Positions 1 through 64,000 of a stretch of 64,000 nt of DNA are shown here, piece after piece (positions within the stretch are counted from its first letter, which is position 1; every line of letters starts with the position of its first letter). Source of the DNA: Chloroflexota bacterium. Lineage in GTDB: Bacteria; Chloroflexota; Anaerolineae; Anaerolineales; Villigracilaceae. Where the stretch lies: NCBI GenBank assembly GCA_021824575.1, contig JAKAKJ010000005.1:1-64000 (forward strand). Direction: 5' to 3'. Position numbers and translations under genes: made by a program. The notes under the pieces are model-generated. The model had not been told where the DNA came from. It saw nothing but the letters and a program-made list of their open reading frames with translations, and made no database searches.

Positions 1-551
1 TAATTTCTGCTCCAATCACTATTGCACCAACGATTCATAAAGTCTGTAAGCGGGGAGAATGATATTGCATCAAACACGAATTGCGCTTTACTAACGTTCA
101 GGCTCGAAGCTGTTTAGAGGGTTGGAACCGTCCTGAATGATTACGCTGGGAGAGTTTAAAAAACGTAATTAGGGTCTGTATGTAAATTCGTCTAATGTCA
201 TTCTCCCGAAGGACATCGGGACGATGTGAGCGACCAACGGGAGCGAAGAATCTCGTTTTTCGTTCAAAATTTTGTGATTCTTCGTCGCTTCGCTCATCAG
301 AATGACACGTGAAATTGATTTTGCATACACACCCTGGTCAGGCACTGATTGCGTTTGAACGTAATCGCTCATTTCACTGCTCCAACCCTTAATTTGGGTG
401 GAGGGATTTATGTTTCCATTTACGCAGTTTGGAAAAAAGCATCCCACACTTGGCGAGATTTGCAATACGCTGCGCGGGGCACCAGCCCTCCCAAAATAGT
501 TCAAGTGGTTTGTATTTCCCATATTTTATCCAATTTAGTGATTTCTGTCAT
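1..551. other. gene-free region with dispersed repeat
   Basis: No convincing gene is seen here. Short open frames lack ribosome binding sites and family features. The stretch holds a dispersed inverted repeat at about 197-308 and an imperfect palindrome at 347-366 (GATTGCGTT and AACGTAATC arms around TG). The end of the region leads into the promoter of the first gene. Confidence 0.6.
197..308. repeat. dispersed inverted repeat (GTCATT...AATGAC type)
   Basis: The element starts with GTCATTCTCCCGAAGG, ends with CATCAGAATGACAC, and carries GAGCGAAGAATCTC-like and GATTCTTCGTCGCTTCGCTC arms in between. Its ends are inverted copies of each other. The same architecture returns near 3263, 14372, 16411 and 26659. 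It is non-coding and resembles a short MITE or REP-like family. Confidence 0.65.
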
Positions 552-580
552 TTGCTTGTGCTCGAGGTGCGTCATATAAT
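552..580 (+). promoter_or_regulatory. sigma70-type promoter of the LLM-UbiA gene
   Basis: TTGCTT at 552-557 and a perfect TATAAT at 575-580 are separated by 17 bp. The ribosome binding site TTAGGAG and the ATG at 606 follow, giving a short leader of about 20 nt. Confidence 0.75.
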
Positions 581-605
581 CGGCGCATTATGTTTAGGAG
601 TAACT

Positions 606-2606
606 ATGTTTGAACTTGCCCGATCTGTTGGAATTGGCTTTGCCGGACGCGGCAAAGTCTCAGATGTTGTTCGCTGGGCAGATGATGCCCGCCGCCGCGG
701 CCTGCATTCGGTTTGGATTCACGATACGCCATACGAACGCGATGCGGTTACGTACGCCTCGGCGATTGCCGCGCAGGTGCCCGATATTGATATCGCGCTC
801 GGAGCGCTCAGCGCGAACACGCGCCATCCAGCCCTGATCGCGATGACTGTTTCGGCGTTGGACGAGATGGCTCCGGGCCGAATCCGCCTCGGGCTGGGGA
901 CAACTATCCCGATTCGTTTATCGCAAATGGGACTTCCATATAACCCCGATACTGCGGTGGAACAAGTCAGCGATGCGATTGACTTGTTGCGGACGATGTG
1001 GGCTGGCGGACGCATCCCGTCCGCGACGCCGAATTTGCCGCCCATCCAGCCGATGTTCCCGCCTGTGCATCGCGTCCCGATTTATGTCGCCGCGTATCGG
1101 ACCGCGTTTTTGGAATTGGCCGGTCGCAAGGCGGACGGCTATTTATCGCGGCCCGCCGAATCGATCCCGAACTTGAAGCGGCTCATCGCCAAATTGCGTA
1201 AGGCCTCGCTCGAGGCTGGGCGCGACGAACGCGCTGTCAGCGTTAGCGGTTATCTGCTCACGTTGGTGGACAAATCCCGCCGCGCCGCGTTGAATCGAGC
1301 CAAGCGCGAGCCATTCGTCATCTACATGATGAGCATCCTTTCCAACTTCTCACTGCACCAAGCTGGCTTTGAAGCTGAACTGCGTGACCGAATCGGAGCC
1401 GCATGGCGCGCAGAAGATTATCACAAGGCCGCCGAATTGATCCCCGACGAAATGTTGGATGCGTTTATGTTGTGCGGCACATCGGAAGAAGTAGCCGAAG
1501 CCGCCGCGCGTTACAACGACGCTGGCATGGATATGCCAATCCTCCAGCCGATTCTTCAGGAAGACGAACATATTCAACCGATTCTTGAAGCCGCGGAGTT
1601 ATACGGTTCGCTGGCAGTAAAAGAGACTGTTCCGGTTGCAGCAGCCCGAGAAAGTATCGCGGTTGCATCTGATCCATTGGATCGTTTGAATCCTTTTGAA
1701 AAAGCATGGCGCAAGTTCAGCGCGTGGACCGAGATCGCGCGTCCATTTAGTTTGACGGGCGCGTACACGCCGGTGGCCGTCGCTGGCGCGCTGGCTTTCG
1801 CTCAAGGAAAATTCAATCTCCAGTTGTTCATCATTTCCTTGGCTTCGACTGTTCTTTTGCAAATTGGTGCGAATATCATCAACGAAATTTACGATGTCCG
1901 CAACGGCGTCGATTCGATCACCTCGCCGCGCGCCAGCCAGACTTTGCTCAAAGGACGCATCAAAGAATCCGAAGCGTTCAAATTGGGCATTTTCATCTTT
2001 GGCCTTGCATCGCTGCTTGGAATTGGCATGGCCTTTGTACGCGGCTGGTCAGTGATTGTCCTTGGCGTTTTGGGTTTGATCGCTTGTTACGGGTATACGG
2101 CGCCGCCGTTCCAGTTCAAATACAAAGCGGCAGGCATTCCATTGGTCTTCACGTTGATGGGACCATTGACAGTGATTGGCGCGTATTATGTCATCACAGG
2201 CACATGGGATATCAACGCGTTCATTGTCAGCATTCCGATTGGCTTGTTGATCACAGCCGTGTTGCATGGCAACGAGTGGCGCGATATTGCAGACGATGCG
2301 CGTTATGGCGTTGGTACGTTTGCCGCGCAGATTGGCCGCAGATGGTCTTTCCTTGCTTATGTCGGCTTTATCACAGCTGCGTTTCTGTCTGTGGTAATCG
2401 CAGTCTTGTTCAGGGATTTGCCAGTAACCAGTTTGCTGGCGTTATTTTCCTTGCCGCTGCTCGTTCGGTCTGTGCAGGCTTCGGCGATGGGCATCAATGG
2501 TCAACAGCGCGCCATTGCAAAGATCGATATCGAAACCGCGCAGCTCCACGCGGTCTTTGGAATGCTGCTCGTGATTGGACTTGCATTGGGCGGTATTCAT
2601 GGCTAA
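606..2606 (+). CDS. luciferase-like oxidoreductase fused to UbiA-family prenyltransferase
   Basis: This 666-residue protein joins two enzymes. Residues 1 to about 340 resemble a luciferase-like (LLM class, possibly F420- or flavin-dependent) oxidoreductase with a TIM-barrel pattern such as RIRLGLGT and the C-terminal CGTSEEVAEAA segment. Residues from about 370 onward form a polytopic UbiA/MenA prenyltransferase. It has the first Asp-rich motif NEIYDVRNGVD near residue 425 and the second, NEWRDIADDARYG, near 555. These families move prenyl chains onto aromatic acceptors in the membrane, and LLM enzymes reduce or oxidise small substrates, but the actual substrates are unknown. The ATG at 606 is preferred over upstream in-frame starts because it follows TTAGGAG and a good promoter. 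The stop overlaps the next gene by 8 bp. Confidence 0.85.
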   Translation: MFELARSVGIGFAGRGKVSDVVRWADDARRRGLHSVWIHDTPYERDAVTYASAIAAQVPDIDIALGALSANTRHPALIAMTVSALDEMAPGRIRLGLGTTIPIRLSQMGLPYNPDTAVEQVSDAIDLLRTMWAGGRIPSATPNLPPIQPMFPPVHRVPIYVAAYRTAFLELAGRKADGYLSRPAESIPNLKRLIAKLRKASLEAGRDERAVSVSGYLLTLVDKSRRAALNRAKREPFVIYMMSILSNFSLHQAGFEAELRDRIGAAWRAEDYHKAAELIPDEMLDAFMLCGTSEEVAEAAARYNDAGMDMPILQPILQEDEHIQPILEAAELYGSLAVKETVPVAAARESIAVASDPLDRLNPFEKAWRKFSAWTEIARPFSLTGAYTPVAVAGALAFAQGKFNLQLFIISLASTVLLQIGANIINEIYDVRNGVDSITSPRASQTLLKGRIKESEAFKLGIFIFGLASLLGIGMAFVRGWSVIVLGVLGLIACYGYTAPPFQFKYKAAGIPLVFTLMGPLTVIGAYYVITGTWDINAFIVSIPIGLLITAVLHGNEWRDIADDARYGVGTFAAQIGRRWSFLAYVGFITAAFLSVVIAVLFRDLPVTSLLALFSLPLLVRSVQASAMGINGQQRAIAKIDIETAQLHAVFGMLLVIGLALGGIHG

Positions 2607-3249
2607 ACGCCGTTTTGAATCGCTTGGTTTTTTGGGACTTGGTCTCGGATTGGCTTTTGTGCTTTTCGGCCTGACGTTTCGCGGTCCGCGCAAACGCTTC
2701 TGGGACCGGATGACGGGCGCGGGAATCGCCTTGGGCGGTCTCTCGCTGGCAACTCAATCTGAACTCCGCAAGACGCGCATCGGTCTGCGCGATATTCTAT
2801 TGGGGATAACGTCGGCTGGTGTGCTCTACGGAATCTTTCAGATCGGTGACCGCATTGCGCGCCGGATTCTGCCTCAAGGCGGCTCACAAATCGAATCGAT
2901 CTATGGACTCAAGCGACTGCGCCCACGCGAGGAGTTAATGTTGCGCCTTGGCTTGATCACCGCCCCGGCAGAAGAATTATTCTGGCGCGGCTTTGTTCAG
3001 AATCATTTCACGCGCCGCGTGGGCCGCTGGTGGGGGACGGTGTTAAGCACAGCCGCGTATGGCGGCGCGCACATTGCCAGCGGCAACTTCACATTGATTG
3101 GCGCGGCGACGGTCGCCGGTGCGTTTTGGAGTGCGATGGCTGGCCTCGGCTTCCCGATGGGAACATTGATTGTCAGTCACGTGGTTTGGGACAATTTGAT
3201 TTTTTTGATTGCGCCGACCGCGCCATTAAAGGAGGAAGTTTCTGCCTGA
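2599..3249 (+). CDS. CPBP family intramembrane glutamic protease
   Basis: This 216-residue membrane protein has the CPBP (Abi, CaaX-like) motifs in order. EELFWRGF supplies the Glu-Glu-x-x-x-Arg catalytic motif, GGAHIASGNF gives the middle motif, and SHVVWDN near the C terminus gives the last His/Asn motif. CPBP proteins cleave or process membrane-associated substrates, including prenylated proteins in eukaryotes. The ATG at 2599 overlaps the end of the prenyltransferase fusion by 8 bp, so the two genes are translationally coupled. Pairing of a prenyltransferase with a CaaX-type protease is suggestive, but the UbiA domain should act on quinone-like substrates, so a direct link is only inferred. 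Confidence 0.85.
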   Translation: MAKRRFESLGFLGLGLGLAFVLFGLTFRGPRKRFWDRMTGAGIALGGLSLATQSELRKTRIGLRDILLGITSAGVLYGIFQIGDRIARRILPQGGSQIESIYGLKRLRPREELMLRLGLITAPAEELFWRGFVQNHFTRRVGRWWGTVLSTAAYGGAHIASGNFTLIGAATVAGAFWSAMAGLGFPMGTLIVSHVVWDNLIFLIAPTAPLKEEVSA

Positions 3250-3262
3250 CTTTTATTTTGAT

Positions 3263-3360
3263 ATGTCACTGCGAGAGGCGCCTTGGCGCCACGAAGCAAT
3301 CTCCTGTGTTCAGGCAAACGCAGTAAATGCATTTGCTGGAGCGGCGAAATTTCGCCGCTC
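3263..3360. repeat. dispersed repeat with perfect 22-bp palindrome
   Basis: ATGTCACTGCGAG at the left edge matches the dispersed repeat family. GGCGCCTTGGCGCC at 3279-3292 and a perfect palindrome at 3339-3360 (GAGCGGCGAAA and TTTCGCCGCTC arms) follow. It lies between convergent genes. The T-rich stretch after the palindrome on the plus strand could let it act as a terminator for the CPBP gene. Confidence 0.6.
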
Positions 3361-3367
3361 TAATTTT

Positions 3368-4516
3368 CTATCCCAGAGCAATAATCTTTCTCTCCGCCAA
3401 TTCCCGAACCTCTTGTTCGCTGATTCCAACTTCCTGCAAAATTATTTGCGTATGTTCGCCCAATCTCGGTGCAGGATTCATATCCGGCCGTGCAAAGACA
3501 AACGGCGAATCTAATCCAACGGCTTTTCCATTTTCCTCGCGCACATATCCCCGCGCTTTCACCTGCGGATGCGCCAGCATTTCTTTGAATGAATTGACCG
3601 GTTCTACGCAGCCATCAATTCCTTCGAAAATTTTCAGCCATTCATCACGCGTCCGTTGGCGGAATATTGCTTCGATCTCATTGCGGATGGTTTTGTCGAA
3701 TTGGTGCGAAAGCAAATCGTTGCGATTCGTTACCCGGCAGAACTCGGACCAAAATGTGGGTTCGACAATGGCGAGCGTTAGATATTTCCCGTCGGACGTT
3801 TGATAAATATCAAAACTTGGCTGTCCGCCCAACAAGGGGTGACTTCCGGCGCTGATTCCCAACCCGCCAAAGAACGCGCCGCCTGCTAGTGGAGTCATCC
3901 AGGAGACTACGCCGTCGAGCAAAGCCATATCAAGATACATGCCCTGACTATTTTCTTTTTGTCCAATCAACGCGCTGAGAATGGCAATGGCGGCAAGCAT
4001 CGCGCCGCTCAAGTCCGCGGCGGGCAGGCCATACGGAATTGGCTTTTCGTCCGCGCGTGCGTTCAATGCGAGCGCGCCGCCGATTGCCAGATAATTCAAG
4101 TCATGGCCGACTTGTTGGGAATAGGGCCCACCCTGTCCATAGCCGGAAAGCGAACAATAAATGATTTCAGGCTTGATGGCTTTGATGGAGTCATAGTCAA
4201 TGTGCCATTTCTTCACTGAGCCGGGCTTGAAGCCTTCCAGAATTACATCTGCATTTGCAGCGAGCTGTATAAAAATTTCGCGTCCACGCGGATTGCGATA
4301 ATTTATGGCAACACTTTTCTTGCCGCGATTAACTGCCTCGAACATCCTGCCCATGCCCATTTCCGGAGGGGCGAGGCGTGTGTAGTCCCCGGCGGTCGGC
4401 GTTTCGATTTTGATGACTTCCGCGCCCAAATACGCGAGGAGCTGCGTCAGGTATGGGCCGGGAAGCAGGCGTGAAAGATCAAGAATGCGAATTCCAGATA
4501 ATGGCTGAAAGGTCAT
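3368..4516 (-). CDS. CaiB/BaiF family (class III) CoA-transferase
   Basis: The 382-residue protein begins with LSGIRILDLSRLLPGPYLTQ and LGAEVIKIE, both typical of CaiB/BaiF CoA-transferases. It has the RGKKSVAINYRNPRGRE segment and a catalytic-type Asp in QVGHDLNYLA. Members move CoA between carboxylic acids or epimerise 2-methylacyl-CoA; the substrate here cannot be told. Length is normal for the family. GGAGA precedes the ATG. It is a single minus-strand gene, convergent with the CPBP gene and divergent from the PIG-L gene. Confidence 0.88.
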   Translation of the reverse strand: MTFQPLSGIRILDLSRLLPGPYLTQLLAYLGAEVIKIETPTAGDYTRLAPPEMGMGRMFEAVNRGKKSVAINYRNPRGREIFIQLAANADVILEGFKPGSVKKWHIDYDSIKAIKPEIIYCSLSGYGQGGPYSQQVGHDLNYLAIGGALALNARADEKPIPYGLPAADLSGAMLAAIAILSALIGQKENSQGMYLDMALLDGVVSWMTPLAGGAFFGGLGISAGSHPLLGGQPSFDIYQTSDGKYLTLAIVEPTFWSEFCRVTNRNDLLSHQFDKTIRNEIEAIFRQRTRDEWLKIFEGIDGCVEPVNSFKEMLAHPQVKARGYVREENGKAVGLDSPFVFARPDMNPAPRLGEHTQIILQEVGISEQEVRELAERKIIALG

Positions 4517-4581
4517 GTTTTCTCCGCGGTGTTGAATGATGTAGCCTTGTTGATTTTAGTTCAGTTTGGGATAATCAGCGA

Positions 4582-5307
4582 ATGCGATGGATTTATCTTT
4601 CCCCTCATCTCGATGACGCCGTCCTTTCTGCGGGCGGATTGATTTACGAACAAATCAAATCAGGCATTCCAGTTGAAATCTGGTCATTCATGTGTGGATT
4701 TCCAGACGAATCGGAATTGACCGATTTTGCAAAAGTGCTGCACATGGTATGGGGCACGGGAACTGCGGAAGAAACAACGCGTCTGCGGCGCGAGGAAGAT
4801 AAAAAGGCCGCGGCCATCGTTGGCGCAAAACCTGTTCACTTTGATTTTCTGGATTGCATTTACCGGCGCGGGAAAAATGGCGAGGCGCTTTACACCGACA
4901 TTTATGTGCCTCCGCACGAAGCCGAGGCGGATCTGCCGGCCCAAATTGCCCAGACGCTGATCGCCTGGCTCAAACCCGACGATGTGGTTGTTTGCCCATT
5001 GGGAATTGGTTCGCATGTGGACCATGTCATCGTGCGGAAGGCAGCGGAGATGTTGAAGCGTCCGCTTGTGTATTATGCCGATATTCCGTATTTGCTTAAG
5101 AATCCGCAGGAGCTGAGTCCGAAGGCGGCTGGGATGAAAGAATCCGTTCAGCCGGTCGCCGAAGCCGCTTTAGGTCCGTGGTTTGATGCGGTTGAAGCAT
5201 ATTCGTCGCAAATAAGCTCCCTGTTCGACGATCCAGCTTCAATGCGTGAGAAAATGCGGACTTACTGGTCTGAACAACAGGGCATTTCTTTGTGGAAATT
5301 TGAGTAG
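4582..5307 (+). CDS. PIG-L/LmbE family deacetylase
   Basis: The 241-residue protein has the zinc-binding start SPHLDDAVLSAGG, a variant of the PIG-L HPDDE motif, and GSHVDHVIVRKA in the middle, which supplies the second His pair. PIG-L enzymes remove acetyl groups from N-acetylglucosamine-type substrates, for example in mycothiol or bacillithiol synthesis, but also from other glycans and peptides. The specific substrate is not evident. The ATG lies close to a TTGATT/GATAAT-like promoter with no clear ribosome binding site, so the mRNA may be nearly leaderless. Confidence 0.85.
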   Translation: MRWIYLSPHLDDAVLSAGGLIYEQIKSGIPVEIWSFMCGFPDESELTDFAKVLHMVWGTGTAEETTRLRREEDKKAAAIVGAKPVHFDFLDCIYRRGKNGEALYTDIYVPPHEAEADLPAQIAQTLIAWLKPDDVVVCPLGIGSHVDHVIVRKAAEMLKRPLVYYADIPYLLKNPQELSPKAAGMKESVQPVAEAALGPWFDAVEAYSSQISSLFDDPASMREKMRTYWSEQQGISLWKFE

Positions 5308-5324
5308 ACAATCGAGCCTGGGTC

Positions 5325-5353
5325 TTGATTCACACTAAAAACCATGATATATT
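5325..5353 (+). promoter_or_regulatory. greA promoter
   Basis: TTGATT at 5325-5330 and TATATT at 5348-5353 are 17 bp apart. The 5' leader of about 75 nt contains two small hairpins, at 5363-5381 (CCTTTGG/CCAGAGG) and 5389-5410 (TTGCATCC/GGATGCAA), before AAGGAAAG and the greA ATG. Confidence 0.7.
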
Positions 5354-5433
5354 AAACGCACGCCTTTGGAGTCACCAGAGGGACAAGCTTGCATCCTGTA
5401 TGGGATGCAAATTCTTTCATAAGGAAAGACACT

Positions 5434-5904
5434 ATGCCAACCAAATTCCTGACCAAGGAAGGCTTCCAGAAGCTTCAGGAAGAATTGGATTACCTGCGTA
5501 CCGTGAAGCGCCAGGAAGTGGCGGATCGGTTGCACGAAGCGATGGAAGGCGGGGAACTAATTGAAAATGCAGAATATGAGGCAGCCAAGAATGAGCAGGC
5601 CTTTGTCGAGGGCCGCATCCAGGAATTGGAAATGCTGCTGGCCTCGGCGCATGTCATCTCTGATGAGGAGAAGGACCATCAGGCTGGCCTGGTTTCGGTC
5701 GGCTCGACGGTGACCATTCAGGAGCAAGGCTTCGATCCGGAGACGTATGTGATTGTCGGCGCGGCGGAAGCGAATCCGCGCGAAGGCAAAATCTCGAACG
5801 AGTCTCCGATTGGCAAAGCCATCCTGAATCACGAAGTCGGCGAGACGGTTCCGGTCGAGACGCCGAGCGGAACGTATAAAGTCAAGATCATCAAGGTCAA
5901 GTAA
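5434..5904 (+). CDS. greA: transcription elongation factor GreA
   Basis: The 156-residue protein has the GreA architecture: an N-terminal coiled coil (TKEGFQKLQEELDYLRTVKR) with the tip motif GELIENAEYEAAKNEQ, followed by an FKBP-like C-terminal domain ending in GTYKVKIIKVK. GreA enters the secondary channel of RNA polymerase and stimulates cleavage of backtracked RNA. The acidic pair at the tip is Glu41/Glu44, where Escherichia coli has Asp41/Glu44. The ATG at 5434 is chosen because AAGGAAAG precedes it. A strong terminator follows directly, so greA is monocistronic. Confidence 0.95.
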   Translation: MPTKFLTKEGFQKLQEELDYLRTVKRQEVADRLHEAMEGGELIENAEYEAAKNEQAFVEGRIQELEMLLASAHVISDEEKDHQAGLVSVGSTVTIQEQGFDPETYVIVGAAEANPREGKISNESPIGKAILNHEVGETVPVETPSGTYKVKIIKVK

Positions 5905-5922
5905 AGGGATAATCCTTTCGCG

Positions 5923-5965
5923 GCCCCGCGCAACCTAAACAGGCCGCGCGGGGCTTTTTTATTTT
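5923..5965 (+). terminator. rho-independent terminator after greA
   Basis: A 9-bp GC-only stem (GCCCCGCGC at 5923-5931 and GCGCGGGGC at 5946-5954) is followed at once by TTTTTT and ATTTT. Confidence 0.9.
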
Positions 5966-5969
5966 GTTG

Positions 5970-6034
5970 CCCATCCATTCCTCCCCAAATTCATCGAAGA
6001 TGAATTTGGGGAGGGTGACCGGAGGTCGGATGGG
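5970..6034. repeat. large nested hairpin upstream of lysS
   Basis: A perfect 15-bp inverted repeat (5981-5995 with 5999-6013, only three bases between) sits inside an outer pair CCCATCC (5970-5976) and GGATGGG (6028-6034). It ends 13 bp before the lysS start and covers an alternative in-frame ATG at 6030. It may be a mobile palindromic repeat or a structured lysS leader. Confidence 0.65.
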
Positions 6035-6047
6035 GCTTGAGGTCATT

Positions 6048-7571
6048 ATGCCAGAATACACATCGCTTGAAAAAATTCGTTTGCAGAAAATTGAAGAGCT
6101 GCGCGCCGAGGGTGTGGAGCCATATCCGACGCGCGCAGAACGGACGCATACCAGCGCGCAAGCCATCGCGGAATTCGAAGCCGCCGAGAAAGATGGCCGC
6201 GAAGTAAAAGCGACTCTCGCGGGACGCATCCGCGCCACGCGCGCGATGGGCAAGATTTCGTTCGCACACATCGAAGACGGCGCGGGCAAAATCCAATTGT
6301 TCTTTCGCATGAACGAGCTAGGGCAGGATCGTGTTGACTTCTTCAACAAGATGTTCGACATCGGCGATTTCATCCAGGCTTCGGGCGTGATGTTCCGTAC
6401 CAAGACCGGGGAGATCACGCTTCATGTCCAGGACTTCAAACTGCTTGCCAAAGCTGTGAGTCCGCTGCCAGCTGCGAAAGATGAAACGCTCGAAGATGGG
6501 ACTGTCGTTCGTCACGCCGCGCTCGAAGATTCAGAACTGCGCGCCCGCCAGCGTTACGCGGATTTGGCTGTCAATCCGCAGGTGCGCGAGACTTTCCGCC
6601 AGCGCGCTGCGACGGTCAAAGCGCTGCGCGAATTTTTGGATGGCAAAGACTTTCTTGAAGTCGAAACGCCGATCCTTCAGCCGTTGTATGGCGGCGCGGC
6701 GGCGCGTCCGTTTACGACGCACCACAATGAACTCGATCAGGATATGTATCTGCGAATTTCATTTGAGCTGTATCTCAAACGATTGCTGGTCGGTAATCTT
6801 GAACGCGTTTACGAAATTGGCCGCGACTTTCGCAACGAGGGCGTTTCGTACAAACATAATCCCGAATTCACCCAGCTCGAATTTTATTGGGCATACGCAG
6901 ATTATTTGCAGGTCATGGAATTGACCGAGCAAATGGTTTCATACGCTGCGGAAAAAGTAATGGGTTCAACGAAAATCAAACATGGCGAACACGAGCTTGA
7001 TTTCAAACCGCCGTGGCGCCGACTCGAAATGCGTCAGGGAATCCTCGATACATCCGGCATTGACATCGCCGAATACAAAACTGCGGACGTGTTATTCAAA
7101 GCCATCGTAAAGAAGCATCCTGATAAAACGCCGGATCCAAAAGCCACGCGCGGCAAGCTGATTGATTTTCTGCTGAGCGAATTCCTCGAGCCGACTCTGA
7201 TCCAGCCGACATTCCTGTATGATTATCCGCGCGACATTTCGCCGCTGGCAAAATCCAAGCCGGGCGATCCGCTAACCGTCGAACGTTTTGAAGGTTACGC
7301 GGCGGGCTTCGAGTTATGCAATGCCTTCACCGAGTTGAACGATCCGCTCGATCAGGAACAACGCTTCCTCGAAATGGGACGCGATTACGCTGCCGACGAT
7401 GAAGAGAAACATCCGATGGACGAAGATTATCTGCGCGCTATGCGTTATGGGATGCCGCCGTGCGGAGGCTTCGGCATGGGCGTAGACCGGCTCGTAATGT
7501 TGTTGACCGATAAGCATTCCATCCGCGAGGTGTTGTTATTCCCCGCGTTGCGAAAAGAAGAGACCAATTAA
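6048..7571 (+). CDS. lysS: lysyl-tRNA synthetase, class II
   Basis: The 507-residue enzyme charges tRNA-Lys with lysine. An N-terminal OB-fold anticodon-binding domain ([22 protein letters not shown]) is followed by the class II core. Motif 2 is in [17 protein letters not shown] and motif 3 in [13 protein letters not shown]. The tetrad [13 protein letters not shown] and [12 protein letters not shown] segments are LysRS-specific. The ATG at 6048 follows GAGGT; an in-frame ATG at 6030 would add six residues but lies in a hairpin arm. Length and motifs are normal. Confidence 0.96.
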
Positions 7572-7573
7572 CC

Positions 7574-7602
7574 GTAGGGGCACAACGCCGCTGTGCCCCT
7601 AC
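7574..7602 (+). terminator. hairpin after lysS
   Basis: GTAGGGGCAC (7574-7583) and GTGCCCCTAC (7593-7602) form a perfect 10-bp stem followed by AATTTT. It probably terminates lysS. The sequence also resembles a repeat type widely scattered in bacterial genomes. Confidence 0.6.
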
Positions 7603-7613
7603 AATTTTGAATC

Positions 7614-8012
7614 ATGAAAAATAAAACAATTCTTATCCTCGGCGATATTCTTGCCTTGCTCATCGTCACCCTCATCGGCTTTGCGACTCACGGCGAGGCC
7701 GGACTTTCCTTTTTGCCGCGCATGGCCGCCGCATTCGTTCCGCTTGTTATCTCATGGTTTGCAGTTGCTCCATGGCTTGGACTATTTCAGGACGAAGTTA
7801 TTCGCAACGCAAAACAATTATGGCTGCCCGCGTTGGCAATATTGTTTGCCGGACCGCTGGCAGTTGTTATCCGCGGACTGATTCTCAATGAACCAATTCC
7901 GCCGATCTTCGCGGTTGTGTTGAGCGTGACATCCGCATTGGGAATGGTTATCTGGCGCACCATCTATTGGATGTTAAACCGCCAGGCTCGCGAAGAGCGC
8001 AAAGGAAATTAA
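7614..8012 (+). CDS. DUF3054 family membrane protein
   Basis: The 132-residue protein has four predicted membrane segments and the DUF3054 pattern: GDILALLIVTLIGFATHGE near the start, then PWLGLF and PLAVVIRGLILNEPI. No function is established for the family. It sits between lysS and the sigma factor gene with short gaps of 42 and 38 bp, so it may be co-transcribed with either. The basic C-terminal tail RQAREERKGN should be cytoplasmic. Confidence 0.8.
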   Translation: MKNKTILILGDILALLIVTLIGFATHGEAGLSFLPRMAAAFVPLVISWFAVAPWLGLFQDEVIRNAKQLWLPALAILFAGPLAVVIRGLILNEPIPPIFAVVLSVTSALGMVIWRTIYWMLNRQAREERKGN

Positions 8013-8016
8013 TAAC

Positions 8017-8039
8017 ACTTTGCGCTCTTTGCGGTTAAA
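8017..8039. repeat. 23-bp sequence identical to 17769-17791
   Basis: A 23-base stretch centred on TTTGCGCTCTTTGCGG is identical here and at 17769-17791. Both copies are intergenic. At the second site it is the right arm of an inverted repeat. Confidence 0.6.
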
Positions 8040-8050
8040 ATAACTTCGAA

Positions 8051-8656
8051 ATGGACGAACCTGCTCTCATCCACTCCGCACAGCGCGGCGACCTCGACTC
8101 ATTCAACACGCTCGTCTTGCATTATCAGGACGCGTTGTTCAACACGGCCCTCCGCATCCTCGGCGATGACGAACTCGCCGCGGATGCCACGCAGGAAGCG
8201 TTTCTTTCCGCATTCAAAAATTTAACTTCCTATCGCGGCGGTTCATTCAAAGCCTGGCTGCTTCGCACGGTGACGAATGCCTGTTACGATGAACTCCGCC
8301 GGCAGAAGCGCCGTCCAACCACGCCGCTCGAACCGGACACCAGCGATGGCGATGAAATGGATTCGCCGCGTTGGCTGGCCGACCAGAATCTTTCGCCCGA
8401 ACAAAAGGCCGAAGCGGATGAACTCGAACACGCCATCCAGCATTGCCTCGAAAACCTCCCGCTCGAATTTCGAACCGTGGTTGTGATGGCCGATATTCAA
8501 GGTCTCGATTACACCGAGGTTGCGTCTACGGTGCGCGTGCCGCTTGGCACGATCAAATCACGGCTGGCGCGTGCGCGCCTTCGTCTGCGTGAGTGTTTAC
8601 AGGACTTCTGGGAACTTCTGCCCGCCGCATTCCGTCTGGAAAAGGAGCGCATATGA
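8051..8656 (+). CDS. RNA polymerase ECF-type sigma factor
   Basis: This 201-residue sigma-70 family protein has region 2 (FNTLVLHYQDALFNTALRIL, DATQEAFLSAFKNL, AWLLRTVTNACYDELRR) and region 4 (LPLEFRTVVVMADIQGLDYTEVA, VPLGTIKSRLARAR). ECF factors redirect RNA polymerase to a small regulon in response to envelope or stress signals. The next gene overlaps by ATGA and encodes its likely membrane anti-sigma factor, the usual arrangement. The acidic linker between regions 2 and 4 (DTSDGDEMDS) is longer than average. Confidence 0.93.
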   Translation: MDEPALIHSAQRGDLDSFNTLVLHYQDALFNTALRILGDDELAADATQEAFLSAFKNLTSYRGGSFKAWLLRTVTNACYDELRRQKRRPTTPLEPDTSDGDEMDSPRWLADQNLSPEQKAEADELEHAIQHCLENLPLEFRTVVVMADIQGLDYTEVASTVRVPLGTIKSRLARARLRLRECLQDFWELLPAAFRLEKERI

Positions 8657-9396
8657 CAGCTTCTTTTCGCGACGTTGAACTACTTTCCGCATACCTCGAT
8701 GGACAACTTGATTCGAACGAATCTGCGCGACTCGAATCCCGCCTCAAAACAGATGAAAGCCTGCGCGCCGTTTTGGACGATTTGCGCGAAGCCCGCGGCA
8801 TTCTCCGTCAACTTCCGCAGCGACGCGCGCCGCGCAACTTCACGCTGACTCCGCAAATGGCTGGCATCAAGCCGCCAGCGCCGCGCGCCTATCCCGTCTT
8901 TCGACTCGCCACAGCAGTGGCGACTTTGTTGTTTGTCATCACATTCGTTGTCAATGGATTGAGTCCGGTCGCCGCGCCGCGTTTGGCCGCCGCACCCGCT
9001 CCAGCATTTGGCATGGGCGGAGGCGGCGTTGGCGGCGGCGCGCCGAATGAGTCTGCACCGGCTGCAACGCAAGCGCCCGCCATCGAGGCTCCGACAGCAG
9101 AAGCTTTTGCGCAATCGCAGACGGCAACAGAAACGCCGCCCGCGGCGAACGATAATTCACGCGCCACCATACTTTCAACGCAGACGTCCGAACTCGCGCC
9201 GAAAGCCGCCGCGCCCGCTCCGTTAAACGCGGCCCCGGTTCAAGTCCAGCCTGAGGCGCCAGCCCGGAATCAAGCGCCAGTATCTTTCATCTGGCAAATC
9301 GCGCTGGGAATCGTCGCGTTGATTTTTGGTCTGATCGCGTGGTTCCTGCGTTTGAATACCGAAAGAAAATTCCGCAGGCAATGGAACAACAAATAA
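8653..9396 (+). CDS. membrane anti-sigma factor
   Basis: This 247-residue protein overlaps the sigma gene by ATGA and follows AAAGGAG. Its N terminus (DVELLSAYLDGQLDSNESARLESRLKTDE) resembles the anti-sigma domain of RsiW-like proteins. However, the His-x3-Cys-x2-Cys zinc motif is missing: no Cys is present in the domain. A membrane helix at about 82-102 is followed by a long Ala/Pro/Gly-rich segment, then a second helix (WQIALGIVALIFGLIAWFL) and a basic tail. It probably holds the ECF sigma factor inactive at the membrane; the signal is unknown. Confidence 0.8.
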   Translation: MTASFRDVELLSAYLDGQLDSNESARLESRLKTDESLRAVLDDLREARGILRQLPQRRAPRNFTLTPQMAGIKPPAPRAYPVFRLATAVATLLFVITFVVNGLSPVAAPRLAAAPAPAFGMGGGGVGGGAPNESAPAATQAPAIEAPTAEAFAQSQTATETPPAANDNSRATILSTQTSELAPKAAAPAPLNAAPVQVQPEAPARNQAPVSFIWQIALGIVALIFGLIAWFLRLNTERKFRRQWNNK

Positions 9397-9863
9397 ATTA
9401 TTGCCCGCGCTGCGGAACGGCGGTGACTCACGCGCAGAAATTTGGGCGCGAGCGTCCAGTCTGCCCGCAATGCGGATGGATTTATTTCGCCGACCCGAAA
9501 GTGGCCGCGGCTGTTTTGATCGAAGGAGACAGCCGCGTGCTTTTGGTTCGACGCGTCAACCAGCCATATCGCGGTCTGTGGACTCTGCCTGCGGGCTTTG
9601 TGGACGCGGGCGAGGACCCGGCGCGTGCCGCAGAGCGCGAATGTTTGGAGGAGACCGGTCTGAGTGTCCGCGCGACGCATGTGCTGGATGTGATCGCGGG
9701 CCGCGAACATGATCGCGGCGCGGACTTCATCGTTGTCTATCATGCCGAAGTTTTATCTGGCAACTTATCGCCCGCCGATGATGCCGACCGCGCCGAGTGG
9801 TTTTCGATGGATCAACTCCCGCCGCTGGCATTCGATGCCACGAAAAAAATCCTGGGCGGCTAG
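9381..9863 (+). CDS. Nudix hydrolase with N-terminal zinc ribbon
   Basis: The 160-residue protein starts with a zinc ribbon (CPRC ... CPQC at residues 6-30) and continues with a Nudix domain. The Nudix box is complete: G, five residues, E, then AERECLEETGL. The layout resembles NudC-type or ADP-ribose-type pyrophosphatases, which hydrolyse nucleoside diphosphates linked to other groups; the substrate cannot be assigned. The ATG at 9381 overlaps the anti-sigma stop by 16 bp. It probably belongs to the same transcription unit. Confidence 0.88.
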   Translation: MEQQINYCPRCGTAVTHAQKFGRERPVCPQCGWIYFADPKVAAAVLIEGDSRVLLVRRVNQPYRGLWTLPAGFVDAGEDPARAAERECLEETGLSVRATHVLDVIAGREHDRGADFIVVYHAEVLSGNLSPADDADRAEWFSMDQLPPLAFDATKKILGG

Positions 9864-9915
9864 CGGCGTTTGCGAAAAACATAACCAATCACCCTTAAGT
9901 GGCATCCTTTTTGTA

Positions 9916-9944
9916 TTGCGTTGGCAGGGCGTTTTCCATATAAT
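9916..9944 (+). promoter_or_regulatory. sigma70-type promoter
   Basis: TTGCGT at 9916-9921 and TATAAT at 9939-9944 are 17 bp apart, and the lipoprotein ATG lies 32 bp further with AGAGGAG before it. Confidence 0.75.
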
Positions 9945-9976
9945 CGCATAAATTTCGTATCAGAGGAGAATGAGAC

Positions 9977-10645
9977 ATGAAGAACAAGAGCATGCTTTAT
10001 TTGTCGGCCTTTGTAGCTTTCATCATGCTGACCGGTTTGGCTTGCAGTGCGCTTTCGTCCACGCCGACGCCGATTCCGATCCCGCCCACTAATCCACCAC
10101 CTGTCAACAATCCATCCAATAACAACGCGCCCGCCACACAAGCTCCGCAATCCAATAACAGCGGCAATACCAGCAGCGGCGGCCTGGTTACTTTTAAAGA
10201 CGAAAATAATTTCTATCAAATTGAGGTTCCCGCCGATTGGAAACACGAGCATACTATTCTCAACAGTGATCCAAAGTTTACCTATTACTACGCTGATACC
10301 TTTACTTCGTCTGATGGTGGGGCGGTAGTAGAGGGCATTGTCTATAATGATGGCCAACCATTTCAAGGAAGTGATGAAGCCAAGTTTGGTCTCCAGCTTC
10401 TCAACGAGAATTACAGCAAAACTGGGAAAGTAGGCGATATTCATGTGACCGAGGAGAAACAACAGAGCGACGGCAGTGACCGCCTAACCTGGTACTCGCA
10501 GGCCGGTGGATATTCCGGTGTCTCCTTTATTGAAGTTCGTGACAGTTACAACTTTCTGATGTTCACTGTGGACTGGGGCGACAAGGTCAAGGACCAATAT
10601 ATAGATACCCTGAATAATGTCGTCTCAAGTTACACGATTCCTTAA
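9977..10645 (+). CDS. putative secreted lipoprotein, paralogue of the next gene
   Basis: The 222-residue protein has a signal peptide ending in LTGLAC, a plausible lipobox. A Pro/Asn/Gln-rich linker of about 45 residues and a folded domain of about 145 residues follow. The folded domain (FKDENNFYQIEVPADW ... DRLTW ... GVSFIEVR ... SSYTIP) is clearly similar to the protein encoded at 10775-11380. The pattern resembles small surface domains with a PsbP-like beginning, but this is not certain. It should be anchored outside the cytoplasmic membrane. The gene has its own promoter and terminator. Confidence 0.75.
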   Translation: MKNKSMLYLSAFVAFIMLTGLACSALSSTPTPIPIPPTNPPPVNNPSNNNAPATQAPQSNNSGNTSSGGLVTFKDENNFYQIEVPADWKHEHTILNSDPKFTYYYADTFTSSDGGAVVEGIVYNDGQPFQGSDEAKFGLQLLNENYSKTGKVGDIHVTEEKQQSDGSDRLTWYSQAGGYSGVSFIEVRDSYNFLMFTVDWGDKVKDQYIDTLNNVVSSYTIP

Positions 10646-10665
10646 GTGCGATAATCAGATTTGAA

Positions 10666-10694
10666 GAAGCCGGCGCAAGCCGGTTTCTTTTTTT
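10666..10694 (+). terminator. rho-independent terminator
   Basis: A 9-bp stem (10666-10674 with 10679-10687) closed by the stable loop GCAA is followed by seven T. Confidence 0.9.
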
Positions 10695-10699
10695 AGGCG

Positions 10700-10728
10700 T
10701 TGTTTGCGCTCGCGGGCGGCGTTATAAT
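10700..10728 (+). promoter_or_regulatory. sigma70-type promoter
   Basis: TTGTTT at 10700-10705 and TATAAT at 10723-10728 are separated by 17 bp, just after the preceding terminator. Confidence 0.8.
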
Positions 10729-10774
10729 GCAAACCCGCGAAGTCTTTCCCAACGACTGACCTCAAAAGGAAGTT

Positions 10775-11380
10775 ATGTCCGCAGAACCGCAAAAACCAAA
10801 CGATCGGACGATCATCCTTGTGATCGGTTTGATCCTTTTAGGCATGATTGTCATCACGTTCGTGACGGATCCCAGGCTGTTCCAATCCATCCTTGATGTG
10901 TTCGTCAAACCGGCGAATGGCGCGGCGGACAGCAACCCGGCCCGCATTTTCACAGACCGGAACAACTATTATCAGATGGATGTTCCAGAAGGCTGGATTT
11001 ATTTGTCCGGAAATGGAGATCACTATTACTTCGATCAGTTCAAATCCCCGGACGGGAATGCCCTGATCGAAAATGTCGTTTACGATGAGGGTGCACCGCT
11101 GGAAGGCGCGCAGCTTGGACAGACTGCCCTGCGATTATTGAATCAAATTTATGGCTCCGGTCCAAATGGGACGATCCAACTCACCGATGATTCCCCTCAG
11201 CAGGATGGCAGTGAGCGCCTCAGTTGGAATTTAAGTTCGGGCAGCCGTTCAGGCGTTTCGTTTATCGAAGTTCGCAACAATAAGACGCTTTTGTTGTTGA
11301 CGGCGGAATGGTCGAATAATTATAAAAGTCAATACATGGATATTCTTGATAGATCTGTCTCGAGTTATCGAAACCCATAA
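10775..11380 (+). CDS. membrane-anchored protein, paralogue of the upstream lipoprotein
   Basis: The 201-residue protein has one N-terminal membrane helix (TIILVIGLILLGMIVITFV) instead of a lipobox. The same extracytoplasmic domain as its neighbour follows: FTDRNNYYQMDVPEGW, DGSERLSW, SGVSFIEVRNNKTLLLLTAEW and SSYRNP. The tandem copies differ in anchoring, which suggests duplication and divergence. The function is unknown. AAAGGAAG precedes the ATG, and promoter TTGTTT/TATAAT drives it separately. Confidence 0.75.
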   Translation: MSAEPQKPNDRTIILVIGLILLGMIVITFVTDPRLFQSILDVFVKPANGAADSNPARIFTDRNNYYQMDVPEGWIYLSGNGDHYYFDQFKSPDGNALIENVVYDEGAPLEGAQLGQTALRLLNQIYGSGPNGTIQLTDDSPQQDGSERLSWNLSSGSRSGVSFIEVRNNKTLLLLTAEWSNNYKSQYMDILDRSVSSYRNP

Positions 11381-11581
11381 CAGGCCATTCCACAAGAATC
11401 TCTGGCTATCCGAATCTCTTGGGAACCGCGTTTAAGAGGGCCCGTGACGGTCTCTTGTGTGTGATGTCAGAACGCTGTATATTGGATGTGCGCCAGATAC
11501 GCGGTTTCAGGCGGCAGGTGTTGAAGCCACCATCTGAGGAACGAGGGACCGCCGCTGTTGCAAATGGGTGCGGGAGCGGAA
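11381..11581. other. intergenic stretch, little recognised
   Basis: A weak imperfect hairpin (AAGAGGGCC and GGTCTCTT arms near 11433-11455) may end transcription of the previous gene. TATATT near 11477 could be a -10 element. Nothing else is recognised. Confidence 0.4.
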
Positions 11582-12091
11582 ATGATTACTCAAAATGTTG
11601 ATTTGACAATTGGAGAGATTCTTGAACGCGCCATAAGGATCGAAAAAACCGTTGCTGATTTGTATGCGATTTTTGCGAAACGATTTTCGCATGTTCCCGG
11701 AATGTCTGATTTTTGGAGCGACCTGCGCCGGGACGAAATCGGCCACATGGGGGAACTGCGCATCGTTTACGAATCCGTGCCGGCGGAAAAACTGAGCGCT
11801 CCGGAAAGCCGGGCGATCAGCATCAGCGTCCACCGGGCAATGGCGTCCGTTCAGGAGAATTGCCTCAGCAAAGTCAAAACTTTGGACGATGCATACGAGA
11901 TCGCTCATAGCCTGGAATTTTCCGAGATCAACGCGATCTTCGAGTATCTGACCATGGACATGGTATCGCCATCTTCGCGTCGTGAGATGATCATGTATCA
12001 GGTGGACGAACACCAGCAGAAATTTGTGGATTTCGACAAGCGGTATGGAGATAAGAACTGGAGGTTGGGTTTCGAAATTCAGCCTGAGTAG
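11582..12091 (+). CDS. ferritin-like/rubrerythrin-type protein
   Basis: The 169-residue, all-helical protein shows the spacing of metal ligands of the ferritin-like superfamily. A Glu in RAIRIEKTVADLY, an E-x-x-H in RRDEIGHMGEL, a Glu in HSLEFSEINAIFE and DEH in YQVDEHQQKF are the likely di-iron ligands. Rubrerythrin-like proteins reduce peroxide or store iron, but no rubredoxin domain is present, so the role is open. The ATG at 11582 is preferred because CGGGAGCGG lies directly upstream; an ATG at 11564 would add six residues. Confidence 0.65.
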   Translation: MITQNVDLTIGEILERAIRIEKTVADLYAIFAKRFSHVPGMSDFWSDLRRDEIGHMGELRIVYESVPAEKLSAPESRAISISVHRAMASVQENCLSKVKTLDDAYEIAHSLEFSEINAIFEYLTMDMVSPSSRREMIMYQVDEHQQKFVDFDKRYGDKNWRLGFEIQPE

Positions 12092-12097
12092 GCTCGT

Positions 12098-12229
12098 GGG
12101 ACCGATCATGTGCGCGCTCGAAATCCTGCCATTCGCTTGAAGCGGGAAGCGACCCATCTTGAGGTTGCAGTTGCGTTCCTTTGTCTATGCTTTGGTAGGC
12201 AAAACGACAGGACCTGCGGCGCCCATATG
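12098..12229 (-). pseudogene. relic of a dihydrolipoamide dehydrogenase gene
   Basis: On the minus strand this segment matches the middle of the intact lpd gene at 12955-14355. Twenty bases starting at 12098 are identical to 13108-13127, and further matched blocks correspond to 13203-13300. It reads KERNCNLKMGRFPLQANGR where the intact protein has KERGHNIKIGRFPFQANGK. An in-frame TAG interrupts it, and about 60 bp are deleted between the two blocks. It is therefore a decayed fragment of a second lpd copy. Confidence 0.8.
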
Positions 12230-12299
12230 AACAGAAACCTTTTTTAGTTCACGGGTTAATGTAAGTATCTCGTCATCCATTTTATTGGAGGAATTGAAC

Positions 12300-12887
12300 A
12301 TGGACCAAAAAACTTTTATTGCGGCGCTGGTGGCTGCCCTGTTGGGCTTATTGCCCACCATACTTCAGGCACTTGTCAGTTGGTTGGAAAAACGCAGCCT
12401 GGTTCAACGCAAGGAGGAGACTCTCGATTTTGCAGGACGCCAGGTGGCTTTTCTCTCAACTTGGATGCAGGCGCGTCAGCAGTCTGATGCCAGCCAGAAG
12501 ATTGATGAAATCAAGAATGAAGTCGCCTCGGAATTGGATGCAATCAAGGTGCATGTGAATTCGATCATGGATATTCCGCATAACCGGCCAACTGTCAACA
12601 CCGATGATCGTGATTTCTTCCAGCGGCTTTTCCTGTTCTATGCTCCGCATACGGCGGATGGGTGGGTTCATCGCGGACTGTACTTTTTATCGCTGGGTTG
12701 CATCCTGTTTATTTTCCTTATGGGCGCTTTGCCTGATCCCGCATCTCCGCCCATGACCGCTGGTGACTGGTTTGGTTATGCCATTTTGGCTTTGCCATTT
12801 CTGTTATTAGCCATACTCTTCCATGCGCTGGCCGTCCGATCGGATCGCCGCGCAGAGAAATTATTGCTTCCAGCTCAAGGCAAATGA
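12300..12887 (+). CDS. membrane protein of unknown function
   Basis: The 195-residue protein has an N-terminal hydrophobic segment (FIAALVAALLGLLPTILQALVSWL), then a helical, charged region of about 90 residues with a possible coiled coil (DASQKIDEIKNEVASELDAIKVHVNS). Two more membrane helices follow (GLYFLSLGCILFIFLMGALP and YAILALPFLLLAILFHALAV). No family is recognised. TTGGAGGA lies at the right distance before the ATG at 12300. A bidirectional terminator separates it from the convergent lpd gene. Confidence 0.7.
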   Translation: MDQKTFIAALVAALLGLLPTILQALVSWLEKRSLVQRKEETLDFAGRQVAFLSTWMQARQQSDASQKIDEIKNEVASELDAIKVHVNSIMDIPHNRPTVNTDDRDFFQRLFLFYAPHTADGWVHRGLYFLSLGCILFIFLMGALPDPASPPMTAGDWFGYAILALPFLLLAILFHALAVRSDRRAEKLLLPAQGK

Positions 12888-12899
12888 ATTGCAGCGCAA

Positions 12900-12938
12900 A
12901 ACAAACCAGTCCCGCGAAGTCCGCGGGACTGGTTTGTT
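12900..12938. terminator. bidirectional terminator
   Basis: A perfect 17-bp stem (12900-12916 with 12922-12938) with a 5-nt loop lies between convergent genes. It serves both the plus-strand membrane gene and the minus-strand lpd gene. Confidence 0.88.
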
Positions 12939-12954
12939 CTCCATTCTCTATTCA

Positions 12955-14355
12955 CTAAATATGGATTGGTGTACCTTCCGCACCATGCGCCGCTTCCATT
13001 AAGACTTCCGAAAGCGTCGGGTGCGCGTGGACATTGCGCGCAATCTCGTGCGGCGTCAATTCCATCAGATGCGCCAGTGTGAGTTCGGGTAGAAGCTCGG
13101 TCACTTCGGGACCGATCATGTGCGCGCCCAAAATTTCGCCATACTTTTCATCCATCACGATCTTGACCCAGCCCGCGTAATCACCTAAACCCAAAGCTTT
13201 TCCATTCGCTTGAAATGGAAATCGTCCGATCTTGATGTTATGGCCGCGTTCCTTCGCCTGCGCCTCGGTCAAACCGAACGACGCGATTTGCGGCTGGCAA
13301 TATGTAGCGCGCGGCATCATCTCATAATCGAGCGTAATCGTTTCCGTACCGGCGATATTTTCCGCAGCAACGATTCCCATTGCCGAACCAACATGTGCCA
13401 GCATCAGTTTGCCGGTCACATCGCCGATGGCATAAATGCTCGGCACATTCGTTTGCATCTTTTCATTGACTTCAACAAAGCCACGTTCGCTGATCTTGAC
13501 ATCAACCTCTTCAAGTCCGAGCCCTTTTGAATTGGGACGGAACCCGATCGCGACCAAAGCCTGCTCGGCCTCGAGGGTCGTTTGCTTGCCTTCCGCGCTG
13601 ACCACAACTTTAACGCCTTTTGATGTTGCTTCAACTGATTCAACCTTATTCCCGACCAGACATTTGATGTCGCGCTTCTTGAATTCTTTTTCGAGTTCTT
13701 TCGAGACTTCTTCATCTTCAAGCGGGACCAGGCGCGGCAGCATTTCGACGATGGTGACATCCACACCGTATGAACTCCACACAGTTGCGAATTCCACGCC
13801 GATCGCGCCGGACCCGATGACGATCACCGATTTCGGAAGTTTCTCTTGAAGGATGGCTTCAAGATACGTGATGACTTTCTCACCGTCCACTTTCCACGCG
13901 CTGGGGACAGCCGCGCTCGCGCCCGTCGCGACGATGATGTTTTTGGCGGATAACTCCGTCAGCTTACCATCTTTATCTTTAACGGAGACCGTTGTCGGCT
14001 TGGTCAGATGCGCTTCGCCCATGTAAACGACGATATTGTTTTTCTTCATCAAAAAGCCGACGCCCTTGATTAATCTATCCGAGTTCTGTCGTGAGCGTTT
14101 AACTGCTACTCCGTAATCCAACTTTAAATTGTCGAATGAAAAACCAAAGTCCTTGCCGCGTTCGCGCAGAATGTGAGCGACCTCGGCATTCTTGAGCAGT
14201 GACTTGGATGGAATGCAGCCGACGTTGAGACACACACCGCCGAGCCATTGCTTGTCAACGATTGCGACTTTCTGTTTGAGTTGCGCTGCACGGATCGCGG
14301 CAACATATCCCGCAGGCCCCGCGCCGATGACAACGACATCAAAGTTTTCTGACAT
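12955..14355 (-). CDS. lpdA: dihydrolipoamide dehydrogenase (E3)
   Basis: The 466-residue flavoprotein reoxidises dihydrolipoyl groups of the 2-oxoacid dehydrogenase complex, passing electrons through a disulfide and FAD to NAD. It has the FAD motif VVVIGAGPAGYVAA, the redox-active pair in GGVCLNVGCIPSK, the NAD-binding GSGAIGVEFA and the ATG-type AIGDVTG. The C-terminal interface domain carries the catalytic His-Glu in HAHPTLSEVLMEA. The ATG at 14355 follows GGAGG; a longer frame would read into a repeat. It lies at the end of the minus-strand cluster that begins with E1 and E2. Confidence 0.95.
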   Translation of the reverse strand: MSENFDVVVIGAGPAGYVAAIRAAQLKQKVAIVDKQWLGGVCLNVGCIPSKSLLKNAEVAHILRERGKDFGFSFDNLKLDYGVAVKRSRQNSDRLIKGVGFLMKKNNIVVYMGEAHLTKPTTVSVKDKDGKLTELSAKNIIVATGASAAVPSAWKVDGEKVITYLEAILQEKLPKSVIVIGSGAIGVEFATVWSSYGVDVTIVEMLPRLVPLEDEEVSKELEKEFKKRDIKCLVGNKVESVEATSKGVKVVVSAEGKQTTLEAEQALVAIGFRPNSKGLGLEEVDVKISERGFVEVNEKMQTNVPSIYAIGDVTGKLMLAHVGSAMGIVAAENIAGTETITLDYEMMPRATYCQPQIASFGLTEAQAKERGHNIKIGRFPFQANGKALGLGDYAGWVKIVMDEKYGEILGAHMIGPEVTELLPELTLAHLMELTPHEIARNVHAHPTLSEVLMEAAHGAEGTPIHI

Positions 14356-14371
14356 GAATAACTCCTCCGTA

Positions 14372-14453
14372 TGTCGTTGCGAGGAGCGAAGCGACGCGGC
14401 AATCTCCTCTTTCATTCAAACAGGAGCTTGCTTCTCGAAGACTCGCAACGACA
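14372..14453. repeat. dispersed inverted repeat (TGTCGTTGCGAG ends)
   Basis: TGTCGTTGCGAG at 14372-14383 and its exact complement CTCGCAACGACA at 14442-14453 form the ends of an 82-bp element between lpd and the hydrolase gene. GAGCGAAGCGACG is shared with the element at 197-308. Confidence 0.75.
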
Positions 14454-14485
14454 TGTCGTTTATTGTTTGTTTCGATTTTACTACG

Positions 14486-15151
14486 CTATGGGAGGTTCTT
14501 CTTCAAAAAATCAAACGTTCGATCCCAAGCCAGCTTCGCAGACGCGGGATCATATTCCGGGCGATCTGATTCCATGAACCAGTGATGAACTCCCGGGTAG
14601 GTATGAATCGTCACGTCCATGCCCGCGGCTTTCATGTTGGCTTCCATCTCGCGCACGCCTTCGATTGGTTCCCATTCGTCCACTTCACAAAAATGGCCGA
14701 GAACCTTGGTTTTGATCTTGCTGAAATTCATGGGATATGCAGCATAAAATAGAACCGTTGCAGCAATGTCCGGCTCTTTAGTCATGGTGACAATTGCCCA
14801 GGCTCCACCCATGGAGAATCCAATCACGCCGATGGGCTTTCCCGGCTGAAGCGAAACAAGATGATCTTTGGCGGCTTTAACAATATCGCCCATGAAATCA
14901 TCATCGAATTTTTTATGCATGGCTTCAGCCTCTTCAATCGTTTTGGCGATTTGACCCCGGTAGAGATCGGGCGCAAGCACCGTATATCCATGTTCTGCGA
15001 GTTGATCAGAAGCCTGCTTGAAGAATGGTTTGAGCCCCCACCAGGCATGCAGTAATAAAATTCCCGGTCCGCCGTTGGCGGATCGGGATAGATACGCGTT
15101 GACATCTTTGCCGTTCACCGATAATTTGATTTCAGACTTTTGTGCTGGCAT
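14486..15151 (-). CDS. dienelactone hydrolase family protein
   Basis: The 221-residue alpha/beta hydrolase has the nucleophile elbow GFSMGG, the acid in CEVDEWEP and the His in GVHHWFMES. Classical dienelactone hydrolases use Cys as nucleophile; here it is Ser, so the substrate probably differs. The start MPAQKSEIKLSVNG and HAWWGLKPFFKQ are typical of the family. It is placed between E3 and the ICMT-like gene on the minus strand; a link to the 2-oxoacid dehydrogenase is not obvious. Confidence 0.88.
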   Translation of the reverse strand: MPAQKSEIKLSVNGKDVNAYLSRSANGGPGILLLHAWWGLKPFFKQASDQLAEHGYTVLAPDLYRGQIAKTIEEAEAMHKKFDDDFMGDIVKAAKDHLVSLQPGKPIGVIGFSMGGAWAIVTMTKEPDIAATVLFYAAYPMNFSKIKTKVLGHFCEVDEWEPIEGVREMEANMKAAGMDVTIHTYPGVHHWFMESDRPEYDPASAKLAWDRTFDFLKKNLP

Positions 15152-15254
15152 AATATTTTCTCCTTATTTCTAATGGCGTAACGCATATTCAAATGGCTCT
15201 CGGATATTGACTTGGAGTCAATTCCATTATACTGCACATGTGTTCTAAAAATCA

Positions 15255-15285
15255 ATAAAATAAAAGGGCGACGAAAGTCGCCTTT
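15255..15285 (-). terminator. terminator after the ICMT-like gene
   Basis: Read on the minus strand, GGCGAC-TTTC-GTCGCC is followed by CTTTTATTTTATT. It lies immediately after the stop at 15289. Confidence 0.85.
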
Positions 15286-15288
15286 TGC

Positions 15289-15759
15289 CTAAATCCATCG
15301 TCTGACGCGTGAGCGAAATTCTCTGTATTGTTCGCCAAACTTGCCATCGAGATAAGTCTCTTCTGCATGAATGACAGAAGATGTGATCGTCCAAATCAAA
15401 AACGGCGAAGCAATCAGGCCCCAAAGCGTGCCCGCCAATAAAGTAAAGCCGAGATAGATCAAAAAGAATCCAAGATAGATTGGATTGCGCGTGAAGCGAT
15501 ACGGGCCGCTGAACACCAGTGCGGTCACTGATTCGTGCGGATCGGGTGAAGTGTGAACCTTTCTCATCTGAGAAATGGCTGAACCCGCCAGCATAAAACC
15601 TGCGATGACCATGACGCCGCCGAGTATTCGCAATGCAAATGTCCACGGTTCGCGGAAGGGGGCAACCCAATTCAAGATCAACGTTCCGATCAAATAACCA
15701 AGGAAAATCAATGGCGGTGGAGCCATGACTTGTGCGTGATCCATATTTTGTTCTGTCAT
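15289..15759 (-). CDS. isoprenylcysteine carboxyl methyltransferase-like membrane protein
   Basis: The 156-residue membrane protein has the C-terminal ICMT/PEMT signature GPYRFTRNPIYLGFFLIYLG, followed by AEETYLDGKFGEQYREFRSRVRRWI. This module binds S-adenosylmethionine in membrane methyltransferases. In bacteria many such proteins have unknown acceptors, such as lipids, quinones or metals. Four to five helices are predicted. The gene follows the soluble methyltransferase gene by 23 bp, so they are probably co-transcribed and end at the terminator just downstream. Confidence 0.85.
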   Translation of the reverse strand: MTEQNMDHAQVMAPPPLIFLGYLIGTLILNWVAPFREPWTFALRILGGVMVIAGFMLAGSAISQMRKVHTSPDPHESVTALVFSGPYRFTRNPIYLGFFLIYLGFTLLAGTLWGLIASPFLIWTITSSVIHAEETYLDGKFGEQYREFRSRVRRWI

Positions 15760-15782
15760 ATTACCTCTAATTGATGTGGGGA

Positions 15783-16400
15783 TTATTTCTTTCTGGCAGT
15801 CATCAGAAAAACAGGAAACGATTTTTCTGAGCCGTTTACTTTCTTTTTGATTTCATATGCCGTCGAAAAGGTGACATCACCGAATCCGGCGGCCTCAACC
15901 CAATTCTGGAGTTCATCGCGATCAAAGCCTTTATGCACGTCGGTGGTTCCATCGGTATGAAAGGAGCCGTCTTCCTTATCCAAATCTGCGACCAGCAGAT
16001 ATCCGTCAGGTTTCAATAAGGCGCGGAATTTGCTAATCATGCCTCTTGCATCGTGAATGTGATGCAAGACCATCAGCGAATAAGTCAGGTGATAATGTTC
16101 GGCAGGAAGATCGTCGCCGGATAAATCGAGTCGAACAGGATGCATGTTGGCCACGCCCGCCGCGGCGATCTTTTCGGTCAATACGTCCAGCATGCCTTGC
16201 GATGTATCTGCGAGCGTGATCTGGCCCAAATCGGACTGCAGTGCGAAACTCAACAGGCCGGTTCCGCAACCATATTCGAGTGCGGTCATAGCAACTGATA
16301 GCGGCACAGCCTTTCGGATGGCTTCTGCCACGCTGCGGGCGCGTTCCACTTTGGCGGGATCGGAATCCCAATCTTTGGCGCGTTCATCGAAATTTGTCAT
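15783..16400 (-). CDS. class I SAM-dependent methyltransferase
   Basis: The 205-residue protein has the Rossmann-type SAM motif LEYGCGTGLLSFAL, the acidic residue in ITLADTSQGML and motif LTYSLMVLHHIHD, as in UbiE/COQ5-like enzymes. The substrate is not evident. It sits between E2 and the ICMT-like gene; a repeat of the dispersed family separates it from E2. No unusual features are seen. Confidence 0.88.
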   Translation of the reverse strand: MTNFDERAKDWDSDPAKVERARSVAEAIRKAVPLSVAMTALEYGCGTGLLSFALQSDLGQITLADTSQGMLDVLTEKIAAAGVANMHPVRLDLSGDDLPAEHYHLTYSLMVLHHIHDARGMISKFRALLKPDGYLLVADLDKEDGSFHTDGTTDVHKGFDRDELQNWVEAAGFGDVTFSTAYEIKKKVNGSEKSFPVFLMTARKK

Positions 16401-16410
16401 GATTTATTAT

Positions 16411-16494
16411 TGTCACTGCGAGGAGGACATCGCCCGCCGTGGCAGTCTCTATATTATCGAAGATTGCCACGCCGCCTCGCGGCTCACAATGACA
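16411..16494. repeat. dispersed inverted repeat (TGTCACTGCGAGG ends)
   Basis: The element begins with TGTCACTGCGAGGAGG and ends with CGGCTCACAATGACA, with GGCAGTCTC and GATTGCCACGCCGC in between. It matches the architecture of the elements at 197 and 14372 and lies just after the E2 stop. Confidence 0.7.
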
Positions 16495-16497
16495 CCC

Positions 16498-17715
16498 TTA
16501 ACTCCAATTCTCCAATGTCTCTTTGACCTTCATTAAAAACCAATCTGCTGACGCACCATCCAGAATCCGATGATCAAAGACAAATGATAGATAAACCATC
16601 GGGCGAATCGCGATTGCATCGTTATTGACGACCACGCGCTTTTGCATCGCGCCGACGCCGAGGATGCCCGTCTGCGGTTGGTTGATGACCGGGAATGCGA
16701 ACAGCGATCCGCTGACCCCGTGATTGGTAAGAGTGAACGTCCCGCCTTTGACTTCGTCAGGCTGGAGTTTCTTACTGCGGGCGCGGCTGGCAAGATCATT
16801 GACTGCGCGCGCCATTGCAAGCAAAGAAAGATCATCCGCATTCTTGATGACCGGCACGATCAGCCCTTCTTCACCGAGCGAAGTCGCCATGCCGATGTTG
16901 ACAGCTTTGTGAACGAGAATGCCTTCATCCGTCCATGATGAGTTGGTCATTGGATAAGCTTTCAAGCCCGTCACGATTGCCATCATGAAATAAGCCGTGT
17001 AGGTGAGATTGATTCCGTCGCGCGCAAAAATATCCTTGTTTGCGTTCCGGTGCGCGACGACTTTGCTCATGTCCGCTTCCATGACGGTTAAGACATGCGG
17101 TGATGTATGCTTCGATAAAACCATGTGCTCCGCGATTTGCTTGCGGATGACGGTGTGTTTGATGAGTTGATCGCCTGCCGCGGGTTGCATGTTTGCAGGT
17201 TGCAGGTTGGAAGGTTTAATGGATGCCGATTTTCCACTTTCGACGAATGCCATCACATCATTTTTTGTAATGCGGCCATTCAATCCTGTGCCTTGTACTT
17301 GAGATAAATTCACGCCTTGTTCCGCAGCAATCTTGGCAACGATGGGAGAAATGAATCCGATTTCGGCGGACGATGGACGGTTGACCGTTGACGGTGTCAC
17401 AGGCTGAGCGCTGACCGTTGATTGCTTTGCTGGCTTGACACTCGATACTTGAGAACCTGACACTTCGACGGACTCGCCAGGCTTTCCGATGAATGCCAAT
17501 ATCGTTCCCACCTTTGCGGGCAAACCTTCTTGTGCGACGATTTTCAACACTGTTCCCGATGCAGGCGCGGGGATTTCGGTATCAACTTTATCGGTATTGA
17601 CTTCAAGCAGCGGCTCCAACTCTTTGACTGAATCGCCTTCCTGTTTCAACCATTTGATGACAGTAACTTCTTCAACGCCTTCACCGAGCAATGGAACCAA
17701 AACTTTTGTTGCCAT
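16498..17715 (-). CDS. 2-oxoacid dehydrogenase complex E2 (dihydrolipoamide acyltransferase)
   Basis: The 405-residue protein forms the complex core and transfers acyl groups from lipoyl to CoA. It has an N-terminal lipoyl domain with the modified Lys in VNTDKVDTEIPAP, a linker, the peripheral subunit-binding domain (ISPIVAKIAAEQGVN ... GLNGRITKNDV), a second linker and the catalytic domain with FDHRILDGASADWF. The linkers are unusual: SVKPAKQSTVSAQPVTPSTV and SNLQPANMQPAA are encoded by short tandem-like DNA. AAGGAGAA precedes the ATG at 17715. Whether the complex acts on pyruvate or branched-chain oxoacids cannot be told. Confidence 0.92.
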   Translation of the reverse strand: MATKVLVPLLGEGVEEVTVIKWLKQEGDSVKELEPLLEVNTDKVDTEIPAPASGTVLKIVAQEGLPAKVGTILAFIGKPGESVEVSGSQVSSVKPAKQSTVSAQPVTPSTVNRPSSAEIGFISPIVAKIAAEQGVNLSQVQGTGLNGRITKNDVMAFVESGKSASIKPSNLQPANMQPAAGDQLIKHTVIRKQIAEHMVLSKHTSPHVLTVMEADMSKVVAHRNANKDIFARDGINLTYTAYFMMAIVTGLKAYPMTNSSWTDEGILVHKAVNIGMATSLGEEGLIVPVIKNADDLSLLAMARAVNDLASRARSKKLQPDEVKGGTFTLTNHGVSGSLFAFPVINQPQTGILGVGAMQKRVVVNNDAIAIRPMVYLSFVFDHRILDGASADWFLMKVKETLENWS

Positions 17716-17729
17716 AAGTTCTCCTTTTG

Positions 17730-17791
17730 AACCGCGAAGCACGCCAAGATCGCTAAGAAAAGAAATAAACTTTGCGCTCTTTGCGGTTAAA
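17730..17791. repeat. inverted repeat between E1 and E2 genes
   Basis: AACCGCGAAGCACGCCAAG at the left and an arm centred on TTTGCGCTCTTTGCGG at the right are imperfect complements. The right arm contains the 23 bp also found at 8017-8039 and runs over the E1 stop codon. Confidence 0.6.
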
Positions 17792-20198
17792 GAATTTTCG
17801 GGAATGAAGCAGGATCAACTTCGTTCATCATCTCATACACGGCATCGAAAACCGTCTCCGCATTCGGCTTGGACCAGTAATCGCCGTCGCTGCCGTATGC
17901 AGGGCGATGTTCCGTGCCAGACAAAGTACGCGGCTCGGAATCGAGATGATAGTAGCCATTTTGTTTCTCGATAACTTCTCGCATCATGTACGCGGACGTT
18001 CCGCCTGGCACATCTTCATCTAAAAAGATAACGCGGTTGGTTTTCTTCAGCGACTCGACGATCTTGCCATGAATATCAAACGGCATTAGCGATTGCACAT
18101 CAATGATTTCAACTTCGATGCCAACCTTCGATAACTTATCCGCCGCGTCCATTGCGATGCGGCAGCACGCGCCGTATGTCACAACGGTGACATCTTTTCC
18201 TTCTCGAATGACTTCAGGCGTACCGAGCGGAACGGTCATCTCTCCGATGTTATCGGGCAATTTTTCTTTGACGCGATAACCGTTCAGGACTTCGACGATG
18301 AGCGCAGGTTCATCGGACTTCAATAAGGTATTGTAGAAACCCGCCGCGCGCGTCATATCACGCGGAACCAAAATATTCATGCCGCGCGTTAAGTTCATGA
18401 TGCCCGACATGAGCGAACCCGAATGCCAGATGCCTTCGAGACGATGGCCGCGCGTGCGGACAATAACGGGCGCAGATTGTCCACCTGCAGAGCGCCAATG
18501 CAGAGTCGCCAGATCGTCAGACATGATTTGCAACGCGTACAACAAATAATCGAGATATTGGATTTCGCAAATCGGTCTCAGGCCGCGCATCGCCATGCCA
18601 ATTGCCTGTCCCAAAATTGTGGCTTCGCGAATGCCCGTGTCAGTCACGCGCAGCGCGCCATATTTTTCCTGCATCCCTTTGAAGCCCTGGTTCACGTCGC
18701 CGAGCAAACCCACATCTTCGCCGAACGCAATCACGCGCGGGTCGCGCGCCAAAATCGAATCGAACGCGGCGTTAATAACCTCGAAGCCGAACATCGTCGG
18801 CGAGTTTGCCGAATAAACGGGCTTGACTTCCTCGACCTTCAACGCGCTGCCACTGTAAAGGTGTGAGCCATAACGTTCGAGATTGATCGCATCCTGATCA
18901 TTTTTCCATTGGACTAAAACTTGCTTCGATGGATTCTCTTCGTCGCGCAGGACGCGCAAAGCTTCATGCGCGGCGGAGTGGACATCACGCCTCAATGGCG
19001 CGGGGAGGGCGGCCAGCCGTTCTTTGATGTTGTATAACTCTGACGCGTGATTCGAGGATCCCGCGATCTCGTCGAGCATGTCCATGACTTGGGTGCGCTC
19101 ACCGAGAATCGGATTGAGATACGCGTCCCATGCGGTTTTGCGGATTCCTTCAACAGTTTCGTGGTCTTCTTTTTCAACGGCGGCCAGCTCAGGGTCCGAT
19201 GCGACGCGGTTTTCGATCATCCATTGGCGCATTTTCTTCACGCAATCGAATTCTTCCTCGAACTTGAGCCGCTCCGGAGTCTTGTATCGCTCGTGACTGC
19301 CCGATGTGGAATGCCCCTGCGGCTGAGTCACATCAATGACATGCACTAACTGCGGGATGTGATATTTGCGCGTGATCTCGGCTGCGTTCTGGTACGTTTC
19401 AATCAGTGCGGGATAATCCCAGCCGCGTACCTGATAAAGATCATAGCCGCGCTCGCAATCCTCCTCCATGCAAGGCTCGCGCTCGAAGCCTTTGAGAATG
19501 GCGTAAATATTTTCCTTGACCATTTGAAATTGATTCGGGACGGAAATGCCATAACCATCGTCATAAACCGTAATGACCGCGGGCGCCTGCAGAACGCCGA
19601 TGGCATTGACCGATTCCCAGAACATGCCCTCGGCGGTGGATGCGTTGCCGATGCTTGCAAATGCAACTTCATCGCCGTTGTGTGAAAAGTCCTTGAATTG
19701 TTTTAGTTCATCAAGTTTGCGATAGACGACCGATGCGTAAGCCAGCCCAACGGTGCGCGGCATTTGTGTCCCTGTCGGTGAAACGTCCGCGGATGTGTTG
19801 TACATCTCGGTTTGATTTTTCCACGCGCCGTTGGGTTTGATATAGTGCGAAGCGAAGTGCGCGTCCATGCCGCGCCCAGCTGTGTTCGACTCGGCTTCGA
19901 GGTCGGCGTGCGCGTAAAGCTGGGCAAAAAATTCCTGGATGCTCATCACTCCCAACATGAACATCCAGGTTTGGTCTCGATAATATCCAGAACGCCAGTC
20001 GCCTTTGCGGAAAGCGCGCGCGATGGCGATGTTGGCAAGTTCCTTGCCGTCGCCAAAGATGCCGAATTTGGCTTTGCCGCTCAACACTTCGCGCCGACCA
20101 ATCAGACTCGCCTGCCGCGACTGGTAGGCGAGACGGTAATCTTTGATGATTTCTTCTTTTTCGAGGGGTAACGCAATAGAGCCCTTGGCTTTGGGCAT
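17787..20198 (-). CDS. 2-oxoacid dehydrogenase E1, alpha and beta subunits fused
   Basis: The 803-residue protein contains both halves of a thiamine-diphosphate-dependent E1. The alpha part (to about residue 440) has RREVLSGKAKFGIFGDGKE, GRGMDAHFASHY and the cofactor segment GNASTAEGMFWESVNAIG followed by DDGYGIS. The beta part (from about 460) has FGEDVGLLGDVNQGFKGMQ, RVTDTGIREATILGQAIGMA, CEIQYLDYL and FLDEDVPGGTSAYM. It decarboxylates a 2-oxoacid and passes the acyl group to lipoyl-E2. Single-chain E1 proteins are known in some phyla. The gene heads the cluster; TATAAT lies upstream on the minus strand at 20233-20238. Confidence 0.92.
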   Translation of the reverse strand: MPKAKGSIALPLEKEEIIKDYRLAYQSRQASLIGRREVLSGKAKFGIFGDGKELANIAIARAFRKGDWRSGYYRDQTWMFMLGVMSIQEFFAQLYAHADLEAESNTAGRGMDAHFASHYIKPNGAWKNQTEMYNTSADVSPTGTQMPRTVGLAYASVVYRKLDELKQFKDFSHNGDEVAFASIGNASTAEGMFWESVNAIGVLQAPAVITVYDDGYGISVPNQFQMVKENIYAILKGFEREPCMEEDCERGYDLYQVRGWDYPALIETYQNAAEITRKYHIPQLVHVIDVTQPQGHSTSGSHERYKTPERLKFEEEFDCVKKMRQWMIENRVASDPELAAVEKEDHETVEGIRKTAWDAYLNPILGERTQVMDMLDEIAGSSNHASELYNIKERLAALPAPLRRDVHSAAHEALRVLRDEENPSKQVLVQWKNDQDAINLERYGSHLYSGSALKVEEVKPVYSANSPTMFGFEVINAAFDSILARDPRVIAFGEDVGLLGDVNQGFKGMQEKYGALRVTDTGIREATILGQAIGMAMRGLRPICEIQYLDYLLYALQIMSDDLATLHWRSAGGQSAPVIVRTRGHRLEGIWHSGSLMSGIMNLTRGMNILVPRDMTRAAGFYNTLLKSDEPALIVEVLNGYRVKEKLPDNIGEMTVPLGTPEVIREGKDVTVVTYGACCRIAMDAADKLSKVGIEVEIIDVQSLMPFDIHGKIVESLKKTNRVIFLDEDVPGGTSAYMMREVIEKQNGYYHLDSEPRTLSGTEHRPAYGSDGDYWSKPNAETVFDAVYEMMNEVDPASFPKIL

Positions 20199-20434
20199 GA
20201 GTCTCTCTCCTGAATTGGATTGGTCTAGGGGGATTATAACGGAAAAGGATGAAGGATGAATTAAAGATGGAAAATGTCTTTCGCGTTAATAAACGGACTT
20301 CCTTGACTGGCGAATTGTGCTTACGGTTTCATGCGATGTCGCAGGTTTTCATGATCGCTTTTTCTTGCGCGACGTCAAGTCTCCGAACAACGTAGATGTT
20401 CATAGCAGTTTGAAACATGCGAGAGGAGAATGCT
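20199..20434. other. divergent intergenic region
   Basis: The segment contains the presumed E1 start signals (AGGAGAGAG and a minus-strand TATAAT at 20233-20238), a short GGATGAAGGATGAA direct repeat at 20246-20260 and GAGAGGAG before the small ORF. No other gene is supported. Confidence 0.5.
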
Positions 20435-20653
20435 ATGACCACAGATACAAAATCAACCGGGCAAGAGCAACGCGGGCGGAAGGTGATTTATCGCGGCGCG
20501 TCGGAGGCTGTCTATGGATTGGGATTGATCGGCGCATTGGTCTATTACATCGGCCACGCCGCTACATTTTGGCTGGGCGTGCTGGGATTCTTCAAGGCCA
20601 TCGTCTGGCCCGCGATGCTGGTCTATGAGTTGATGAATTACCTGCACATGTAG
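20435..20653 (+). CDS. small membrane protein of unknown function
   Basis: The 72-residue protein has a polar start (MTTDTKSTGQEQRGRK) and two hydrophobic helices (AVYGLGLIGALVYYIGHAA and WLGVLGFFKAIVWPAMLVYELM). It looks like a conserved small inner-membrane protein, but no family is named. GAGAGGAG at 20421-20428 selects the ATG at 20435 over one at 20417. The gene is monocistronic, flanked by a divergent E1 gene and a shared terminator. Confidence 0.7.
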   Translation: MTTDTKSTGQEQRGRKVIYRGASEAVYGLGLIGALVYYIGHAATFWLGVLGFFKAIVWPAMLVYELMNYLHM

Positions 20654-20732
20654 CTCAGCTACGTTTTTAGCGGGTTTTCGTCTTTTGTTGCGGCCACAAA
20701 ATGATTTAAGGCAAAACACGTTGTTGTAAAAC

Positions 20733-20766
20733 GAAATTGGAGCCGAGATGCCTCGGCTCCAATTTC
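20733..20766. terminator. bidirectional terminator before metK 3' end
   Basis: A perfect 15-bp stem (20733-20747 with 20752-20766) with a 4-nt loop lies between convergent genes. On the minus strand the stem is followed by GTTTTAC. Confidence 0.8.
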
Positions 20767-20789
20767 GAATTGTGTTCGTGAAATTCAAT

Positions 20790-22004
20790 CTATTGAATCC
20801 CCGCGGCCTTTTTCAGCATGGCGGCCTTGTCAGTCTTTTCCCAGGGGAATTCGACATCGTCCCGTCCGAAGTGACCGTACACAGCGGTCTTGCGATAAAT
20901 AGGTTTTCGCAGACCCAGGTCACGGATGATCGCACCGGGACGCAGATCAAAATATTCGGTGATGAGCGCCGCGATTTTTTCATCCGCAATCTTTCCGGTT
21001 CCGAACGTTTCGACATTGACCGAGAGCGGGTGCGCCACGCCAATGGCATACGCCACCTGAATCTCGACGCGGTCCGCCAGCCCCGCGGCGACGACATTTT
21101 TCGCGGCATAACGCGCAGCATACGCGGCAGAGCGATCCACTTTCGTTGGGTCTTTGCCGCTGAACGCGCCGCCGCCGTGACGTCCCATGCCGCCGTATGA
21201 ATCAACGATGATTTTGCGGCCAGTCACGCCCGCGTCACCCATAGGCCCGCCGATTACAAAACGTCCAGTTGGATTGACAAATACTTTTAAATCCTTATCC
21301 ACCATGTCCTTTGGAAGGGACGGGTTGATAACGTGTTCCATCACCTGCTCGGTAATCTCGGCGTGCGAAATGTCTGGCGCATGTTGAGTCGAAATCAAAA
21401 CGGTATCAATTCGCTTCGGCTTTCCATGCGAATACTCAACGGTGACTTGACTCTTGCCATCCGGTCGCAGCCACGGCATCGTGCCATCCTTTCGCATTTC
21501 AGAGAGCCGGCGGGACAATTTATGCGCCATATAAATTGGCATCGGCATCAATGTCGGAGTCTCGTTGCAGGCAAAACCGAACATCATGCCTTGATCGCCC
21601 GCGCCAACATGTTCGATGTCAGCCTCGCTCATTTCGCCGCTCTTGTCTTCCAGGGCATGGTCAACACCCAGCGCAATATCGGGGCTTTGGCTGGCAATGG
21701 CCGAGAGCACGCCACAGGTATTACCGTCAAAACCTTTTTCACTGCTGTCATAGCCAATTTCCTTAATCACGCGGCGGACCAGTTCATCGAAATTGACATA
21801 AGCATGTGTTGTGATCTCGCCCAGCAGGACAACGAAGCCGGTCTTGGTGGCAGTCTCGCATGCTACGCGTGACATCGGATCCTGTTCGAGACAGGCATCC
21901 AGCACGGCATCCGAGATCTGATCGCAGATTTTATCCGGGTGACCTTCTGTTACAGATTCGGACGTGAACATCAGCTTGGGTGATGTCATGAAAGTATTGC
22001 TCAT
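20790..22004 (-). CDS. metK: S-adenosylmethionine synthetase
   Basis: The 404-residue enzyme makes S-adenosylmethionine from methionine and ATP. It has the family signatures [35 protein letters not shown] and [19 protein letters not shown]. Length and motifs are normal. AAAGGAAA lies before the ATG. Expression is controlled by a SAM-I riboswitch and terminator in the leader, so high SAM should stop transcription. Confidence 0.97.
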
Positions 22005-22026
22005 AATATTGTTTCCTTTCTAAAAA

Positions 22027-22058
22027 TGAAATTGCCCTTCGGTCACGAAAGGGCAATT
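22027..22058 (-). terminator. expression-platform terminator of the SAM riboswitch
   Basis: AATTGCCCTT (22030-22039) and AAGGGCAATT (22049-22058) form a 10-bp stem. On the minus strand it is followed by TTCATTTTTA and then the metK ribosome binding site. Confidence 0.88.
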
Positions 22059-22079
22059 GCGCATGGGGCAACGGCTGCC

Positions 22080-22190
22080 CTCTCATCTCCCAGAATATCC
22101 ATCTGTCGGAATTGGCACCGTGTTCGGCATACGCCGACCGGTTGTCGAGGCATCATAGGGCCGATCCCTCCGCCTCTCTGGATAAGAGTG
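22080..22190 (-). promoter_or_regulatory. SAM-I (S-box) riboswitch
   Basis: On the minus strand the RNA reads CTCTTATCCAGAGAGGCGGA, GGGATCGGCCCTATGATGCC, CGACAACC, GGTGCCAATTCC and GGGAGATGAGAG in order. These are the conserved blocks of the SAM-I aptamer: the P1 strands, the kink-turn and the GGTGCCAATTCC block. It lies between the metK promoter and the terminator hairpin at 22027-22058, the standard off-switch layout. Confidence 0.95.
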
Positions 22191-22218
22191 CCGATTAGGG
22201 CTGTTGAATTGTTGCGGG

Positions 22219-22247
22219 ATAATACCACAGGTCAATGTGTGAGTCAA
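22219..22247 (-). promoter_or_regulatory. metK promoter
   Basis: TTGACT (22242-22247) and TATTAT (22219-22224) on the minus strand are 17 bp apart and lie just upstream of the SAM-I aptamer. Confidence 0.8.
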
Positions 22248-22390
22248 TTAATTGGGAGTTTATCCGCATGATTTATGTGGGAGAGTGTTTTGAAAATAGT
22301 CTTAGCTGAATGTTATGTGATTGATAAACAGCATGGGTTGTCCCGCCACTTCGACAGTCCACACGTTTACTATTGTGCTAAAATGATTCT

Positions 22391-23233
22391 ATGGCTGTCA
22401 ATGTTCGACCGTCTCCCATCGCCGGGCTTTGGTATGAGGGCAACCCGCAGTTGCTTGCGCGCAGTGTGGATGAATATCTTGACCGCGCTCAACTTCCCGA
22501 ATTGAAAGGAGATGTAATTGGAGTCGTTGCGCCTCACGCGGGACATCGTTATTCCGGGCCGGTGGCAGGTTATGCGTTCGCGGCGCTTCGCGGCCGTGAC
22601 CCGGAACTGGTCGCCGTTCTATCGCCTTATCACAACTACCACAGCGCATCTTTTCTAACCTCCGCCCACGAGGCATATTCCACGCCTTTGGGCGATGTCG
22701 CGATTGATGGCGAGTCCGTTAACGCGCTGGATGCGGAGCTTGAGTCCGAAACCGGAATCAAATTGACGCGCATAGCCAACGATCCTGAACATTCGCTTGA
22801 AATCGAATTGCCTTTTCTCCAGCGCGCGCTTGTTTCTGAATGGAAATTGTTGCCGATCATGGTGCGCGCGCAAAGTCCACGCGCATCAGAAGCGTTGGGC
22901 AAATCGCTTGCGAAAATTCTAAAAGGCAAAAATGTTCTGCTTGTCGCCAGCACGGATTTATCCCATTATTACGATCAAAAGACGGCTTTGATTTTTGATA
23001 AGACCATGCTTGCACAGGTAGAAGCGTTCAACCCGGCAGGCGCGTTCGAAGCCGAACAGCAGGGAGTTGGCTTTGCCTGCGGCCTCGGCGCATTGACCGC
23101 GGTGTTGTGGGCTGCCCGCGAACTCGGCGCGGACAAAGTCAGAATATTGCATCACGCCACCTCCGGCGATGTGACCGGCGATTACAGCGGCGTTGTCGGT
23201 TATGGCGCGGCGGCGATTTTGAAGTCGAAATAA
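22391..23233 (+). CDS. MEMO1 family protein (AmmeMemoRadiSam system B)
   Basis: The 280-residue protein has MEMO-family features: AGLWYEGNPQLL near the start, VVAPHAGHRYSGPVAGYAFA, a His in EHSLEIELPFLQ, VASTDLSHYY and HHATSGDVTGDYSGVVGYGA. The His and Asp residues match the metal-dependent dioxygenase-like pocket of the family. In many prokaryotes it occurs with an AMMECR1 protein and a radical SAM enzyme, but neither is nearby. A TAAAAT -10-like element lies ten bases before the start. It is directly followed by priA with a gap of 3 bp. Confidence 0.88.
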   Translation: MAVNVRPSPIAGLWYEGNPQLLARSVDEYLDRAQLPELKGDVIGVVAPHAGHRYSGPVAGYAFAALRGRDPELVAVLSPYHNYHSASFLTSAHEAYSTPLGDVAIDGESVNALDAELESETGIKLTRIANDPEHSLEIELPFLQRALVSEWKLLPIMVRAQSPRASEALGKSLAKILKGKNVLLVASTDLSHYYDQKTALIFDKTMLAQVEAFNPAGAFEAEQQGVGFACGLGALTAVLWAARELGADKVRILHHATSGDVTGDYSGVVGYGAAAILKSK

Positions 23234-23236
23234 TTT

Positions 23237-25711
23237 ATGTCTTCATTCGTTCAACTCGCAATAAACGTCCCGTCTGTCGCGGGCGTTTTTGATTATTCGG
23301 TTCCTGATCATCTCGCAGGCCGCGTCGGCGCTGGACATTTGGTCATCGCGCCGTTCGGAAAACAGACCGTCCAGGGCGTGGTTTTGCGATTTGTTGATCA
23401 GCCGTCCGTTCCTCAGGTAAAGGAAATCATTGAGCTTGTTGATCCCGATCCGGTTTTGGCGCAGGCGCAAATCGCTTTAGCTAAATCGCTGGCAAAGTCA
23501 ACGCTTTCGCCGCTGGCATCCATCATCGAACTCTTTTTGCCAACCGGCATCGCACAACAAGCAGATACGATATTCGAGATTCGCGATTCGAATTTCGAAT
23601 TATCGAATATCGAATTGCCGAGTGTTGCTTCCCGTTTATTGAGATTATTGAAAGATAAAGGCACGTTGCGCGGCCGCCAGATTGACCGTCACTTCAACAA
23701 AGTGGATTGGCGCAAGTCCGCGCAATATCTTGTGAGACGCGGCGTGTTGACCTCGCGGTCGATTTTGCCGCCAGCCAGTGTGCGGCCAAAATTTGTCCGC
23801 ACCGCGCAACTTTCTGTTTCACCCGATATTGCCGAAGCCGCGATGAATGATTTGGGAAGCACCGAGTCCACGCGCACGCGCAGACAGAAAGCATTACGCT
23901 TTCTCATTAAACAACCGGACGCGATCAACGTTTCATGGGTCTATGCCGAAAGCGGATGCAATCTTGCCGACTTGCAGGAGCTTGCCGAACGCGAATTGAT
24001 TCTGCTGCGCGAAACAGAAATCTGGCGTGATCCATTGGCAAAGATTGATGATCAGAGAATAGAAAATCGAGAGCTAGTTCTAACAGAAGAACAACAGCGC
24101 GCATGGCAGAAAATCGAATCAGGTTTTCGTCAATGTGCAGAAGGCAAAGCCGTCAAGCCTTTTCTTCTGCAAGGCGTGACCGGTTCCGGCAAGACCGAAC
24201 TCTATATTCGAGCCGCACAAGAAACAATCAAACGAAACAGGCAGGCCATCATTCTTGTTCCCGAAATTTCGCTTACGCCGCAAATTGTCCGGCGATTTCT
24301 GTCGCGCTTTCCCGGCCAGATTGGCATCGTCCACTCGAAACTTTCGGAGGGCGAGCGTTATGACACATGGCGGCGCGCCCGCGCGGGCTTGCTCAAGATC
24401 ATCATCGGGCCGCGCAGTGCGTTGTTTGCGCCATTGCCAAACGTCGGCTTGATCGTCGTGGACGAATGCCACGACGGTTCGTATTATCAGTCCGAGCCGC
24501 CGTTTTATAACGCGATGTCCGCGGCTCAAACGTACGCGCGGATTTGCGGGGGCGTGTGCATCATGGGATCGGCAACGCCAAGCCTGATTCAGCGGAATCA
24601 AGCCGAGGTCGGGGAAAGCGTCCGCCTGGAATTGACTCAACGCATCTCATCGGACCCGGAAACGGATTCCACCAAAGGGTTGGATCTGCCCCCGGTCCAC
24701 ATCGTTGACATGCGTGATGAACTGAAATCAGGCAATCGCGGAATCTTCAGCCGCGAATTAAATGACGCGCTCGCTTCGACGTTGAAGCGCGGTGAGCAGG
24801 TGATTCTGTTTTTGAATCGACGCGGCACTTCGACGTATGTTTTTTGCCGCGATTGCGGTTATGTGGTCAAGTGCCCGCGCTGCGACACGCCGCTGACGTA
24901 TCACACAACCGCGGGCGACAAGTTGCTTTGCCATCGTTGTGGTTACGAACGACTGATGCCGAAACGCTGCCCTGAATGCGGCGGCGCGAACATCCGCGCT
25001 TACGGATTGGGGAGCGAAAAAGTTGAGAGCGAAGTGCAGGCTTTGTTTCCGAAGGCGCGCACATTGCGTTGGGATTGGGAGACGACGCGCCAAAAGGAAT
25101 CGCACGAAATTATCTTGACTCATTTTGCGGCGGGCCGCGCCGATGTTTTGATCGGGACTCAAATGCTGGCGAAGGGACTCGACTTGCCGCGCGTCACGTT
25201 GGTGGGCATTGTGCTCGCGGATGTCGGACTCTTCCTGCCCGATCCGTTTGCGGCGGAACGCGTCTTCCAGGTTTTGACTCAAGTGGCGGGCCGCGCCGGC
25301 CGCTCATCACGCGGCGGGCGCGTGATTCTGCAGACGTTTGCGCCGGAGCATTATGCAATTCAAGCCGCGGCGAAGCATGATGTCAATGGTTTTTATCAAT
25401 ACGAACTTGAGCAGCGAAAACGGCTGGGTTATCCGCCTTCTGCGCGTTTGGTCCGATTCGAATTCCGCCATCGCGATGCGGCGGTGGCCGAGTCAGAAGC
25501 GCGCAAACTCGCGGCGAAACTCCAGCGTCAACTGGACGCTGAACACCGATCGCTGATTACTATGATTGGTCCGGCGCCCTGTTTTTTTTCAAAGCAAAAT
25601 GATGAATATCGCTGGCAGATCGTTTTGCGCGGCGGTGATCTTGAGCCGCTTTTAGCAGGCGAATCTTTCCCCGGTTGGCGGATTGAAGTTGAACCGGTAA
25701 GTTTGCTATAA
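23237..25711 (+). CDS. priA: primosomal replication restart helicase PriA
   Basis: The 824-residue protein restarts stalled replication forks. It has an N-terminal DNA-binding domain, Walker A in GVTGSGKTELY, Walker B in VVDECHDGSYY, and the zinc-binding Cys pairs in CRDCGYVVKCPRC, CHRCGY and CPECGG. Motif V/VI segments GTQMLAKGLDLPRVTLVG and QVAGRAGRS follow. Walker B reads DECH rather than DEEH. An A/T-rich insertion IFEIRDSNFELSNIELPS, near residue 115-130, is encoded by a run of ATTCGA-like units. Probably co-transcribed with the MEMO gene. Confidence 0.93.
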   Translation: MSSFVQLAINVPSVAGVFDYSVPDHLAGRVGAGHLVIAPFGKQTVQGVVLRFVDQPSVPQVKEIIELVDPDPVLAQAQIALAKSLAKSTLSPLASIIELFLPTGIAQQADTIFEIRDSNFELSNIELPSVASRLLRLLKDKGTLRGRQIDRHFNKVDWRKSAQYLVRRGVLTSRSILPPASVRPKFVRTAQLSVSPDIAEAAMNDLGSTESTRTRRQKALRFLIKQPDAINVSWVYAESGCNLADLQELAERELILLRETEIWRDPLAKIDDQRIENRELVLTEEQQRAWQKIESGFRQCAEGKAVKPFLLQGVTGSGKTELYIRAAQETIKRNRQAIILVPEISLTPQIVRRFLSRFPGQIGIVHSKLSEGERYDTWRRARAGLLKIIIGPRSALFAPLPNVGLIVVDECHDGSYYQSEPPFYNAMSAAQTYARICGGVCIMGSATPSLIQRNQAEVGESVRLELTQRISSDPETDSTKGLDLPPVHIVDMRDELKSGNRGIFSRELNDALASTLKRGEQVILFLNRRGTSTYVFCRDCGYVVKCPRCDTPLTYHTTAGDKLLCHRCGYERLMPKRCPECGGANIRAYGLGSEKVESEVQALFPKARTLRWDWETTRQKESHEIILTHFAAGRADVLIGTQMLAKGLDLPRVTLVGIVLADVGLFLPDPFAAERVFQVLTQVAGRAGRSSRGGRVILQTFAPEHYAIQAAAKHDVNGFYQYELEQRKRLGYPPSARLVRFEFRHRDAAVAESEARKLAAKLQRQLDAEHRSLITMIGPAPCFFSKQNDEYRWQIVLRGGDLEPLLAGESFPGWRIEVEPVSLL

Positions 25712-25712
25712 T
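25683..25712 (+). promoter_or_regulatory. promoter inside the priA 3' end
   Basis: TTGAAG at 25683-25688 and TATAAT at 25707-25712 are 18 bp apart. They overlap the end of priA and precede GAAGGAG and the ATG at 25741. Confidence 0.6.
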
Positions 25713-25740
25713 CAGTTCGATTTTAGAGAAGGAGAACTTT

Positions 25741-26652
25741 ATGCAGAGTCTGGCGCGTGGCTGGTCGTTTTTGCAGCAAGCCTGGCAAATGGCATTCAAG
25801 GACAACGATTTGATCAAACCGTCCATCTATGCCATGATCGTCGGCTTCATTGTTTCAATTATCGGGATTGTTCCATTGATCGGGGCCGCGTTCATCCTCG
25901 GCGATAGCAGCTTTATCGGTCAAGCCGTCATGGTCATCTTGGGAGCGATCCTGATTTTTGTCCATTACGTGGTAAGTTACTTATTCTCCGGCATGACCGT
26001 TTATCTGATTTACGGTTATCTCGCAGAGGGCGATGGCCGCATGGACAAAGCCTGGGAAAAAGTCCAGCGCGAGTTCTGGCACATTCTCAGCCTGGCCGCG
26101 GCTTCGACGGTTGTCAGTTTGTTCACCAGCGCGCTGCGCAATCGCAGCAATCGTTCGCGCAATGTCGCGGCGGGAATGATCGGCAACGCAGTGGGCAGCA
26201 TTCTCGAAACGGTCTGGACGGAAGCTTCTTTTCTGATCCTGCCCGCCATGATGATCGAAGATGTCAATCTTGTGGATGGTGTCAAGCGCGCCACATACAT
26301 TGCAAAGAATAATTTGCTGCTGATCGGCGTCAGCACCGTTGGCGTGAAGTGGATTACGGGCGCGATCAGTTTTGTCCTCGGCGCGATCGGACTCGTGATC
26401 GGCTTCGGCCTCGGATTTGGAATCGTTTCTGTGAGCAATTCGAGCGTGGCCGGACTCGTGATCGGCATCGGCCTCGGCGCGCTGATTTTCTTTATCTTCG
26501 TGATGGTTGCCAGCGTCATCAGTTCCTATACCATGACCGCTTACAATACCTGTCTGTTCCTGTGGGCGCGCGATGTTGAAAAAGCGCAGGCTCAAGGGCG
26601 CGCGATCCAGGTGGCAGCGCCGGCTCCATTGGCGGCGGTATTGGGACAATGA
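25741..26652 (+). CDS. polytopic membrane protein, DUF6159-like
   Basis: The 303-residue protein starts with SLARGWSFLQQAWQMAFKDNDLIKPSIYAM and has about six membrane helices. The pattern of a Trp-rich amphipathic start and helices around a central loop with WTEASFLILPAMMIEDVN resembles DUF6159 proteins, which have no known role. GAAGGAG precedes the ATG. It has its own promoter inside priA. Confidence 0.65.
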   Translation: MQSLARGWSFLQQAWQMAFKDNDLIKPSIYAMIVGFIVSIIGIVPLIGAAFILGDSSFIGQAVMVILGAILIFVHYVVSYLFSGMTVYLIYGYLAEGDGRMDKAWEKVQREFWHILSLAAASTVVSLFTSALRNRSNRSRNVAAGMIGNAVGSILETVWTEASFLILPAMMIEDVNLVDGVKRATYIAKNNLLLIGVSTVGVKWITGAISFVLGAIGLVIGFGLGFGIVSVSNSSVAGLVIGIGLGALIFFIFVMVASVISSYTMTAYNTCLFLWARDVEKAQAQGRAIQVAAPAPLAAVLGQ

Positions 26653-26658
26653 CAACAA

Positions 26659-26777
26659 TGTCACTCTGAGCAGAGCGAAGAGTCTCAAGCTCGCAAACAA
26701 AGAGACTCTTCGGTCGCCTGGTCTCGATACCACTTCGCTATGCTCAGTGTACTCGACCATCGGCTCCCTCAGAGTGA
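26659..26777. repeat. dispersed inverted repeat (TGTCACTCTGAG/CTCAGAGTGA ends)
   Basis: The ends are TCACTCTGAGCAGAGCGAAG and CCCTCAGAGTGA, which are inverted copies. The middle has AGACTCTTCGGTCG and CACTTCGCTATGCTCAGTG. The latter closely resembles words found inside the M42 genes at 32930 and 35145. Confidence 0.65.
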
Positions 26778-26798
26778 ATAAAATGAATTTGGTGGTAA

Positions 26799-27317
26799 AT
26801 GAAGCCGGAACGACGTCGTGAGATCATAACCTGGGAAGAGGTGGATCGTCTGATTGACCACCTCATCCCGCAATTTCGCCGCGAGTTCACCGCGATGGTG
26901 ATGATCACGCGCGGCGGCATCGTCCCTGGCGGAATGCTGGCGGACGCGATGAACATCACGCATATTCTCACGGCGGCTGTGGATTTTCCCGCGCAGACCG
27001 CCAACGAAAAATCTTCCCTGATGGCGTGGCCGGAGTTCATTCAATTTCCTGCCGAGGATAAACTGCGTAGTCGTCCAACGTTGATTGTGGACGATGTTTG
27101 GGGATCGGGCCGCACGATCACTTCTGTGAAGAATCGCGTCTCTGCCGCGGGCGGATTTCCTGAAACGTGCGTATTACATTTCAATCCGTATCGCAGTTTG
27201 TTTGGCACGGTCCGCCCTGATTATTATGCGGCAGTCACGGACGCCTTCATCATTTATCCGTGGGAGATTGACCGCGGCGTGGATAAAATGATTCTAGGAG
27301 AAGAAGAACCACAGTAG
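26799..27317 (+). CDS. phosphoribosyltransferase family protein
   Basis: The 172-residue protein has a PRPP-binding loop LIVDDVWGSGRTI and the N-terminal MITRGGIVPGGMLADAM that forms the pyrophosphate site. The size and the ITRGG motif resemble xanthine or hypoxanthine phosphoribosyltransferases and related uncharacterised enzymes. The purine base specificity is not clear. It is followed by a small conserved gene 50 bp downstream. Confidence 0.85.
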   Translation: MKPERRREIITWEEVDRLIDHLIPQFRREFTAMVMITRGGIVPGGMLADAMNITHILTAAVDFPAQTANEKSSLMAWPEFIQFPAEDKLRSRPTLIVDDVWGSGRTITSVKNRVSAAGGFPETCVLHFNPYRSLFGTVRPDYYAAVTDAFIIYPWEIDRGVDKMILGEEEPQ

Positions 27318-27367
27318 TTAAAACTTGAATAACTTGTTTTTCATCATCGACAAAAGGGAGCAGTGAA

Positions 27368-27745
27368 ATGCGTAAATTCAATCCATCATCAAAACAACCG
27401 GATCGTGCCGTGCAAGCATGGCTAATCCTCACAAATGCCGCAATGAATCGTCAAACGTTAACTTACGAACTCTTGTCGCAACTAATGTATCAACGAAATG
27501 CACAGGGGGTCCTCAACAAAATCCTTGGACACATTGCTTTTTATTGCATTGACGAGGGATTGCCACCTCTGACTTCAATCGTTGTTGGCAAAAAGCGAGG
27601 AAGACCGGGTGCGAACATTCCAATTGATCTTTCTCAAGTCGAAGCTGAGCGTGAGCGAGTCTATATGATTGACTGGTATGATATCTATCCCCCAACTTCC
27701 GAAGAGTTTAGCGAGGCTGTAGCAAGACACAGTCAACAAGGCTGA
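27368..27745 (+). CDS. conserved protein of unknown function
   Basis: The 125-residue soluble protein reads RAVQAWLILTNAAMNRQTLTYELLSQLMYQ, then VLNKILGHIAFYCIDEGLPPLTSIVVGKKRGRPG and VYMIDWYDIYPPTSEEFSEAV. I recognise the pattern as a widespread hypothetical protein without assigned function. The base composition is visibly richer in A and T than its neighbours, which may indicate recent arrival. AAAGGGAG precedes the ATG. It is convergent with the glycosyltransferase gene. Confidence 0.7.
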   Translation: MRKFNPSSKQPDRAVQAWLILTNAAMNRQTLTYELLSQLMYQRNAQGVLNKILGHIAFYCIDEGLPPLTSIVVGKKRGRPGANIPIDLSQVEAERERVYMIDWYDIYPPTSEEFSEAVARHSQQG

Positions 27746-27757
27746 GCGCCTCGCCAA

Positions 27758-28930
27758 TTACCTAATTGGCTTATATTTTCTTCCTCGCCACGTCACGCCT
27801 TGACCTGATAACACTTTCCATGTTGATGTGAACATCATTGCCGCAAAGACGGCCGCGCCGAGCGGCGTTGTCAACGCGTACCAGCGCGGAATGTTCATCT
27901 TGTATGCGACCATCGCGCGCATAAAAATCAATACCGTCCAGACAATCAATGCCTCAACAATGACTGCAAGCGCCATCCATCCGCCATTATGAAAAAACCA
28001 GAATAATCCAAGCAATGGCCAGATGGGCATGAACAACGCGGCAATCACGGAGACGAGAGCGCCAAACGCGCCGAGTATCATCAACCCGCGCTGGTCACGC
28101 AAACCGAGATAGATATTTTTTGTCCAGCCTTCCCACAAGGTTGCAAAGGATGTGTACATGCGCGTGCGAGCTACTTCTCTGCCATCTGCGACGATTAAAC
28201 GATAGCCATTCCATTTGACCAATTCCGAAATGGCTTTGTCTTCCACAATTTGATCTTTCACGCGTTCGTGCCCGCCGATGGCATCGTAGACATTTCGCTT
28301 GATCATAATAAACTGACCGTTCGCGATGGCATCTTTTCTTCTTGGATCGTTGACCTTGCGCGGCGAGAATCCAACCGATAGAGCGGTCATCACGAGCGGC
28401 AATACGGCTCGTTCCCAAAATGAGCCTGTGATTTGAAATGTCATAATTGTGAATAAATCTGCACCGGTCTCAACGGCTTTGGCATAACACGATGCCAGTG
28501 CTCCGGGCGCGAGGAAAGTGTCGGCATCAATAAAACACAGCCACTCACTTCGTTCGCCGCACGCGTTCGCGGCTTGATACAAAGCATGGGGTTTGCCTGC
28601 CCAGCCAGAGGGGAGGTCCGAGCCGCTGATGACTTTCAGTTTGTCGCTGTGAGCAGCAAGCTCGCGAAGAATCTCTGGCGTTGCATCTGTTGAACGGTCA
28701 TCCAACACAATGATTTCAAAATTTCGATAAGTTTGATTCAGAACCGCTTCCACGCAAGCTCGAATATTCAATTCTTCATTTCGTGCGGGGATGCAAACAG
28801 AAATCAGCGGTCCATTCACCAGCGGTGCGGCAGGCTCAACAATAATATCAAGATGATATTGATTATGAAGCCAGTAAATGACAATCAGACCGACGATAAA
28901 AGCGACGGTGGAGATAATAAGATAAAACAT
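27758..28930 (-). CDS. family 2 glycosyltransferase, membrane-bound
   Basis: The 390-residue protein has an N-terminal membrane helix, a GT-A domain (SVCIPARNEELNIRACVEAVLNQTYRNFEIIVLDDRSTD, CFIDADT as DxD, and QIVEDKAISELVKWNGY) and four C-terminal helices. The layout resembles CrtQ/HpnB-type glycosyltransferases acting on lipid acceptors, but the acceptor is unknown. It lies directly after sbcC on the minus strand with a 3-bp gap, so the two are probably co-transcribed. Confidence 0.85.
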   Translation of the reverse strand: MFYLIISTVAFIVGLIVIYWLHNQYHLDIIVEPAAPLVNGPLISVCIPARNEELNIRACVEAVLNQTYRNFEIIVLDDRSTDATPEILRELAAHSDKLKVISGSDLPSGWAGKPHALYQAANACGERSEWLCFIDADTFLAPGALASCYAKAVETGADLFTIMTFQITGSFWERAVLPLVMTALSVGFSPRKVNDPRRKDAIANGQFIMIKRNVYDAIGGHERVKDQIVEDKAISELVKWNGYRLIVADGREVARTRMYTSFATLWEGWTKNIYLGLRDQRGLMILGAFGALVSVIAALFMPIWPLLGLFWFFHNGGWMALAVIVEALIVWTVLIFMRAMVAYKMNIPRWYALTTPLGAAVFAAMMFTSTWKVLSGQGVTWRGRKYKPIR

Positions 28931-28933
28931 GAA

Positions 28934-31039
28934 TTAGATAACGTGAACGGTTGAACCGTGTTCCGTCTTCTCGACTTCAATTCGCGTTGGGAATGCATCC
29001 TTCAATTCGTCGAGGTGCGTGATAACTAAAATTTTTGCGAAGTCATGCTTCACCAAATTGATTGCCTCGATCAATCTTTGTCTTCCCTCAGCATCCTGCG
29101 AGCCGAAACCTTCATCAATCACCAGCGTTTGCAGGCGCGCTCCTTTGCGCTGTGCCAGCACTTCGGAAAGCGCCAATCGAATCGCGAAGTTCACGCGGAA
29201 CGCCTCGCCGCCCGAATACATTTCATAATCCCGCACGCCCGTCGCGTCGCTGATCTGGATGTCGAGTGTTTCCTTCCTATCCTCGCGCTTCTTGTCCCTG
29301 TACTCGGCCTGTGTCACGAATCGAATTGACATTTGCCCGTCGCTCAAGCGGTCGAGCAGTTCATTGGCTTTGGTTTCGATTTGCGGCAATGCCTGCTCAA
29401 TCAACAAAGCTGGGACGCCGTCCTTGCCGAAGGCGCGTTCGAGAGTCTTGTGCCGTCCGATTTGCAAGGCCAGCGTCTCGCGCTCGGATGAATAATCAGC
29501 TTTGCGTTTTCGCAGTTCATCCAACACGGACACCTTTTGCCGCGCCGCACCGACTTCCTGATTGAGGCGATTTTCCTGTTCCTGCAAATCGAGCAACGCG
29601 CGTTCCGCTTCGCCGAGGCTGATGGTTGGCTTTTGTGTTTCAACCGCGTATTTTTCGCTTGCCAGAATCGCCTCAACTTCTTTCAATCGTTTCGCACCAG
29701 CAGTTTCCCAATTCTTGATCGAATTCTTGATTGTTTCGATTCGCTCGGTCAATTGCGTGACGGAATTGGAATATGTCAGACGTTCTCTCTCAGCGTTTTC
29801 GATTTTCGTAATTTGGGATTCATAATCTGCAATTCGCTTCGCGAGATCATCCATGCTCGATTTGTTGATGCGGAAACGGTCGCCTTTTTCTTTTCCTTCC
29901 GCCTGCAATTGCTTCAATGTGGACTGGCGGTGTTTTTCACTCAATGGCTGTCCGCACAACGGGCAGGTTGCGCCTTCCGCCGACTCGAGCCGGTCAATGC
30001 GCTCCTTGAGTTCATCCATCTGCGCTTTGAGTAACTCATTCTCGGCTTTCAATTGACCGAATTGCTCGCGCGCTGCGCTTCGATTTTCTTCAAACTCGCT
30101 TCGTTGTGTAATTTTCTTTTCGACTTCTGCCAGTGATTTCTTTGCTGTTTCAATTTGACCGCTCAAATCACTGATCACTGACAACTGATCGCTGGCTGCT
30201 TTCCCCTGTTCTTTCAGCCCGCGTCTTTCCTCTTCCAGTTTTGCTTTTTCTGCGGCCAGTTGTTGATTGAGCGAGGCGGCGATCTTGCGAAGATTTTCCA
30301 AAGCGGCTTCCTGCGCTTTACGCATTGCGCTTTGCCGCTTTAGCTCATCTTCCAATTCTTTGAGCCTGCGCCTGCGAGGCTCTTCTTCATCCAGCTCCGC
30401 GTTGATCTCCGCGATGCGTCCATCAATCGAACCGACTTCATCTTCGAGCGCTTTACGTTTATCTGCTGTACGCTGTTTGTAAATTTCCCACATTTCAAGA
30501 CCAAGGATGTTACTTAAAACATCCTTGCGTTTGCTGGCGGTTTGCTGCGTGAATTGATCAGCCTGTCCCTGCAAAAAGAATGCCGCGTTGACAAAGGTTT
30601 CATACTCAAGCCGCAAAGTCTGTTCGATGCGTGCCTGCGTTTCGCGCAGCGTCCGTTCGGTGAGCGGTTTCCAGTTCGCAGAAGGCAGGAGGCGGAAAGC
30701 AGTTGTCTGCCTACCGCTTTCTGCATCCTGTTTGTCGTCCAAAATTTGAAATTCCAGCGTCGTTGTTTTTCCGCGCGGCAGAGTCCGCAAAATGCGATAA
30801 ACATTCTTCTCATATTCGAAGGTCAATGCCACTTCCGCTGTCTTCGATTGCGAATTGACCAGTGAATCATCGCGTTTACGCGCCTGACCAAACAACACCC
30901 ATGTGATCGCGTCCAACAGAGACGATTTGCCCGCACCGTTGTGTCCGGAAACGCAGGCTAAATCGAACGTTGTAAAATCTATTTCAACAGGATCGCGATA
31001 CGAAAGAAAACCCGCAATGCGAAGATGAATTGGGATCAT
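28934..31039 (-). CDS. sbcC: SbcC/Rad50-type ATPase
   Basis: The 701-residue SMC-like protein has a Walker A in SGHNGAGKSSLLDAITWVLFG, long coiled coils, a zinc hook CPLC near residue 356, the signature YSGGEAFRVNFAIRLALSEVL and Walker B in LVIDEGFGSQD. Together with an SbcD/Mre11 nuclease this family processes DNA ends. At 701 residues it is shorter than E. coli SbcC, so the coiled coil is short. No sbcD is adjacent. The ATG at 31039 is chosen because residue MIPIHLRIAGFLSY begins the conserved core. Two in-frame segments resemble dispersed repeats (see findings). Confidence 0.9.
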   Translation of the reverse strand: MIPIHLRIAGFLSYRDPVEIDFTTFDLACVSGHNGAGKSSLLDAITWVLFGQARKRDDSLVNSQSKTAEVALTFEYEKNVYRILRTLPRGKTTTLEFQILDDKQDAESGRQTTAFRLLPSANWKPLTERTLRETQARIEQTLRLEYETFVNAAFFLQGQADQFTQQTASKRKDVLSNILGLEMWEIYKQRTADKRKALEDEVGSIDGRIAEINAELDEEEPRRRRLKELEDELKRQSAMRKAQEAALENLRKIAASLNQQLAAEKAKLEEERRGLKEQGKAASDQLSVISDLSGQIETAKKSLAEVEKKITQRSEFEENRSAAREQFGQLKAENELLKAQMDELKERIDRLESAEGATCPLCGQPLSEKHRQSTLKQLQAEGKEKGDRFRINKSSMDDLAKRIADYESQITKIENAERERLTYSNSVTQLTERIETIKNSIKNWETAGAKRLKEVEAILASEKYAVETQKPTISLGEAERALLDLQEQENRLNQEVGAARQKVSVLDELRKRKADYSSERETLALQIGRHKTLERAFGKDGVPALLIEQALPQIETKANELLDRLSDGQMSIRFVTQAEYRDKKREDRKETLDIQISDATGVRDYEMYSGGEAFRVNFAIRLALSEVLAQRKGARLQTLVIDEGFGSQDAEGRQRLIEAINLVKHDFAKILVITHLDELKDAFPTRIEVEKTEHGSTVHVI

Positions 31040-31159
31040 TGTCAAAATTATACCTTCGCAAGATAGAAAGAAGAAAGAAGAGAATGCACGCTGCCGTTTG
31101 CGCTTTTTACTTCTAACTCCCTCCTCACTTATCACTTCTTCCTCTTGTATGTTATCATC

Positions 31160-31627
31160 ATGCCGATGCGAGACCCTGACGATCCACGCGCACGCCGACA
31201 CCTAATCCTGATCGCAATCATCCTCGCCACGATTCCTTGTTATTGTCTCGGGGGCATTGCTCTTATGTTTGCGCCTCCGCCGACGACTGCCACGCCGACC
31301 GTGACGGTCACGGCCACGCCAGCCGGATCTTCCACGCCGACGCTTAGCCCAACCCCATCGTTTTTCACCAGCACAGTTACCGATACGCCAACCATCACGC
31401 CAACTGGCACGAAGACTTCAACACCCACGATGTCGCTTACGCCATTCCGTCCGCCAACGTACACATTTACCCCTTCACCAACATTCACGCCCTCCCCGAC
31501 TTTTACGGATACACCGAGCCCGACTCTCACGCCATCCTTTACGCCGTCGCCGACTCCGACATCAACTCCTTCACCATCGTTGACGCCATCCTTTACGCCA
31601 TTCCCGTCTCCAACGAATGCTCCATGA
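31160..31627 (+). CDS. membrane-anchored Thr/Pro-rich protein
   Basis: The 155-residue protein has a short basic start, one membrane helix ([24 protein letters not shown]) and a tail of about 120 residues composed of TPT, TPSPT and SFTPSPT units. The tail should be an extended, probably glycosylated, extracellular stalk, as seen in many Anaerolineae proteins. No catalytic domain follows. The ATG at 31160 is used; a TTG at 31145 is less likely. The stop overlaps the start of the first M42 gene by ATGA. Confidence 0.6.
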
Positions 31628-32715
31628 CCGATATTGTCCCTTTTCTAAAATCATTGGTTTCTGTCTCTGGACTTTCCGCTTACGAAAGTCCAGTTGCGCG
31701 TCTCATCGAAGAGACCTGGAAGCCGCTGGTGGATGAGGTTTCTGTCAGCCGCCTCGGTTCTTTGCATGGGCTCAAGAAAGGCCGGGCGAAAAGCCCGCTT
31801 GCACTGCGTCCTTCAGCGCACCCATCCATCATGATTGCAACGCACATGGATGCGATTGGCCTGATCGTTACGCAAGTGATTGATGGTTTCATTCACTTGG
31901 AGGCAATTGGCGGCATTGATCCTCGCATTTTGCCGGGGACGCCGGTCATTGTCCACGGCAGACAGGATTTGCCCGGCGTGGTGGTAATGCCTCCGATGAA
32001 GACTTTGCCCGAAGATCAACGCGACGGCGCGATTGGTCTTCCGCATCTTCTCGCGGACGTGGGTTTGCTCCCGTCAAAGGTGACGAGTCTCGTCCGGGTG
32101 GGTGATCTCGTTTCGTTCGACACACAACCGGTTGATCTTGCGGGCGAAACCCTCAGCGGACACTCGCTCGATAACCGCGCATCCGTCGCGGCGCTGACGG
32201 TTTGCCTGCAGGAGCTTCAGGGCAAGTCCCATGTTTGGGATGTGTGGGCTGTTGCCACGTCGCAGGAAGAAGTGACGTTGGGCGGCTCAGCCACGTCCGC
32301 ATTTGATTTGCATCCTGATCTGGCCGTCGTCGTTGATGTGACGTTTGGCAAAGGTCCCGGTGCAAATGGCTGGGAAACATTCCCGCTTGGCGAAGGTCCG
32401 ACGCTTGGATGGGGAGCCAACCTGCATCCGTTTCTTTATAAGAAATTCAAAGAGCTGGCGGATAGACTTGAGATCCCGGTTGCGATGGAACTTGTTCCGC
32501 TGCATTCCGGCACGGACGCGTATTCGATCCAGGCGGCGCGCGAAGGCATTCCAACCATGCTGTTGGAAATTCCGATGCGTTACATGCACACGCCTGTTGA
32601 AGTCATTTCAATCAAAGATGTTCAGCGCGTGGGCCGCCTGCTTTCAGAGTTCATCAGTGGTCTGCAATTGGATTTCATTTCAACAATTGTTTGGGAAGAG
32701 GAAGCACAAGAGTAA
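31624..32715 (+). CDS. M42 family metallo-aminopeptidase (copy 1)
   Basis: The 363-residue protein has the M42 metal ligands: His-Asp in [11 protein letters not shown], Asp in [11 protein letters not shown], Glu-Glu in [10 protein letters not shown], Asp in VVDVTFG and the last His in [10 protein letters not shown]42 enzymes form large shells that trim peptides from the N terminus. The loop before MIATHMD carries an insertion [20 protein letters not shown] that includes a small hairpin at DNA level. It is the first of three M42 genes in this cluster. Confidence 0.9.
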
Positions 32716-32759
32716 AAACGCAGAAAATAAAACTTGCGTTTTGCATCTTTGAAATAATC

Positions 32760-33824
32760 ATGCCAGCCATTGCCAACCCTCCATTGAAATTGCTCGAAAA
32801 ACTCTGCCGCGCCGTTTCTGTTTCCGGTGACGAGAACGAAGTCCGCAAGATTGTTTTGAATGAAATCAAGGATTATGCCGATGAAACGAAAGTGGATGCG
32901 CTCGGCAACTTGCTTGTGACTCGATGCGGCACTGAGCGTAGTCGAAGTGCTGCGGCCAAACGCCTGCGCGTAATGCTTGCCGCTCACATGGATGAAGTCG
33001 GCTTCATGCTGGTGGCGGATGATGGCGATGGCTTGTTCGAGTTCGCAACCATCGGCGGCATTGATCCGCGCAATCTGGTCGGAAAACAAGTTGTTGTTGG
33101 CAGGGAACACATGCCCGGTGTGATCGGCGCGAAGCCAATTCATTTAATGGGGGGCGATGAACGTCAACACGCAATTTCCGTGGATTCATTGCGTATTGAT
33201 CTTGGATTGGGCGGCAAGGCAAAAATTGGCGACCGCGGAACGTTCGCGCCGAACTTTCGCCGTGCGGGACCATCGCTTATGTCCAAGTCCATTGACAACC
33301 GCATCGGCGTCGCGACGCTGATTGAATTGGTCAAATCCGCGCCGTCAAATATTGACCTGCTGGCTGCGTTTACGGCGCAGGAGGAAGTTGGACTGCGCGG
33401 CGCAAAAGTCGCGGCGCATTACTTCCATCCGGATTTGGCAATTGCCGTTGACGCCACGCCCGCCAATGATTTTCCAATGCAAACCGAAGGCGAGAACACG
33501 TTTTACAATACAAAACTTGGACTCGGCCCGGCGATCTATGTTGCAAATTCATCCACGATTGATGATCCGCGGCTTGTCCGATTTTTGCAGGAGACCGCGG
33601 AGAAGGAAAAGATTCCATATCAAATTCGCCAGCCGGGCGGCGGCGGCACGGACGCGGGAGCCATCCAACGCGCGGTGAGTGGTGTGCCGGTTGTGTCTGT
33701 TTCCGTGCCGCATCGTTATACACACACTGCCATGAGCCTCTCTCGCATGGATGATTGGAAGAATACCCTGGTGTTGTTGCACACCGCATTGAAAGGCATG
33801 ACGCCTGAGATTTTGAAACGATAG
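32760..33824 (+). CDS. M42 family metallo-aminopeptidase (copy 2)
   Basis: The 354-residue protein has ligands in MLAAHMDEVGF, SKSIDNRIGV, TAQEEVGLRGA, AVDATPAND and HRYTHTAMS. It has the same architecture as copy 1. The loop before MLAAHMDE holds TERSRSAAAKRLR, which is encoded by a dispersed repeat-like word. The ATG at 32760 is preferred as the start of the conserved N terminus; no strong ribosome binding site is seen. Confidence 0.92.
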   Translation: MPAIANPPLKLLEKLCRAVSVSGDENEVRKIVLNEIKDYADETKVDALGNLLVTRCGTERSRSAAAKRLRVMLAAHMDEVGFMLVADDGDGLFEFATIGGIDPRNLVGKQVVVGREHMPGVIGAKPIHLMGGDERQHAISVDSLRIDLGLGGKAKIGDRGTFAPNFRRAGPSLMSKSIDNRIGVATLIELVKSAPSNIDLLAAFTAQEEVGLRGAKVAAHYFHPDLAIAVDATPANDFPMQTEGENTFYNTKLGLGPAIYVANSSTIDDPRLVRFLQETAEKEKIPYQIRQPGGGGTDAGAIQRAVSGVPVVSVSVPHRYTHTAMSLSRMDDWKNTLVLLHTALKGMTPEILKR

Positions 33825-33860
33825 TAATTTGCACTCACGTGAAAAATTTTCGAGGTAGCT

Positions 33861-34571
33861 ATGAATGGTTTGATTGCTTTAGTTGGTGCCGGCGAATATC
33901 TGCCCGTGATGGATGATGTAGACCGCTACCTGCTCGACTCGGTCAAAGCCGACGGACGCACGCCGCGCGTCGTTTGTTTGCCTACAGCCGCGGGTCAGGA
34001 GGGAGATGAAAGCGTGGGACGCTGGTCACGAATGGGCGTGGAACATTTTCGCGCCCTAGGCGCAGAAGTCCACGCATTGAATATCATTGACCGCGCTTCT
34101 GCAGATGATCCGCAGTATGAAGCGATTCTTGAGTCCGCGGATTTGATTTATTTCTCCGGCGGCAATCCGGTCTATCTTTACGAAACGATGAACGGAAGCC
34201 GCGCCTGGGCCGCCGCGCAAAAAGCCTGGTCGCGCGGCGCAGTCTACGCCGGATGCTCCGCGGGCGCGATGATCCTTGGAAAACGTTTGCCAAATTTCAG
34301 GCAGTTGGGTATGGGTGCAATTGACGGCTTCGGGGTTGTGCCAGCGGATTACATCATGCCGCACTTTGACCGTTCTGGTCCATTCAAACCGATGTTGAAT
34401 TTGTTGCGCCAGCGGATGAAGGATGGACAGGTGATGATTGGCGTGGATGAAGACACCGCGCTGGTTGGCAAACTGGGCGGCGAGTGGAAAGCAATGGGTA
34501 AGAGCAAAGTCCATGTGATGACGCGCAAGAGCGCAAATGTTTATTTGGCGGGTGAGACTGTGCCGCTGTAA
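33861..34571 (+). CDS. peptidase S51-like (dipeptidase E/cyanophycinase type)
   Basis: The 236-residue protein starts with GLIALVGAGEYLPVMDDVD and has the nucleophile elbow in YAGCSAGAMILG, the S51 G-x-S-A-G-A pattern, and FSGGNPVYLYE. S51 serine peptidases include dipeptidase E and cyanophycinase. The protein is close to the class-I glutamine amidotransferase fold. It lies between two M42 genes, which fits a role in peptide breakdown. GAGGTAG precedes the ATG. Confidence 0.85.
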   Translation: MNGLIALVGAGEYLPVMDDVDRYLLDSVKADGRTPRVVCLPTAAGQEGDESVGRWSRMGVEHFRALGAEVHALNIIDRASADDPQYEAILESADLIYFSGGNPVYLYETMNGSRAWAAAQKAWSRGAVYAGCSAGAMILGKRLPNFRQLGMGAIDGFGVVPADYIMPHFDRSGPFKPMLNLLRQRMKDGQVMIGVDEDTALVGKLGGEWKAMGKSKVHVMTRKSANVYLAGETVPL

Positions 34572-34591
34572 TCTCAAAACAAGGAAGCGTT

Positions 34592-35617
34592 ATGAAAGCA
34601 CTTATTGAAAAGCTGACAAACGTGTTCAGCCCATCAGGATTTGAAGATGCGATCCGCGATGTGATTCGCAAAGAGATCAAAGGATTCGCAGATGAAATCC
34701 GCGTGGACGCGCTGGGCAATTTGATCGCGCACAAAAATCCTTCGGCTGGGGCTAAAGGTGCGAAGCGCGTCATGGTTGCTGCGCACATGGATGAGATTGG
34801 TTTGATGGTAACGCATGTGGACGAAAATGGATTCGTTCGCTTCAGTAATGTAGGCGGCGTCTTTGGGCGGTATGCGCCATCGGGCCGCGTCCGTTTTACG
34901 AATGGCGCAGCGGGTGTGATCAACAATGAACTTTTGTCGAACTTTCGCGAAACCCCGCCGCTGGACAAAATGTTCATTGATGTTGGAGCAACGAGCCAAA
35001 AAGATTGTCCCGTCAAACTGGGCGATGTCGCCGCGTTCGAGCGTCCGTTTTTGGATTTGGGAAAACGCGTCGTGGCAAAGTCGCTGGATGACCGTTTGGG
35101 GGTGGCGGTGCTCATCGAAACAATGCGCCGCCTCAAGAGTCGTTCTGAGCGTGTCGAAGGGGCCGCACCGAACGAAGTGTATTTTGTTTTCACAGCCCAG
35201 GAGGAAGTTGGGACGCGCGGCGCGGGTCCCGCGGCTTATGGAATTGATCCTGATGTGGCGATTGCGGTGGATGTGACTCCCACCGGCGACACGCCGATGG
35301 GGCGTAAAATGGAAGTCGCTCTGGGCGGCGGACCGGCGATCAAGATCAAAGACCAAGGCATGTTGGCCGACCCGCGGGTTGTATCGTGGATGGCGAAGAC
35401 AGCCGAGAGAAGTAAAATTCCTTACCAGCGCGAGGTTTTGATTATGGGTTCCACAGACGCGCGCGCCATTCAAGTTACGCGGGCAGGGATTGCGGCGGGG
35501 GGCATCAGCATTCCAGCGCGCTATGTTCATTCGCCGTCCGAAATGGTTGATATGGATGATGTTGAAAACAGCGTACGTTTGCTCGCGGCTTTGTTGAATT
35601 CGAAGGTGAGTTTGTAG
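34592..35617 (+). CDS. M42 family metallo-aminopeptidase (copy 3)
   Basis: The 341-residue protein has ligands in VMVAAHMDEIGLM, AKSLDDRLGVAV, TAQEEVGTRGAG, AVDVTPTGD and ARYVHSPSEM. The loop before VMVAAHMDE is short here (NPSAGAKGAK). A different loop, RLKSRSERVEGAAPNEV, contains the repeat-like word seen in copy 2. AAGGAAG precedes the ATG. A terminator follows 64 bp downstream. Confidence 0.92.
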   Translation: MKALIEKLTNVFSPSGFEDAIRDVIRKEIKGFADEIRVDALGNLIAHKNPSAGAKGAKRVMVAAHMDEIGLMVTHVDENGFVRFSNVGGVFGRYAPSGRVRFTNGAAGVINNELLSNFRETPPLDKMFIDVGATSQKDCPVKLGDVAAFERPFLDLGKRVVAKSLDDRLGVAVLIETMRRLKSRSERVEGAAPNEVYFVFTAQEEVGTRGAGPAAYGIDPDVAIAVDVTPTGDTPMGRKMEVALGGGPAIKIKDQGMLADPRVVSWMAKTAERSKIPYQREVLIMGSTDARAIQVTRAGIAAGGISIPARYVHSPSEMVDMDDVENSVRLLAALLNSKVSL

Positions 35618-35680
35618 CATGAAACCACAGCAGCCCTTTTGATTTCTGCAGAGAGAAAGCCGCGTTATTTCCTGAAATAA

Positions 35681-35715
35681 AAACTCAGGTTCCTGATTGG
35701 AGCCTGAGTTTTTTT
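35681..35715. terminator. bidirectional terminator
   Basis: AAACTCAGG (35681-35689) and CCTGAGTTT (35703-35711) form a stem followed by seven T on the plus strand, and AAA-rich ends allow termination of the minus-strand gene too. Confidence 0.85.
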
Positions 35716-35723
35716 ATGGATCG

Positions 35724-36002
35724 TTATTTGGTTTCTTCGCTGGATTTGGCCGGCATCGTGTTCATGAAATATGCGCCGCCTGCGCCGAGTGCGAACGCAC
35801 CTGCCGAACCGGGCGAAGCAAAGTCTGTCAAACCGATGAGCAGGCCGAAGAGACCGAGAACCAGGGCAATCTTCAACTGCCATTCAGCATTCTTGAAACT
35901 GTCAAAAAAGAAGCGCCCGATGGCGAAACCGAAGATCAGGAATCCCAATGCTCGCAGCAGAAAGCCGAGCAGGCCGAACAGGTCATTTACGATGGGGGGC
36001 AT
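35724..36002 (-). CDS. small membrane protein of unknown function
   Basis: The 92-residue protein has three hydrophobic segments (LFGLLGFLLRALGFLIFGFAIG, WQLKIALVLGLFGLLIGL and a Gly/Ala-rich one) and a polar tail AKSSEETK. No family is recognised. It is followed by a terminator and lies downstream of a DUF456 gene with a 47-bp gap. Confidence 0.65.
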   Translation of the reverse strand: MPPIVNDLFGLLGFLLRALGFLIFGFAIGRFFFDSFKNAEWQLKIALVLGLFGLLIGLTDFASPGSAGAFALGAGGAYFMNTMPAKSSEETK

Positions 36003-36049
36003 AAGATTCTCCTTTGGAAAATGGATTTTGTAATTTTAGTTGACCGTCA

Positions 36050-36577
36050 TTATAAACCGTTTGGCGGAATTTTCAGCCAAACCCAGAACATCCATAATGC
36101 AACCATCAGCGCGCCAATGCTGAACACAGCCGCGAACGACCAGCCCCACGCGATCATGTATGTTTTGGCTGAATTAAATGCCTGTTTTGGATTTTTGAAT
36201 CGCAGATATTCCGCACCGAATAAAGTCAGCGGTGAAGCAAACCATCCAATCAACGGCGTGAGGAACAGGCTGGCGATAATCCCTGCCAGGTAGCTCAGGC
36301 CAATGTTGATCCATGGAATGGAATGGCCGCGCATTCTGTGGGCGATGATAATGTTGTCAATCACGCTTCCGACGAGCATCAGGATCGTGATCGCCGCGAA
36401 AAATGTCCAGCCGATCCAATCCATGTGACCTGCGGCATTTTCGATCAGCATGTAAATGAGCGCAGACAGCCAGATGATGATCAAGCCAGGAAAGACGGGA
36501 ATAATCAGCCCGATAAGGCCAAGCAGCATGAACGTCAGCGTAAGCCATTGAACCAGAAATTCGAACCAGGCGGGCAT
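36050..36577 (-). CDS. DUF456 family membrane protein
   Basis: The 175-residue protein has four to five helices. It follows the DUF456 layout: LLGLIGLIIPVFPGLIIIWLSALIYM, VGSVIDNIIIAHRMRG and LFLTPLIGWFASPLTLFGAEY. The function is not known. The ATG at 36577 is chosen since residue MPAWFEFLVQWLT begins the membrane region; the longer frame would run into serS. It lies directly after serS. Confidence 0.78.
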   Translation of the reverse strand: MPAWFEFLVQWLTLTFMLLGLIGLIIPVFPGLIIIWLSALIYMLIENAAGHMDWIGWTFFAAITILMLVGSVIDNIIIAHRMRGHSIPWINIGLSYLAGIIASLFLTPLIGWFASPLTLFGAEYLRFKNPKQAFNSAKTYMIAWGWSFAAVFSIGALMVALWMFWVWLKIPPNGL

Positions 36578-36606
36578 TTTGATTTGGACAGTGGACGATG
36601 AACCGT

Positions 36607-37875
36607 TTACGGTCTGATTACATCCACGCCGCCCATCCATGGACGGAGCGCATCAGGCACGATGATGGAGCCGTCAGCCTGCTGATAGTTTTCCATGACG
36701 GCGATCAAGGTTCGAGGGAGTCCCAGACCCGATCCGTTCAATGTGTGGAGGAAGCGCGTCTTCTTGTCCGCTGTCCGATATTTGATGCTGGCGCGGCGCG
36801 CTTGAAAATCTGTATCGTTCGAGACCGATGAAACTTCGAGCCATTCGCCGCACCCTGGCGCCCAAACTTCGATGTCATACGTCATCGTCGCGCCAAAGCC
36901 GATGTCGCCGGTGCAAAGTTGTTTGACGCGGTGAGTCAGGCCGAGTTCCGTGCATGTTTCTTCCGCGTGCTCGCGCATTTTTTCCAGCCACGCATCCGAC
37001 TCTTCGGGCTTGGAATAAACGTACATTTCGACTTTGTCGAATTGATGGCCGCGCTTGATGCCGCGCACATCGCGCCCCGCGCTCATTTTTTCGCGGCGGA
37101 AACAAGGAGTATACGCGGTGTAACGCAAAGGCAGATCAGCTTCGTTGAGAATTTCATTCATGTGCAGACCGGTCAGTGGAACCTCGGCAGTTGGCACGAA
37201 ATAAAAATCTTCCTCGTGATCCTTGTAAAGATTGTCAGCAAACTTTGGAAGTTGTCCCGCGCCGAACACCGTTTCGGTCTTGACCATGAACGGCAGATAT
37301 TTTTCTGTATAACCTTGACGAATGTGAAGATCGAGCATGAAGGCGATCAACGCGCGTTGGAGCCGCGCGCCGGGTCCGCTCAAAACGTAAAAACGCGAGC
37401 CGGTGATCTTCGTGCCGCGTTCAAAGTCAATGATGCCGAGTGCGGGACCGAGGTCCCAATGCGGCTTCGGCTCAAAATCGAATTTCTTCGGCTCGCCAAC
37501 GGTTCGGATAACGACATTCTCGCTGTCATCTTTTCCATAAGGCGTGCGCTTATCGGGAATGTTTGGAATGGTCGCGGTGACATTGTTCAATTGTGTGTCA
37601 ACCTGTGCGACTTCGTTATCCAGTGTGCTGATCTTATCGCCGACTTCGCGCATGGCAACGATTTTCTTTTCCCGCTCTGCCGCATCTTTCATCTTTCCTA
37701 TTTCTTTGGATACGGCGTTCCGCTCCGCCTTCAGCTTTTCGACTTCGCTCAAAAGCGCGCGGCGTTTCTGGTCCAGTTGAAGGATTTCGTCAACGGGTGA
37801 CGAATCCATTTGCCGATCCTTCATCGCCTTGCGGACAACGTCCGGTCTTTCGCGAATTAAATTGATATCAAGCAT
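36607..37875 (-). CDS. serS: seryl-tRNA synthetase
   Basis: The 422-residue class II enzyme charges tRNA-Ser. The N-terminal coiled-coil arm ([32 protein letters not shown]) is followed by the catalytic core with motif 2 in [28 protein letters not shown] and motif 3 in [19 protein letters not shown]. Length and motifs are normal. The leader of about 400 nt carries a T-box riboswitch, so uncharged tRNA-Ser should promote readthrough. Confidence 0.96.
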
Positions 37876-37920
37876 TCTGGCTCCTTTTCACCACAAAGGA
37901 CATGAAGGAAATCGTTGTGA

Positions 37921-38280
37921 ATCTTTGCGGTGAGAAAATAAAATGACGCCCAGTCCATTTGCAGGACGAGGGGCGTCTCGTGGTGCCACCTGCTTTTGCA
38001 GTAATACAAAACCATTTTGCATTCCTGCCTTTGGAAAAGCTATAACGGGCAATTCCCGTCCCTCTTACAACAACGTGCGTTCCTGCAAGGGCAACCTTTC
38101 GACTTCGCGGCGCTTTTGACGCCGCTCCGCTCAAGGCGAAGGGGATTTCATCATTGGGCTGACCGCCTCGCACTGTTGGTTGAGTAGTGGCGCTGTAGCG
38201 CCACGTACCGAGACCCGGCGGCTCTCTGAACAGTTTCGTGATTACTTGTCTTCGCGCGGTTTTGTTGAGAAGATTATACG
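37921..38280 (-). promoter_or_regulatory. T-box riboswitch of serS
   Basis: The minus-strand RNA carries GCAGGTGGCACCACGAGA at about 37993-37976, the T-box core that forms the antiterminator. UGGC in it (37988-37985) would pair with GCCA at the 3' end of tRNA-Ser, whose discriminator base is G. A terminator at about 37937-37977 (GACGCCC and GGGCGTC arms followed by ATTTTATTTT) competes with it. Stem I-like pairs (CAGAGAGCCGCC, GGCGGTC) lie near 38155-38230. The specifier codon is uncertain; AGC at 38160-38158 is a candidate. Confidence 0.85.
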
Positions 38281-38300
38281 CGGCGAGAAGTAAATGTCAA
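38273..38300 (-). promoter_or_regulatory. serS promoter
   Basis: TTGACA (38295-38300) and TATAAT (38273-38278) on the minus strand are separated by 16 bp, immediately upstream of the T-box leader. Confidence 0.85.
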
Positions 38301-38305
38301 TCCTG

Positions 38306-38361
38306 AAAAACTTCGGAAGGCTTTGGGAAGCATCCCGCAGGGGCTAAGACTTCCGAAGTTT
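38306..38361 (-). terminator. terminator of the sugar transferase gene
   Basis: AAACTTCGGAAG and CTTCCGAAGTTT arms (38308-38319 with 38350-38361) pair across a loop of about 30 nt. On the minus strand TTTTT follows. One arm lies inside the end of the gene. Confidence 0.7.
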
Positions 38362-38973
38362 AGGCTCTTCATTTCCCATAAAGTATTCCGTCGTAGCCTG
38401 CCCCGGCTGGCTAACGCCTTCACGTGTGATGACTTTCCATAAACTCAAAAATAATATTTTTATGTCGAGCCAGAATGACCAGTGGTCCACATACCATATA
38501 TCCAAGTTGAATTTATCAGGCCAGGTGATTGCGTTGCGACCGTTGATCTGTGCCCAGCCCGTCAGGCCGGGATAAACATCGTGACGCCGCATTTGCTCGG
38601 TCGAATAGAGCGGCAGATATTCCATCAGCAGGGGCCGCGGGCCGACGAGACTCATGTCGCCGCGCAGGATGTTGAAAAGCTCCGGGAGTTCGTCCAAACT
38701 CAGGGAACGCACGAACTGCCCAAAGTGAGTCAGACGCGCGGAATCAGGAAGAAGATTTCCATCAGAATCGCGGGTGTCAATCATCGTGCGGAATTTGTAA
38801 ACGGTGAAAGGTTTCCCTTTGTAGCCCGGTCTCGTTTGGCGGAACAAAACCGGCGATCCAAGAAAGATGCGGACGAGGATTGCAAGCAAAAGAATGATCG
38901 GTGAGAGGATGATAAGTCCCAAAGAAACTGCGATCAAATCGAAAATCCGTTTGCTGAATGGCATGCGGAACAT
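38344..38973 (-). CDS. bacterial sugar transferase (polyprenyl-phosphate phosphoglycosyltransferase)
   Basis: The 209-residue protein belongs to the monotopic phosphoglycosyltransferase family (WbaP/PglC-like). It has the membrane-entering helix KRIFDLIAVSLGLIILSPIILLLAILVRI, KPFTVYKFRTM, the DELPELFNILRGDMSLVGPRP segment containing the catalytic Asp-Glu, and GLTGWAQINGRN. It transfers a sugar-1-phosphate to an undecaprenyl-phosphate carrier at the start of a surface glycan. No further glycan genes flank it. Confidence 0.9.
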   Translation of the reverse strand: MFRMPFSKRIFDLIAVSLGLIILSPIILLLAILVRIFLGSPVLFRQTRPGYKGKPFTVYKFRTMIDTRDSDGNLLPDSARLTHFGQFVRSLSLDELPELFNILRGDMSLVGPRPLLMEYLPLYSTEQMRRHDVYPGLTGWAQINGRNAITWPDKFNLDIWYVDHWSFWLDIKILFLSLWKVITREGVSQPGQATTEYFMGNEEPKLRKS

Positions 38974-39032
38974 TCTACCTCATCCCAAAAGGTGAGGGGA
39001 AATATGGTATATTTTGAGCGGGAGAGTGTCTC

Positions 39033-39710
39033 ATGAATGAGCGGATTTTGATCATCGAAGACGACCAAGCAATTCTCAAGTTGTTGCAGCGCGGCCTTGC
39101 TTATGAGGGCTATACCGTGGATACTGCGACGGACGGCCGCACTGGTTTGATTCTTGCGCGCGACCATACGCCCGATCTGGTCATTCTGGACTGGATGCTT
39201 CCGGGCATGGACGGCCTCGAAGTCTGCCACCGGCTTCGGACGGGCGGCTCGATCCCGATCTTGATGTTGACCGCTAAAGATACGGTTCAAGACCGTATCC
39301 AAGGCTTGGACGCCGGGGCGGACGATTACATGATCAAGCCGTTCAATCTCGACGAATTGCTGGCGCGCGTGCGCGCCTTGTTGCGGCGCACCCAGCCCGA
39401 ACGCGTTCCGGTCTTGAAATTCGCCGACCTGACGCTCGATACTGGCTCACGTCAAGCTTCGCGCGGCTCGCGTCTTATCCCGCTGACAGCCAAGGAATAC
39501 GAATTGCTCGAACTTTTCCTGCGCCATCCCAAACAAGTCTTGACGCGTGAAGTCATTTTCGATCGCGTGTGGGGTTACGATTTCGGCGGCGAGAGCAATG
39601 TACTCGAAGTCTATATTCGTTATCTGCGCCAGAAGCTCGAAGCTGACGGCGAATTGCGTTTGATCCATACGGTCCGCGGCGTAGGATATGTTTTGCGTGA
39701 AAATCCGTAA
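39033..39710 (+). CDS. OmpR-family response regulator
   Basis: The 225-residue protein has a receiver domain with acidic pocket IIEDDQ, phosphorylation site Asp53 in [10 protein letters not shown] and Lys in DYMIKPF, and a winged-helix DNA-binding domain ([40 protein letters not shown]). It controls transcription after phosphorylation by the kinase encoded 114 bp downstream. Targets are unknown. Confidence 0.93.
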
Positions 39711-39780
39711 GCAGATCATTGTAGAATCTGGCGTGCGAATCAAGTTGTTTTGCATACAATAATTGATAAGTAAAGTGAGA

Positions 39781-39811
39781 CTGCTTCGTGACATTATGTG
39801 TCACGAAGTAG
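39781..39811. other. hairpin between response regulator and kinase genes
   Basis: CTGCTTCGTGACA (39781-39793) and TGTCACGAAGTAG (39799-39811) form a 13-bp stem with one G-T pair and a 5-nt loop. It ends 14 bp before the kinase ATG and has no T-run, so it may reduce readthrough or hide the ribosome site. Confidence 0.55.
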
Positions 39812-39824
39812 CGGCTTCTTATTT

Positions 39825-41222
39825 ATGTCTCTCCGCCTTCGTCTGACACTTTTATATTCCACGCTGATGGGGGGGATTCTCATCATCTTCGGTGCGGCAG
39901 TCTATATTTTGATCAGCCTCATCCTGCTCAACCAGGTGGATGATGCGCTGGCAGAAACTGTGCAGGAAATTCTCCAGGTCACGCGGGTTAATTCCATCGG
40001 GCAGGTCAACGACCTCAATCTTCCTCCGCTTGATCTGACGGCGAATACGTATGTCCAGGTTTGGGGGCGCAATGGAAAACTCGAGACCAGTTCGCCAGGC
40101 ATTGCTGCCATCACCCAATCGCTCGACCCCATCGGCTTGAAAACCAAGGATCCGGTCTATCGTGAAAACACCATCAACGGTGTGCGCCTGCGCGTGTTGA
40201 CGGTTCCGCTCGAAGTGGGCGAACATAAGATTGCCATTTTGCAGGTTGCAACCAGCCTGATCGTGGTTGATTCGGCCAGGGCAAACCTGATAAAAATCCT
40301 TGTGTTCGCCGCACTATTTGCTGTGGCACTGACCGCGTTAGGCTCGTGGTTGGTGCTTGGCCGCGCCCTGGCGCCATTGCAGATCGTGACCGAAACCGTA
40401 CAGGTGATCAACCGCGCGGACGATCTTTCCCGCCGCGTTCCCTACACAGGTCCGCCAGACGATGAGGTGGGCAGTCTGATCGAGGCCATCAATCAAACAC
40501 TGGAACGGCTGGAGAATCTGTTTACATCGCAGCAGCGTTTTCTCGCGGATGTAAGCCATGAACTTCGCACGCCACTAACGGTCATCAAAGGCAACGTTGA
40601 TTTGATGCGCCGGATGAAACAGCTCGACGATGAATCGCTTTCGAACATTGACCAGGAAGCCGGACGCCTCACGCGTTTGGTCGGCGGGCTGTTGTTATTG
40701 GCACAAGCTGAGTCAGGCAAGCTGACGCTCAACATGGCCCGCGTCGAGCTGGATACGCTTGTGTTGGAAGTCTTTCATGAAATGCGGATTCTTGCGGGCA
40801 GCAAAGTGCATTTGAAAATGGCTGATATTGACCAGCTTCAAGTCCAAGGCGACCGTGACCGTCTGAAGCAGGTTTTGCTCAATCTCGTCGGAAATGCGAT
40901 TCAATACACGCCCCAGGGCGGAGACGTTTTCCTCAGCCTCGCCAAAGTTGGCGAACAGGCCCGCATCATCGTCCGGGACACGGGGCCGGGCATTCCCGCC
41001 GAGGATTTGCCCTTCATCTTCGAGCGTTTCTACCGCGCCGAAAAATCGCGGACGCGTTCCAAGACCAGCGGATTCGGTCTGGGACTTTCCATCGCACAAT
41101 GGATCGTGGAGAATCACGGCGGGACGATCAAGGTCGAATCGAAAGAGGGGCAGGGCACAACCTTTGCGATTTGGCTTCCGCTGCTTGTCGAAGCGCCTCT
41201 GCCGATAAAGACCACAGACTGA
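39825..41222 (+). CDS. sensor histidine kinase
   Basis: The 465-residue kinase has an N-terminal helix, an extracytoplasmic domain of about 130 residues, a second helix (LIKILVFAALFAVALTALGSWLVL), a HAMP region, the HisKA phosphoacceptor His245 in DVSHELRTPLTVIKGN and a HATPase domain (NLVGNAIQYTPQ, DTGPGIP, GFGLGLSIAQWI). It should phosphorylate the upstream regulator; the stimulus is unknown. The ATG at 39825 begins the transmembrane region. Confidence 0.92.
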   Translation: MSLRLRLTLLYSTLMGGILIIFGAAVYILISLILLNQVDDALAETVQEILQVTRVNSIGQVNDLNLPPLDLTANTYVQVWGRNGKLETSSPGIAAITQSLDPIGLKTKDPVYRENTINGVRLRVLTVPLEVGEHKIAILQVATSLIVVDSARANLIKILVFAALFAVALTALGSWLVLGRALAPLQIVTETVQVINRADDLSRRVPYTGPPDDEVGSLIEAINQTLERLENLFTSQQRFLADVSHELRTPLTVIKGNVDLMRRMKQLDDESLSNIDQEAGRLTRLVGGLLLLAQAESGKLTLNMARVELDTLVLEVFHEMRILAGSKVHLKMADIDQLQVQGDRDRLKQVLLNLVGNAIQYTPQGGDVFLSLAKVGEQARIIVRDTGPGIPAEDLPFIFERFYRAEKSRTRSKTSGFGLGLSIAQWIVENHGGTIKVESKEGQGTTFAIWLPLLVEAPLPIKTTD

Positions 41223-41225
41223 AAT

Positions 41226-41918
41226 TCAGCCGCTCATTCCCAATTGTTGTTTTGCTTTATTGCATAAACTTGCTCCACCGGCCCTTAGCCATTCATTGAG
41301 CCGCGCAGATTGCGTCGCGCCTGTTAGTGTATCTTCATAGATTCCGCTTCCCCAATAGACATATCGTGATGTTTCGGCGGCCCAGAACCATTCTCCTGAC
41401 GAGATGACGCTGATGCCGCCGTTATAACCTGCCAGCGCTAGGCGGACGTTGTTGTTGGAGGCTGCAAGCGAGCGCCTTAAATAATCGAGTCCGCGCGCTG
41501 CATTGGTATCCGGATCGTAGGGATCGTCGCTCGCAAGAAAATGATAGGGCATGACTTGGAAGAGCCCCATCGCGCCTGCGCTGGAGCGCGCGAAGGGATT
41601 TCCACAGGATTCGATCTGCATGATAACGGCGACCAAGTTTGGATCCAGGCTTGAAGCAGTCGCCCATCGCAGGATCGAAGAATCCCAGCGCTGGACTTCC
41701 GGCGTGAAGATTGGCGATATTGTCCCGATTGTGGGTGAATTGGCTTTTGCCAAAACGGCCTGAGCCGAACTATTGAATGCGAAAACAGCGAGCAGCGCAC
41801 CGACGACAAGAACTGCAAATGGCGGGAGCAGAAATAAAGACAAACAGCCGCTGGCGTTCGATGTTTCATTGGCCGCGGCTGTCTGCCGGATTTGTTCGTT
41901 GTAACGAGCGCGGGACAT
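41226..41918 (-). CDS. lytic transglycosylase (SLT domain)
   Basis: The 230-residue protein has an N-terminal membrane segment (SLFLLPPFAVLVVGALLAVFAF) and a C-terminal SLT domain: catalytic Glu in AVIMQIESCGNPFARSSAGAMGLFQVMP, AARGLDYLRRSL, and LAGYNGGISV. Lytic transglycosylases cut peptidoglycan glycan chains and can make room for secretion machinery or assist lysis. GAAAGGA selects the ATG at 41918. It probably shares the promoter with the LexA-like operator of the upstream gene. Confidence 0.88.
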   Translation of the reverse strand: MSRARYNEQIRQTAAANETSNASGCLSLFLLPPFAVLVVGALLAVFAFNSSAQAVLAKANSPTIGTISPIFTPEVQRWDSSILRWATASSLDPNLVAVIMQIESCGNPFARSSAGAMGLFQVMPYHFLASDDPYDPDTNAARGLDYLRRSLAASNNNVRLALAGYNGGISVISSGEWFWAAETSRYVYWGSGIYEDTLTGATQSARLNEWLRAGGASLCNKAKQQLGMSG

Positions 41919-42011
41919 GAGATTCCTTTCAAAGTCGGGTTGAGAAACCCGCGTCGGCTGAATTTTCACGCCAGGTTTGTTATAAAATCCCCGGCGCTGG
42001 GTTGAATGAAA

Positions 42012-42776
42012 TTACTGTTTGCGTGGTTCGCCAGTTTCGTAAGGCGATTGCGAAGAATCAAATGACAGGTTGTGGTAGGTTGGTTCAGGCCGGTTGAATG
42101 TAGTTTGACTTGTCGGCGGCTTGGGCGCCGATCGGAAACTTTGCGATACGGGCCTTGGGAGCGATGAGGCCGGTCTCAGAATTGACGGACTGGATGTTAT
42201 TGATTGCTGTGTGCTGGGCCTGTTGCCATACGCCCGGCCATCCGCCGTGGAAAACAAATTGTCACCTGCCACTGAGAATGTTCCAATGATAAGCACGCGG
42301 ATCAGCCAGACCATGACCGCGACGAAGATCGGCACAACCTTGATCAATGTGGCGTTGCTGACGACAGAGCCTCCGGCTGCGCTGCTGTGACCGACGATCG
42401 CGACCGACACGCCCCACCAGGTCAATGTGGCATTGAAGCCTGCCGCCAATAGCCACGCGCCGAAGAGATACCAAACCTCCGCAGGTTCATCGCGTCCCTG
42501 CTGCGGAGTGAAGATGCGGGCAATGCCTGCAAAGTCAATGCCGCAGAAGGCGATGGCAAGGATCGTTGCCCAGCGGAAACCTGCAAAGGTAAGATCGCCG
42601 AGTATATCCCGCAAGGCAAACTGGGTGGTGCTGTAGTTGAATACCTCGAAAGCGAGCAAAGCGCCGAGGATCATCATGCCCCAGGCCGCGCCGCGGTTGA
42701 AACGGCGGCCATGAGCCAGGCCGTTCCACATTGCCCTGAGGCCGTCGCCTGTGCCACGCGAACGGACAGTGTTCAT
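42012..42776 (-). CDS. membrane protein with Pro/Ser-rich tail
   Basis: The 254-residue protein has four predicted helices in its first 170 residues (GAAWGMMILGALLAFEVFNY, WATILAIAFCGIDFAGIARIF, WYLFGAWLLAAGFNATLTWW, IKVVPIFVAVMVWLIRVLIIG) and a low-complexity Ser/Pro/Thr tail. No family is recognised. It directly precedes the transglycosylase gene (gap 93 bp) and is the first gene after the LexA-like promoter. Confidence 0.7.
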   Translation of the reverse strand: MNTVRSRGTGDGLRAMWNGLAHGRRFNRGAAWGMMILGALLAFEVFNYSTTQFALRDILGDLTFAGFRWATILAIAFCGIDFAGIARIFTPQQGRDEPAEVWYLFGAWLLAAGFNATLTWWGVSVAIVGHSSAAGGSVVSNATLIKVVPIFVAVMVWLIRVLIIGTFSVAGDNLFSTADGRAYGNRPSTQQSITSSPSILRPASSLPRPVSQSFRSAPKPPTSQTTFNRPEPTYHNLSFDSSQSPYETGEPRKQ

Positions 42777-42805
42777 TTCTGCCTCCTTTGTAAACAGATA
42801 GGTGG

Positions 42806-42834
42806 ATTTTAGAACACTTGTTCTAAGCTGTCAA
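42806..42834 (-). promoter_or_regulatory. promoter with LexA-like palindrome
   Basis: TTGACA (42829-42834) and TAAAAT (42806-42811) on the minus strand are 17 bp apart. The perfect 18-bp palindrome TTAGAACACTTGTTCTAA at 42809-42826 fills the spacer and overlaps the -10. It contains GAAC-N4-GTTC, the consensus of Gram-positive LexA boxes. Confidence 0.8.
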
Positions 42835-42849
42835 GGTTTGGATATTAGA

Positions 42850-42879
42850 AGAACGGACATCCGAATGGATGTCCGTTCT
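42850..42879 (-). terminator. terminator of rny
   Basis: AGAACGGACATCC (42850-42862) and GGATGTCCGTTCT (42867-42879) form a perfect 13-bp stem with a 4-nt loop, followed on the minus strand by TCTAAT. Confidence 0.75.
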
Positions 42880-42902
42880 GTTGATTTCGTTTCACAAAGC
42901 TT

Positions 42903-44429
42903 TTATTTTGCGAACTCGGTTGCCCGCGTCTCGCGGATGACCGTGACTTTGATCTGTCCCGGATATTGCATGGTCTCTTCGATCTTTTTGGCAATATCCC
43001 GCGCCAGCCGGGCAGAGGCAAGGTCATCAATATTTTCCGGCTTGACGATGACGCGCACTTCGCGCCCGGCCTGGATGGCAAAGGCCTCCTGCACACCTTC
43101 GAATGATTCAGATAATTCTTCGAGCGTGCGGATGCGTTTGATGTACGCTTCCAAATCTTCGCGGCGGGCGCCGGGACGTGCGCCTGAAATGGCATCTGCC
43201 GCTTCGGCGATGACCGCCTCGATGCTGAGTTGATCCACCTCATGATGGTGCGACTCGATTGCGTTGACGACAATTGAGTTCACGCCATAGCGGCGGCAGT
43301 ATTCCGCGCCGAGTTTCGCGTGCGTGCCTTCCTGGTTATGGTCCATCGCCTTCCCAATATCGTGCAGGAAGCCGCCTTGTTTGGAAAGTTCCACGTTCGC
43401 GCCAATCTCTGCGGCAAGAATTCCGGCCAGTTTTGAAACTTCCACGGCGTGCGCCAGTTGATTCTGCCCGTATGAAGTTCGGAATTTCAAGCGCCCCATC
43501 ATGCGTAAAACTTCAGGGTGCAGACCCGCGATGCCCGCGTCGAAAGCCGCCTGTTCGCCAGCCTCGTTGATGATCTTGTCAACGGCTTTGGTTTCTTCCT
43601 CGATGATCTTCTCGATGTGAGCTGGATGAATGCGTCCATCCACGGTCAGGCGGGCAAGAGAGCGGCGCGCGATCTCGCGCCGCACGGAGTCAAAGCAGGA
43701 GATGGTAACAGCTTCCGGTGTGTCGTCCACGATCACATCCACGCCCGCGGCCTGTTCAAAGGCTTTGATGTTGCGTCCATTGCGGCCCACGATGCGGCCT
43801 TTCATTTCCTCGTTTGGCAGCGGCACGACCGCCGAAGTGACTTCGGCCACATGCTCGGATGCCACGCGTTGGATCGCGTCCGCGATCAGTTTGCGGGCGC
43901 GCTTCTCGCCTTCTTCGCGCGCCTCCGCTTCGATCTGGCGATAGATGCGGGCCATATCCGCGCGTGCTTCTTTTTCAACGGCAGCGAACAATTGCTTGCG
44001 CGCATCCTCCGGTGACATTTGCGCGATCTGCTGGAGTTTGGCAACTTCCTCTTCATACAGTTTTTCGATTTCGTTCGCGCGTTTATCCACGGTGCTTTGA
44101 CGCTTGTTCAAATTTTGTTCGCGCTGCTCGATCTTGTCCGCGCGGCTGTCGAGTTCGGAGCGGCGTCGGTCGAGACGCTCCGATTCTTTTCCAAGCTCAA
44201 TGCGTCGTTCCTTGATCTCACCTTCGGCGGCTTGGACGATCTTTGTCGCGCTTTCACGTGCCTGCGTTTCGATCAGGCGCGCTTGTTCATTGGCAGCCTT
44301 CAAAATGCTGTCTGCCTTGTCCTGCTGGTTTTTGAGGGCGCGTTCCTGTTGAAAGCGATGATAGAAATAGCCTGCGGCCACGCCTACAACCAGCGCAAGA
44401 AAATCAAAAAGGATGCTGATCGGGTTCAT
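42903..44429 (-). CDS. rny: ribonuclease Y
   Basis: The 508-residue endoribonuclease begins RNA decay. It has an N-terminal membrane helix (ILFDFLALVVGVAAGYFYH), a long coiled coil, a KH domain (GRIVGRNGRNIKAFEQAAGVDVIVDDTPEAV) and an HD domain with GGFLHDIGKAMDHNQEGTHAKLG. Length and order are normal. It overlaps the end of recX by 4 bp, a common recX-rny arrangement. Confidence 0.96.
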   Translation of the reverse strand: MNPISILFDFLALVVGVAAGYFYHRFQQERALKNQQDKADSILKAANEQARLIETQARESATKIVQAAEGEIKERRIELGKESERLDRRRSELDSRADKIEQREQNLNKRQSTVDKRANEIEKLYEEEVAKLQQIAQMSPEDARKQLFAAVEKEARADMARIYRQIEAEAREEGEKRARKLIADAIQRVASEHVAEVTSAVVPLPNEEMKGRIVGRNGRNIKAFEQAAGVDVIVDDTPEAVTISCFDSVRREIARRSLARLTVDGRIHPAHIEKIIEEETKAVDKIINEAGEQAAFDAGIAGLHPEVLRMMGRLKFRTSYGQNQLAHAVEVSKLAGILAAEIGANVELSKQGGFLHDIGKAMDHNQEGTHAKLGAEYCRRYGVNSIVVNAIESHHHEVDQLSIEAVIAEAADAISGARPGARREDLEAYIKRIRTLEELSESFEGVQEAFAIQAGREVRVIVKPENIDDLASARLARDIAKKIEETMQYPGQIKVTVIRETRATEFAK

Positions 44430-45079
44430 ACAAATTCCTCATGGTCGAATGAATGTTGCTCCGTGTGCGTCTCGTTCCAGATGCGCGATACAACGGGCGC
44501 GATGACGGAGTACGGGAAGCCGCGGCGGGCGAGGAACTCGGAGAGTTTTTTGCGGAACTCGTTCCATTCCAGGACCTCGAGGCGGCGTGCTTTTTTCAAA
44601 CCTGCTTCATAAGCCAGAGCTTCTTCATCCAAATTGGCCAGCGCGGATTGCGCGGCTTCATTGGACAAGCCCTTTTGTCGAAGCTCCATTTGCAGTGCGC
44701 GCCGGCTGCGTGGACGGAAGGTGCTGCGGTTCTCCACCCAGGTGCGCGCAAATTGATGGTCATCCGCAAGCCGATTTTCCCGCAGACGTTCGAGCGTCTG
44801 CTCGATGGTTTCCTCGGAAAATTTATGCTTGCGTAAATTCTGTCTGATCTCGGACTCGGACCGCGCCCGGTAGCTCAGGAAGAGCAGCGCTTGTTGATAA
44901 GCGCGTTCGTGCATATCCTCGGTTTGGAGCGAGGCCATTTTGTCCTCGCTTAATTCCTGCCCGATTTTCAGCCAGGCTGATACGATGCGCGCCAGACTGA
45001 AAGCATATTCACCATCGAGGTGGATATTCACCCGGTTGGGATCGCGCTTTTGTGGTTCGATGGCAGTGATCTTTGCCAT
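44426..45079 (-). CDS. recX: regulatory protein RecX
   Basis: The 217-residue protein shows the RecX pattern of three-helix repeats: LFLSYRARSESEIRQNLRKHKFSEETIEQTLERL, FARTWVENRSTFRPRSRRALQMELRQKGLS, and KKLSEFLARRGFPYSVIAPVV. RecX modulates RecA filaments. recA is not adjacent within the window. A terminator-like hairpin and TTTTTATTT lie immediately before the ATG. Confidence 0.85.
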   Translation of the reverse strand: MAKITAIEPQKRDPNRVNIHLDGEYAFSLARIVSAWLKIGQELSEDKMASLQTEDMHERAYQQALLFLSYRARSESEIRQNLRKHKFSEETIEQTLERLRENRLADDHQFARTWVENRSTFRPRSRRALQMELRQKGLSNEAAQSALANLDEEALAYEAGLKKARRLEVLEWNEFRKKLSEFLARRGFPYSVIAPVVSRIWNETHTEQHSFDHEEFV

Positions 45080-45600
45080 AAATAAAAACAGCCGAGAGCC
45101 TGCCGAAGCGGCCTCAGCTGCGTTTCGATTCTGGATGTGTGAAAATGGCCCCAGGTCCCGTACGAAGCGGGCAGGGAAGAGACAATTATTGCGTGAAGAA
45201 TTATGTCACGCCAGTCATTAATAGAATCCAAAAGGGCATTCTGTCAAATGATCCGTCCAATAAAGACGGCGACTTTCAAAATCTCCTGAAGCCAGTGGTG
45301 CTCAGATATGATCCTACTTTTAGAGCGGGTTCCAGAGTTCCGTTAGCAAGCCAGGCCGCCGAAGCGGCGGAAGTGTTCAATCAATCCTTGCGGATTGGTT
45401 GGTATTATACATGATTTTTAATATTTTGTTTCGGCACGACTGCCGGCTTTTCCGATTTCGTGAAGTTCAGAACTTTTTCCTGTTTATGGGGTAAGTTAAA
45501 TGGGAGTGATTGGCATTGACCAGGATATGACAAATGCAACTGGTTAAAACCCGACCGTTGTGCCATAATTCACAATGAAGTGATAATCAAAGGAGGCCTT
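45080..45600. other. 520-bp intergenic region with structured recX leader
   Basis: On the minus strand TATAAT (45404-45409) is followed by about 310 nt ending in a hairpin (GAGGCCGCTTCGGCAGGCTC core near 45095-45118) and TTTTTATTT just before recX. A second hairpin CCGCCGCTTCGGCGG lies near 45357-45371. No coding frame convinces. On the plus strand a CATAAT element and AAAGGAGG precede maeB. Confidence 0.5.
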
Positions 45601-47880
45601 ATGGCAAAAATCACACGTGAAGATGCGCTTGAATATCACCGCCTAAAAGGGAAACCCGGCAAGATCGCGGTTGTGCCCACCAAACCAATGGACACACAAC
45701 GCGACCTGAGTCTGGCGTACACGCCTGGCGTAGCTGAGCCAGTGTTGGATATTGAGAAGGACGCCGAGCTGGCTTACGAATACACCTCGAAAGGCAATCT
45801 GGTTGCAGTCCTTACCAATGGAACAGCCATCCTTGGATTGGGCGATCGCGGGGCATTGGCTGCCAAGCCGGTGATGGAGGGCAAGGGCGTTCTCTTTAAG
45901 AAATTTGCCGATGTGGATGTGTTCGATATTGAAGTCAACACACATGACCCGGATGAGGTCATTAAAGTCGCTGCTTTGATTGCGCCGACGTTTGGCGGAA
46001 TCAACCTTGAAGATATCAAAGCGCCGGAATGCTTTTATGTCGAAGAGACACTCAAAAGCATGCTGGATATCCCGGTCTTTCACGACGACCAGCATGGAAC
46101 TGCCATCATCTCCTCAGCCGGGCTGGCCAACGCCCTCGAAATTGTCGGTAAGAAGCACAGTGAAATCCGCATTACGATCTCAGGTGCGGGCGCGTCTGCC
46201 ATTTCGTGCGCGGAACTTGCCATCCGCTGGGGCGTGAAACGCGAGAACATCATGCTTGTTGACTCCAAGGGCGTGGTCTATAAAGGCCGTAAGGAAGGCA
46301 TGAACAAATATAAGGAGCGCTTCCTGGTCGAGACGGATGCGCGTACGCTCGCCGATGCAGTGCGCGGCGCGGACGTTTTCTATGGCCTTTCCGTTGCCAA
46401 TGTGTTGACTCCGGACATGGTCAAATCCATGGCGAAGGACCCGATTGTGTTTGCCATGGCGAATCCTGACCCTGAGATCAATCCCGATCTGGCAAAGGAA
46501 GCGCGCAAGGATATCATTATTGCTACAGGCCGCTCAGATTACACGAATCAAATCAACAACGTTCTCGGATTCCCGTTCATCTTCCGCGGCGCGCTCGATG
46601 TCCGCGCGAAAGCCATCAATGACGAGATGAAGTTCGCGGCTTCCAAAGCGCTTGCCGCGCTGGCCAAGGAAGATGTTCCCGATTCGGTCCTGCGCGCGTA
46701 TGGCGTGGACAGCATCAAGTTCGGGCGCGACTACATCATTCCGAAGGCGCTTGATCCCCGCGTGTTGTTGTGGGAAGCGCCAGCCGTCGCAGAAACAGCC
46801 ATGAAGACCGGCGTCGCGCGCAAGACGATTGACATCAGCGAATATCGCGAACAACTCGCATATCGTCAGGGCAAGGGCGAACAGGTTCGTTACTTCTTCC
46901 AGAACAAGGCCCGCTCATCGGGTGGAGTGAAGCGTGTTGTGTTCGGGGAAGGCGAAGAGCAGAAGATCATCCGCGCTGCATATCAGGTCAAGGAAGAAGG
47001 CATTGCCACGCCGATTCTGATTGGGCGCCCCGGTGTTATCGCGGAGCAGCTTGGTAACCTTGGCATAGACTATAAGCCGATCATTACTGATCCGTCCGAC
47101 TTCAAGAATCTCGATAAGTATGCTGCAGCCTATTACGAAATGCGCAGCCGCAAAGGCCTGACGATGAGGGACGCGGTCAAAAAGGTCAGCGATCCGAACG
47201 TCCTCGGTCCGATGATGGTCAAAATGGGCGATGCGGACGCGTTCGTCTCCGGCCTGACATATGATTATCCCGAGGTCATTCGCCCGGCTTTGCAGATTCA
47301 TCATACTGCCAAGGACGCGGCCCGTGCGGCTGGCGTCTACTTGATGATCGTCGAAGATCGCGTTTATCTCTTCACCGACGCGACGGTCAACATTGATCCA
47401 TCAGCGGAAGACCTGGCCGAAGTTGCCTGCCTCGCGGCGGACTTTGCACGGAAGCTGGAGATCGAGCCGCGCGTGGCGTTCCTGTCATTCTCGAATTTTG
47501 GCTCCACGCCGCATCCGCTTTCGGATAAGGTGCGGGAGGCTGTTAAATTGACCCGATCGCGCTGCCCTGACCTTGCTGTGGATGGTGAGATGCAAGCCGA
47601 CACTGCGGTTGTGCCAGAGATTGTTGATGAACGCTATCCGTTCAGCGCGGTCAAGGATGCAAACGTATTGGTCTTCCCGTCGCTTGAATCGGCGAACATT
47701 GCATACAAACTGTTGGCGCGGCTTGGCAAAGCAAAAGCCATTGGCCCGATCCTGTTGGGTATGGGCGCACCGGTCCATGTATTGCAAACCGGTGACGATG
47801 TGAATGCCATCGTTCAGATCGCGGCGGTTGCTGTCATGGATGTGATGGGACGCGAAGAGAAAGCAAAGAAAAGCAAGTAA
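45601..47880 (+). CDS. maeB: NADP-type malic enzyme with phosphotransacetylase-like C-terminal domain
   Basis: The 759-residue protein oxidatively decarboxylates malate to pyruvate. The N-terminal 420 residues carry malic enzyme motifs: [56 protein letters not shown] and the NAD(P)-binding [13 protein letters not shown]. The rest resembles phosphate acetyltransferase ([33 protein letters not shown]-like) and is regulatory in known MaeB proteins. The start at 45601 follows AAAGGAGG. A terminator follows. Confidence 0.95.
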
Positions 47881-47900
47881 ACAGTAAAAGGTAGGAAACA

Positions 47901-47940
47901 AAGACCTCGGAGATAATCAAAATCTCCGAGGTCTTCTATT
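47901..47940 (+). terminator. terminator after maeB
   Basis: A perfect 14-bp stem (47901-47914 with 47922-47935) is followed by CTATT. Confidence 0.8.
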
Positions 47941-48006
47941 GCGAGAGTCTTTGCAAGCGAATGAGAGAAACAATGCATAAACTTATTGTTCAAAGGAGTT
48001 GCATTT

Positions 48007-48561
48007 ATGAACAAAATCAAAAATATTGCAAGGATCTGGCTTCCCTTTGCAGTTGTGACTTCAGCATTCTGTGGATTGGCATATTTATTGGTGCAACAAT
48101 CCATGCGGATGGGGTTGAACGATCCGCAAATCCAAATGGCCGAAGATACTGCTTTGGCGTTGAATAATGGCGCGACGGTTGATTCGGTAATAGCTGGCCA
48201 GAAAGTGGAAATCTCCGCAAGCCTCGCACCGTTCATCGTGGTGTATGACACGAGTGGAAAAGCTGTCAGTGGCTCTGGATTGTTGAACGGTCAATTACCT
48301 GATTATCCAATCGGCGTGTTAGATGCAGCGAAGCAAAGCGGCGAGAACCGCGTCACATGGCAGCCAAATTCAAACGTCCGCATCGCGTCTGTTTCAGTTC
48401 CTTATAAAGATGGTTTTGTTATTGCTGGACGAAACATGCGCGAAGTGGAGAATCGCGAGAGTAATGTGGAATTGATCGCGTTCCTTGTTTGGCTTGCGAC
48501 GCTGATAGCAACATTTATTGTGATAGCCTTCGGCGAAATATTCCTCGCCGAGAATAAATAA
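48007..48561 (+). CDS. membrane protein with extracytoplasmic domain, function unknown
   Basis: The 184-residue protein has an N-terminal helix (IWLPFAVVTSAFCGLAYLLV), a loop of about 120 residues outside the membrane (EISASLAPFIVVYDTSGKAVSGSG ... VASVSVPYKDGFVIAGRNMRE) and a C-terminal helix. The loop reminds of single-domain sensor (PAS/Cache-like) modules, but no output domain follows. AAAGGAG precedes the ATG at 48007. It has a strong terminator and ends just upstream of the kdp operator; a link with kdp is inferred only from position. Confidence 0.65.
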   Translation: MNKIKNIARIWLPFAVVTSAFCGLAYLLVQQSMRMGLNDPQIQMAEDTALALNNGATVDSVIAGQKVEISASLAPFIVVYDTSGKAVSGSGLLNGQLPDYPIGVLDAAKQSGENRVTWQPNSNVRIASVSVPYKDGFVIAGRNMREVENRESNVELIAFLVWLATLIATFIVIAFGEIFLAENK

Positions 48562-48597
48562 TATTAGCCCCTGAGATTTCTCAGGGGCTAATATTAT
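48560..48597 (+). terminator. terminator upstream of kdp
   Basis: A 16-bp perfect stem (48560-48575 with 48580-48595) with a 4-nt ATTT loop is followed by ATTTATTT. Confidence 0.85.
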
Positions 48598-48619
48598 TTA
48601 TTTAATGGAAAGCAGGGTG

Positions 48620-48690
48620 GTTTTTGACGCGTTCTTGACATCCGTCGCTACATTCTTGTCCGCAATTTGACACGAAATTACATAGTATTA
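48620..48690 (+). promoter_or_regulatory. kdp operator array 1 and promoter
   Basis: TTGAC, TTGAC, TTGTC and TTGAC boxes begin at 48624, 48635, 48656 and 48667, spaced 11, 21 and 11 bp. Flanks are T-rich (TTTTTGACGC, TTCTTGACA, TTCTTGTC, ATTTGACA). A -10-like TAGTAT starts 16 bp after the last box. No good -35 element exists, so an activator bound to the boxes may replace it. The leader ORF of the kdp operon starts at 48718. Confidence 0.75.
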
Positions 48691-48717
48691 AAAGTCCAAT
48701 CTTACTGTGGAGGCAGC

Positions 48718-48816
48718 ATGAGCGATCTCATCTATATTGGTCTTACCTTTTTGCTTTTGGCCCTGAGCTATTTGTTCATCATCGCCTGTGAGCGCCTGAT
48801 GGAGGATCAGTCATGA
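48718..48816 (+). CDS. small membrane protein preceding kdpF
   Basis: The 32-residue frame encodes one hydrophobic helix (IYIGLTFLLLALSYLFIIA) followed by CERLMEDQS. Such small proteins, ending in a C-[DE]-R-L-like motif, often precede kdpF in other bacteria but have no known function. GTGGAGGCAGC lies before the ATG. The stop overlaps the kdpF start (ATGA). Confidence 0.7.
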   Translation: MSDLIYIGLTFLLLALSYLFIIACERLMEDQS

Positions 48817-48905
48817 ACCTGTTGTATCTTGTTGTCGGACTGGTTACTTTGATACTGTTCATTTATCTGGTGCTGGCGCTGGTTAAGCCGGAGTGGTTCG
48901 GATGA
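48813..48905 (+). CDS. kdpF: KdpF, small subunit of the potassium ATPase
   Basis: The 30-residue peptide reads as one helix (LLYLVVGLVTLILFIYLVLAL) with the KPEWFG end typical of KdpF, which stabilises the KdpABC complex. It overlaps both the preceding small gene and kdpA by 4 bp. Confidence 0.9.
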   Translation: MNLLYLVVGLVTLILFIYLVLALVKPEWFG

Positions 48906-50647
48906 ATCCTTATAGTTGGTTTCAACTCATTTTTTATTTCGTTGTTTTATTCCTGCTGGTAAAGCCGCTGGGGTTTTTCATGGCTCACGTGTATCAAGGC
49001 GAGCGGACTTTTCTCGATCCGGTCTTTGGCCCGCTGGAGCGGTTGATTTATCGCCTCGGCGGTGTCCATGCGGATGAAGAAATGAATTGGAAAGTCTATG
49101 CCATCGCCTTGATGGTTTTCAACGTTCTTGGATTATTGGTGGTGTATGGCTTGCAGCGTGTGCAGGGATTTTTGCCGCTTAATCCGCAAAGTCTCGGCGC
49201 GGTCTCGCCTGATTCTTCATGGAATACCGCAGTCAGTTTTGCAAGCAATACGAACTGGCAGGGCTACGGCGGCGAGACGACCATGAGTTATCTCACGCAG
49301 ATGATGGCGATGACGGTGCAGAATTTTGTCTCCGCTGCGACCGGCATGGCAGCGCTGGCCGCGATGATTCGCGGCATCGCCCGCCACACAACGGATAAGA
49401 TCGGCAATTTCTGGGTTGATTTGACGCGCACCGTTCTTTATATTTTATTGCCGCTGGCTTTTGTGCTGGCTCTTGCGCTTGTGTCGCAAGGCGTTGTGCA
49501 AACTTTCAGCCAATATCAAACTGCGAATTTATTGCAGCCGATCACGGACGCAAGCGGAAAATCGGTGACCACTCAAACGCTGGCTGTTGGTCCCGCGGCA
49601 TCGCAAATTGCAATCAAGCAATTGGGAACCAACGGTGGCGGATTCTTCAACACCAATTCGACTCATCCGTTCGAGAATCCAACGCCGTTCTCGAATTTTC
49701 TTGAGATGCTTTCCATTCTGCTCATTCCCGCCGCGTTGTGTTACACGTTTGGAAAAATGGTTGGCGACACGCGCCAGGGCTGGGCGATTCTGATCGCGAT
49801 GACAGTGATCTTTGTGGCATTGCTGTCGGTCAGTGTTTGGACAGAACAAAACGGCAATCCTGCCATTGCGAAAATGGGCGTGGACATTCAACAAAGCAAT
49901 ATCAATCCGGGCGGAAACATGGAAGGCAAGGAAGTCCGCTTTGGTGTGGCGAATTCCGCATTGTGGGGAGCGGCCACAACTGCTGCATCGAACGGCTCGG
50001 TTGATTCCATGCACGACTCTTACATGCCGCTTGGCGGATTGATCGAAATGTGGCTGATTCATTTGGGCGAAGTCATTTATGGAGGTGTTGGTTCCGGATT
50101 GTACGGAATGCTGGCATTTGTCATCGTGGCTGTTTTTGTTGCTGGCCTGATGGTCGGACGCACGCCGGAATATTTGGGCAAAAAGATCGAAGCGTATGAA
50201 ATGAAAATGGCTTCGCTGATTCTTTTGATTCCGGTTTTCACGGCTCTGGTTGGGACTGCAATCGGAGTTTTGACTCCGGCCGGCCAATCCAGCGTTCTCA
50301 ATCCCGGTCCTCACGGATTCAGCGAAATCCTGTATGCATTCTCCTCCGCCAGCGGAAATAACGGAAGCGCCTTTGCCGGGCTTAATGCAAATACGCCTTT
50401 CTATAACACGGCATTGGGAATCATCATGTTCATCGCGCGTTATTGGCTGATGATTCCTGCGTTGGCAATCGGCGGTTCGCTGGCGCGCAAGAAAAAAGTT
50501 CCGGCCAGCGCGGGGACGCTGCCGACTCACACTCCGCTTTTTATCGCATGGACCATCGGCGTTGTGATCATCGTTGGCGCGCTCGGATTTTTACCGGCTC
50601 TCGCACTCGGACCGATCGTCGAACATTTGATGATCTTTGCTCATTAA
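48902..50647 (+). CDS. kdpA: KdpA, potassium-binding subunit
   Basis: The 581-residue polytopic protein is the ion-selective channel subunit. It has the family segments KPLGFFMAHVYQGERTFLDPV near the start, TSFATNTNWQGYGGE-like FASNTNWQGYGGETTMSY, KQLGTNGGGFFNTNSTHPFENPT and the late GLNANTPFYNTALG. Length is normal. The ATG at 48902 overlaps kdpF. GGAG lies at 48889-48892. Confidence 0.97.
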   Translation: MNPYSWFQLIFYFVVLFLLVKPLGFFMAHVYQGERTFLDPVFGPLERLIYRLGGVHADEEMNWKVYAIALMVFNVLGLLVVYGLQRVQGFLPLNPQSLGAVSPDSSWNTAVSFASNTNWQGYGGETTMSYLTQMMAMTVQNFVSAATGMAALAAMIRGIARHTTDKIGNFWVDLTRTVLYILLPLAFVLALALVSQGVVQTFSQYQTANLLQPITDASGKSVTTQTLAVGPAASQIAIKQLGTNGGGFFNTNSTHPFENPTPFSNFLEMLSILLIPAALCYTFGKMVGDTRQGWAILIAMTVIFVALLSVSVWTEQNGNPAIAKMGVDIQQSNINPGGNMEGKEVRFGVANSALWGAATTAASNGSVDSMHDSYMPLGGLIEMWLIHLGEVIYGGVGSGLYGMLAFVIVAVFVAGLMVGRTPEYLGKKIEAYEMKMASLILLIPVFTALVGTAIGVLTPAGQSSVLNPGPHGFSEILYAFSSASGNNGSAFAGLNANTPFYNTALGIIMFIARYWLMIPALAIGGSLARKKKVPASAGTLPTHTPLFIAWTIGVVIIVGALGFLPALALGPIVEHLMIFAH

Positions 50648-50691
50648 GTTTCCATGCTCTCGACGGCTTGAGCAGAAATTGGATTTAGAGA

Positions 50692-52779
50692 ATGAATAAC
50701 CAACTCAAAAAACAACCCACATTTCGACGCGAACTTTATCAACGCGCCGTCCTTGATTCTTTTGTCAAACTCAACCCGCGCTGGATGGTTCGCAATCCAG
50801 TCATGTTCGTGGTCGAAGTTGGCAGTGTGCTGACCACTGCTTTGTGGGTTCAAGCCTTATTCGGCAAAGGTGAAGCGCCGACCGGGTTTATTGCAACTGT
50901 CGCTATTTGGTTGTGGTTCACAGTTTTATTTGCAAACTTTTCTGAAGCCGTCGCAGAGGGACGCGGCAAAGCGCAGGCTGAAGCGTTACGAAAAACCCGT
51001 CAGACCACGCAAGCGAAAAAGTTAAAGACGGCCAATCGTGAATCCCAATATGAACTCGTGGCTTCGGCTTCGCTGCGCAAGGATGATATCTATCTTGTGG
51101 AGGCCGGTGACGTCATTTCTGTGGATGGCGAGATCATCGAGGGAATCGCGTCTGTGGACGAAAGCGCGGTCACTGGCGAAAGCGCGCCGGTGATTCGTGA
51201 GGCAGGCGGCGACCGTTCCGCGGTTACCGGCGGGACGCGGCTACTATCCGATTGGTTAATCGTGCGCGTGACAGCCAATCCCGGCGAAGGATTCCTCGAC
51301 CGCATGATCGGATTGGTCGAAGGTGCGAAGCGTCAGAAGACGCCGAACGAAATTGCGCTCAATATTTTGCTGGCTGGTTTTACCATCGTCTTTCTGATCG
51401 TGTGTGCCACGCTGCTGCCTTACTCCTTATACAGCGTTCAAATTGCCGGTAAAGGCGTGCCTATCACGATCACAGTGTTGGTCGCGTTGCTGGTTTGTTT
51501 GATTCCCACCACCATCGGCGGATTGCTTTCCGCCATCGGCATTGCCGGAATGGATCGCATGATTCAACGCAACGTGATTGCCATGTCGGGGCGCGCCGTT
51601 GAAGCCGCAGGCGATGTGGACGTATTGCTGCTCGATAAAACAGGGACGATCACGCTCGGCAATCGTCAGGCTGTGGATTTGATTCCGGTGAATGGAGTCC
51701 CTGCACAGGAATTGGCTGAAGCCGCGCAACTCGCCTCGTTGGCGGATGAAACTCCGGAGGGCCGCTCAATCGTTGTCCTCGCCAAGGAAAAATTTGGTTT
51801 GCGCGGACGCACCATGGGGTCCAGCGAAGAGGCGCCCGAGGGAATGCACTTTGTCCCGTTCACCGCGCAGACTCGCATGTCTGGCGTGGACTTCGATGGC
51901 ACATCCATCCGCAAAGGCGCACCGGACACAATGATGACTCTCGTTCAATCAAACGGCCACCCTGTTCCAGCGGATTTGCAAACCAATGTGGATTCCATCG
52001 CACGTGCAGGCGGTACACCGCTGGTCGTGGCACGCAATGGCAACGCGTTGGGCGTGATCCATTTGAAGGATATTGTCAAAGGCGGCATCAACGAACGCTT
52101 CGCGCATTTGCGCAAAATGGGAATCAAAACCGTGATGATCACTGGTGATAACCCATTGACTGCCGCGGCGATTGCGGCTGAGGCAGGTGTGGACGATTTT
52201 CTTGCCCAAGCCACGCCTGAGACAAAGTTGAAGCTGATCCGTGAATATCAAGGCGGCGGGCGGCTGGTCGCGATGACCGGCGACGGCACGAATGATGCGC
52301 CCGCGCTGGCCCAGGCGGATGTCGCGGTTGCGATGAATACCGGCACACAACCCGCGCGTGAAGCCGCCAACATGGTTGACCTCGACAGCAATCCCACGAA
52401 GTTAATTGAAATCGTCGAGATTGGAAAACAATTGTTGATGACGCGCGGCGCGCTGACAACGTTCAGCATTGCGAATGATGTCTCAAAATATTTTGCGATC
52501 ATTCCTGCCGCGTTTGCTTCGACGTATCCGGTTTTGAATGTGCTCAACATTATGCATCTTGCAACCCCGCAAAGTGCCATTTTATCGGCGGTGATTTTCA
52601 ACGCCCTGATCATTATTGCTTTGATCCCGCTGGCATTGCGCGGCGTGCCATATCGTCCGGTCGGCGCGGCGCAGCTTCTGCGCGACAACTTGTTGATCTA
52701 CGGCCTTGGTGGTTTGATCGCGCCGTTCATTGGAATCAAATTAATTGACATGCTGCTGGTGACCTTGCATTTGGTTTGA
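50692..52779 (+). CDS. kdpB: KdpB, P-type ATPase subunit
   Basis: The 695-residue protein hydrolyses ATP and drives K+ transport. It has the actuator motif TGES, the phosphorylated Asp315 in [11 protein letters not shown], the nucleotide-binding domain and [22 protein letters not shown], all as in P-type ATPases. Ser/Thr and Asp residues in the transmembrane segments are typical of KdpB. No abnormalities are seen. It follows kdpA by 44 bp. Confidence 0.97.
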
Positions 52780-52792
52780 AGGAGAGAGAGAA

Positions 52793-53542
52793 ATGAATCG
52801 TCATTTACACTTCACAGCAGAATTGCTAAGAAACTCAGTCTATGCTGTCTTGATTGTTTTCGCCACAACATTCGTTCTGCTGCTGGTTGGGCGAAATGAA
52901 ATTGGCGAAGGTGTCATTGCCTTGACGTATCTGGTTCCGGTGATCTGGAGCGGTTATCGCTGGGGTCAGGGACCGGGGATGAGCGCGGCGTTGACGGCGG
53001 CATTGTCTTTTGATTTTCTTTTCATTCCACCCTTTTATACGTTCACGGTTGGCAGATTGGAAGGCTGGCTGGTTCTGGCTATCTTTCTCGCCGTCGCCGT
53101 TCTTTTGATTGGCCGTTTTGAAGCAAACCTGTCCCAATCGCGCGAGATGACGTTCATGTACGAATTGAGTTCAGCTTTGGCAAACACGCGTACGCAGGAT
53201 GCTGTGGCTCATACAGCGGCGCGTTACATCCAGCGTTTGTTTCAAGCCGCGCTGGTCAATGTGATTTATCAGCCATCGGTTCAGTCACCGCGCATTGTAG
53301 TCAGCGAACCTCGCGATGGAAAGGGCGAAGGCAAACCCGATAGTCTCTTTCCCATTTTGAATGCATGGGGACTGATTGGTGAAATCCAAATCTGGCGCGG
53401 CGAATATGGAAAACTTCCCGCTGAAGACAGCCAATTGCTCCAGAACTTTACTGCTCAAATCGCAAAGGCATTGGAACGGACTCAGCCAGTCGAAAATAAA
53501 GAGCCTGCCAATGGCCTCGCGTCGAAGTCACCGGTAAATTAG
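52793..53542 (+). CDS. KdpD-like DUF4118/GAF sensor fragment without kinase
   Basis: The 249-residue protein has four membrane helices of the KdpD DUF4118 type (AVLIVFATTFVLLLVGR, GVIALTYLVPVIWSGYRWG, AALTAALSFDFLFIPPFYTFTVG, WLVLAIFLAVAVLLIGRF) and a GAF-like domain in the last 120 residues. It lacks the N-terminal KdpD domain, HisKA and HATPase domains. It lies between kdpB and kdpC, so it is transcribed with the pump. It may sense K+ or partner with the full KdpD encoded at 57422. Confidence 0.82.
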   Translation: MNRHLHFTAELLRNSVYAVLIVFATTFVLLLVGRNEIGEGVIALTYLVPVIWSGYRWGQGPGMSAALTAALSFDFLFIPPFYTFTVGRLEGWLVLAIFLAVAVLLIGRFEANLSQSREMTFMYELSSALANTRTQDAVAHTAARYIQRLFQAALVNVIYQPSVQSPRIVVSEPRDGKGEGKPDSLFPILNAWGLIGEIQIWRGEYGKLPAEDSQLLQNFTAQIAKALERTQPVENKEPANGLASKSPVN

Positions 53543-53551
53543 AAGGAAAAA

Positions 53552-54127
53552 ATGCGTTCACAACTTAAACCAGCTTTGATTCTTTTGCTTATTTTTACAG
53601 CGTTGACCGGCATTGCTTATCCGCTTGTCATTACCGGCATTGCTCAACTTGCTTTTCCAGCACAGGCAAACGGAAGTTTGATCGTACAAAATGGGAAAGT
53701 TATTGGCTCCCAATTGATCGGCCAGCAATTTGATGACCCAAAATATTTTTGGGGACGTCTTTCTGCCACATCGCCCGAACCGTATAACGCCGCATCCTCT
53801 TCGGGATCGAATCTGGGTCCCACCAACCCGGCATTGACCTCCGCCGTGGAGGCGCGCATCCAGGCCTTGCGCGCGGCAGACCCATCCAACACCGCGCCGA
53901 TTCCGGTTGACCTCGTCACCTCATCCGGCAGCGGTCTTGACCCGGATATAAGCGTAGCCGCAGCGTTGTATCAGGTTCATCGTGTGGCGGCCGCTCGCGG
54001 TCTAACCGACGCGCAAGTCCAGGCTTTGGTCAATCAATACATCGAAGACCGCCAGTTTGGATTCCTTGGCGAGCCGCGCGTGAATGTTCTCGAATTAAAT
54101 CTTGCCTTGGATAATTACAAACCCTGA
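53552..54127 (+). CDS. kdpC: KdpC, accessory subunit
   Basis: The 191-residue protein has one N-terminal helix ([29 protein letters not shown]) and a periplasm-facing domain: [59 protein letters not shown] and a final [16 protein letters not shown]. KdpC aids ATP binding by KdpB. Length and motifs are normal. Confidence 0.96.
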
Positions 54128-54159
54128 TAAGGTTCATTGGCCGGTGGATGAATCGAATT

Positions 54160-54235
54160 TATCTTGATGCAATCTTGACTCCGCCAGCCACTTTCTTGCC
54201 CCCTTTTTGACATCCAATTGAATAAACTATAAACG
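54160..54235 (+). promoter_or_regulatory. kdp operator array 2 and promoter
   Basis: TTGAT, TTGAC, TTGCC and TTGAC boxes begin at 54164, 54175, 54196 and 54207, with the same 11-21-11 spacing as at 48624. TAAACT starts 16 bp after the last box, and TATAAA 5 bp further on. The array sits 37 bp after the kdpC stop and upstream of the 56-residue ORF. Confidence 0.75.
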
Positions 54236-54293
54236 CCGATGTTCGTTTCATCGGCGGCGTAACGATCATTCGATTCGGTTGGCGAAGGGCTGC

Positions 54294-54464
54294 ATGAAAA
54301 ATAGGTTTTTTCGGCGTATCGGACAAATCATTACTTTCGCGCCACCTGTCGGTATTCTGGGCGCATCTTTGATGAACCTGACCGCGTTTGAACGTCAGTA
54401 CTTGATCTTGATTTTGATCATTTGGGCCAATATTTTTTTTCTGTACAAAGCATGGCTTGGATGA
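54294..54464 (+). CDS. small membrane protein in the kdp locus
   Basis: The 56-residue protein has an Arg/Lys-rich start (MKNRFFRRIGQI), a Pro/Gly-containing segment (FAPPVGILGASLMNLT) and a C-terminal helix (YLILILIIWANIFFLYKAWLG). GAAGGG precedes the ATG. The preceding operator array 2 shows that it is probably expressed with the Kdp system. No family is known to me; it could be a regulator or a small subunit. Confidence 0.65.
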   Translation: MKNRFFRRIGQIITFAPPVGILGASLMNLTAFERQYLILILIIWANIFFLYKAWLG

Positions 54465-54523
54465 CAGGCATATAACCTTTCCGTTTTGCAAAGAATGGGG
54501 GACATTCGTTGCTCCCTCCAAAT

Positions 54524-54620
54524 TTTTCTTGACGCTTTCTTGACACATTCCGCGCCTTTCTTGCGCTGAAATTGACGTACCTACTTGTAGAATAGTGGGC
54601 GCTCTTGATATTTCCTTGAC
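54524..54620 (+). promoter_or_regulatory. kdp operator array 3 with extra box pair
   Basis: TTGAC, TTGAC, TTGCG and TTGAC boxes begin at 54529, 54540, 54561 and 54572 (11-21-11 again). TAGAAT starts 16 bp after the last. A further pair, TTGAT at 54605 and TTGAC at 54616, is 11 bp apart and in phase with the first four (33 bp from the fourth). The latter pair lies next to the ATG at 54621. Confidence 0.75.
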
Positions 54621-55340
54621 ATGCAAAGCAATCCCTTGATCACAGATTTTCCGTTGCGCGTACTCGTCGTTGACGATGAACGCCCAATCCGGCGTTTCCT
54701 GAGCGCTTCGCTCGGTGAGCATTTCAACATATCCGAAGCAGAAAGCGGCAATGACGCTCTGCGCGTTGCGGCAGTGGATCGTCCCGATTTGGTTATTCTC
54801 GATTTGGGTTTGCCCGATATGGATGGAACAGATGTCACGCGCCGCTTGCGCGAGTGGACGGATGTTCCGGTGATCATCATTTCTGTCCGCGACCGCGACG
54901 AAGACAAGATCGCCGCGCTGGATGCCGGGGCGGATGATTACTTAACGAAGCCTTTCAGCGCCGGGGAACTGATGGCGCGCATCCGCGCTGCGCTGCGCCG
55001 CGCTGTCAAACCGGAAAATGAATCGGTCTATCAAAGCGGCGATCTCGTTGTGGACTTGCAGAAGCGCGAAGTTCGTGTCAGGGATTTGTATGTGACGTTG
55101 ACGCCCACGGAATACGATATCCTGCGCGTGCTGGTGAATCATGCCGGGAGAGTTCTCACTCACAAGCAGTTGATTCAGGAAGTCTGGGGCGGCAATTATG
55201 AGGCGGACCCGCATTTGCTGCGCGTCAATGTGAGCAACCTGCGGAAGAAGATCGAGATGGATCCATTGCTTCCGCGTCACATTATCACTGAGCCGGGAGT
55301 GGGCTACCGGCTCAAGAACATCGAAGACAACAGGGAATGA
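54621..55340 (+). CDS. kdpE: KdpE-type response regulator (copy 1)
   Basis: The 239-residue protein has a receiver domain (VVDDERPIRRFLSASLGEHF, Asp61 in LVILDLGLPDMDG, Lys in DYLTKPF) and a winged-helix domain ending LRVNVSNLRKKIEMDPLLPRHIITEPGVGYRLK, which is KdpE-like. It should activate kdpFABC after phosphorylation by KdpD. It begins without a clear ribosome binding site after operator array 3. It is followed after 50 bp by the KimA-like gene. Confidence 0.93.
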   Translation: MQSNPLITDFPLRVLVVDDERPIRRFLSASLGEHFNISEAESGNDALRVAAVDRPDLVILDLGLPDMDGTDVTRRLREWTDVPVIIISVRDRDEDKIAALDAGADDYLTKPFSAGELMARIRAALRRAVKPENESVYQSGDLVVDLQKREVRVRDLYVTLTPTEYDILRVLVNHAGRVLTHKQLIQEVWGGNYEADPHLLRVNVSNLRKKIEMDPLLPRHIITEPGVGYRLKNIEDNRE

Positions 55341-55390
55341 ACTTCAAGCACAAATCCATTCCTTTGTTGTGCAAAAGGTAAAAAAAACAA

Positions 55391-57214
55391 ATGCTTTTCT
55401 CTATCGGACTATTGATCGTAATTGTTTTTGCCGCATTCAAGATAGCTCCTGTCGAAAAACAGGAACATGCTCATATTCATGGCGCGGGACAGGTGGGGTT
55501 GCTGGCCGCGCTGGCGTTGTTCGGCGTGGACTACTTTACTTCTTATTACTATGCAACTGGCGAACTGATGAGCGCTTTGCATCCTTATGGGTTGCAAAAA
55601 TATGCCTGGATTGCGGTGATTGCCATTGCAATTTTCAATGCCGTATTTGGGATGCTCTATATCTATTCGTTAAGCGTGTTCAACGAAGGCGGCGGTTCCT
55701 ACACAGCTTCTATGCGTTATCTTGCTCCGGGATTAAGCCTGGTTGTCGCCGTGATGTTGATTCAAGATTATGTCTTTACCATCGTGGTCTCATCCCTCTC
55801 CGGCGGCGATCAACTGCTCTCGATCATCAACGCCTTTGACACATGGTGGGGCTGGCATTTTCTGCTGGGCGCGGGCCTGGCGGCGGTTACCTGGTATCTG
55901 ACCATCCGCGGCCGCGGCGAATCGGCACGGATTGTATTTACCGGGCTTGGTATTTTTGTGATGCTTACGATCATCATGGCGGCTGGTTTGATTTTTGCGA
56001 AGATCACAAATGTTCCTCCAGTTGTATACCCTGATCAGGTTCAGCCAGTAGCCTCCATCTGGGAGGCCGTCTATCACATGTTGACGGCTTCGATGAAGGG
56101 ACTCGTGGCTTTGACAGGACTCGAGGCAATGTCGAACGGCATACAATTTGTCATCAATGATGACTCCGGACTTGTCAAGTGGGGACGAAAGCACCTTCCA
56201 AAACTCGAAGGTATCTGGAATTTCTATGCTGGCAAGCCTGGCATTGGACGGATGGTGCAGACTTCCTTCCTGTTCTACGGAGGAATCACAACTGCCTTCC
56301 TCGCGTATTTTTCGTATCACTTTAATGTGTTCGATGGAACTCTCGGACGATCATTAGTCGGTAACCTTGCATTTATCGGATTCAGCCAGATTCCCGGCGG
56401 AAACATATTGTATTGGGTCTATCAAGTCCTGGCAGTTGCATTGCTCGCCGCGGCGTCCATGACGGCTTTTCAGGATTTGCAGGCAACGGAATGGCGCGAT
56501 GTGGCAATTGGAGAATTACCTGAAATCATCGTCTATCGTAACTCGCAAGGTACCTTCACACGTTCCGTGACTGCCGGCTTTATATTGACGATCCTGATCC
56601 AGCTCTTTGTTAAAGGCAATACCAGCGCCGCCATTCCTTATTATGGCGTGGGCGTGTTCATGCCGATCATGGTGATGGGCTTTGCCATTCGCAAACATAT
56701 TCTTCAGAATTACACCGGCAAGAAGCGGAAATGGGGCGCATTTGGCGCGGGCGCGGCGGGTGTTCTTTCCGGCCTTGTGTTTGTGGGCCAGATCGCGGGC
56801 AAATGGACGGAGGGCGGCTGGGTCGTATTGATTTCATTCAGCGTCCTTGTCCTGGCCGCAAACTTGCTGCTCATTTCGCCGATTGGTTTTCGCCATCCGA
56901 AACAAATTCATCGCATCGTGCGCGAAAAGGCACGTGTGCGCGGCGCGATGGCCTCCATCGTGGAATGGCAGTCTCTTCGGATGCAGGAATACCGTTACCA
57001 TGTGCTGATGGCTTTGACGCGCTTCTTTGAAATGTTTGGTATTCACAAGCCAATGAATCTGGAAGTGCCCGTCCCGGCTGGGGATTACAATCACGCACTG
57101 CATGTGGATCATGCCGATGCGCCTTCCCTGCTGGAACAATACTTGGACAAACCCGAGCCAAAAGTTGGCGGAGCGCCAAAGCAGACCGAACCTGGCGGCC
57201 AGGAAGTAATGTAG
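55391..57214 (+). CDS. KimA-like potassium permease (APC superfamily)
   Basis: The 607-residue protein has about twelve helices. The same-size Bacillus KimA and the KUP family share the pattern of YSYSVFNEGGGSYTASMRYLAPGLSLV-like helix 3, SMKGLVALTGLEAMSNGIQF, ALLAAASMTAFQDLQATEWRD and AIPYYGVGVFMPIMVMGFA. These transporters import K+ with protons and are controlled by c-di-AMP in Bacillus. The C-terminal cytoplasmic part after VREKARVRGAMASIVEWQSL is shorter than in KimA. Its place in the kdp locus supports the potassium role. Confidence 0.75.
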   Translation: MLFSIGLLIVIVFAAFKIAPVEKQEHAHIHGAGQVGLLAALALFGVDYFTSYYYATGELMSALHPYGLQKYAWIAVIAIAIFNAVFGMLYIYSLSVFNEGGGSYTASMRYLAPGLSLVVAVMLIQDYVFTIVVSSLSGGDQLLSIINAFDTWWGWHFLLGAGLAAVTWYLTIRGRGESARIVFTGLGIFVMLTIIMAAGLIFAKITNVPPVVYPDQVQPVASIWEAVYHMLTASMKGLVALTGLEAMSNGIQFVINDDSGLVKWGRKHLPKLEGIWNFYAGKPGIGRMVQTSFLFYGGITTAFLAYFSYHFNVFDGTLGRSLVGNLAFIGFSQIPGGNILYWVYQVLAVALLAAASMTAFQDLQATEWRDVAIGELPEIIVYRNSQGTFTRSVTAGFILTILIQLFVKGNTSAAIPYYGVGVFMPIMVMGFAIRKHILQNYTGKKRKWGAFGAGAAGVLSGLVFVGQIAGKWTEGGWVVLISFSVLVLAANLLLISPIGFRHPKQIHRIVREKARVRGAMASIVEWQSLRMQEYRYHVLMALTRFFEMFGIHKPMNLEVPVPAGDYNHALHVDHADAPSLLEQYLDKPEPKVGGAPKQTEPGGQEVM

Positions 57215-57268
57215 CGCCAAACATGACTTATCCCGAATCTCATTTTCGAGTGTGAGTCATGCACTTGG

Positions 57269-57337
57269 GGACGCGGATTATCGTGGAAACGCGGAATTTC
57301 ACCTCCGTATCAGCGTAAATCCGCGTTCTCCGCGTCC
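57269..57337. repeat. GGACGCGGA...TCCGCGTCC inverted repeat
   Basis: GGACGCGGATTATCGTGG and TCCGCGTTCTCCGCGTCC are inverted partners around ACGCGGAATTTCACCTCCGT. It lies between the permease and kdpD genes and resembles a short dispersed palindromic element. The kdpD start region just downstream has only a TACAAT element at 57405-57410. Confidence 0.6.
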
Positions 57338-57421
57338 GGATTAAATTTGGGGTTAATCATGTTTCTTATTGCAGTCATTTATCAAAAGAATAGCGGAATT
57401 AGAATACAATAGGTTTGGAGT

Positions 57422-60070
57422 ATGGAACATCGCCCTGATCCAGATGCGCTTTTGAAACGCGTTCAAGCCGAAGAGCAAACGCGCGGCAAGCTCAAAATTT
57501 TTTTGGGCTACGCTGCCGGCGTTGGCAAAACGTTTGCCATGCTCGAAGCCGCGCATCAACGGAAAGAACAAGGCGTGGATGTTGTTGTCGGTTATGTCGA
57601 GACGCATGGACGCATCGAGACGGAAACGATGGTCAAAGGTTTGGAAGTGCTGCCGCGCAGACAGGTGGAATATCGCGGCGTCATGATTCCTGAAATGGAT
57701 GTGGATGCAGTTCTGGCGCGTCGCCCACAGTTGGTGCTAGTGGACGAATTTGCCCATACCAACGCGCCGGGTTCGCGCCACGAAAAGCGTTATCTCGATG
57801 TGGAAGAAATCATGGACGCTGGAATTGACGTGTATACCACGCTCAACATCCAGCATCTTGAAAGTTTGAACGATGCAGTGGCACAAGTCACCGGCGTGAT
57901 CGTGCGCGAAACCGTCCCGGACCGGGTGATTGATGAAGCCTCCGAGATCGAAGTCATTGATCTGCCGCCGGATGAATTGCTCACGCGCCTGCAGGAGGGA
58001 AAAGTCTATGTGCCGGAGCAGGCCGCGCGGGCCATCGAGGATTTCTTCCGCAAGGGAAATCTGACAGCGCTGCGCGAAATGTCCTTGCGCCGCGCCGCCG
58101 AACGGGTTGATGATCAGATGCGTTCGTATATGCGGACGAGTTCCATCTCGGGTGTGTGGCCCGCGACGGAACGTTTGTTGGTCTGCATTAGTCCAAGCCC
58201 GCTGGCCGAAAAACTTGTACGCGCCACGCGCCGTCTCGCCGATGAACTGAACGCGGACTGGTTTGCCATTTATGTGGATGTGGCGTTAAAGCCGGAGCTT
58301 AATCCCGCCAACCGCGCCCGCATCGGCCGGACGATTCAACTTGCGGAGGAGCTGGGAGCGCGGGCACGCACGATTGCCGGACGTTCCATTCATGAGGCAG
58401 TGCTGGCTTATGCCCGCAAACATAATGTGACCAAAATCGTGGTTGGCAAACCGCCGCGTCCGCATTGGTGGGAATTTGGCAAACGCTCTGTCGTGGATGA
58501 ATTGATGCGTGTCAGCGATGATATTGATATCTTCGTGTTGAGCGCTGAACGTGAAGGCAAGAAGTCCACTGTCCCTGCGGAGTGGCAGCCGCATCGTCCT
58601 TGGGGACGATATTTGCTCAGCGCTGGTATGGTCGCACTTGCAACGATAGCGGGTATGTCTCTTCGCCGGAGCATCGAGCCGGCCAATATCGTCATGATTT
58701 ATTTGGCGGCGGTTGTCATCGCGGCGGTATACCTTGGGCGCGGGCCGTCTCTCTTGGCCGCCATTTCGAGCGTCCTCGTCTATGATTTCTTTATCATCCC
58801 TCCCTATCTTACTTTCGCGGTCAGTGATACTCAATACCTGCTGACTTTTGTTGGGTTGTTGGCTGTAAGCCTTGTCATCAGCACGCTGACCGTGCGTGTG
58901 CGCGAACAGGCAGAAGAGGCTATTCAGCGTGAAGCGCAGACCACCGCACTTTACAACCTTGGCCGTGACCTGACAGCCGCGGTTGATCTCGAGCAGGTGG
59001 CCAACATCATCATCTGGCATATCAGTGAAGTGTTTGGCCGTGAGGTTGCCATCTTCCTGCCGGAGAACGGTCATCTGCAGGTATTTGCCAGTTCACACGA
59101 CTATCACCCGGATGCCAATGAACTCGCTGTGGCCGGCTGGACTTTTGAGCATAATCAACCTGCTGGCCGCGGCACCAGCACATTACCTGCCGCGTCGCTT
59201 CGATGCCACCCGTTGAATACATCGCGCGGCCTGGTGGGTGTGCTTGGTATCCGGCCTAAAGAGCCGGGCGGATTGTTGACGCCCGAACAGCGTCAGGCGA
59301 TGGCAGCGTTTTCCAATCAGGCGGCGCTGGCTATCGAACGCGCCAGCCTTGCCAAACAAGCGCAGCAAGCTGAGCTTCTTCAAGCCACTGAAAAACTTCA
59401 GACGGCTTTGCTCAATTCGATTTCGCATGACCTCCGCACGCCGCTGGTTTCCATCACCGGCGCGTTAAGCGCGCTGGAGGAAAATCACCATCTCGCAGAT
59501 TCGACACAGAGCAGTCTGGTGCAGACGGCGCGCGAGGAAGCCGACCGCTTGAATCGACTCGTTGGCAATTTGCTGGATATGACGCGGCTCGAAGCGGGCG
59601 CGCTGCGCATCAAGCGCGAACCCTGCGATGTGGAAGATGTTATCGGTACGGCTCTCGGACAAATGAAAGACCGTTTGGCGGGACGCAATGTTCAGGTTCG
59701 CGTGCCCGATGCGCTGCCCATGATCGGCGCGGATTTCGTGTTGATCGTCCATGTTCTCAATAACCTGCTGGATAACGCGCTCAAATATTCATCGTCCGAT
59801 TCGCCGCTCGAAATCGAAGCGCGGCTCGAGCGCCAAAATGTTTGTATCTCGATTCTGGATCGCGGCATGGGAATCCCGCCTGAAGATTTGGAGCGTGTGT
59901 TCGACAAGTTTTATCGCGTCCAGCGCCCCGAACAAGTGACGGGCACCGGGCTTGGGCTTGCGATTTGCAAAGGAATTGTGGAGGCGCACGGCGGGCGCAT
60001 CTGGGCCGAAAATCGAACGGGCGGCGGGACGGTTATGACGATTGCATTGCCTGCTGCGGAGAATCCATGA
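57422..60070 (+). CDS. kdpD: KdpD sensor histidine kinase
   Basis: The 882-residue kinase senses K+ limitation and phosphorylates KdpE. It has the N-terminal KdpD domain with Walker A GYAAGVGKT (residues 29-37), VDEFAHTNAPGSRHEKRYLDVEEIMDAGIDVYTTLNIQHLESLND, and a Usp-like domain to about residue 380. Four helices of the DUF4118 type follow, then a GAF domain and HisKA with His669 in SISHDLRTPLVSITG, and HATPase (NLLDNALKYSS, DRGMGIPPEDLERVFDKFYR). All modules are complete. Confidence 0.96.
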   Translation: MEHRPDPDALLKRVQAEEQTRGKLKIFLGYAAGVGKTFAMLEAAHQRKEQGVDVVVGYVETHGRIETETMVKGLEVLPRRQVEYRGVMIPEMDVDAVLARRPQLVLVDEFAHTNAPGSRHEKRYLDVEEIMDAGIDVYTTLNIQHLESLNDAVAQVTGVIVRETVPDRVIDEASEIEVIDLPPDELLTRLQEGKVYVPEQAARAIEDFFRKGNLTALREMSLRRAAERVDDQMRSYMRTSSISGVWPATERLLVCISPSPLAEKLVRATRRLADELNADWFAIYVDVALKPELNPANRARIGRTIQLAEELGARARTIAGRSIHEAVLAYARKHNVTKIVVGKPPRPHWWEFGKRSVVDELMRVSDDIDIFVLSAEREGKKSTVPAEWQPHRPWGRYLLSAGMVALATIAGMSLRRSIEPANIVMIYLAAVVIAAVYLGRGPSLLAAISSVLVYDFFIIPPYLTFAVSDTQYLLTFVGLLAVSLVISTLTVRVREQAEEAIQREAQTTALYNLGRDLTAAVDLEQVANIIIWHISEVFGREVAIFLPENGHLQVFASSHDYHPDANELAVAGWTFEHNQPAGRGTSTLPAASLRCHPLNTSRGLVGVLGIRPKEPGGLLTPEQRQAMAAFSNQAALAIERASLAKQAQQAELLQATEKLQTALLNSISHDLRTPLVSITGALSALEENHHLADSTQSSLVQTAREEADRLNRLVGNLLDMTRLEAGALRIKREPCDVEDVIGTALGQMKDRLAGRNVQVRVPDALPMIGADFVLIVHVLNNLLDNALKYSSSDSPLEIEARLERQNVCISILDRGMGIPPEDLERVFDKFYRVQRPEQVTGTGLGLAICKGIVEAHGGRIWAENRTGGGTVMTIALPAAENP

Positions 60071-60756
60071 GCGGGAAATCTCCGCGCATTTTGATCGTTG
60101 ATGACGAACGACCCATCCGGCGATTTCTCAGCGCGTCATTGGGCGAGCAATATGAAATCACCGAAGCCGCCAACGGCGAAGATGCGATCCGCGCCGCGGT
60201 CAGTGAGCGGCCTGACTTGATCATTTTGGACCTCGGCCTGCCCGATCTTGACGGCGTGGAAGTGACGCGCCGCCTGCGCGAATGGACGCAGACTCCGATC
60301 ATTGTGGTTTCAGTTCGTGAGCAGGAGAGTGACAAGGTCGCTGCGCTGGATGCGGGCGCGGATGATTATTTGACGAAGCCGTTCGGCGCGGGAGAATTAA
60401 TGGCGCGCATCCGTGTGGCGCTGCGGCGCTCCTCCCAGCCCGAAGCGGAATCCATTTTCACCAGCGACGACCTGGCTGTTGACCTGGCGCGCCGCGTTGT
60501 AACGGTCGGTGGGCAGGAGATATTTCTCACGCCAACCGAGTATGATATTTTGCATGCGCTGGTCCAGTATGCCGGCCGCGTGCTTACACATCGCCAGTTA
60601 TTGCGGATGGTGTGGGGGGCCGCTTATGAATCGGAAATGCATTTGCTGCGTGTGAATGTCAGCAACCTGCGCCGGAAGATCGAGAAAGATCCCGCCGCGC
60701 CGCAGCACATCATCACAGAGCCGGGCGTAGGGTATCGTTTGAAGGTTGTCAATTAA
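60067..60756 (+). CDS. kdpE: KdpE-type response regulator (copy 2)
   Basis: The 229-residue protein starts with an ATGA overlap of kdpD. It has a receiver domain (IVDDERPIRRFLSASLGEQY, Asp55 in LIILDLGLPDLDG, Lys in DYLTKPF) and a winged-helix domain ending HIITEPGVGYRLK. It is strikingly similar to copy 1 over the whole length. The kdpD pairing suggests it is the direct partner of KdpD; copy 1 may be a specialised duplicate. Confidence 0.92.
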   Translation: MSGKSPRILIVDDERPIRRFLSASLGEQYEITEAANGEDAIRAAVSERPDLIILDLGLPDLDGVEVTRRLREWTQTPIIVVSVREQESDKVAALDAGADDYLTKPFGAGELMARIRVALRRSSQPEAESIFTSDDLAVDLARRVVTVGGQEIFLTPTEYDILHALVQYAGRVLTHRQLLRMVWGAAYESEMHLLRVNVSNLRRKIEKDPAAPQHIITEPGVGYRLKVVN

Positions 60757-60845
60757 TTCAAGGGACGTTTTGGCCGCGCACGTGCCTTATGCAGGTCAAT
60801 GACAATATGCTCGCGGCGGCGAGAACACTTGTGCAAGTGGACTAT
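60757..60845. other. convergent intergenic region
   Basis: The 89-bp gap between kdpE copy 2 and the DltD-like gene has no evident hairpin with a T-run. Nothing else is recognised. Confidence 0.4.
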
Positions 60846-62063
60846 TCATGGAATCCTCCCGTGATAATAATCGTCGAGGATTTGATCCACATAGACCCAG
60901 CCTTCGCGGCTCGTATGTGAGCCGAGGTCAATGCTGAAATAAGTGTCCGTGCCGTATTGGTGCATGTCAATCACCGGAATCTGATACGGTTCGACCATCT
61001 GGTGCAGCTTGACGTAATAGGTGTTCTGCGCCTGTTCCGATACGCCAAGCGCTTCCCACAAATGAACGTTCATGGGGCGGCTTAAGATCAACGGCTGCGC
61101 GCCCAGTTCGCGCAATACATTCAAAAGGATTTGAAAATCAGACCATTCGGGATGCGATAGAACCCGCACCATGAATCTTTTATCTCCCGAACCCGGATGG
61201 ATTGGCCGGCTCAGCACATGGGAATAGACAAACCATTTTGAATCTTCGATGCCGAGCGGATTGTTGGACGCGTGCGTTTTCTGTTTTTCGAGTGCGATAG
61301 CATGAATACCTGCCCAATCTATTACTTGTGGGATGTGCTGGACATGCGGCCGGATATCGCCCTCCTTAATCAATGACACAACCGCGGCATGATCCTGGAT
61401 GTACATGATTTGCATTTGAAGTTCGCCCAGCGGCCAAAGCAGATAATAAAACGCGCGTCCGAGCCTCGAAGCGACCATTTGATCCAACGTAAATTTCAGG
61501 AAGGGATCGTTTGTCAATGTTTCCGGGTGCAGAAGCATACTTTGCGCCGCGGCCGCTTTGATGTGCATGCTGAGATATGGACTGAAGATCAAAGCGTAGG
61601 CGTGCAGTCTTGAATAGTTTCCTTTATAAAATGGCGCGGGAAAATCCCCCATCGTAAAATCTGCGGGCGATATGGAGATGACGATCCTCTTGCCGCGTAA
61701 ATCGGGGCCAACAGCTGCCAAATCCTGCGCCAGCGTAATGGATGATGAACCAAGATTGGCGACCTCGAATACCGAAAAGCCGGTTGGATAATTCCTGAAA
61801 AAATTGTTGGCCTCGTACAAGTTGTCCAGCAGCGTCAATTCCGAGCCTCCAAAAACGGGAAGAAGATCAGGCTTTTGGATGGCAGCGCGTTGGATGGCTA
61901 TGCCATAGTAAGTCAGGGGAAGATTCAAGGGCGCCAGGGCGTTCGCGTAGCGCCGTTCCAGCGAGCGGGCGTAGCTCACAAATCCAGCCAGCCCCATTGT
62001 GAGCAGGATGAATGACGCAAGAGCCGCCGTTAAGTGCGGCGTAGATTTCAAAGACTTGTTCAT
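60846..62063 (-). CDS. DltD-like protein (copy 1)
   Basis: The 405-residue protein has an N-terminal helix (AALASFILLTMGLAGFVSYA), the motif PVFGGSELTLL with the nucleophile-type Ser, and a C-terminal segment (TYFSIDLGSHTSREGWVYVDQILDDYYHGRIP) with His and Asp as in DltD. DltD takes part in D-alanylation of teichoic acids in Firmicutes. Here no dltA, dltB or dltC is near. The motif reads GGSEL instead of GSSEL. Lacking an SD, the start at 62063 is supported by similarity to copy 2. Confidence 0.78.
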   Translation of the reverse strand: MNKSLKSTPHLTAALASFILLTMGLAGFVSYARSLERRYANALAPLNLPLTYYGIAIQRAAIQKPDLLPVFGGSELTLLDNLYEANNFFRNYPTGFSVFEVANLGSSSITLAQDLAAVGPDLRGKRIVISISPADFTMGDFPAPFYKGNYSRLHAYALIFSPYLSMHIKAAAAQSMLLHPETLTNDPFLKFTLDQMVASRLGRAFYYLLWPLGELQMQIMYIQDHAAVVSLIKEGDIRPHVQHIPQVIDWAGIHAIALEKQKTHASNNPLGIEDSKWFVYSHVLSRPIHPGSGDKRFMVRVLSHPEWSDFQILLNVLRELGAQPLILSRPMNVHLWEALGVSEQAQNTYYVKLHQMVEPYQIPVIDMHQYGTDTYFSIDLGSHTSREGWVYVDQILDDYYHGRIP

Positions 62064-62164
62064 TGCAAGAACAAGCCGGTGATTATATGTTTTGTGGATA
62101 AGTACAGGCTAAGAAAGAATTGGGTCTATTTGAAAGCGATTGAATTGCAGATCGCTCGGCGCGG

Positions 62165-63391
62165 CTATGGAATTCGCCCGTGATAGAAATCGTCGAGGAT
62201 TTGATCTATGTAAACCCAGCCTTCGCGGCTGGTATGTGATCCCTGATCAATGCTGAAATATCTGTCCTGATCGTATTGCCTTAAATCCAGAAGTGGCATG
62301 TTGAACGGATCAACCACGGAATGCAGTTTCGTATAAAAGATCTTCTGCGCCGGTTCGCTGACTCCCAAGACTTTCCACAGCGGAGTATTCAGCGGGCGGC
62401 TCACGATCAACGGTTCTGCGCCTAATTGTCGCAGAACGGTTAACAGAACTTTGAAGTCTGACCATTCCTGCGCGTTGAGCAGATTTTTGGTGTATGCGCT
62501 GTCTTCCGAGCCGGGGGGCTGCGGCAGGTCAATCCGGTCGAAGTACCACCAGAGAGAATTTTCCACAGCATACGGATTATTGTTCGTGTTCAGTTTTTGC
62601 TGCGCCAGCGCATCACTGCGTTCCTTGTTCCAGTCAATGGCCGCAGGGACTTTCTGCACATTCGGATCGAGATGATGTGTCCAAACGTACTGAACGACCT
62701 CAAAATGGTCCTGGAGATTTAGTGTCTGGATTTGAAGTTCGCCGAGCGGCCAGATCAGGTAATACAATGCGCGCTTTGCCGCGGAAATCCCGGCTGTTGT
62801 TTGGAGGGAAAACACAAGAAACGGATCGCTTTTGATCGTCTCTGGAAAATCCAGCATACGCTGCGCGATTTGATTTTTGACGCCGTAACTGAGCTGCGGA
62901 CTAAAGATGGCTTCGTACGCATGCAGGCGCGAAAAGTTCATCGCAAAATCGTGCGTCGGGTTGTTCTGAATCAGATTGTGTTTGCTGATGAAGAAAGATC
63001 CCGGCATGATCGAGATCACAATTTTCTTTCCGCGCAAGTCGGGACCCAGCGCCGCCAAATCCTGTGACATCGTGATGGACAGAACTCCCAGCCCCGCGAC
63101 ATCCATTACTGTGAAGCCGGTTGGATATTTCGCGAAAAATTTACTGGCCTGATAAGGCGTAGGCAGCAGCACAAGCTCCGAGCTTCCGAAGACCGGCAGG
63201 ATGTCCGATGAGCGAAGCGCAGCACGCTGCACAGCTGTGCCGACGAGGGTCTGTTCCAAATTCAATGGCACGAGCGCGTTGACATATTTTGATTCCAGCC
63301 GAATGGCGTATGTATTGAAGCCGATCAATGCCAGTATAAATAAAAAAATCGTTGTCGCTCCCGCAGTTAAATGCGGCGTTCGTTTCACCAT
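62165..63391 (-). CDS. DltD-like protein (copy 2)
   Basis: The 408-residue protein is a tandem paralogue of copy 1 with the motif PVFGSSELVLLP and the C-terminal SIDQGSHTSREGWVYIDQILDDFYHGRIP. The ATG at 63391 is chosen because AGGA lies at a good distance and the paralogue begins at the same point; an in-frame ATG at 63409 would overlap obgE by 13 bp. The gene starts 6 bp after obgE, so it is probably co-transcribed. The acceptor of the presumed acyl group is unknown. Confidence 0.78.
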   Translation of the reverse strand: MVKRTPHLTAGATTIFLFILALIGFNTYAIRLESKYVNALVPLNLEQTLVGTAVQRAALRSSDILPVFGSSELVLLPTPYQASKFFAKYPTGFTVMDVAGLGVLSITMSQDLAALGPDLRGKKIVISIMPGSFFISKHNLIQNNPTHDFAMNFSRLHAYEAIFSPQLSYGVKNQIAQRMLDFPETIKSDPFLVFSLQTTAGISAAKRALYYLIWPLGELQIQTLNLQDHFEVVQYVWTHHLDPNVQKVPAAIDWNKERSDALAQQKLNTNNNPYAVENSLWWYFDRIDLPQPPGSEDSAYTKNLLNAQEWSDFKVLLTVLRQLGAEPLIVSRPLNTPLWKVLGVSEPAQKIFYTKLHSVVDPFNMPLLDLRQYDQDRYFSIDQGSHTSREGWVYIDQILDDFYHGRIP

Positions 63392-63396
63392 CGTAT

Positions 63397-64000
63397 TTAT
63401 TCCTGCCATTCCAATTCAAAATCGCCAATGGCAACGGTATCGCCTTCCTTCACACCAGCCTTGCGTAGCGCCTCGTCCACGCCGAGCGTTTCCATGATTT
63501 TTTGGAAGCGCCGCACCGAACCGTCGTGTTCCCAGAACGTCATGGACGCGGCGCGTTCGATGGCGGAACCGGATAATCTCCATTCGTGTGCGCCTTCGCG
63601 CGTGACGTGGAAATCCCTCGCATCTTCCTTTGGACGATAAACGGGAACCGTTACCGGGACATCCTCCAACGCCGGGGCTTCAGCCAATTCACGCGCAGCC
63701 TTGAGCAGCAACTCGCGGATGTTTGTGCGCGTCAACGCGGAGATTGTCATGAGATCAACTTTTTTCTTTTTCATCGCCCTGGTGATCTCAGCCAATCGCG
63801 CCTGGACTTCGGGCTGATCAATCTTGTTCAATGCAACAATCTGCGGCTTCTTTGCAAGATTTGGATCGAACAGCGCCAACTCTGAATTGATTTGACTGTA
63901 GTCTGCGAGCGGGTCTTTTGACAACCCATCCAGCAAGTGAATGAGCACGCGCGTCCGCTGGATGTGACGTAGAAAATCGTGGCCGAGTCCCGCGCCGTGT
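63397..64000 (-). CDS. obgE: ObgE GTPase, 3' part (truncated by window edge)
   Basis: About 200 C-terminal residues of an Obg-type GTPase are visible on the minus strand. It has the end of the G domain (LIHLLDGLSKDPLADYSQINSELALFDPNLAKKPQIVALNKIDQ, with NKID as G4 motif), SALTRTNIRELL and the OCT domain (DFHVTREGAHEWRLSGSAIERAASMTFWEHDGSVRRFQKIMETLGVDEALRKAGVKEGDTVAIGDFELEWQE). Obg is involved in 50S ribosome assembly. The N terminus lies beyond position 64000. Confidence 0.93.
   Translation of the reverse strand, partial: HGAGLGHDFLRHIQRTRVLIHLLDGLSKDPLADYSQINSELALFDPNLAKKPQIVALNKIDQPEVQARLAEITRAMKKKKVDLMTISALTRTNIRELLLKAARELAEAPALEDVPVTVPVYRPKEDARDFHVTREGAHEWRLSGSAIERAASMTFWEHDGSVRRFQKIMETLGVDEALRKAGVKEGDTVAIGDFELEWQE

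Follow-up and report, generated by a model that had tools for sequence, protein, structure and literature searches.

LexA very probably controls a pair of adjacent genes in the 64-kb stretch of DNA that we analyzed (the window), one for a membrane protein, given the working name MemA, and the other for a membrane-anchored lytic transglycosylase. From sequence comparison, we put the probability of this control at roughly 0.85. The palindrome in the memA promoter is well supported as a LexA operator (SOS box) of the Gram-positive GAAC-N4-GTTC type. A preliminary description of this DNA had proposed that LexA represses the pair, and this proposal gained support from the operators of lexA and recA, from conservation across the order, and from operons in relatives in which the pair lies next to lexA together with a DNA repair gene.

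On the minus strand, the operator TTAGAACACTTGTTCTAA occupies the 17-bp spacer between TTGACA and TAAAAT and overlaps the -10 hexamer (Table 1), in agreement with the coordinates described previously. The palindrome had been called perfect, which holds for its 8-bp arms (TTAGAACA/TGTTCTAA) but not for the central CT, which is non-palindromic and accounts for two mismatches to the reverse complement of the operator. The start codon of memA is ATG 42776, with the ribosome-binding site AAGGAGG. As an estimate of chance occurrence, no shuffled window contained an operator match at up to three mismatches. The hairpin suggests that memA is transcribed separately from rny, but a T-rich tail was scored for it only on the opposite strand. 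The genes for RecX and RNase Y (rny) do lie upstream of the memA promoter on the same strand, as had been noted, and both were verified with Pfam. However, rny is near memA in only 2 of 67 relatives, and we dropped the recX/rny linkage from the evidence as incidental.

Table 1. Positions of the genes and promoter elements in the window
Feature	Position	Strand	Remarks
memA (working name), 254-aa membrane protein	42012..42776	minus	about 4 predicted transmembrane helices
Membrane-anchored lytic transglycosylase, 230 aa	41226..41918	minus	one transmembrane helix, then SLT domain
Putative LexA-type operator TTAGAACACTTGTTCTAA	42809..42826	.	core GAAC-N4-GTTC at 42812-42823; matrix rank 1 in window; kept in orthologous promoters
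-35 hexamer TTGACA	42829..42834	minus	promoter agrees with 11 of 12 consensus positions; 17-nt spacer
-10 hexamer TAAAAT	42806..42811	minus	3-nt overlap with operator
13-bp hairpin, terminator-like	42850..42879	.	between rny and memA promoter; T-rich tail scored on plus strand only

The host genome encodes RecA and a single LexA of 224 aa, which contains LexA_DNA_bind (PF01726, above cut-off) and Peptidase_S24 (PF00717, 96 bits) domains. The preliminary description had suggested comparing the palindrome with the sites before lexA and recA, and had stated that its proposal would be refuted if the lineage used a LexA motif with another sequence. The operators of lexA, recA, and memA turned out to have a common GAAC-N4-GTTC-type core at the same promoter position. 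The host lexA promoter reads TTGACA-CTGAACGCATGTTCAG-GTATTAT, with its operator in the same place as that of memA, and the host recA promoter reads TTGACG-GA-CTGAACATCTGTGCTA-TACT, a form retained in most of the related genomes read. In relatives, GAAC(A/G)NN(T/C)GTTC immediately follows TTGACA in the lexA promoter, usually together with a second, weaker TAGCACAAATGAGCGA-like site.

We then scored sites with a weight matrix whose only training sites were operators from the lexA and recA promoters of the lineage; most of these scored 16.3-19.9 bits, with one weak site at 8.0 bits. The memA site reached 20.3 bits, ranking first in the window and exceeding every training site. Across 80 relatives, this matrix almost always placed the top site of the whole locus at the memA promoter. 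Promoters of Y-family polymerase genes were judged at three loci, as the search pattern for their starts missed most loci; TTGAACGATTGTTCAA lies upstream of the gene at one of these, L208.

We found memA homologs in 89 of the 101 related genomes; the GTDB collection contains 426 stretches that encode a memA relative. To assess conservation, we took the 76 fetched loci that had 200 bp or more upstream (74 of them bacterial) and counted up to two mismatches as an operator match. The operator preceded memA at 73 of the 74 bacterial loci, whereas the same loci contained a single match in 602,434 positions outside the memA promoters. The exception was L182; at L059, the promoter of which is near-identical, the operator stretch is masked by N. 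The conserved operator usually lies between TTGAC and the -10 hexamer, and some loci carry two. A transglycosylase gene was located downstream of memA at 72 of the 74 bacterial loci. The same arrangement was present in other families of the order, and six genomes from them (G061, G062, G064, G065, G066, and G067) carry a site roughly 80-145 nt ahead of the memA match. The most divergent relatives have a recA-like version of the memA site, GAACA-NN-TGTGC (G082, CAGAACAAGTGTGCTA; G090, TAGAACATTTGTGCTG). No LexA was found in the G090 genome (83% complete), where LexA-like sites nonetheless accompany memA.

Two relatives from another family have the pair in a tag-memA-transglycosylase operon close to lexA; tag encodes a methyladenine DNA glycosylase (PF03352). 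In one of them, G089, the operon and lexA are divergently oriented, and the perfect palindrome TAGAACAATTGTTCTA precedes tag. In the other, G076, which belongs to the same genus, the order of the three genes is unchanged, lexA is about 2 kb away, and the lexA promoter contains TAGAACTTACGTTCGC. This context ties the pair to the SOS response independently of the motif.

The previous assignment of the downstream gene to lytic transglycosylases was confirmed by PF01464 (E 8.6e-19; 67.7 bits against a cut-off of 21.3). Its conserved start is ATG 41918, giving 230 aa, rather than GTG 41969, and the gap between memA and the transglycosylase gene is 93 nt. The predicted catalytic residue, Glu103 in QIESCG, and the flanking motifs GLFQVMP and AGYNGG are invariant. 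A response regulator and a histidine kinase are encoded at 39033-41222 of the window, convergent with the transglycosylase gene, and 68 of 73 relatives have a histidine kinase motif downstream of memA.

MemA had no match in Pfam, NCBIfam, PHROGs, or the PDB. Its C-terminal tail is disordered and carries a conserved EPTYH motif. The AlphaFold model was poor (pLDDT 62.8, pTM 0.43) and too weak for fold inference, so none was drawn; a search of the PDB with this model gave no significant match. With about four helices, MemA does not resemble the small proteins with a single transmembrane helix (YneA, SosA, SidA, and ChiZ), but it may work like such single-pass SOS division inhibitors. A memA homolog with 43% identity is encoded on two virus contigs (L188:4947-5645 and L189:4947-5645), roughly 0.3 kb ahead of a terminase-like gene that bears an intein, and no SLT gene was found on these records. 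We considered a prophage origin of the pair and rejected it, as memA had no match in 50,697 phage records, the viral homologs are 43% identical and no SLT was found with them, and the transglycosylase has only distant relatives on virus contigs. The neighbors of the locus are recX, rny, and the two-component system rather than phage genes.

To look at the wider regulon, we scanned the 101 related genomes with the motif and with its reversed pattern as a control. The extended motif with at most one mismatch occurred at 453 sites compared with 43 for the control. In the host genome, GAAC-N4-GTTC alone was too short to be informative (40 sites versus 43 for the control), and we therefore used the extended motif together with conservation. 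With two mismatches allowed, the extended motif was at background level as well (16 versus 17). Genes recurring behind the extended motif in the genomes read were memA, a second memA paralog without the transglycosylase, and genes for a small AAA/NACHT-like ATPase, VOC-domain proteins, and LuxR-type regulators, the last three having no evident repair role.

Several individual sites were also noted. Many genomes of the family have two memA copies, and a paralog without the transglycosylase lies behind a LexA-type site in the host genome (L002:1567-2277; G000:C19:10132). The ATPase family, of about 260 aa and AAA/NACHT/FtsK-like, is encoded just behind the motif at L010, L194, L200, L205, and L222. 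In the window itself, a second LexA-type site, TAGAACACATGTGCAG, is located at 15232-15247 on the minus strand, immediately before TATAAT, and precedes a gene of the dienelactone hydrolase family (14486-15151, minus strand); a similar gene in G012 (L227) lies behind TTGACAG-TAGAACATTTGTTCAAG-TAAAAT. Elsewhere in the genome of the window (G000:C75), TTGACAG-TTAGAACAAATGTCC-TATAAT precedes the gene for a radical-SAM protein with an HHH motif (L006:1528-2703), which resembles TIGR03916 (putative DNA modification/repair) below the model cut-off. A one-mismatch motif near position 1201 of L279 (G004:C40) precedes the gene for a small membrane protein of 127 aa that seems holin-like on visual inspection, and the motifs at L283:1201 and L197:1501 are near genes whose products, also on visual inspection, are TIR-like domain proteins.

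If LexA acts as proposed, its binding to the operator would block RNA polymerase at a near-consensus promoter. RecA filaments on damaged DNA would then trigger LexA self-cleavage, and memA and the transglycosylase gene, presumably co-transcribed, would be derepressed and expressed together. MemA would most likely act in the membrane as a platform for the anchored transglycosylase, recruiting or gating it, and the enzyme in turn would cut peptidoglycan glycan strands locally. The envelope might thereby be remodeled and septation delayed during DNA repair. Given LexA control, we tentatively favor this effect, at somewhat below even odds, on the basis of domain content and SOS-induced membrane division inhibitors; we judged it the most likely one because of the analogy with damage-induced, division-delaying membrane proteins and with ChiZ. 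More speculatively, the pair could constitute a new type of DNA-damage checkpoint, chromosomal and order-wide, in which a LexA-controlled four-helix family and a dedicated transglycosylase, unrelated to SulA, YneA, SidA, or prophage lysis genes, stop septation or break filaments.

The main alternative to wall remodeling is a lysis device under LexA control, in which MemA would be holin- or pore-like and the transglycosylase endolysin-like, so that heavy damage would end in lysis of the cell and release of its DNA or of vesicles. A membrane protein and a glycan-cleaving enzyme in one damage-controlled operon would fit such a device, as would the presence of phage endolysin/tail lytic proteins (phrog_669) among the closest SLT domain profiles and the distant memA homologs beside a terminase-like gene on two virus contigs. 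There is also a precedent in the explosive lysis of Pseudomonas aeruginosa, where an SOS-controlled endolysin is the damage-induced wall-degrading enzyme (PMC4834629). However, the transglycosylase has its own predicted N-terminal membrane helix and would therefore probably need no holin for export, the memA paralog has a LexA-type site without a transglycosylase, and no SLT was found on the two virus contigs. Conservation throughout the order and a DNA repair gene in the operon of some relatives also suit repair better than suicide. We consider lysis unlikely.

An alternative to LexA itself, which we regard as improbable, is that a different repressor binds the memA-type consensus TAGAACANNTGTTCTA and runs a separate envelope or stress regulon. 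The memA-type sites are indeed more strictly palindromic than those of lexA and recA, most of which differ from this consensus by at least three mismatches, and several of the genes linked to the motif fall outside the classical SOS set. Nevertheless, the GAAC core, the promoter position, and hybrid forms are held in common with recA, the matrix built solely from lexA and recA operators placed the memA site first, and the pair lies beside lexA and tag in relatives. A dedicated second regulator is further disfavored because no transcriptional repressor gene recurred behind the motif in 25 genomes. Even less probable is an opening of the wall by the transglycosylase and MemA for competence- or conjugation-like DNA transfer or uptake during the SOS response, with the motif-sharing FtsK/NACHT-like ATPase. 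SLT enzymes are standard components of DNA-transfer machines, and a P-loop ATPase with weak FtsK/AAA similarity recurs in the same regulon; but this ATPase is unlinked to the operon, its Pfam matches are weak, and around the operon, the regions read contained no genes for a relaxase, pili, or competence.

Only a few phyla are known to place the cell envelope under SOS control, and they do so via unrelated small proteins. In the literature searched, coverage of which was incomplete, we found neither a description of the SOS system or regulon of Anaerolineales or Anaerolineae nor a LexA-controlled chromosomal lytic transglycosylase pair. SOS regulons themselves are known; what is new here is one with a putative, uncharacterized envelope effector. 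The occurrence of the operator and the pair throughout an order of Chloroflexota suggests a new and testable connection of DNA damage with the envelope. If true, a conserved LexA target pair would be a candidate for the means by which DNA damage acts on division, the fragmentation of filaments, or the release of DNA in Anaerolineales, which are abundant and often filamentous bacteria. It would also give a starting point for working out what this family of membrane proteins, encoded at several hundred sites in public genomes, does.

Bacillus subtilis, Mycobacterium, and Clostridioides difficile have LexA/SOS regulons with operators of the GAAC-N4-GTTC type (PMC3323433, PMC4234289). The present system resembles these regulons in the core and spacing of the operator, in its location within the promoter, and in the same type of site at lexA and recA, but differs in its extended arms (TAGAACA-NN-TGTTCTA) and in its targets, since memA, its paralog, and the transglycosylase gene were not described in the papers found. 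In Mycobacterium tuberculosis, the DNA-damage-induced, membrane-anchored ChiZ (Rv2719c) is reported to be a cell wall hydrolase and division inhibitor (PMC3989709); its induction is RecA-independent according to a title cited in PMC13396833. ChiZ is a single protein with LysM, whereas here an SLT-type transglycosylase has a separate four-helix partner. YneA, SosA, SidA, and DivS are likewise damage-induced membrane proteins that delay division (PMC13396833, PMC6851548). They differ from the pair in being small membrane proteins without a catalytic partner, and we found no sequence relation between them and the pair. The preliminary description considered an SOS-controlled pair of this kind unusual outside prophages; the pair is indeed chromosomal and order-wide, with no prophage context seen, but ChiZ and YneA are damage-induced, wall-associated proteins that also occur outside prophages. 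The endolysin of P. aeruginosa explosive lysis belongs to a prophage-like pyocin cluster, whereas the pair studied here has no surrounding phage genes and is conserved on chromosomes across the order. With family 1 (SLT) lytic transglycosylases, the enzyme shares the SLT domain, the catalytic Glu, and the usual motifs, from which its activity is predicted; unlike them, it is short, has a one-helix N-terminal anchor, and is encoded behind a LexA-type operator.
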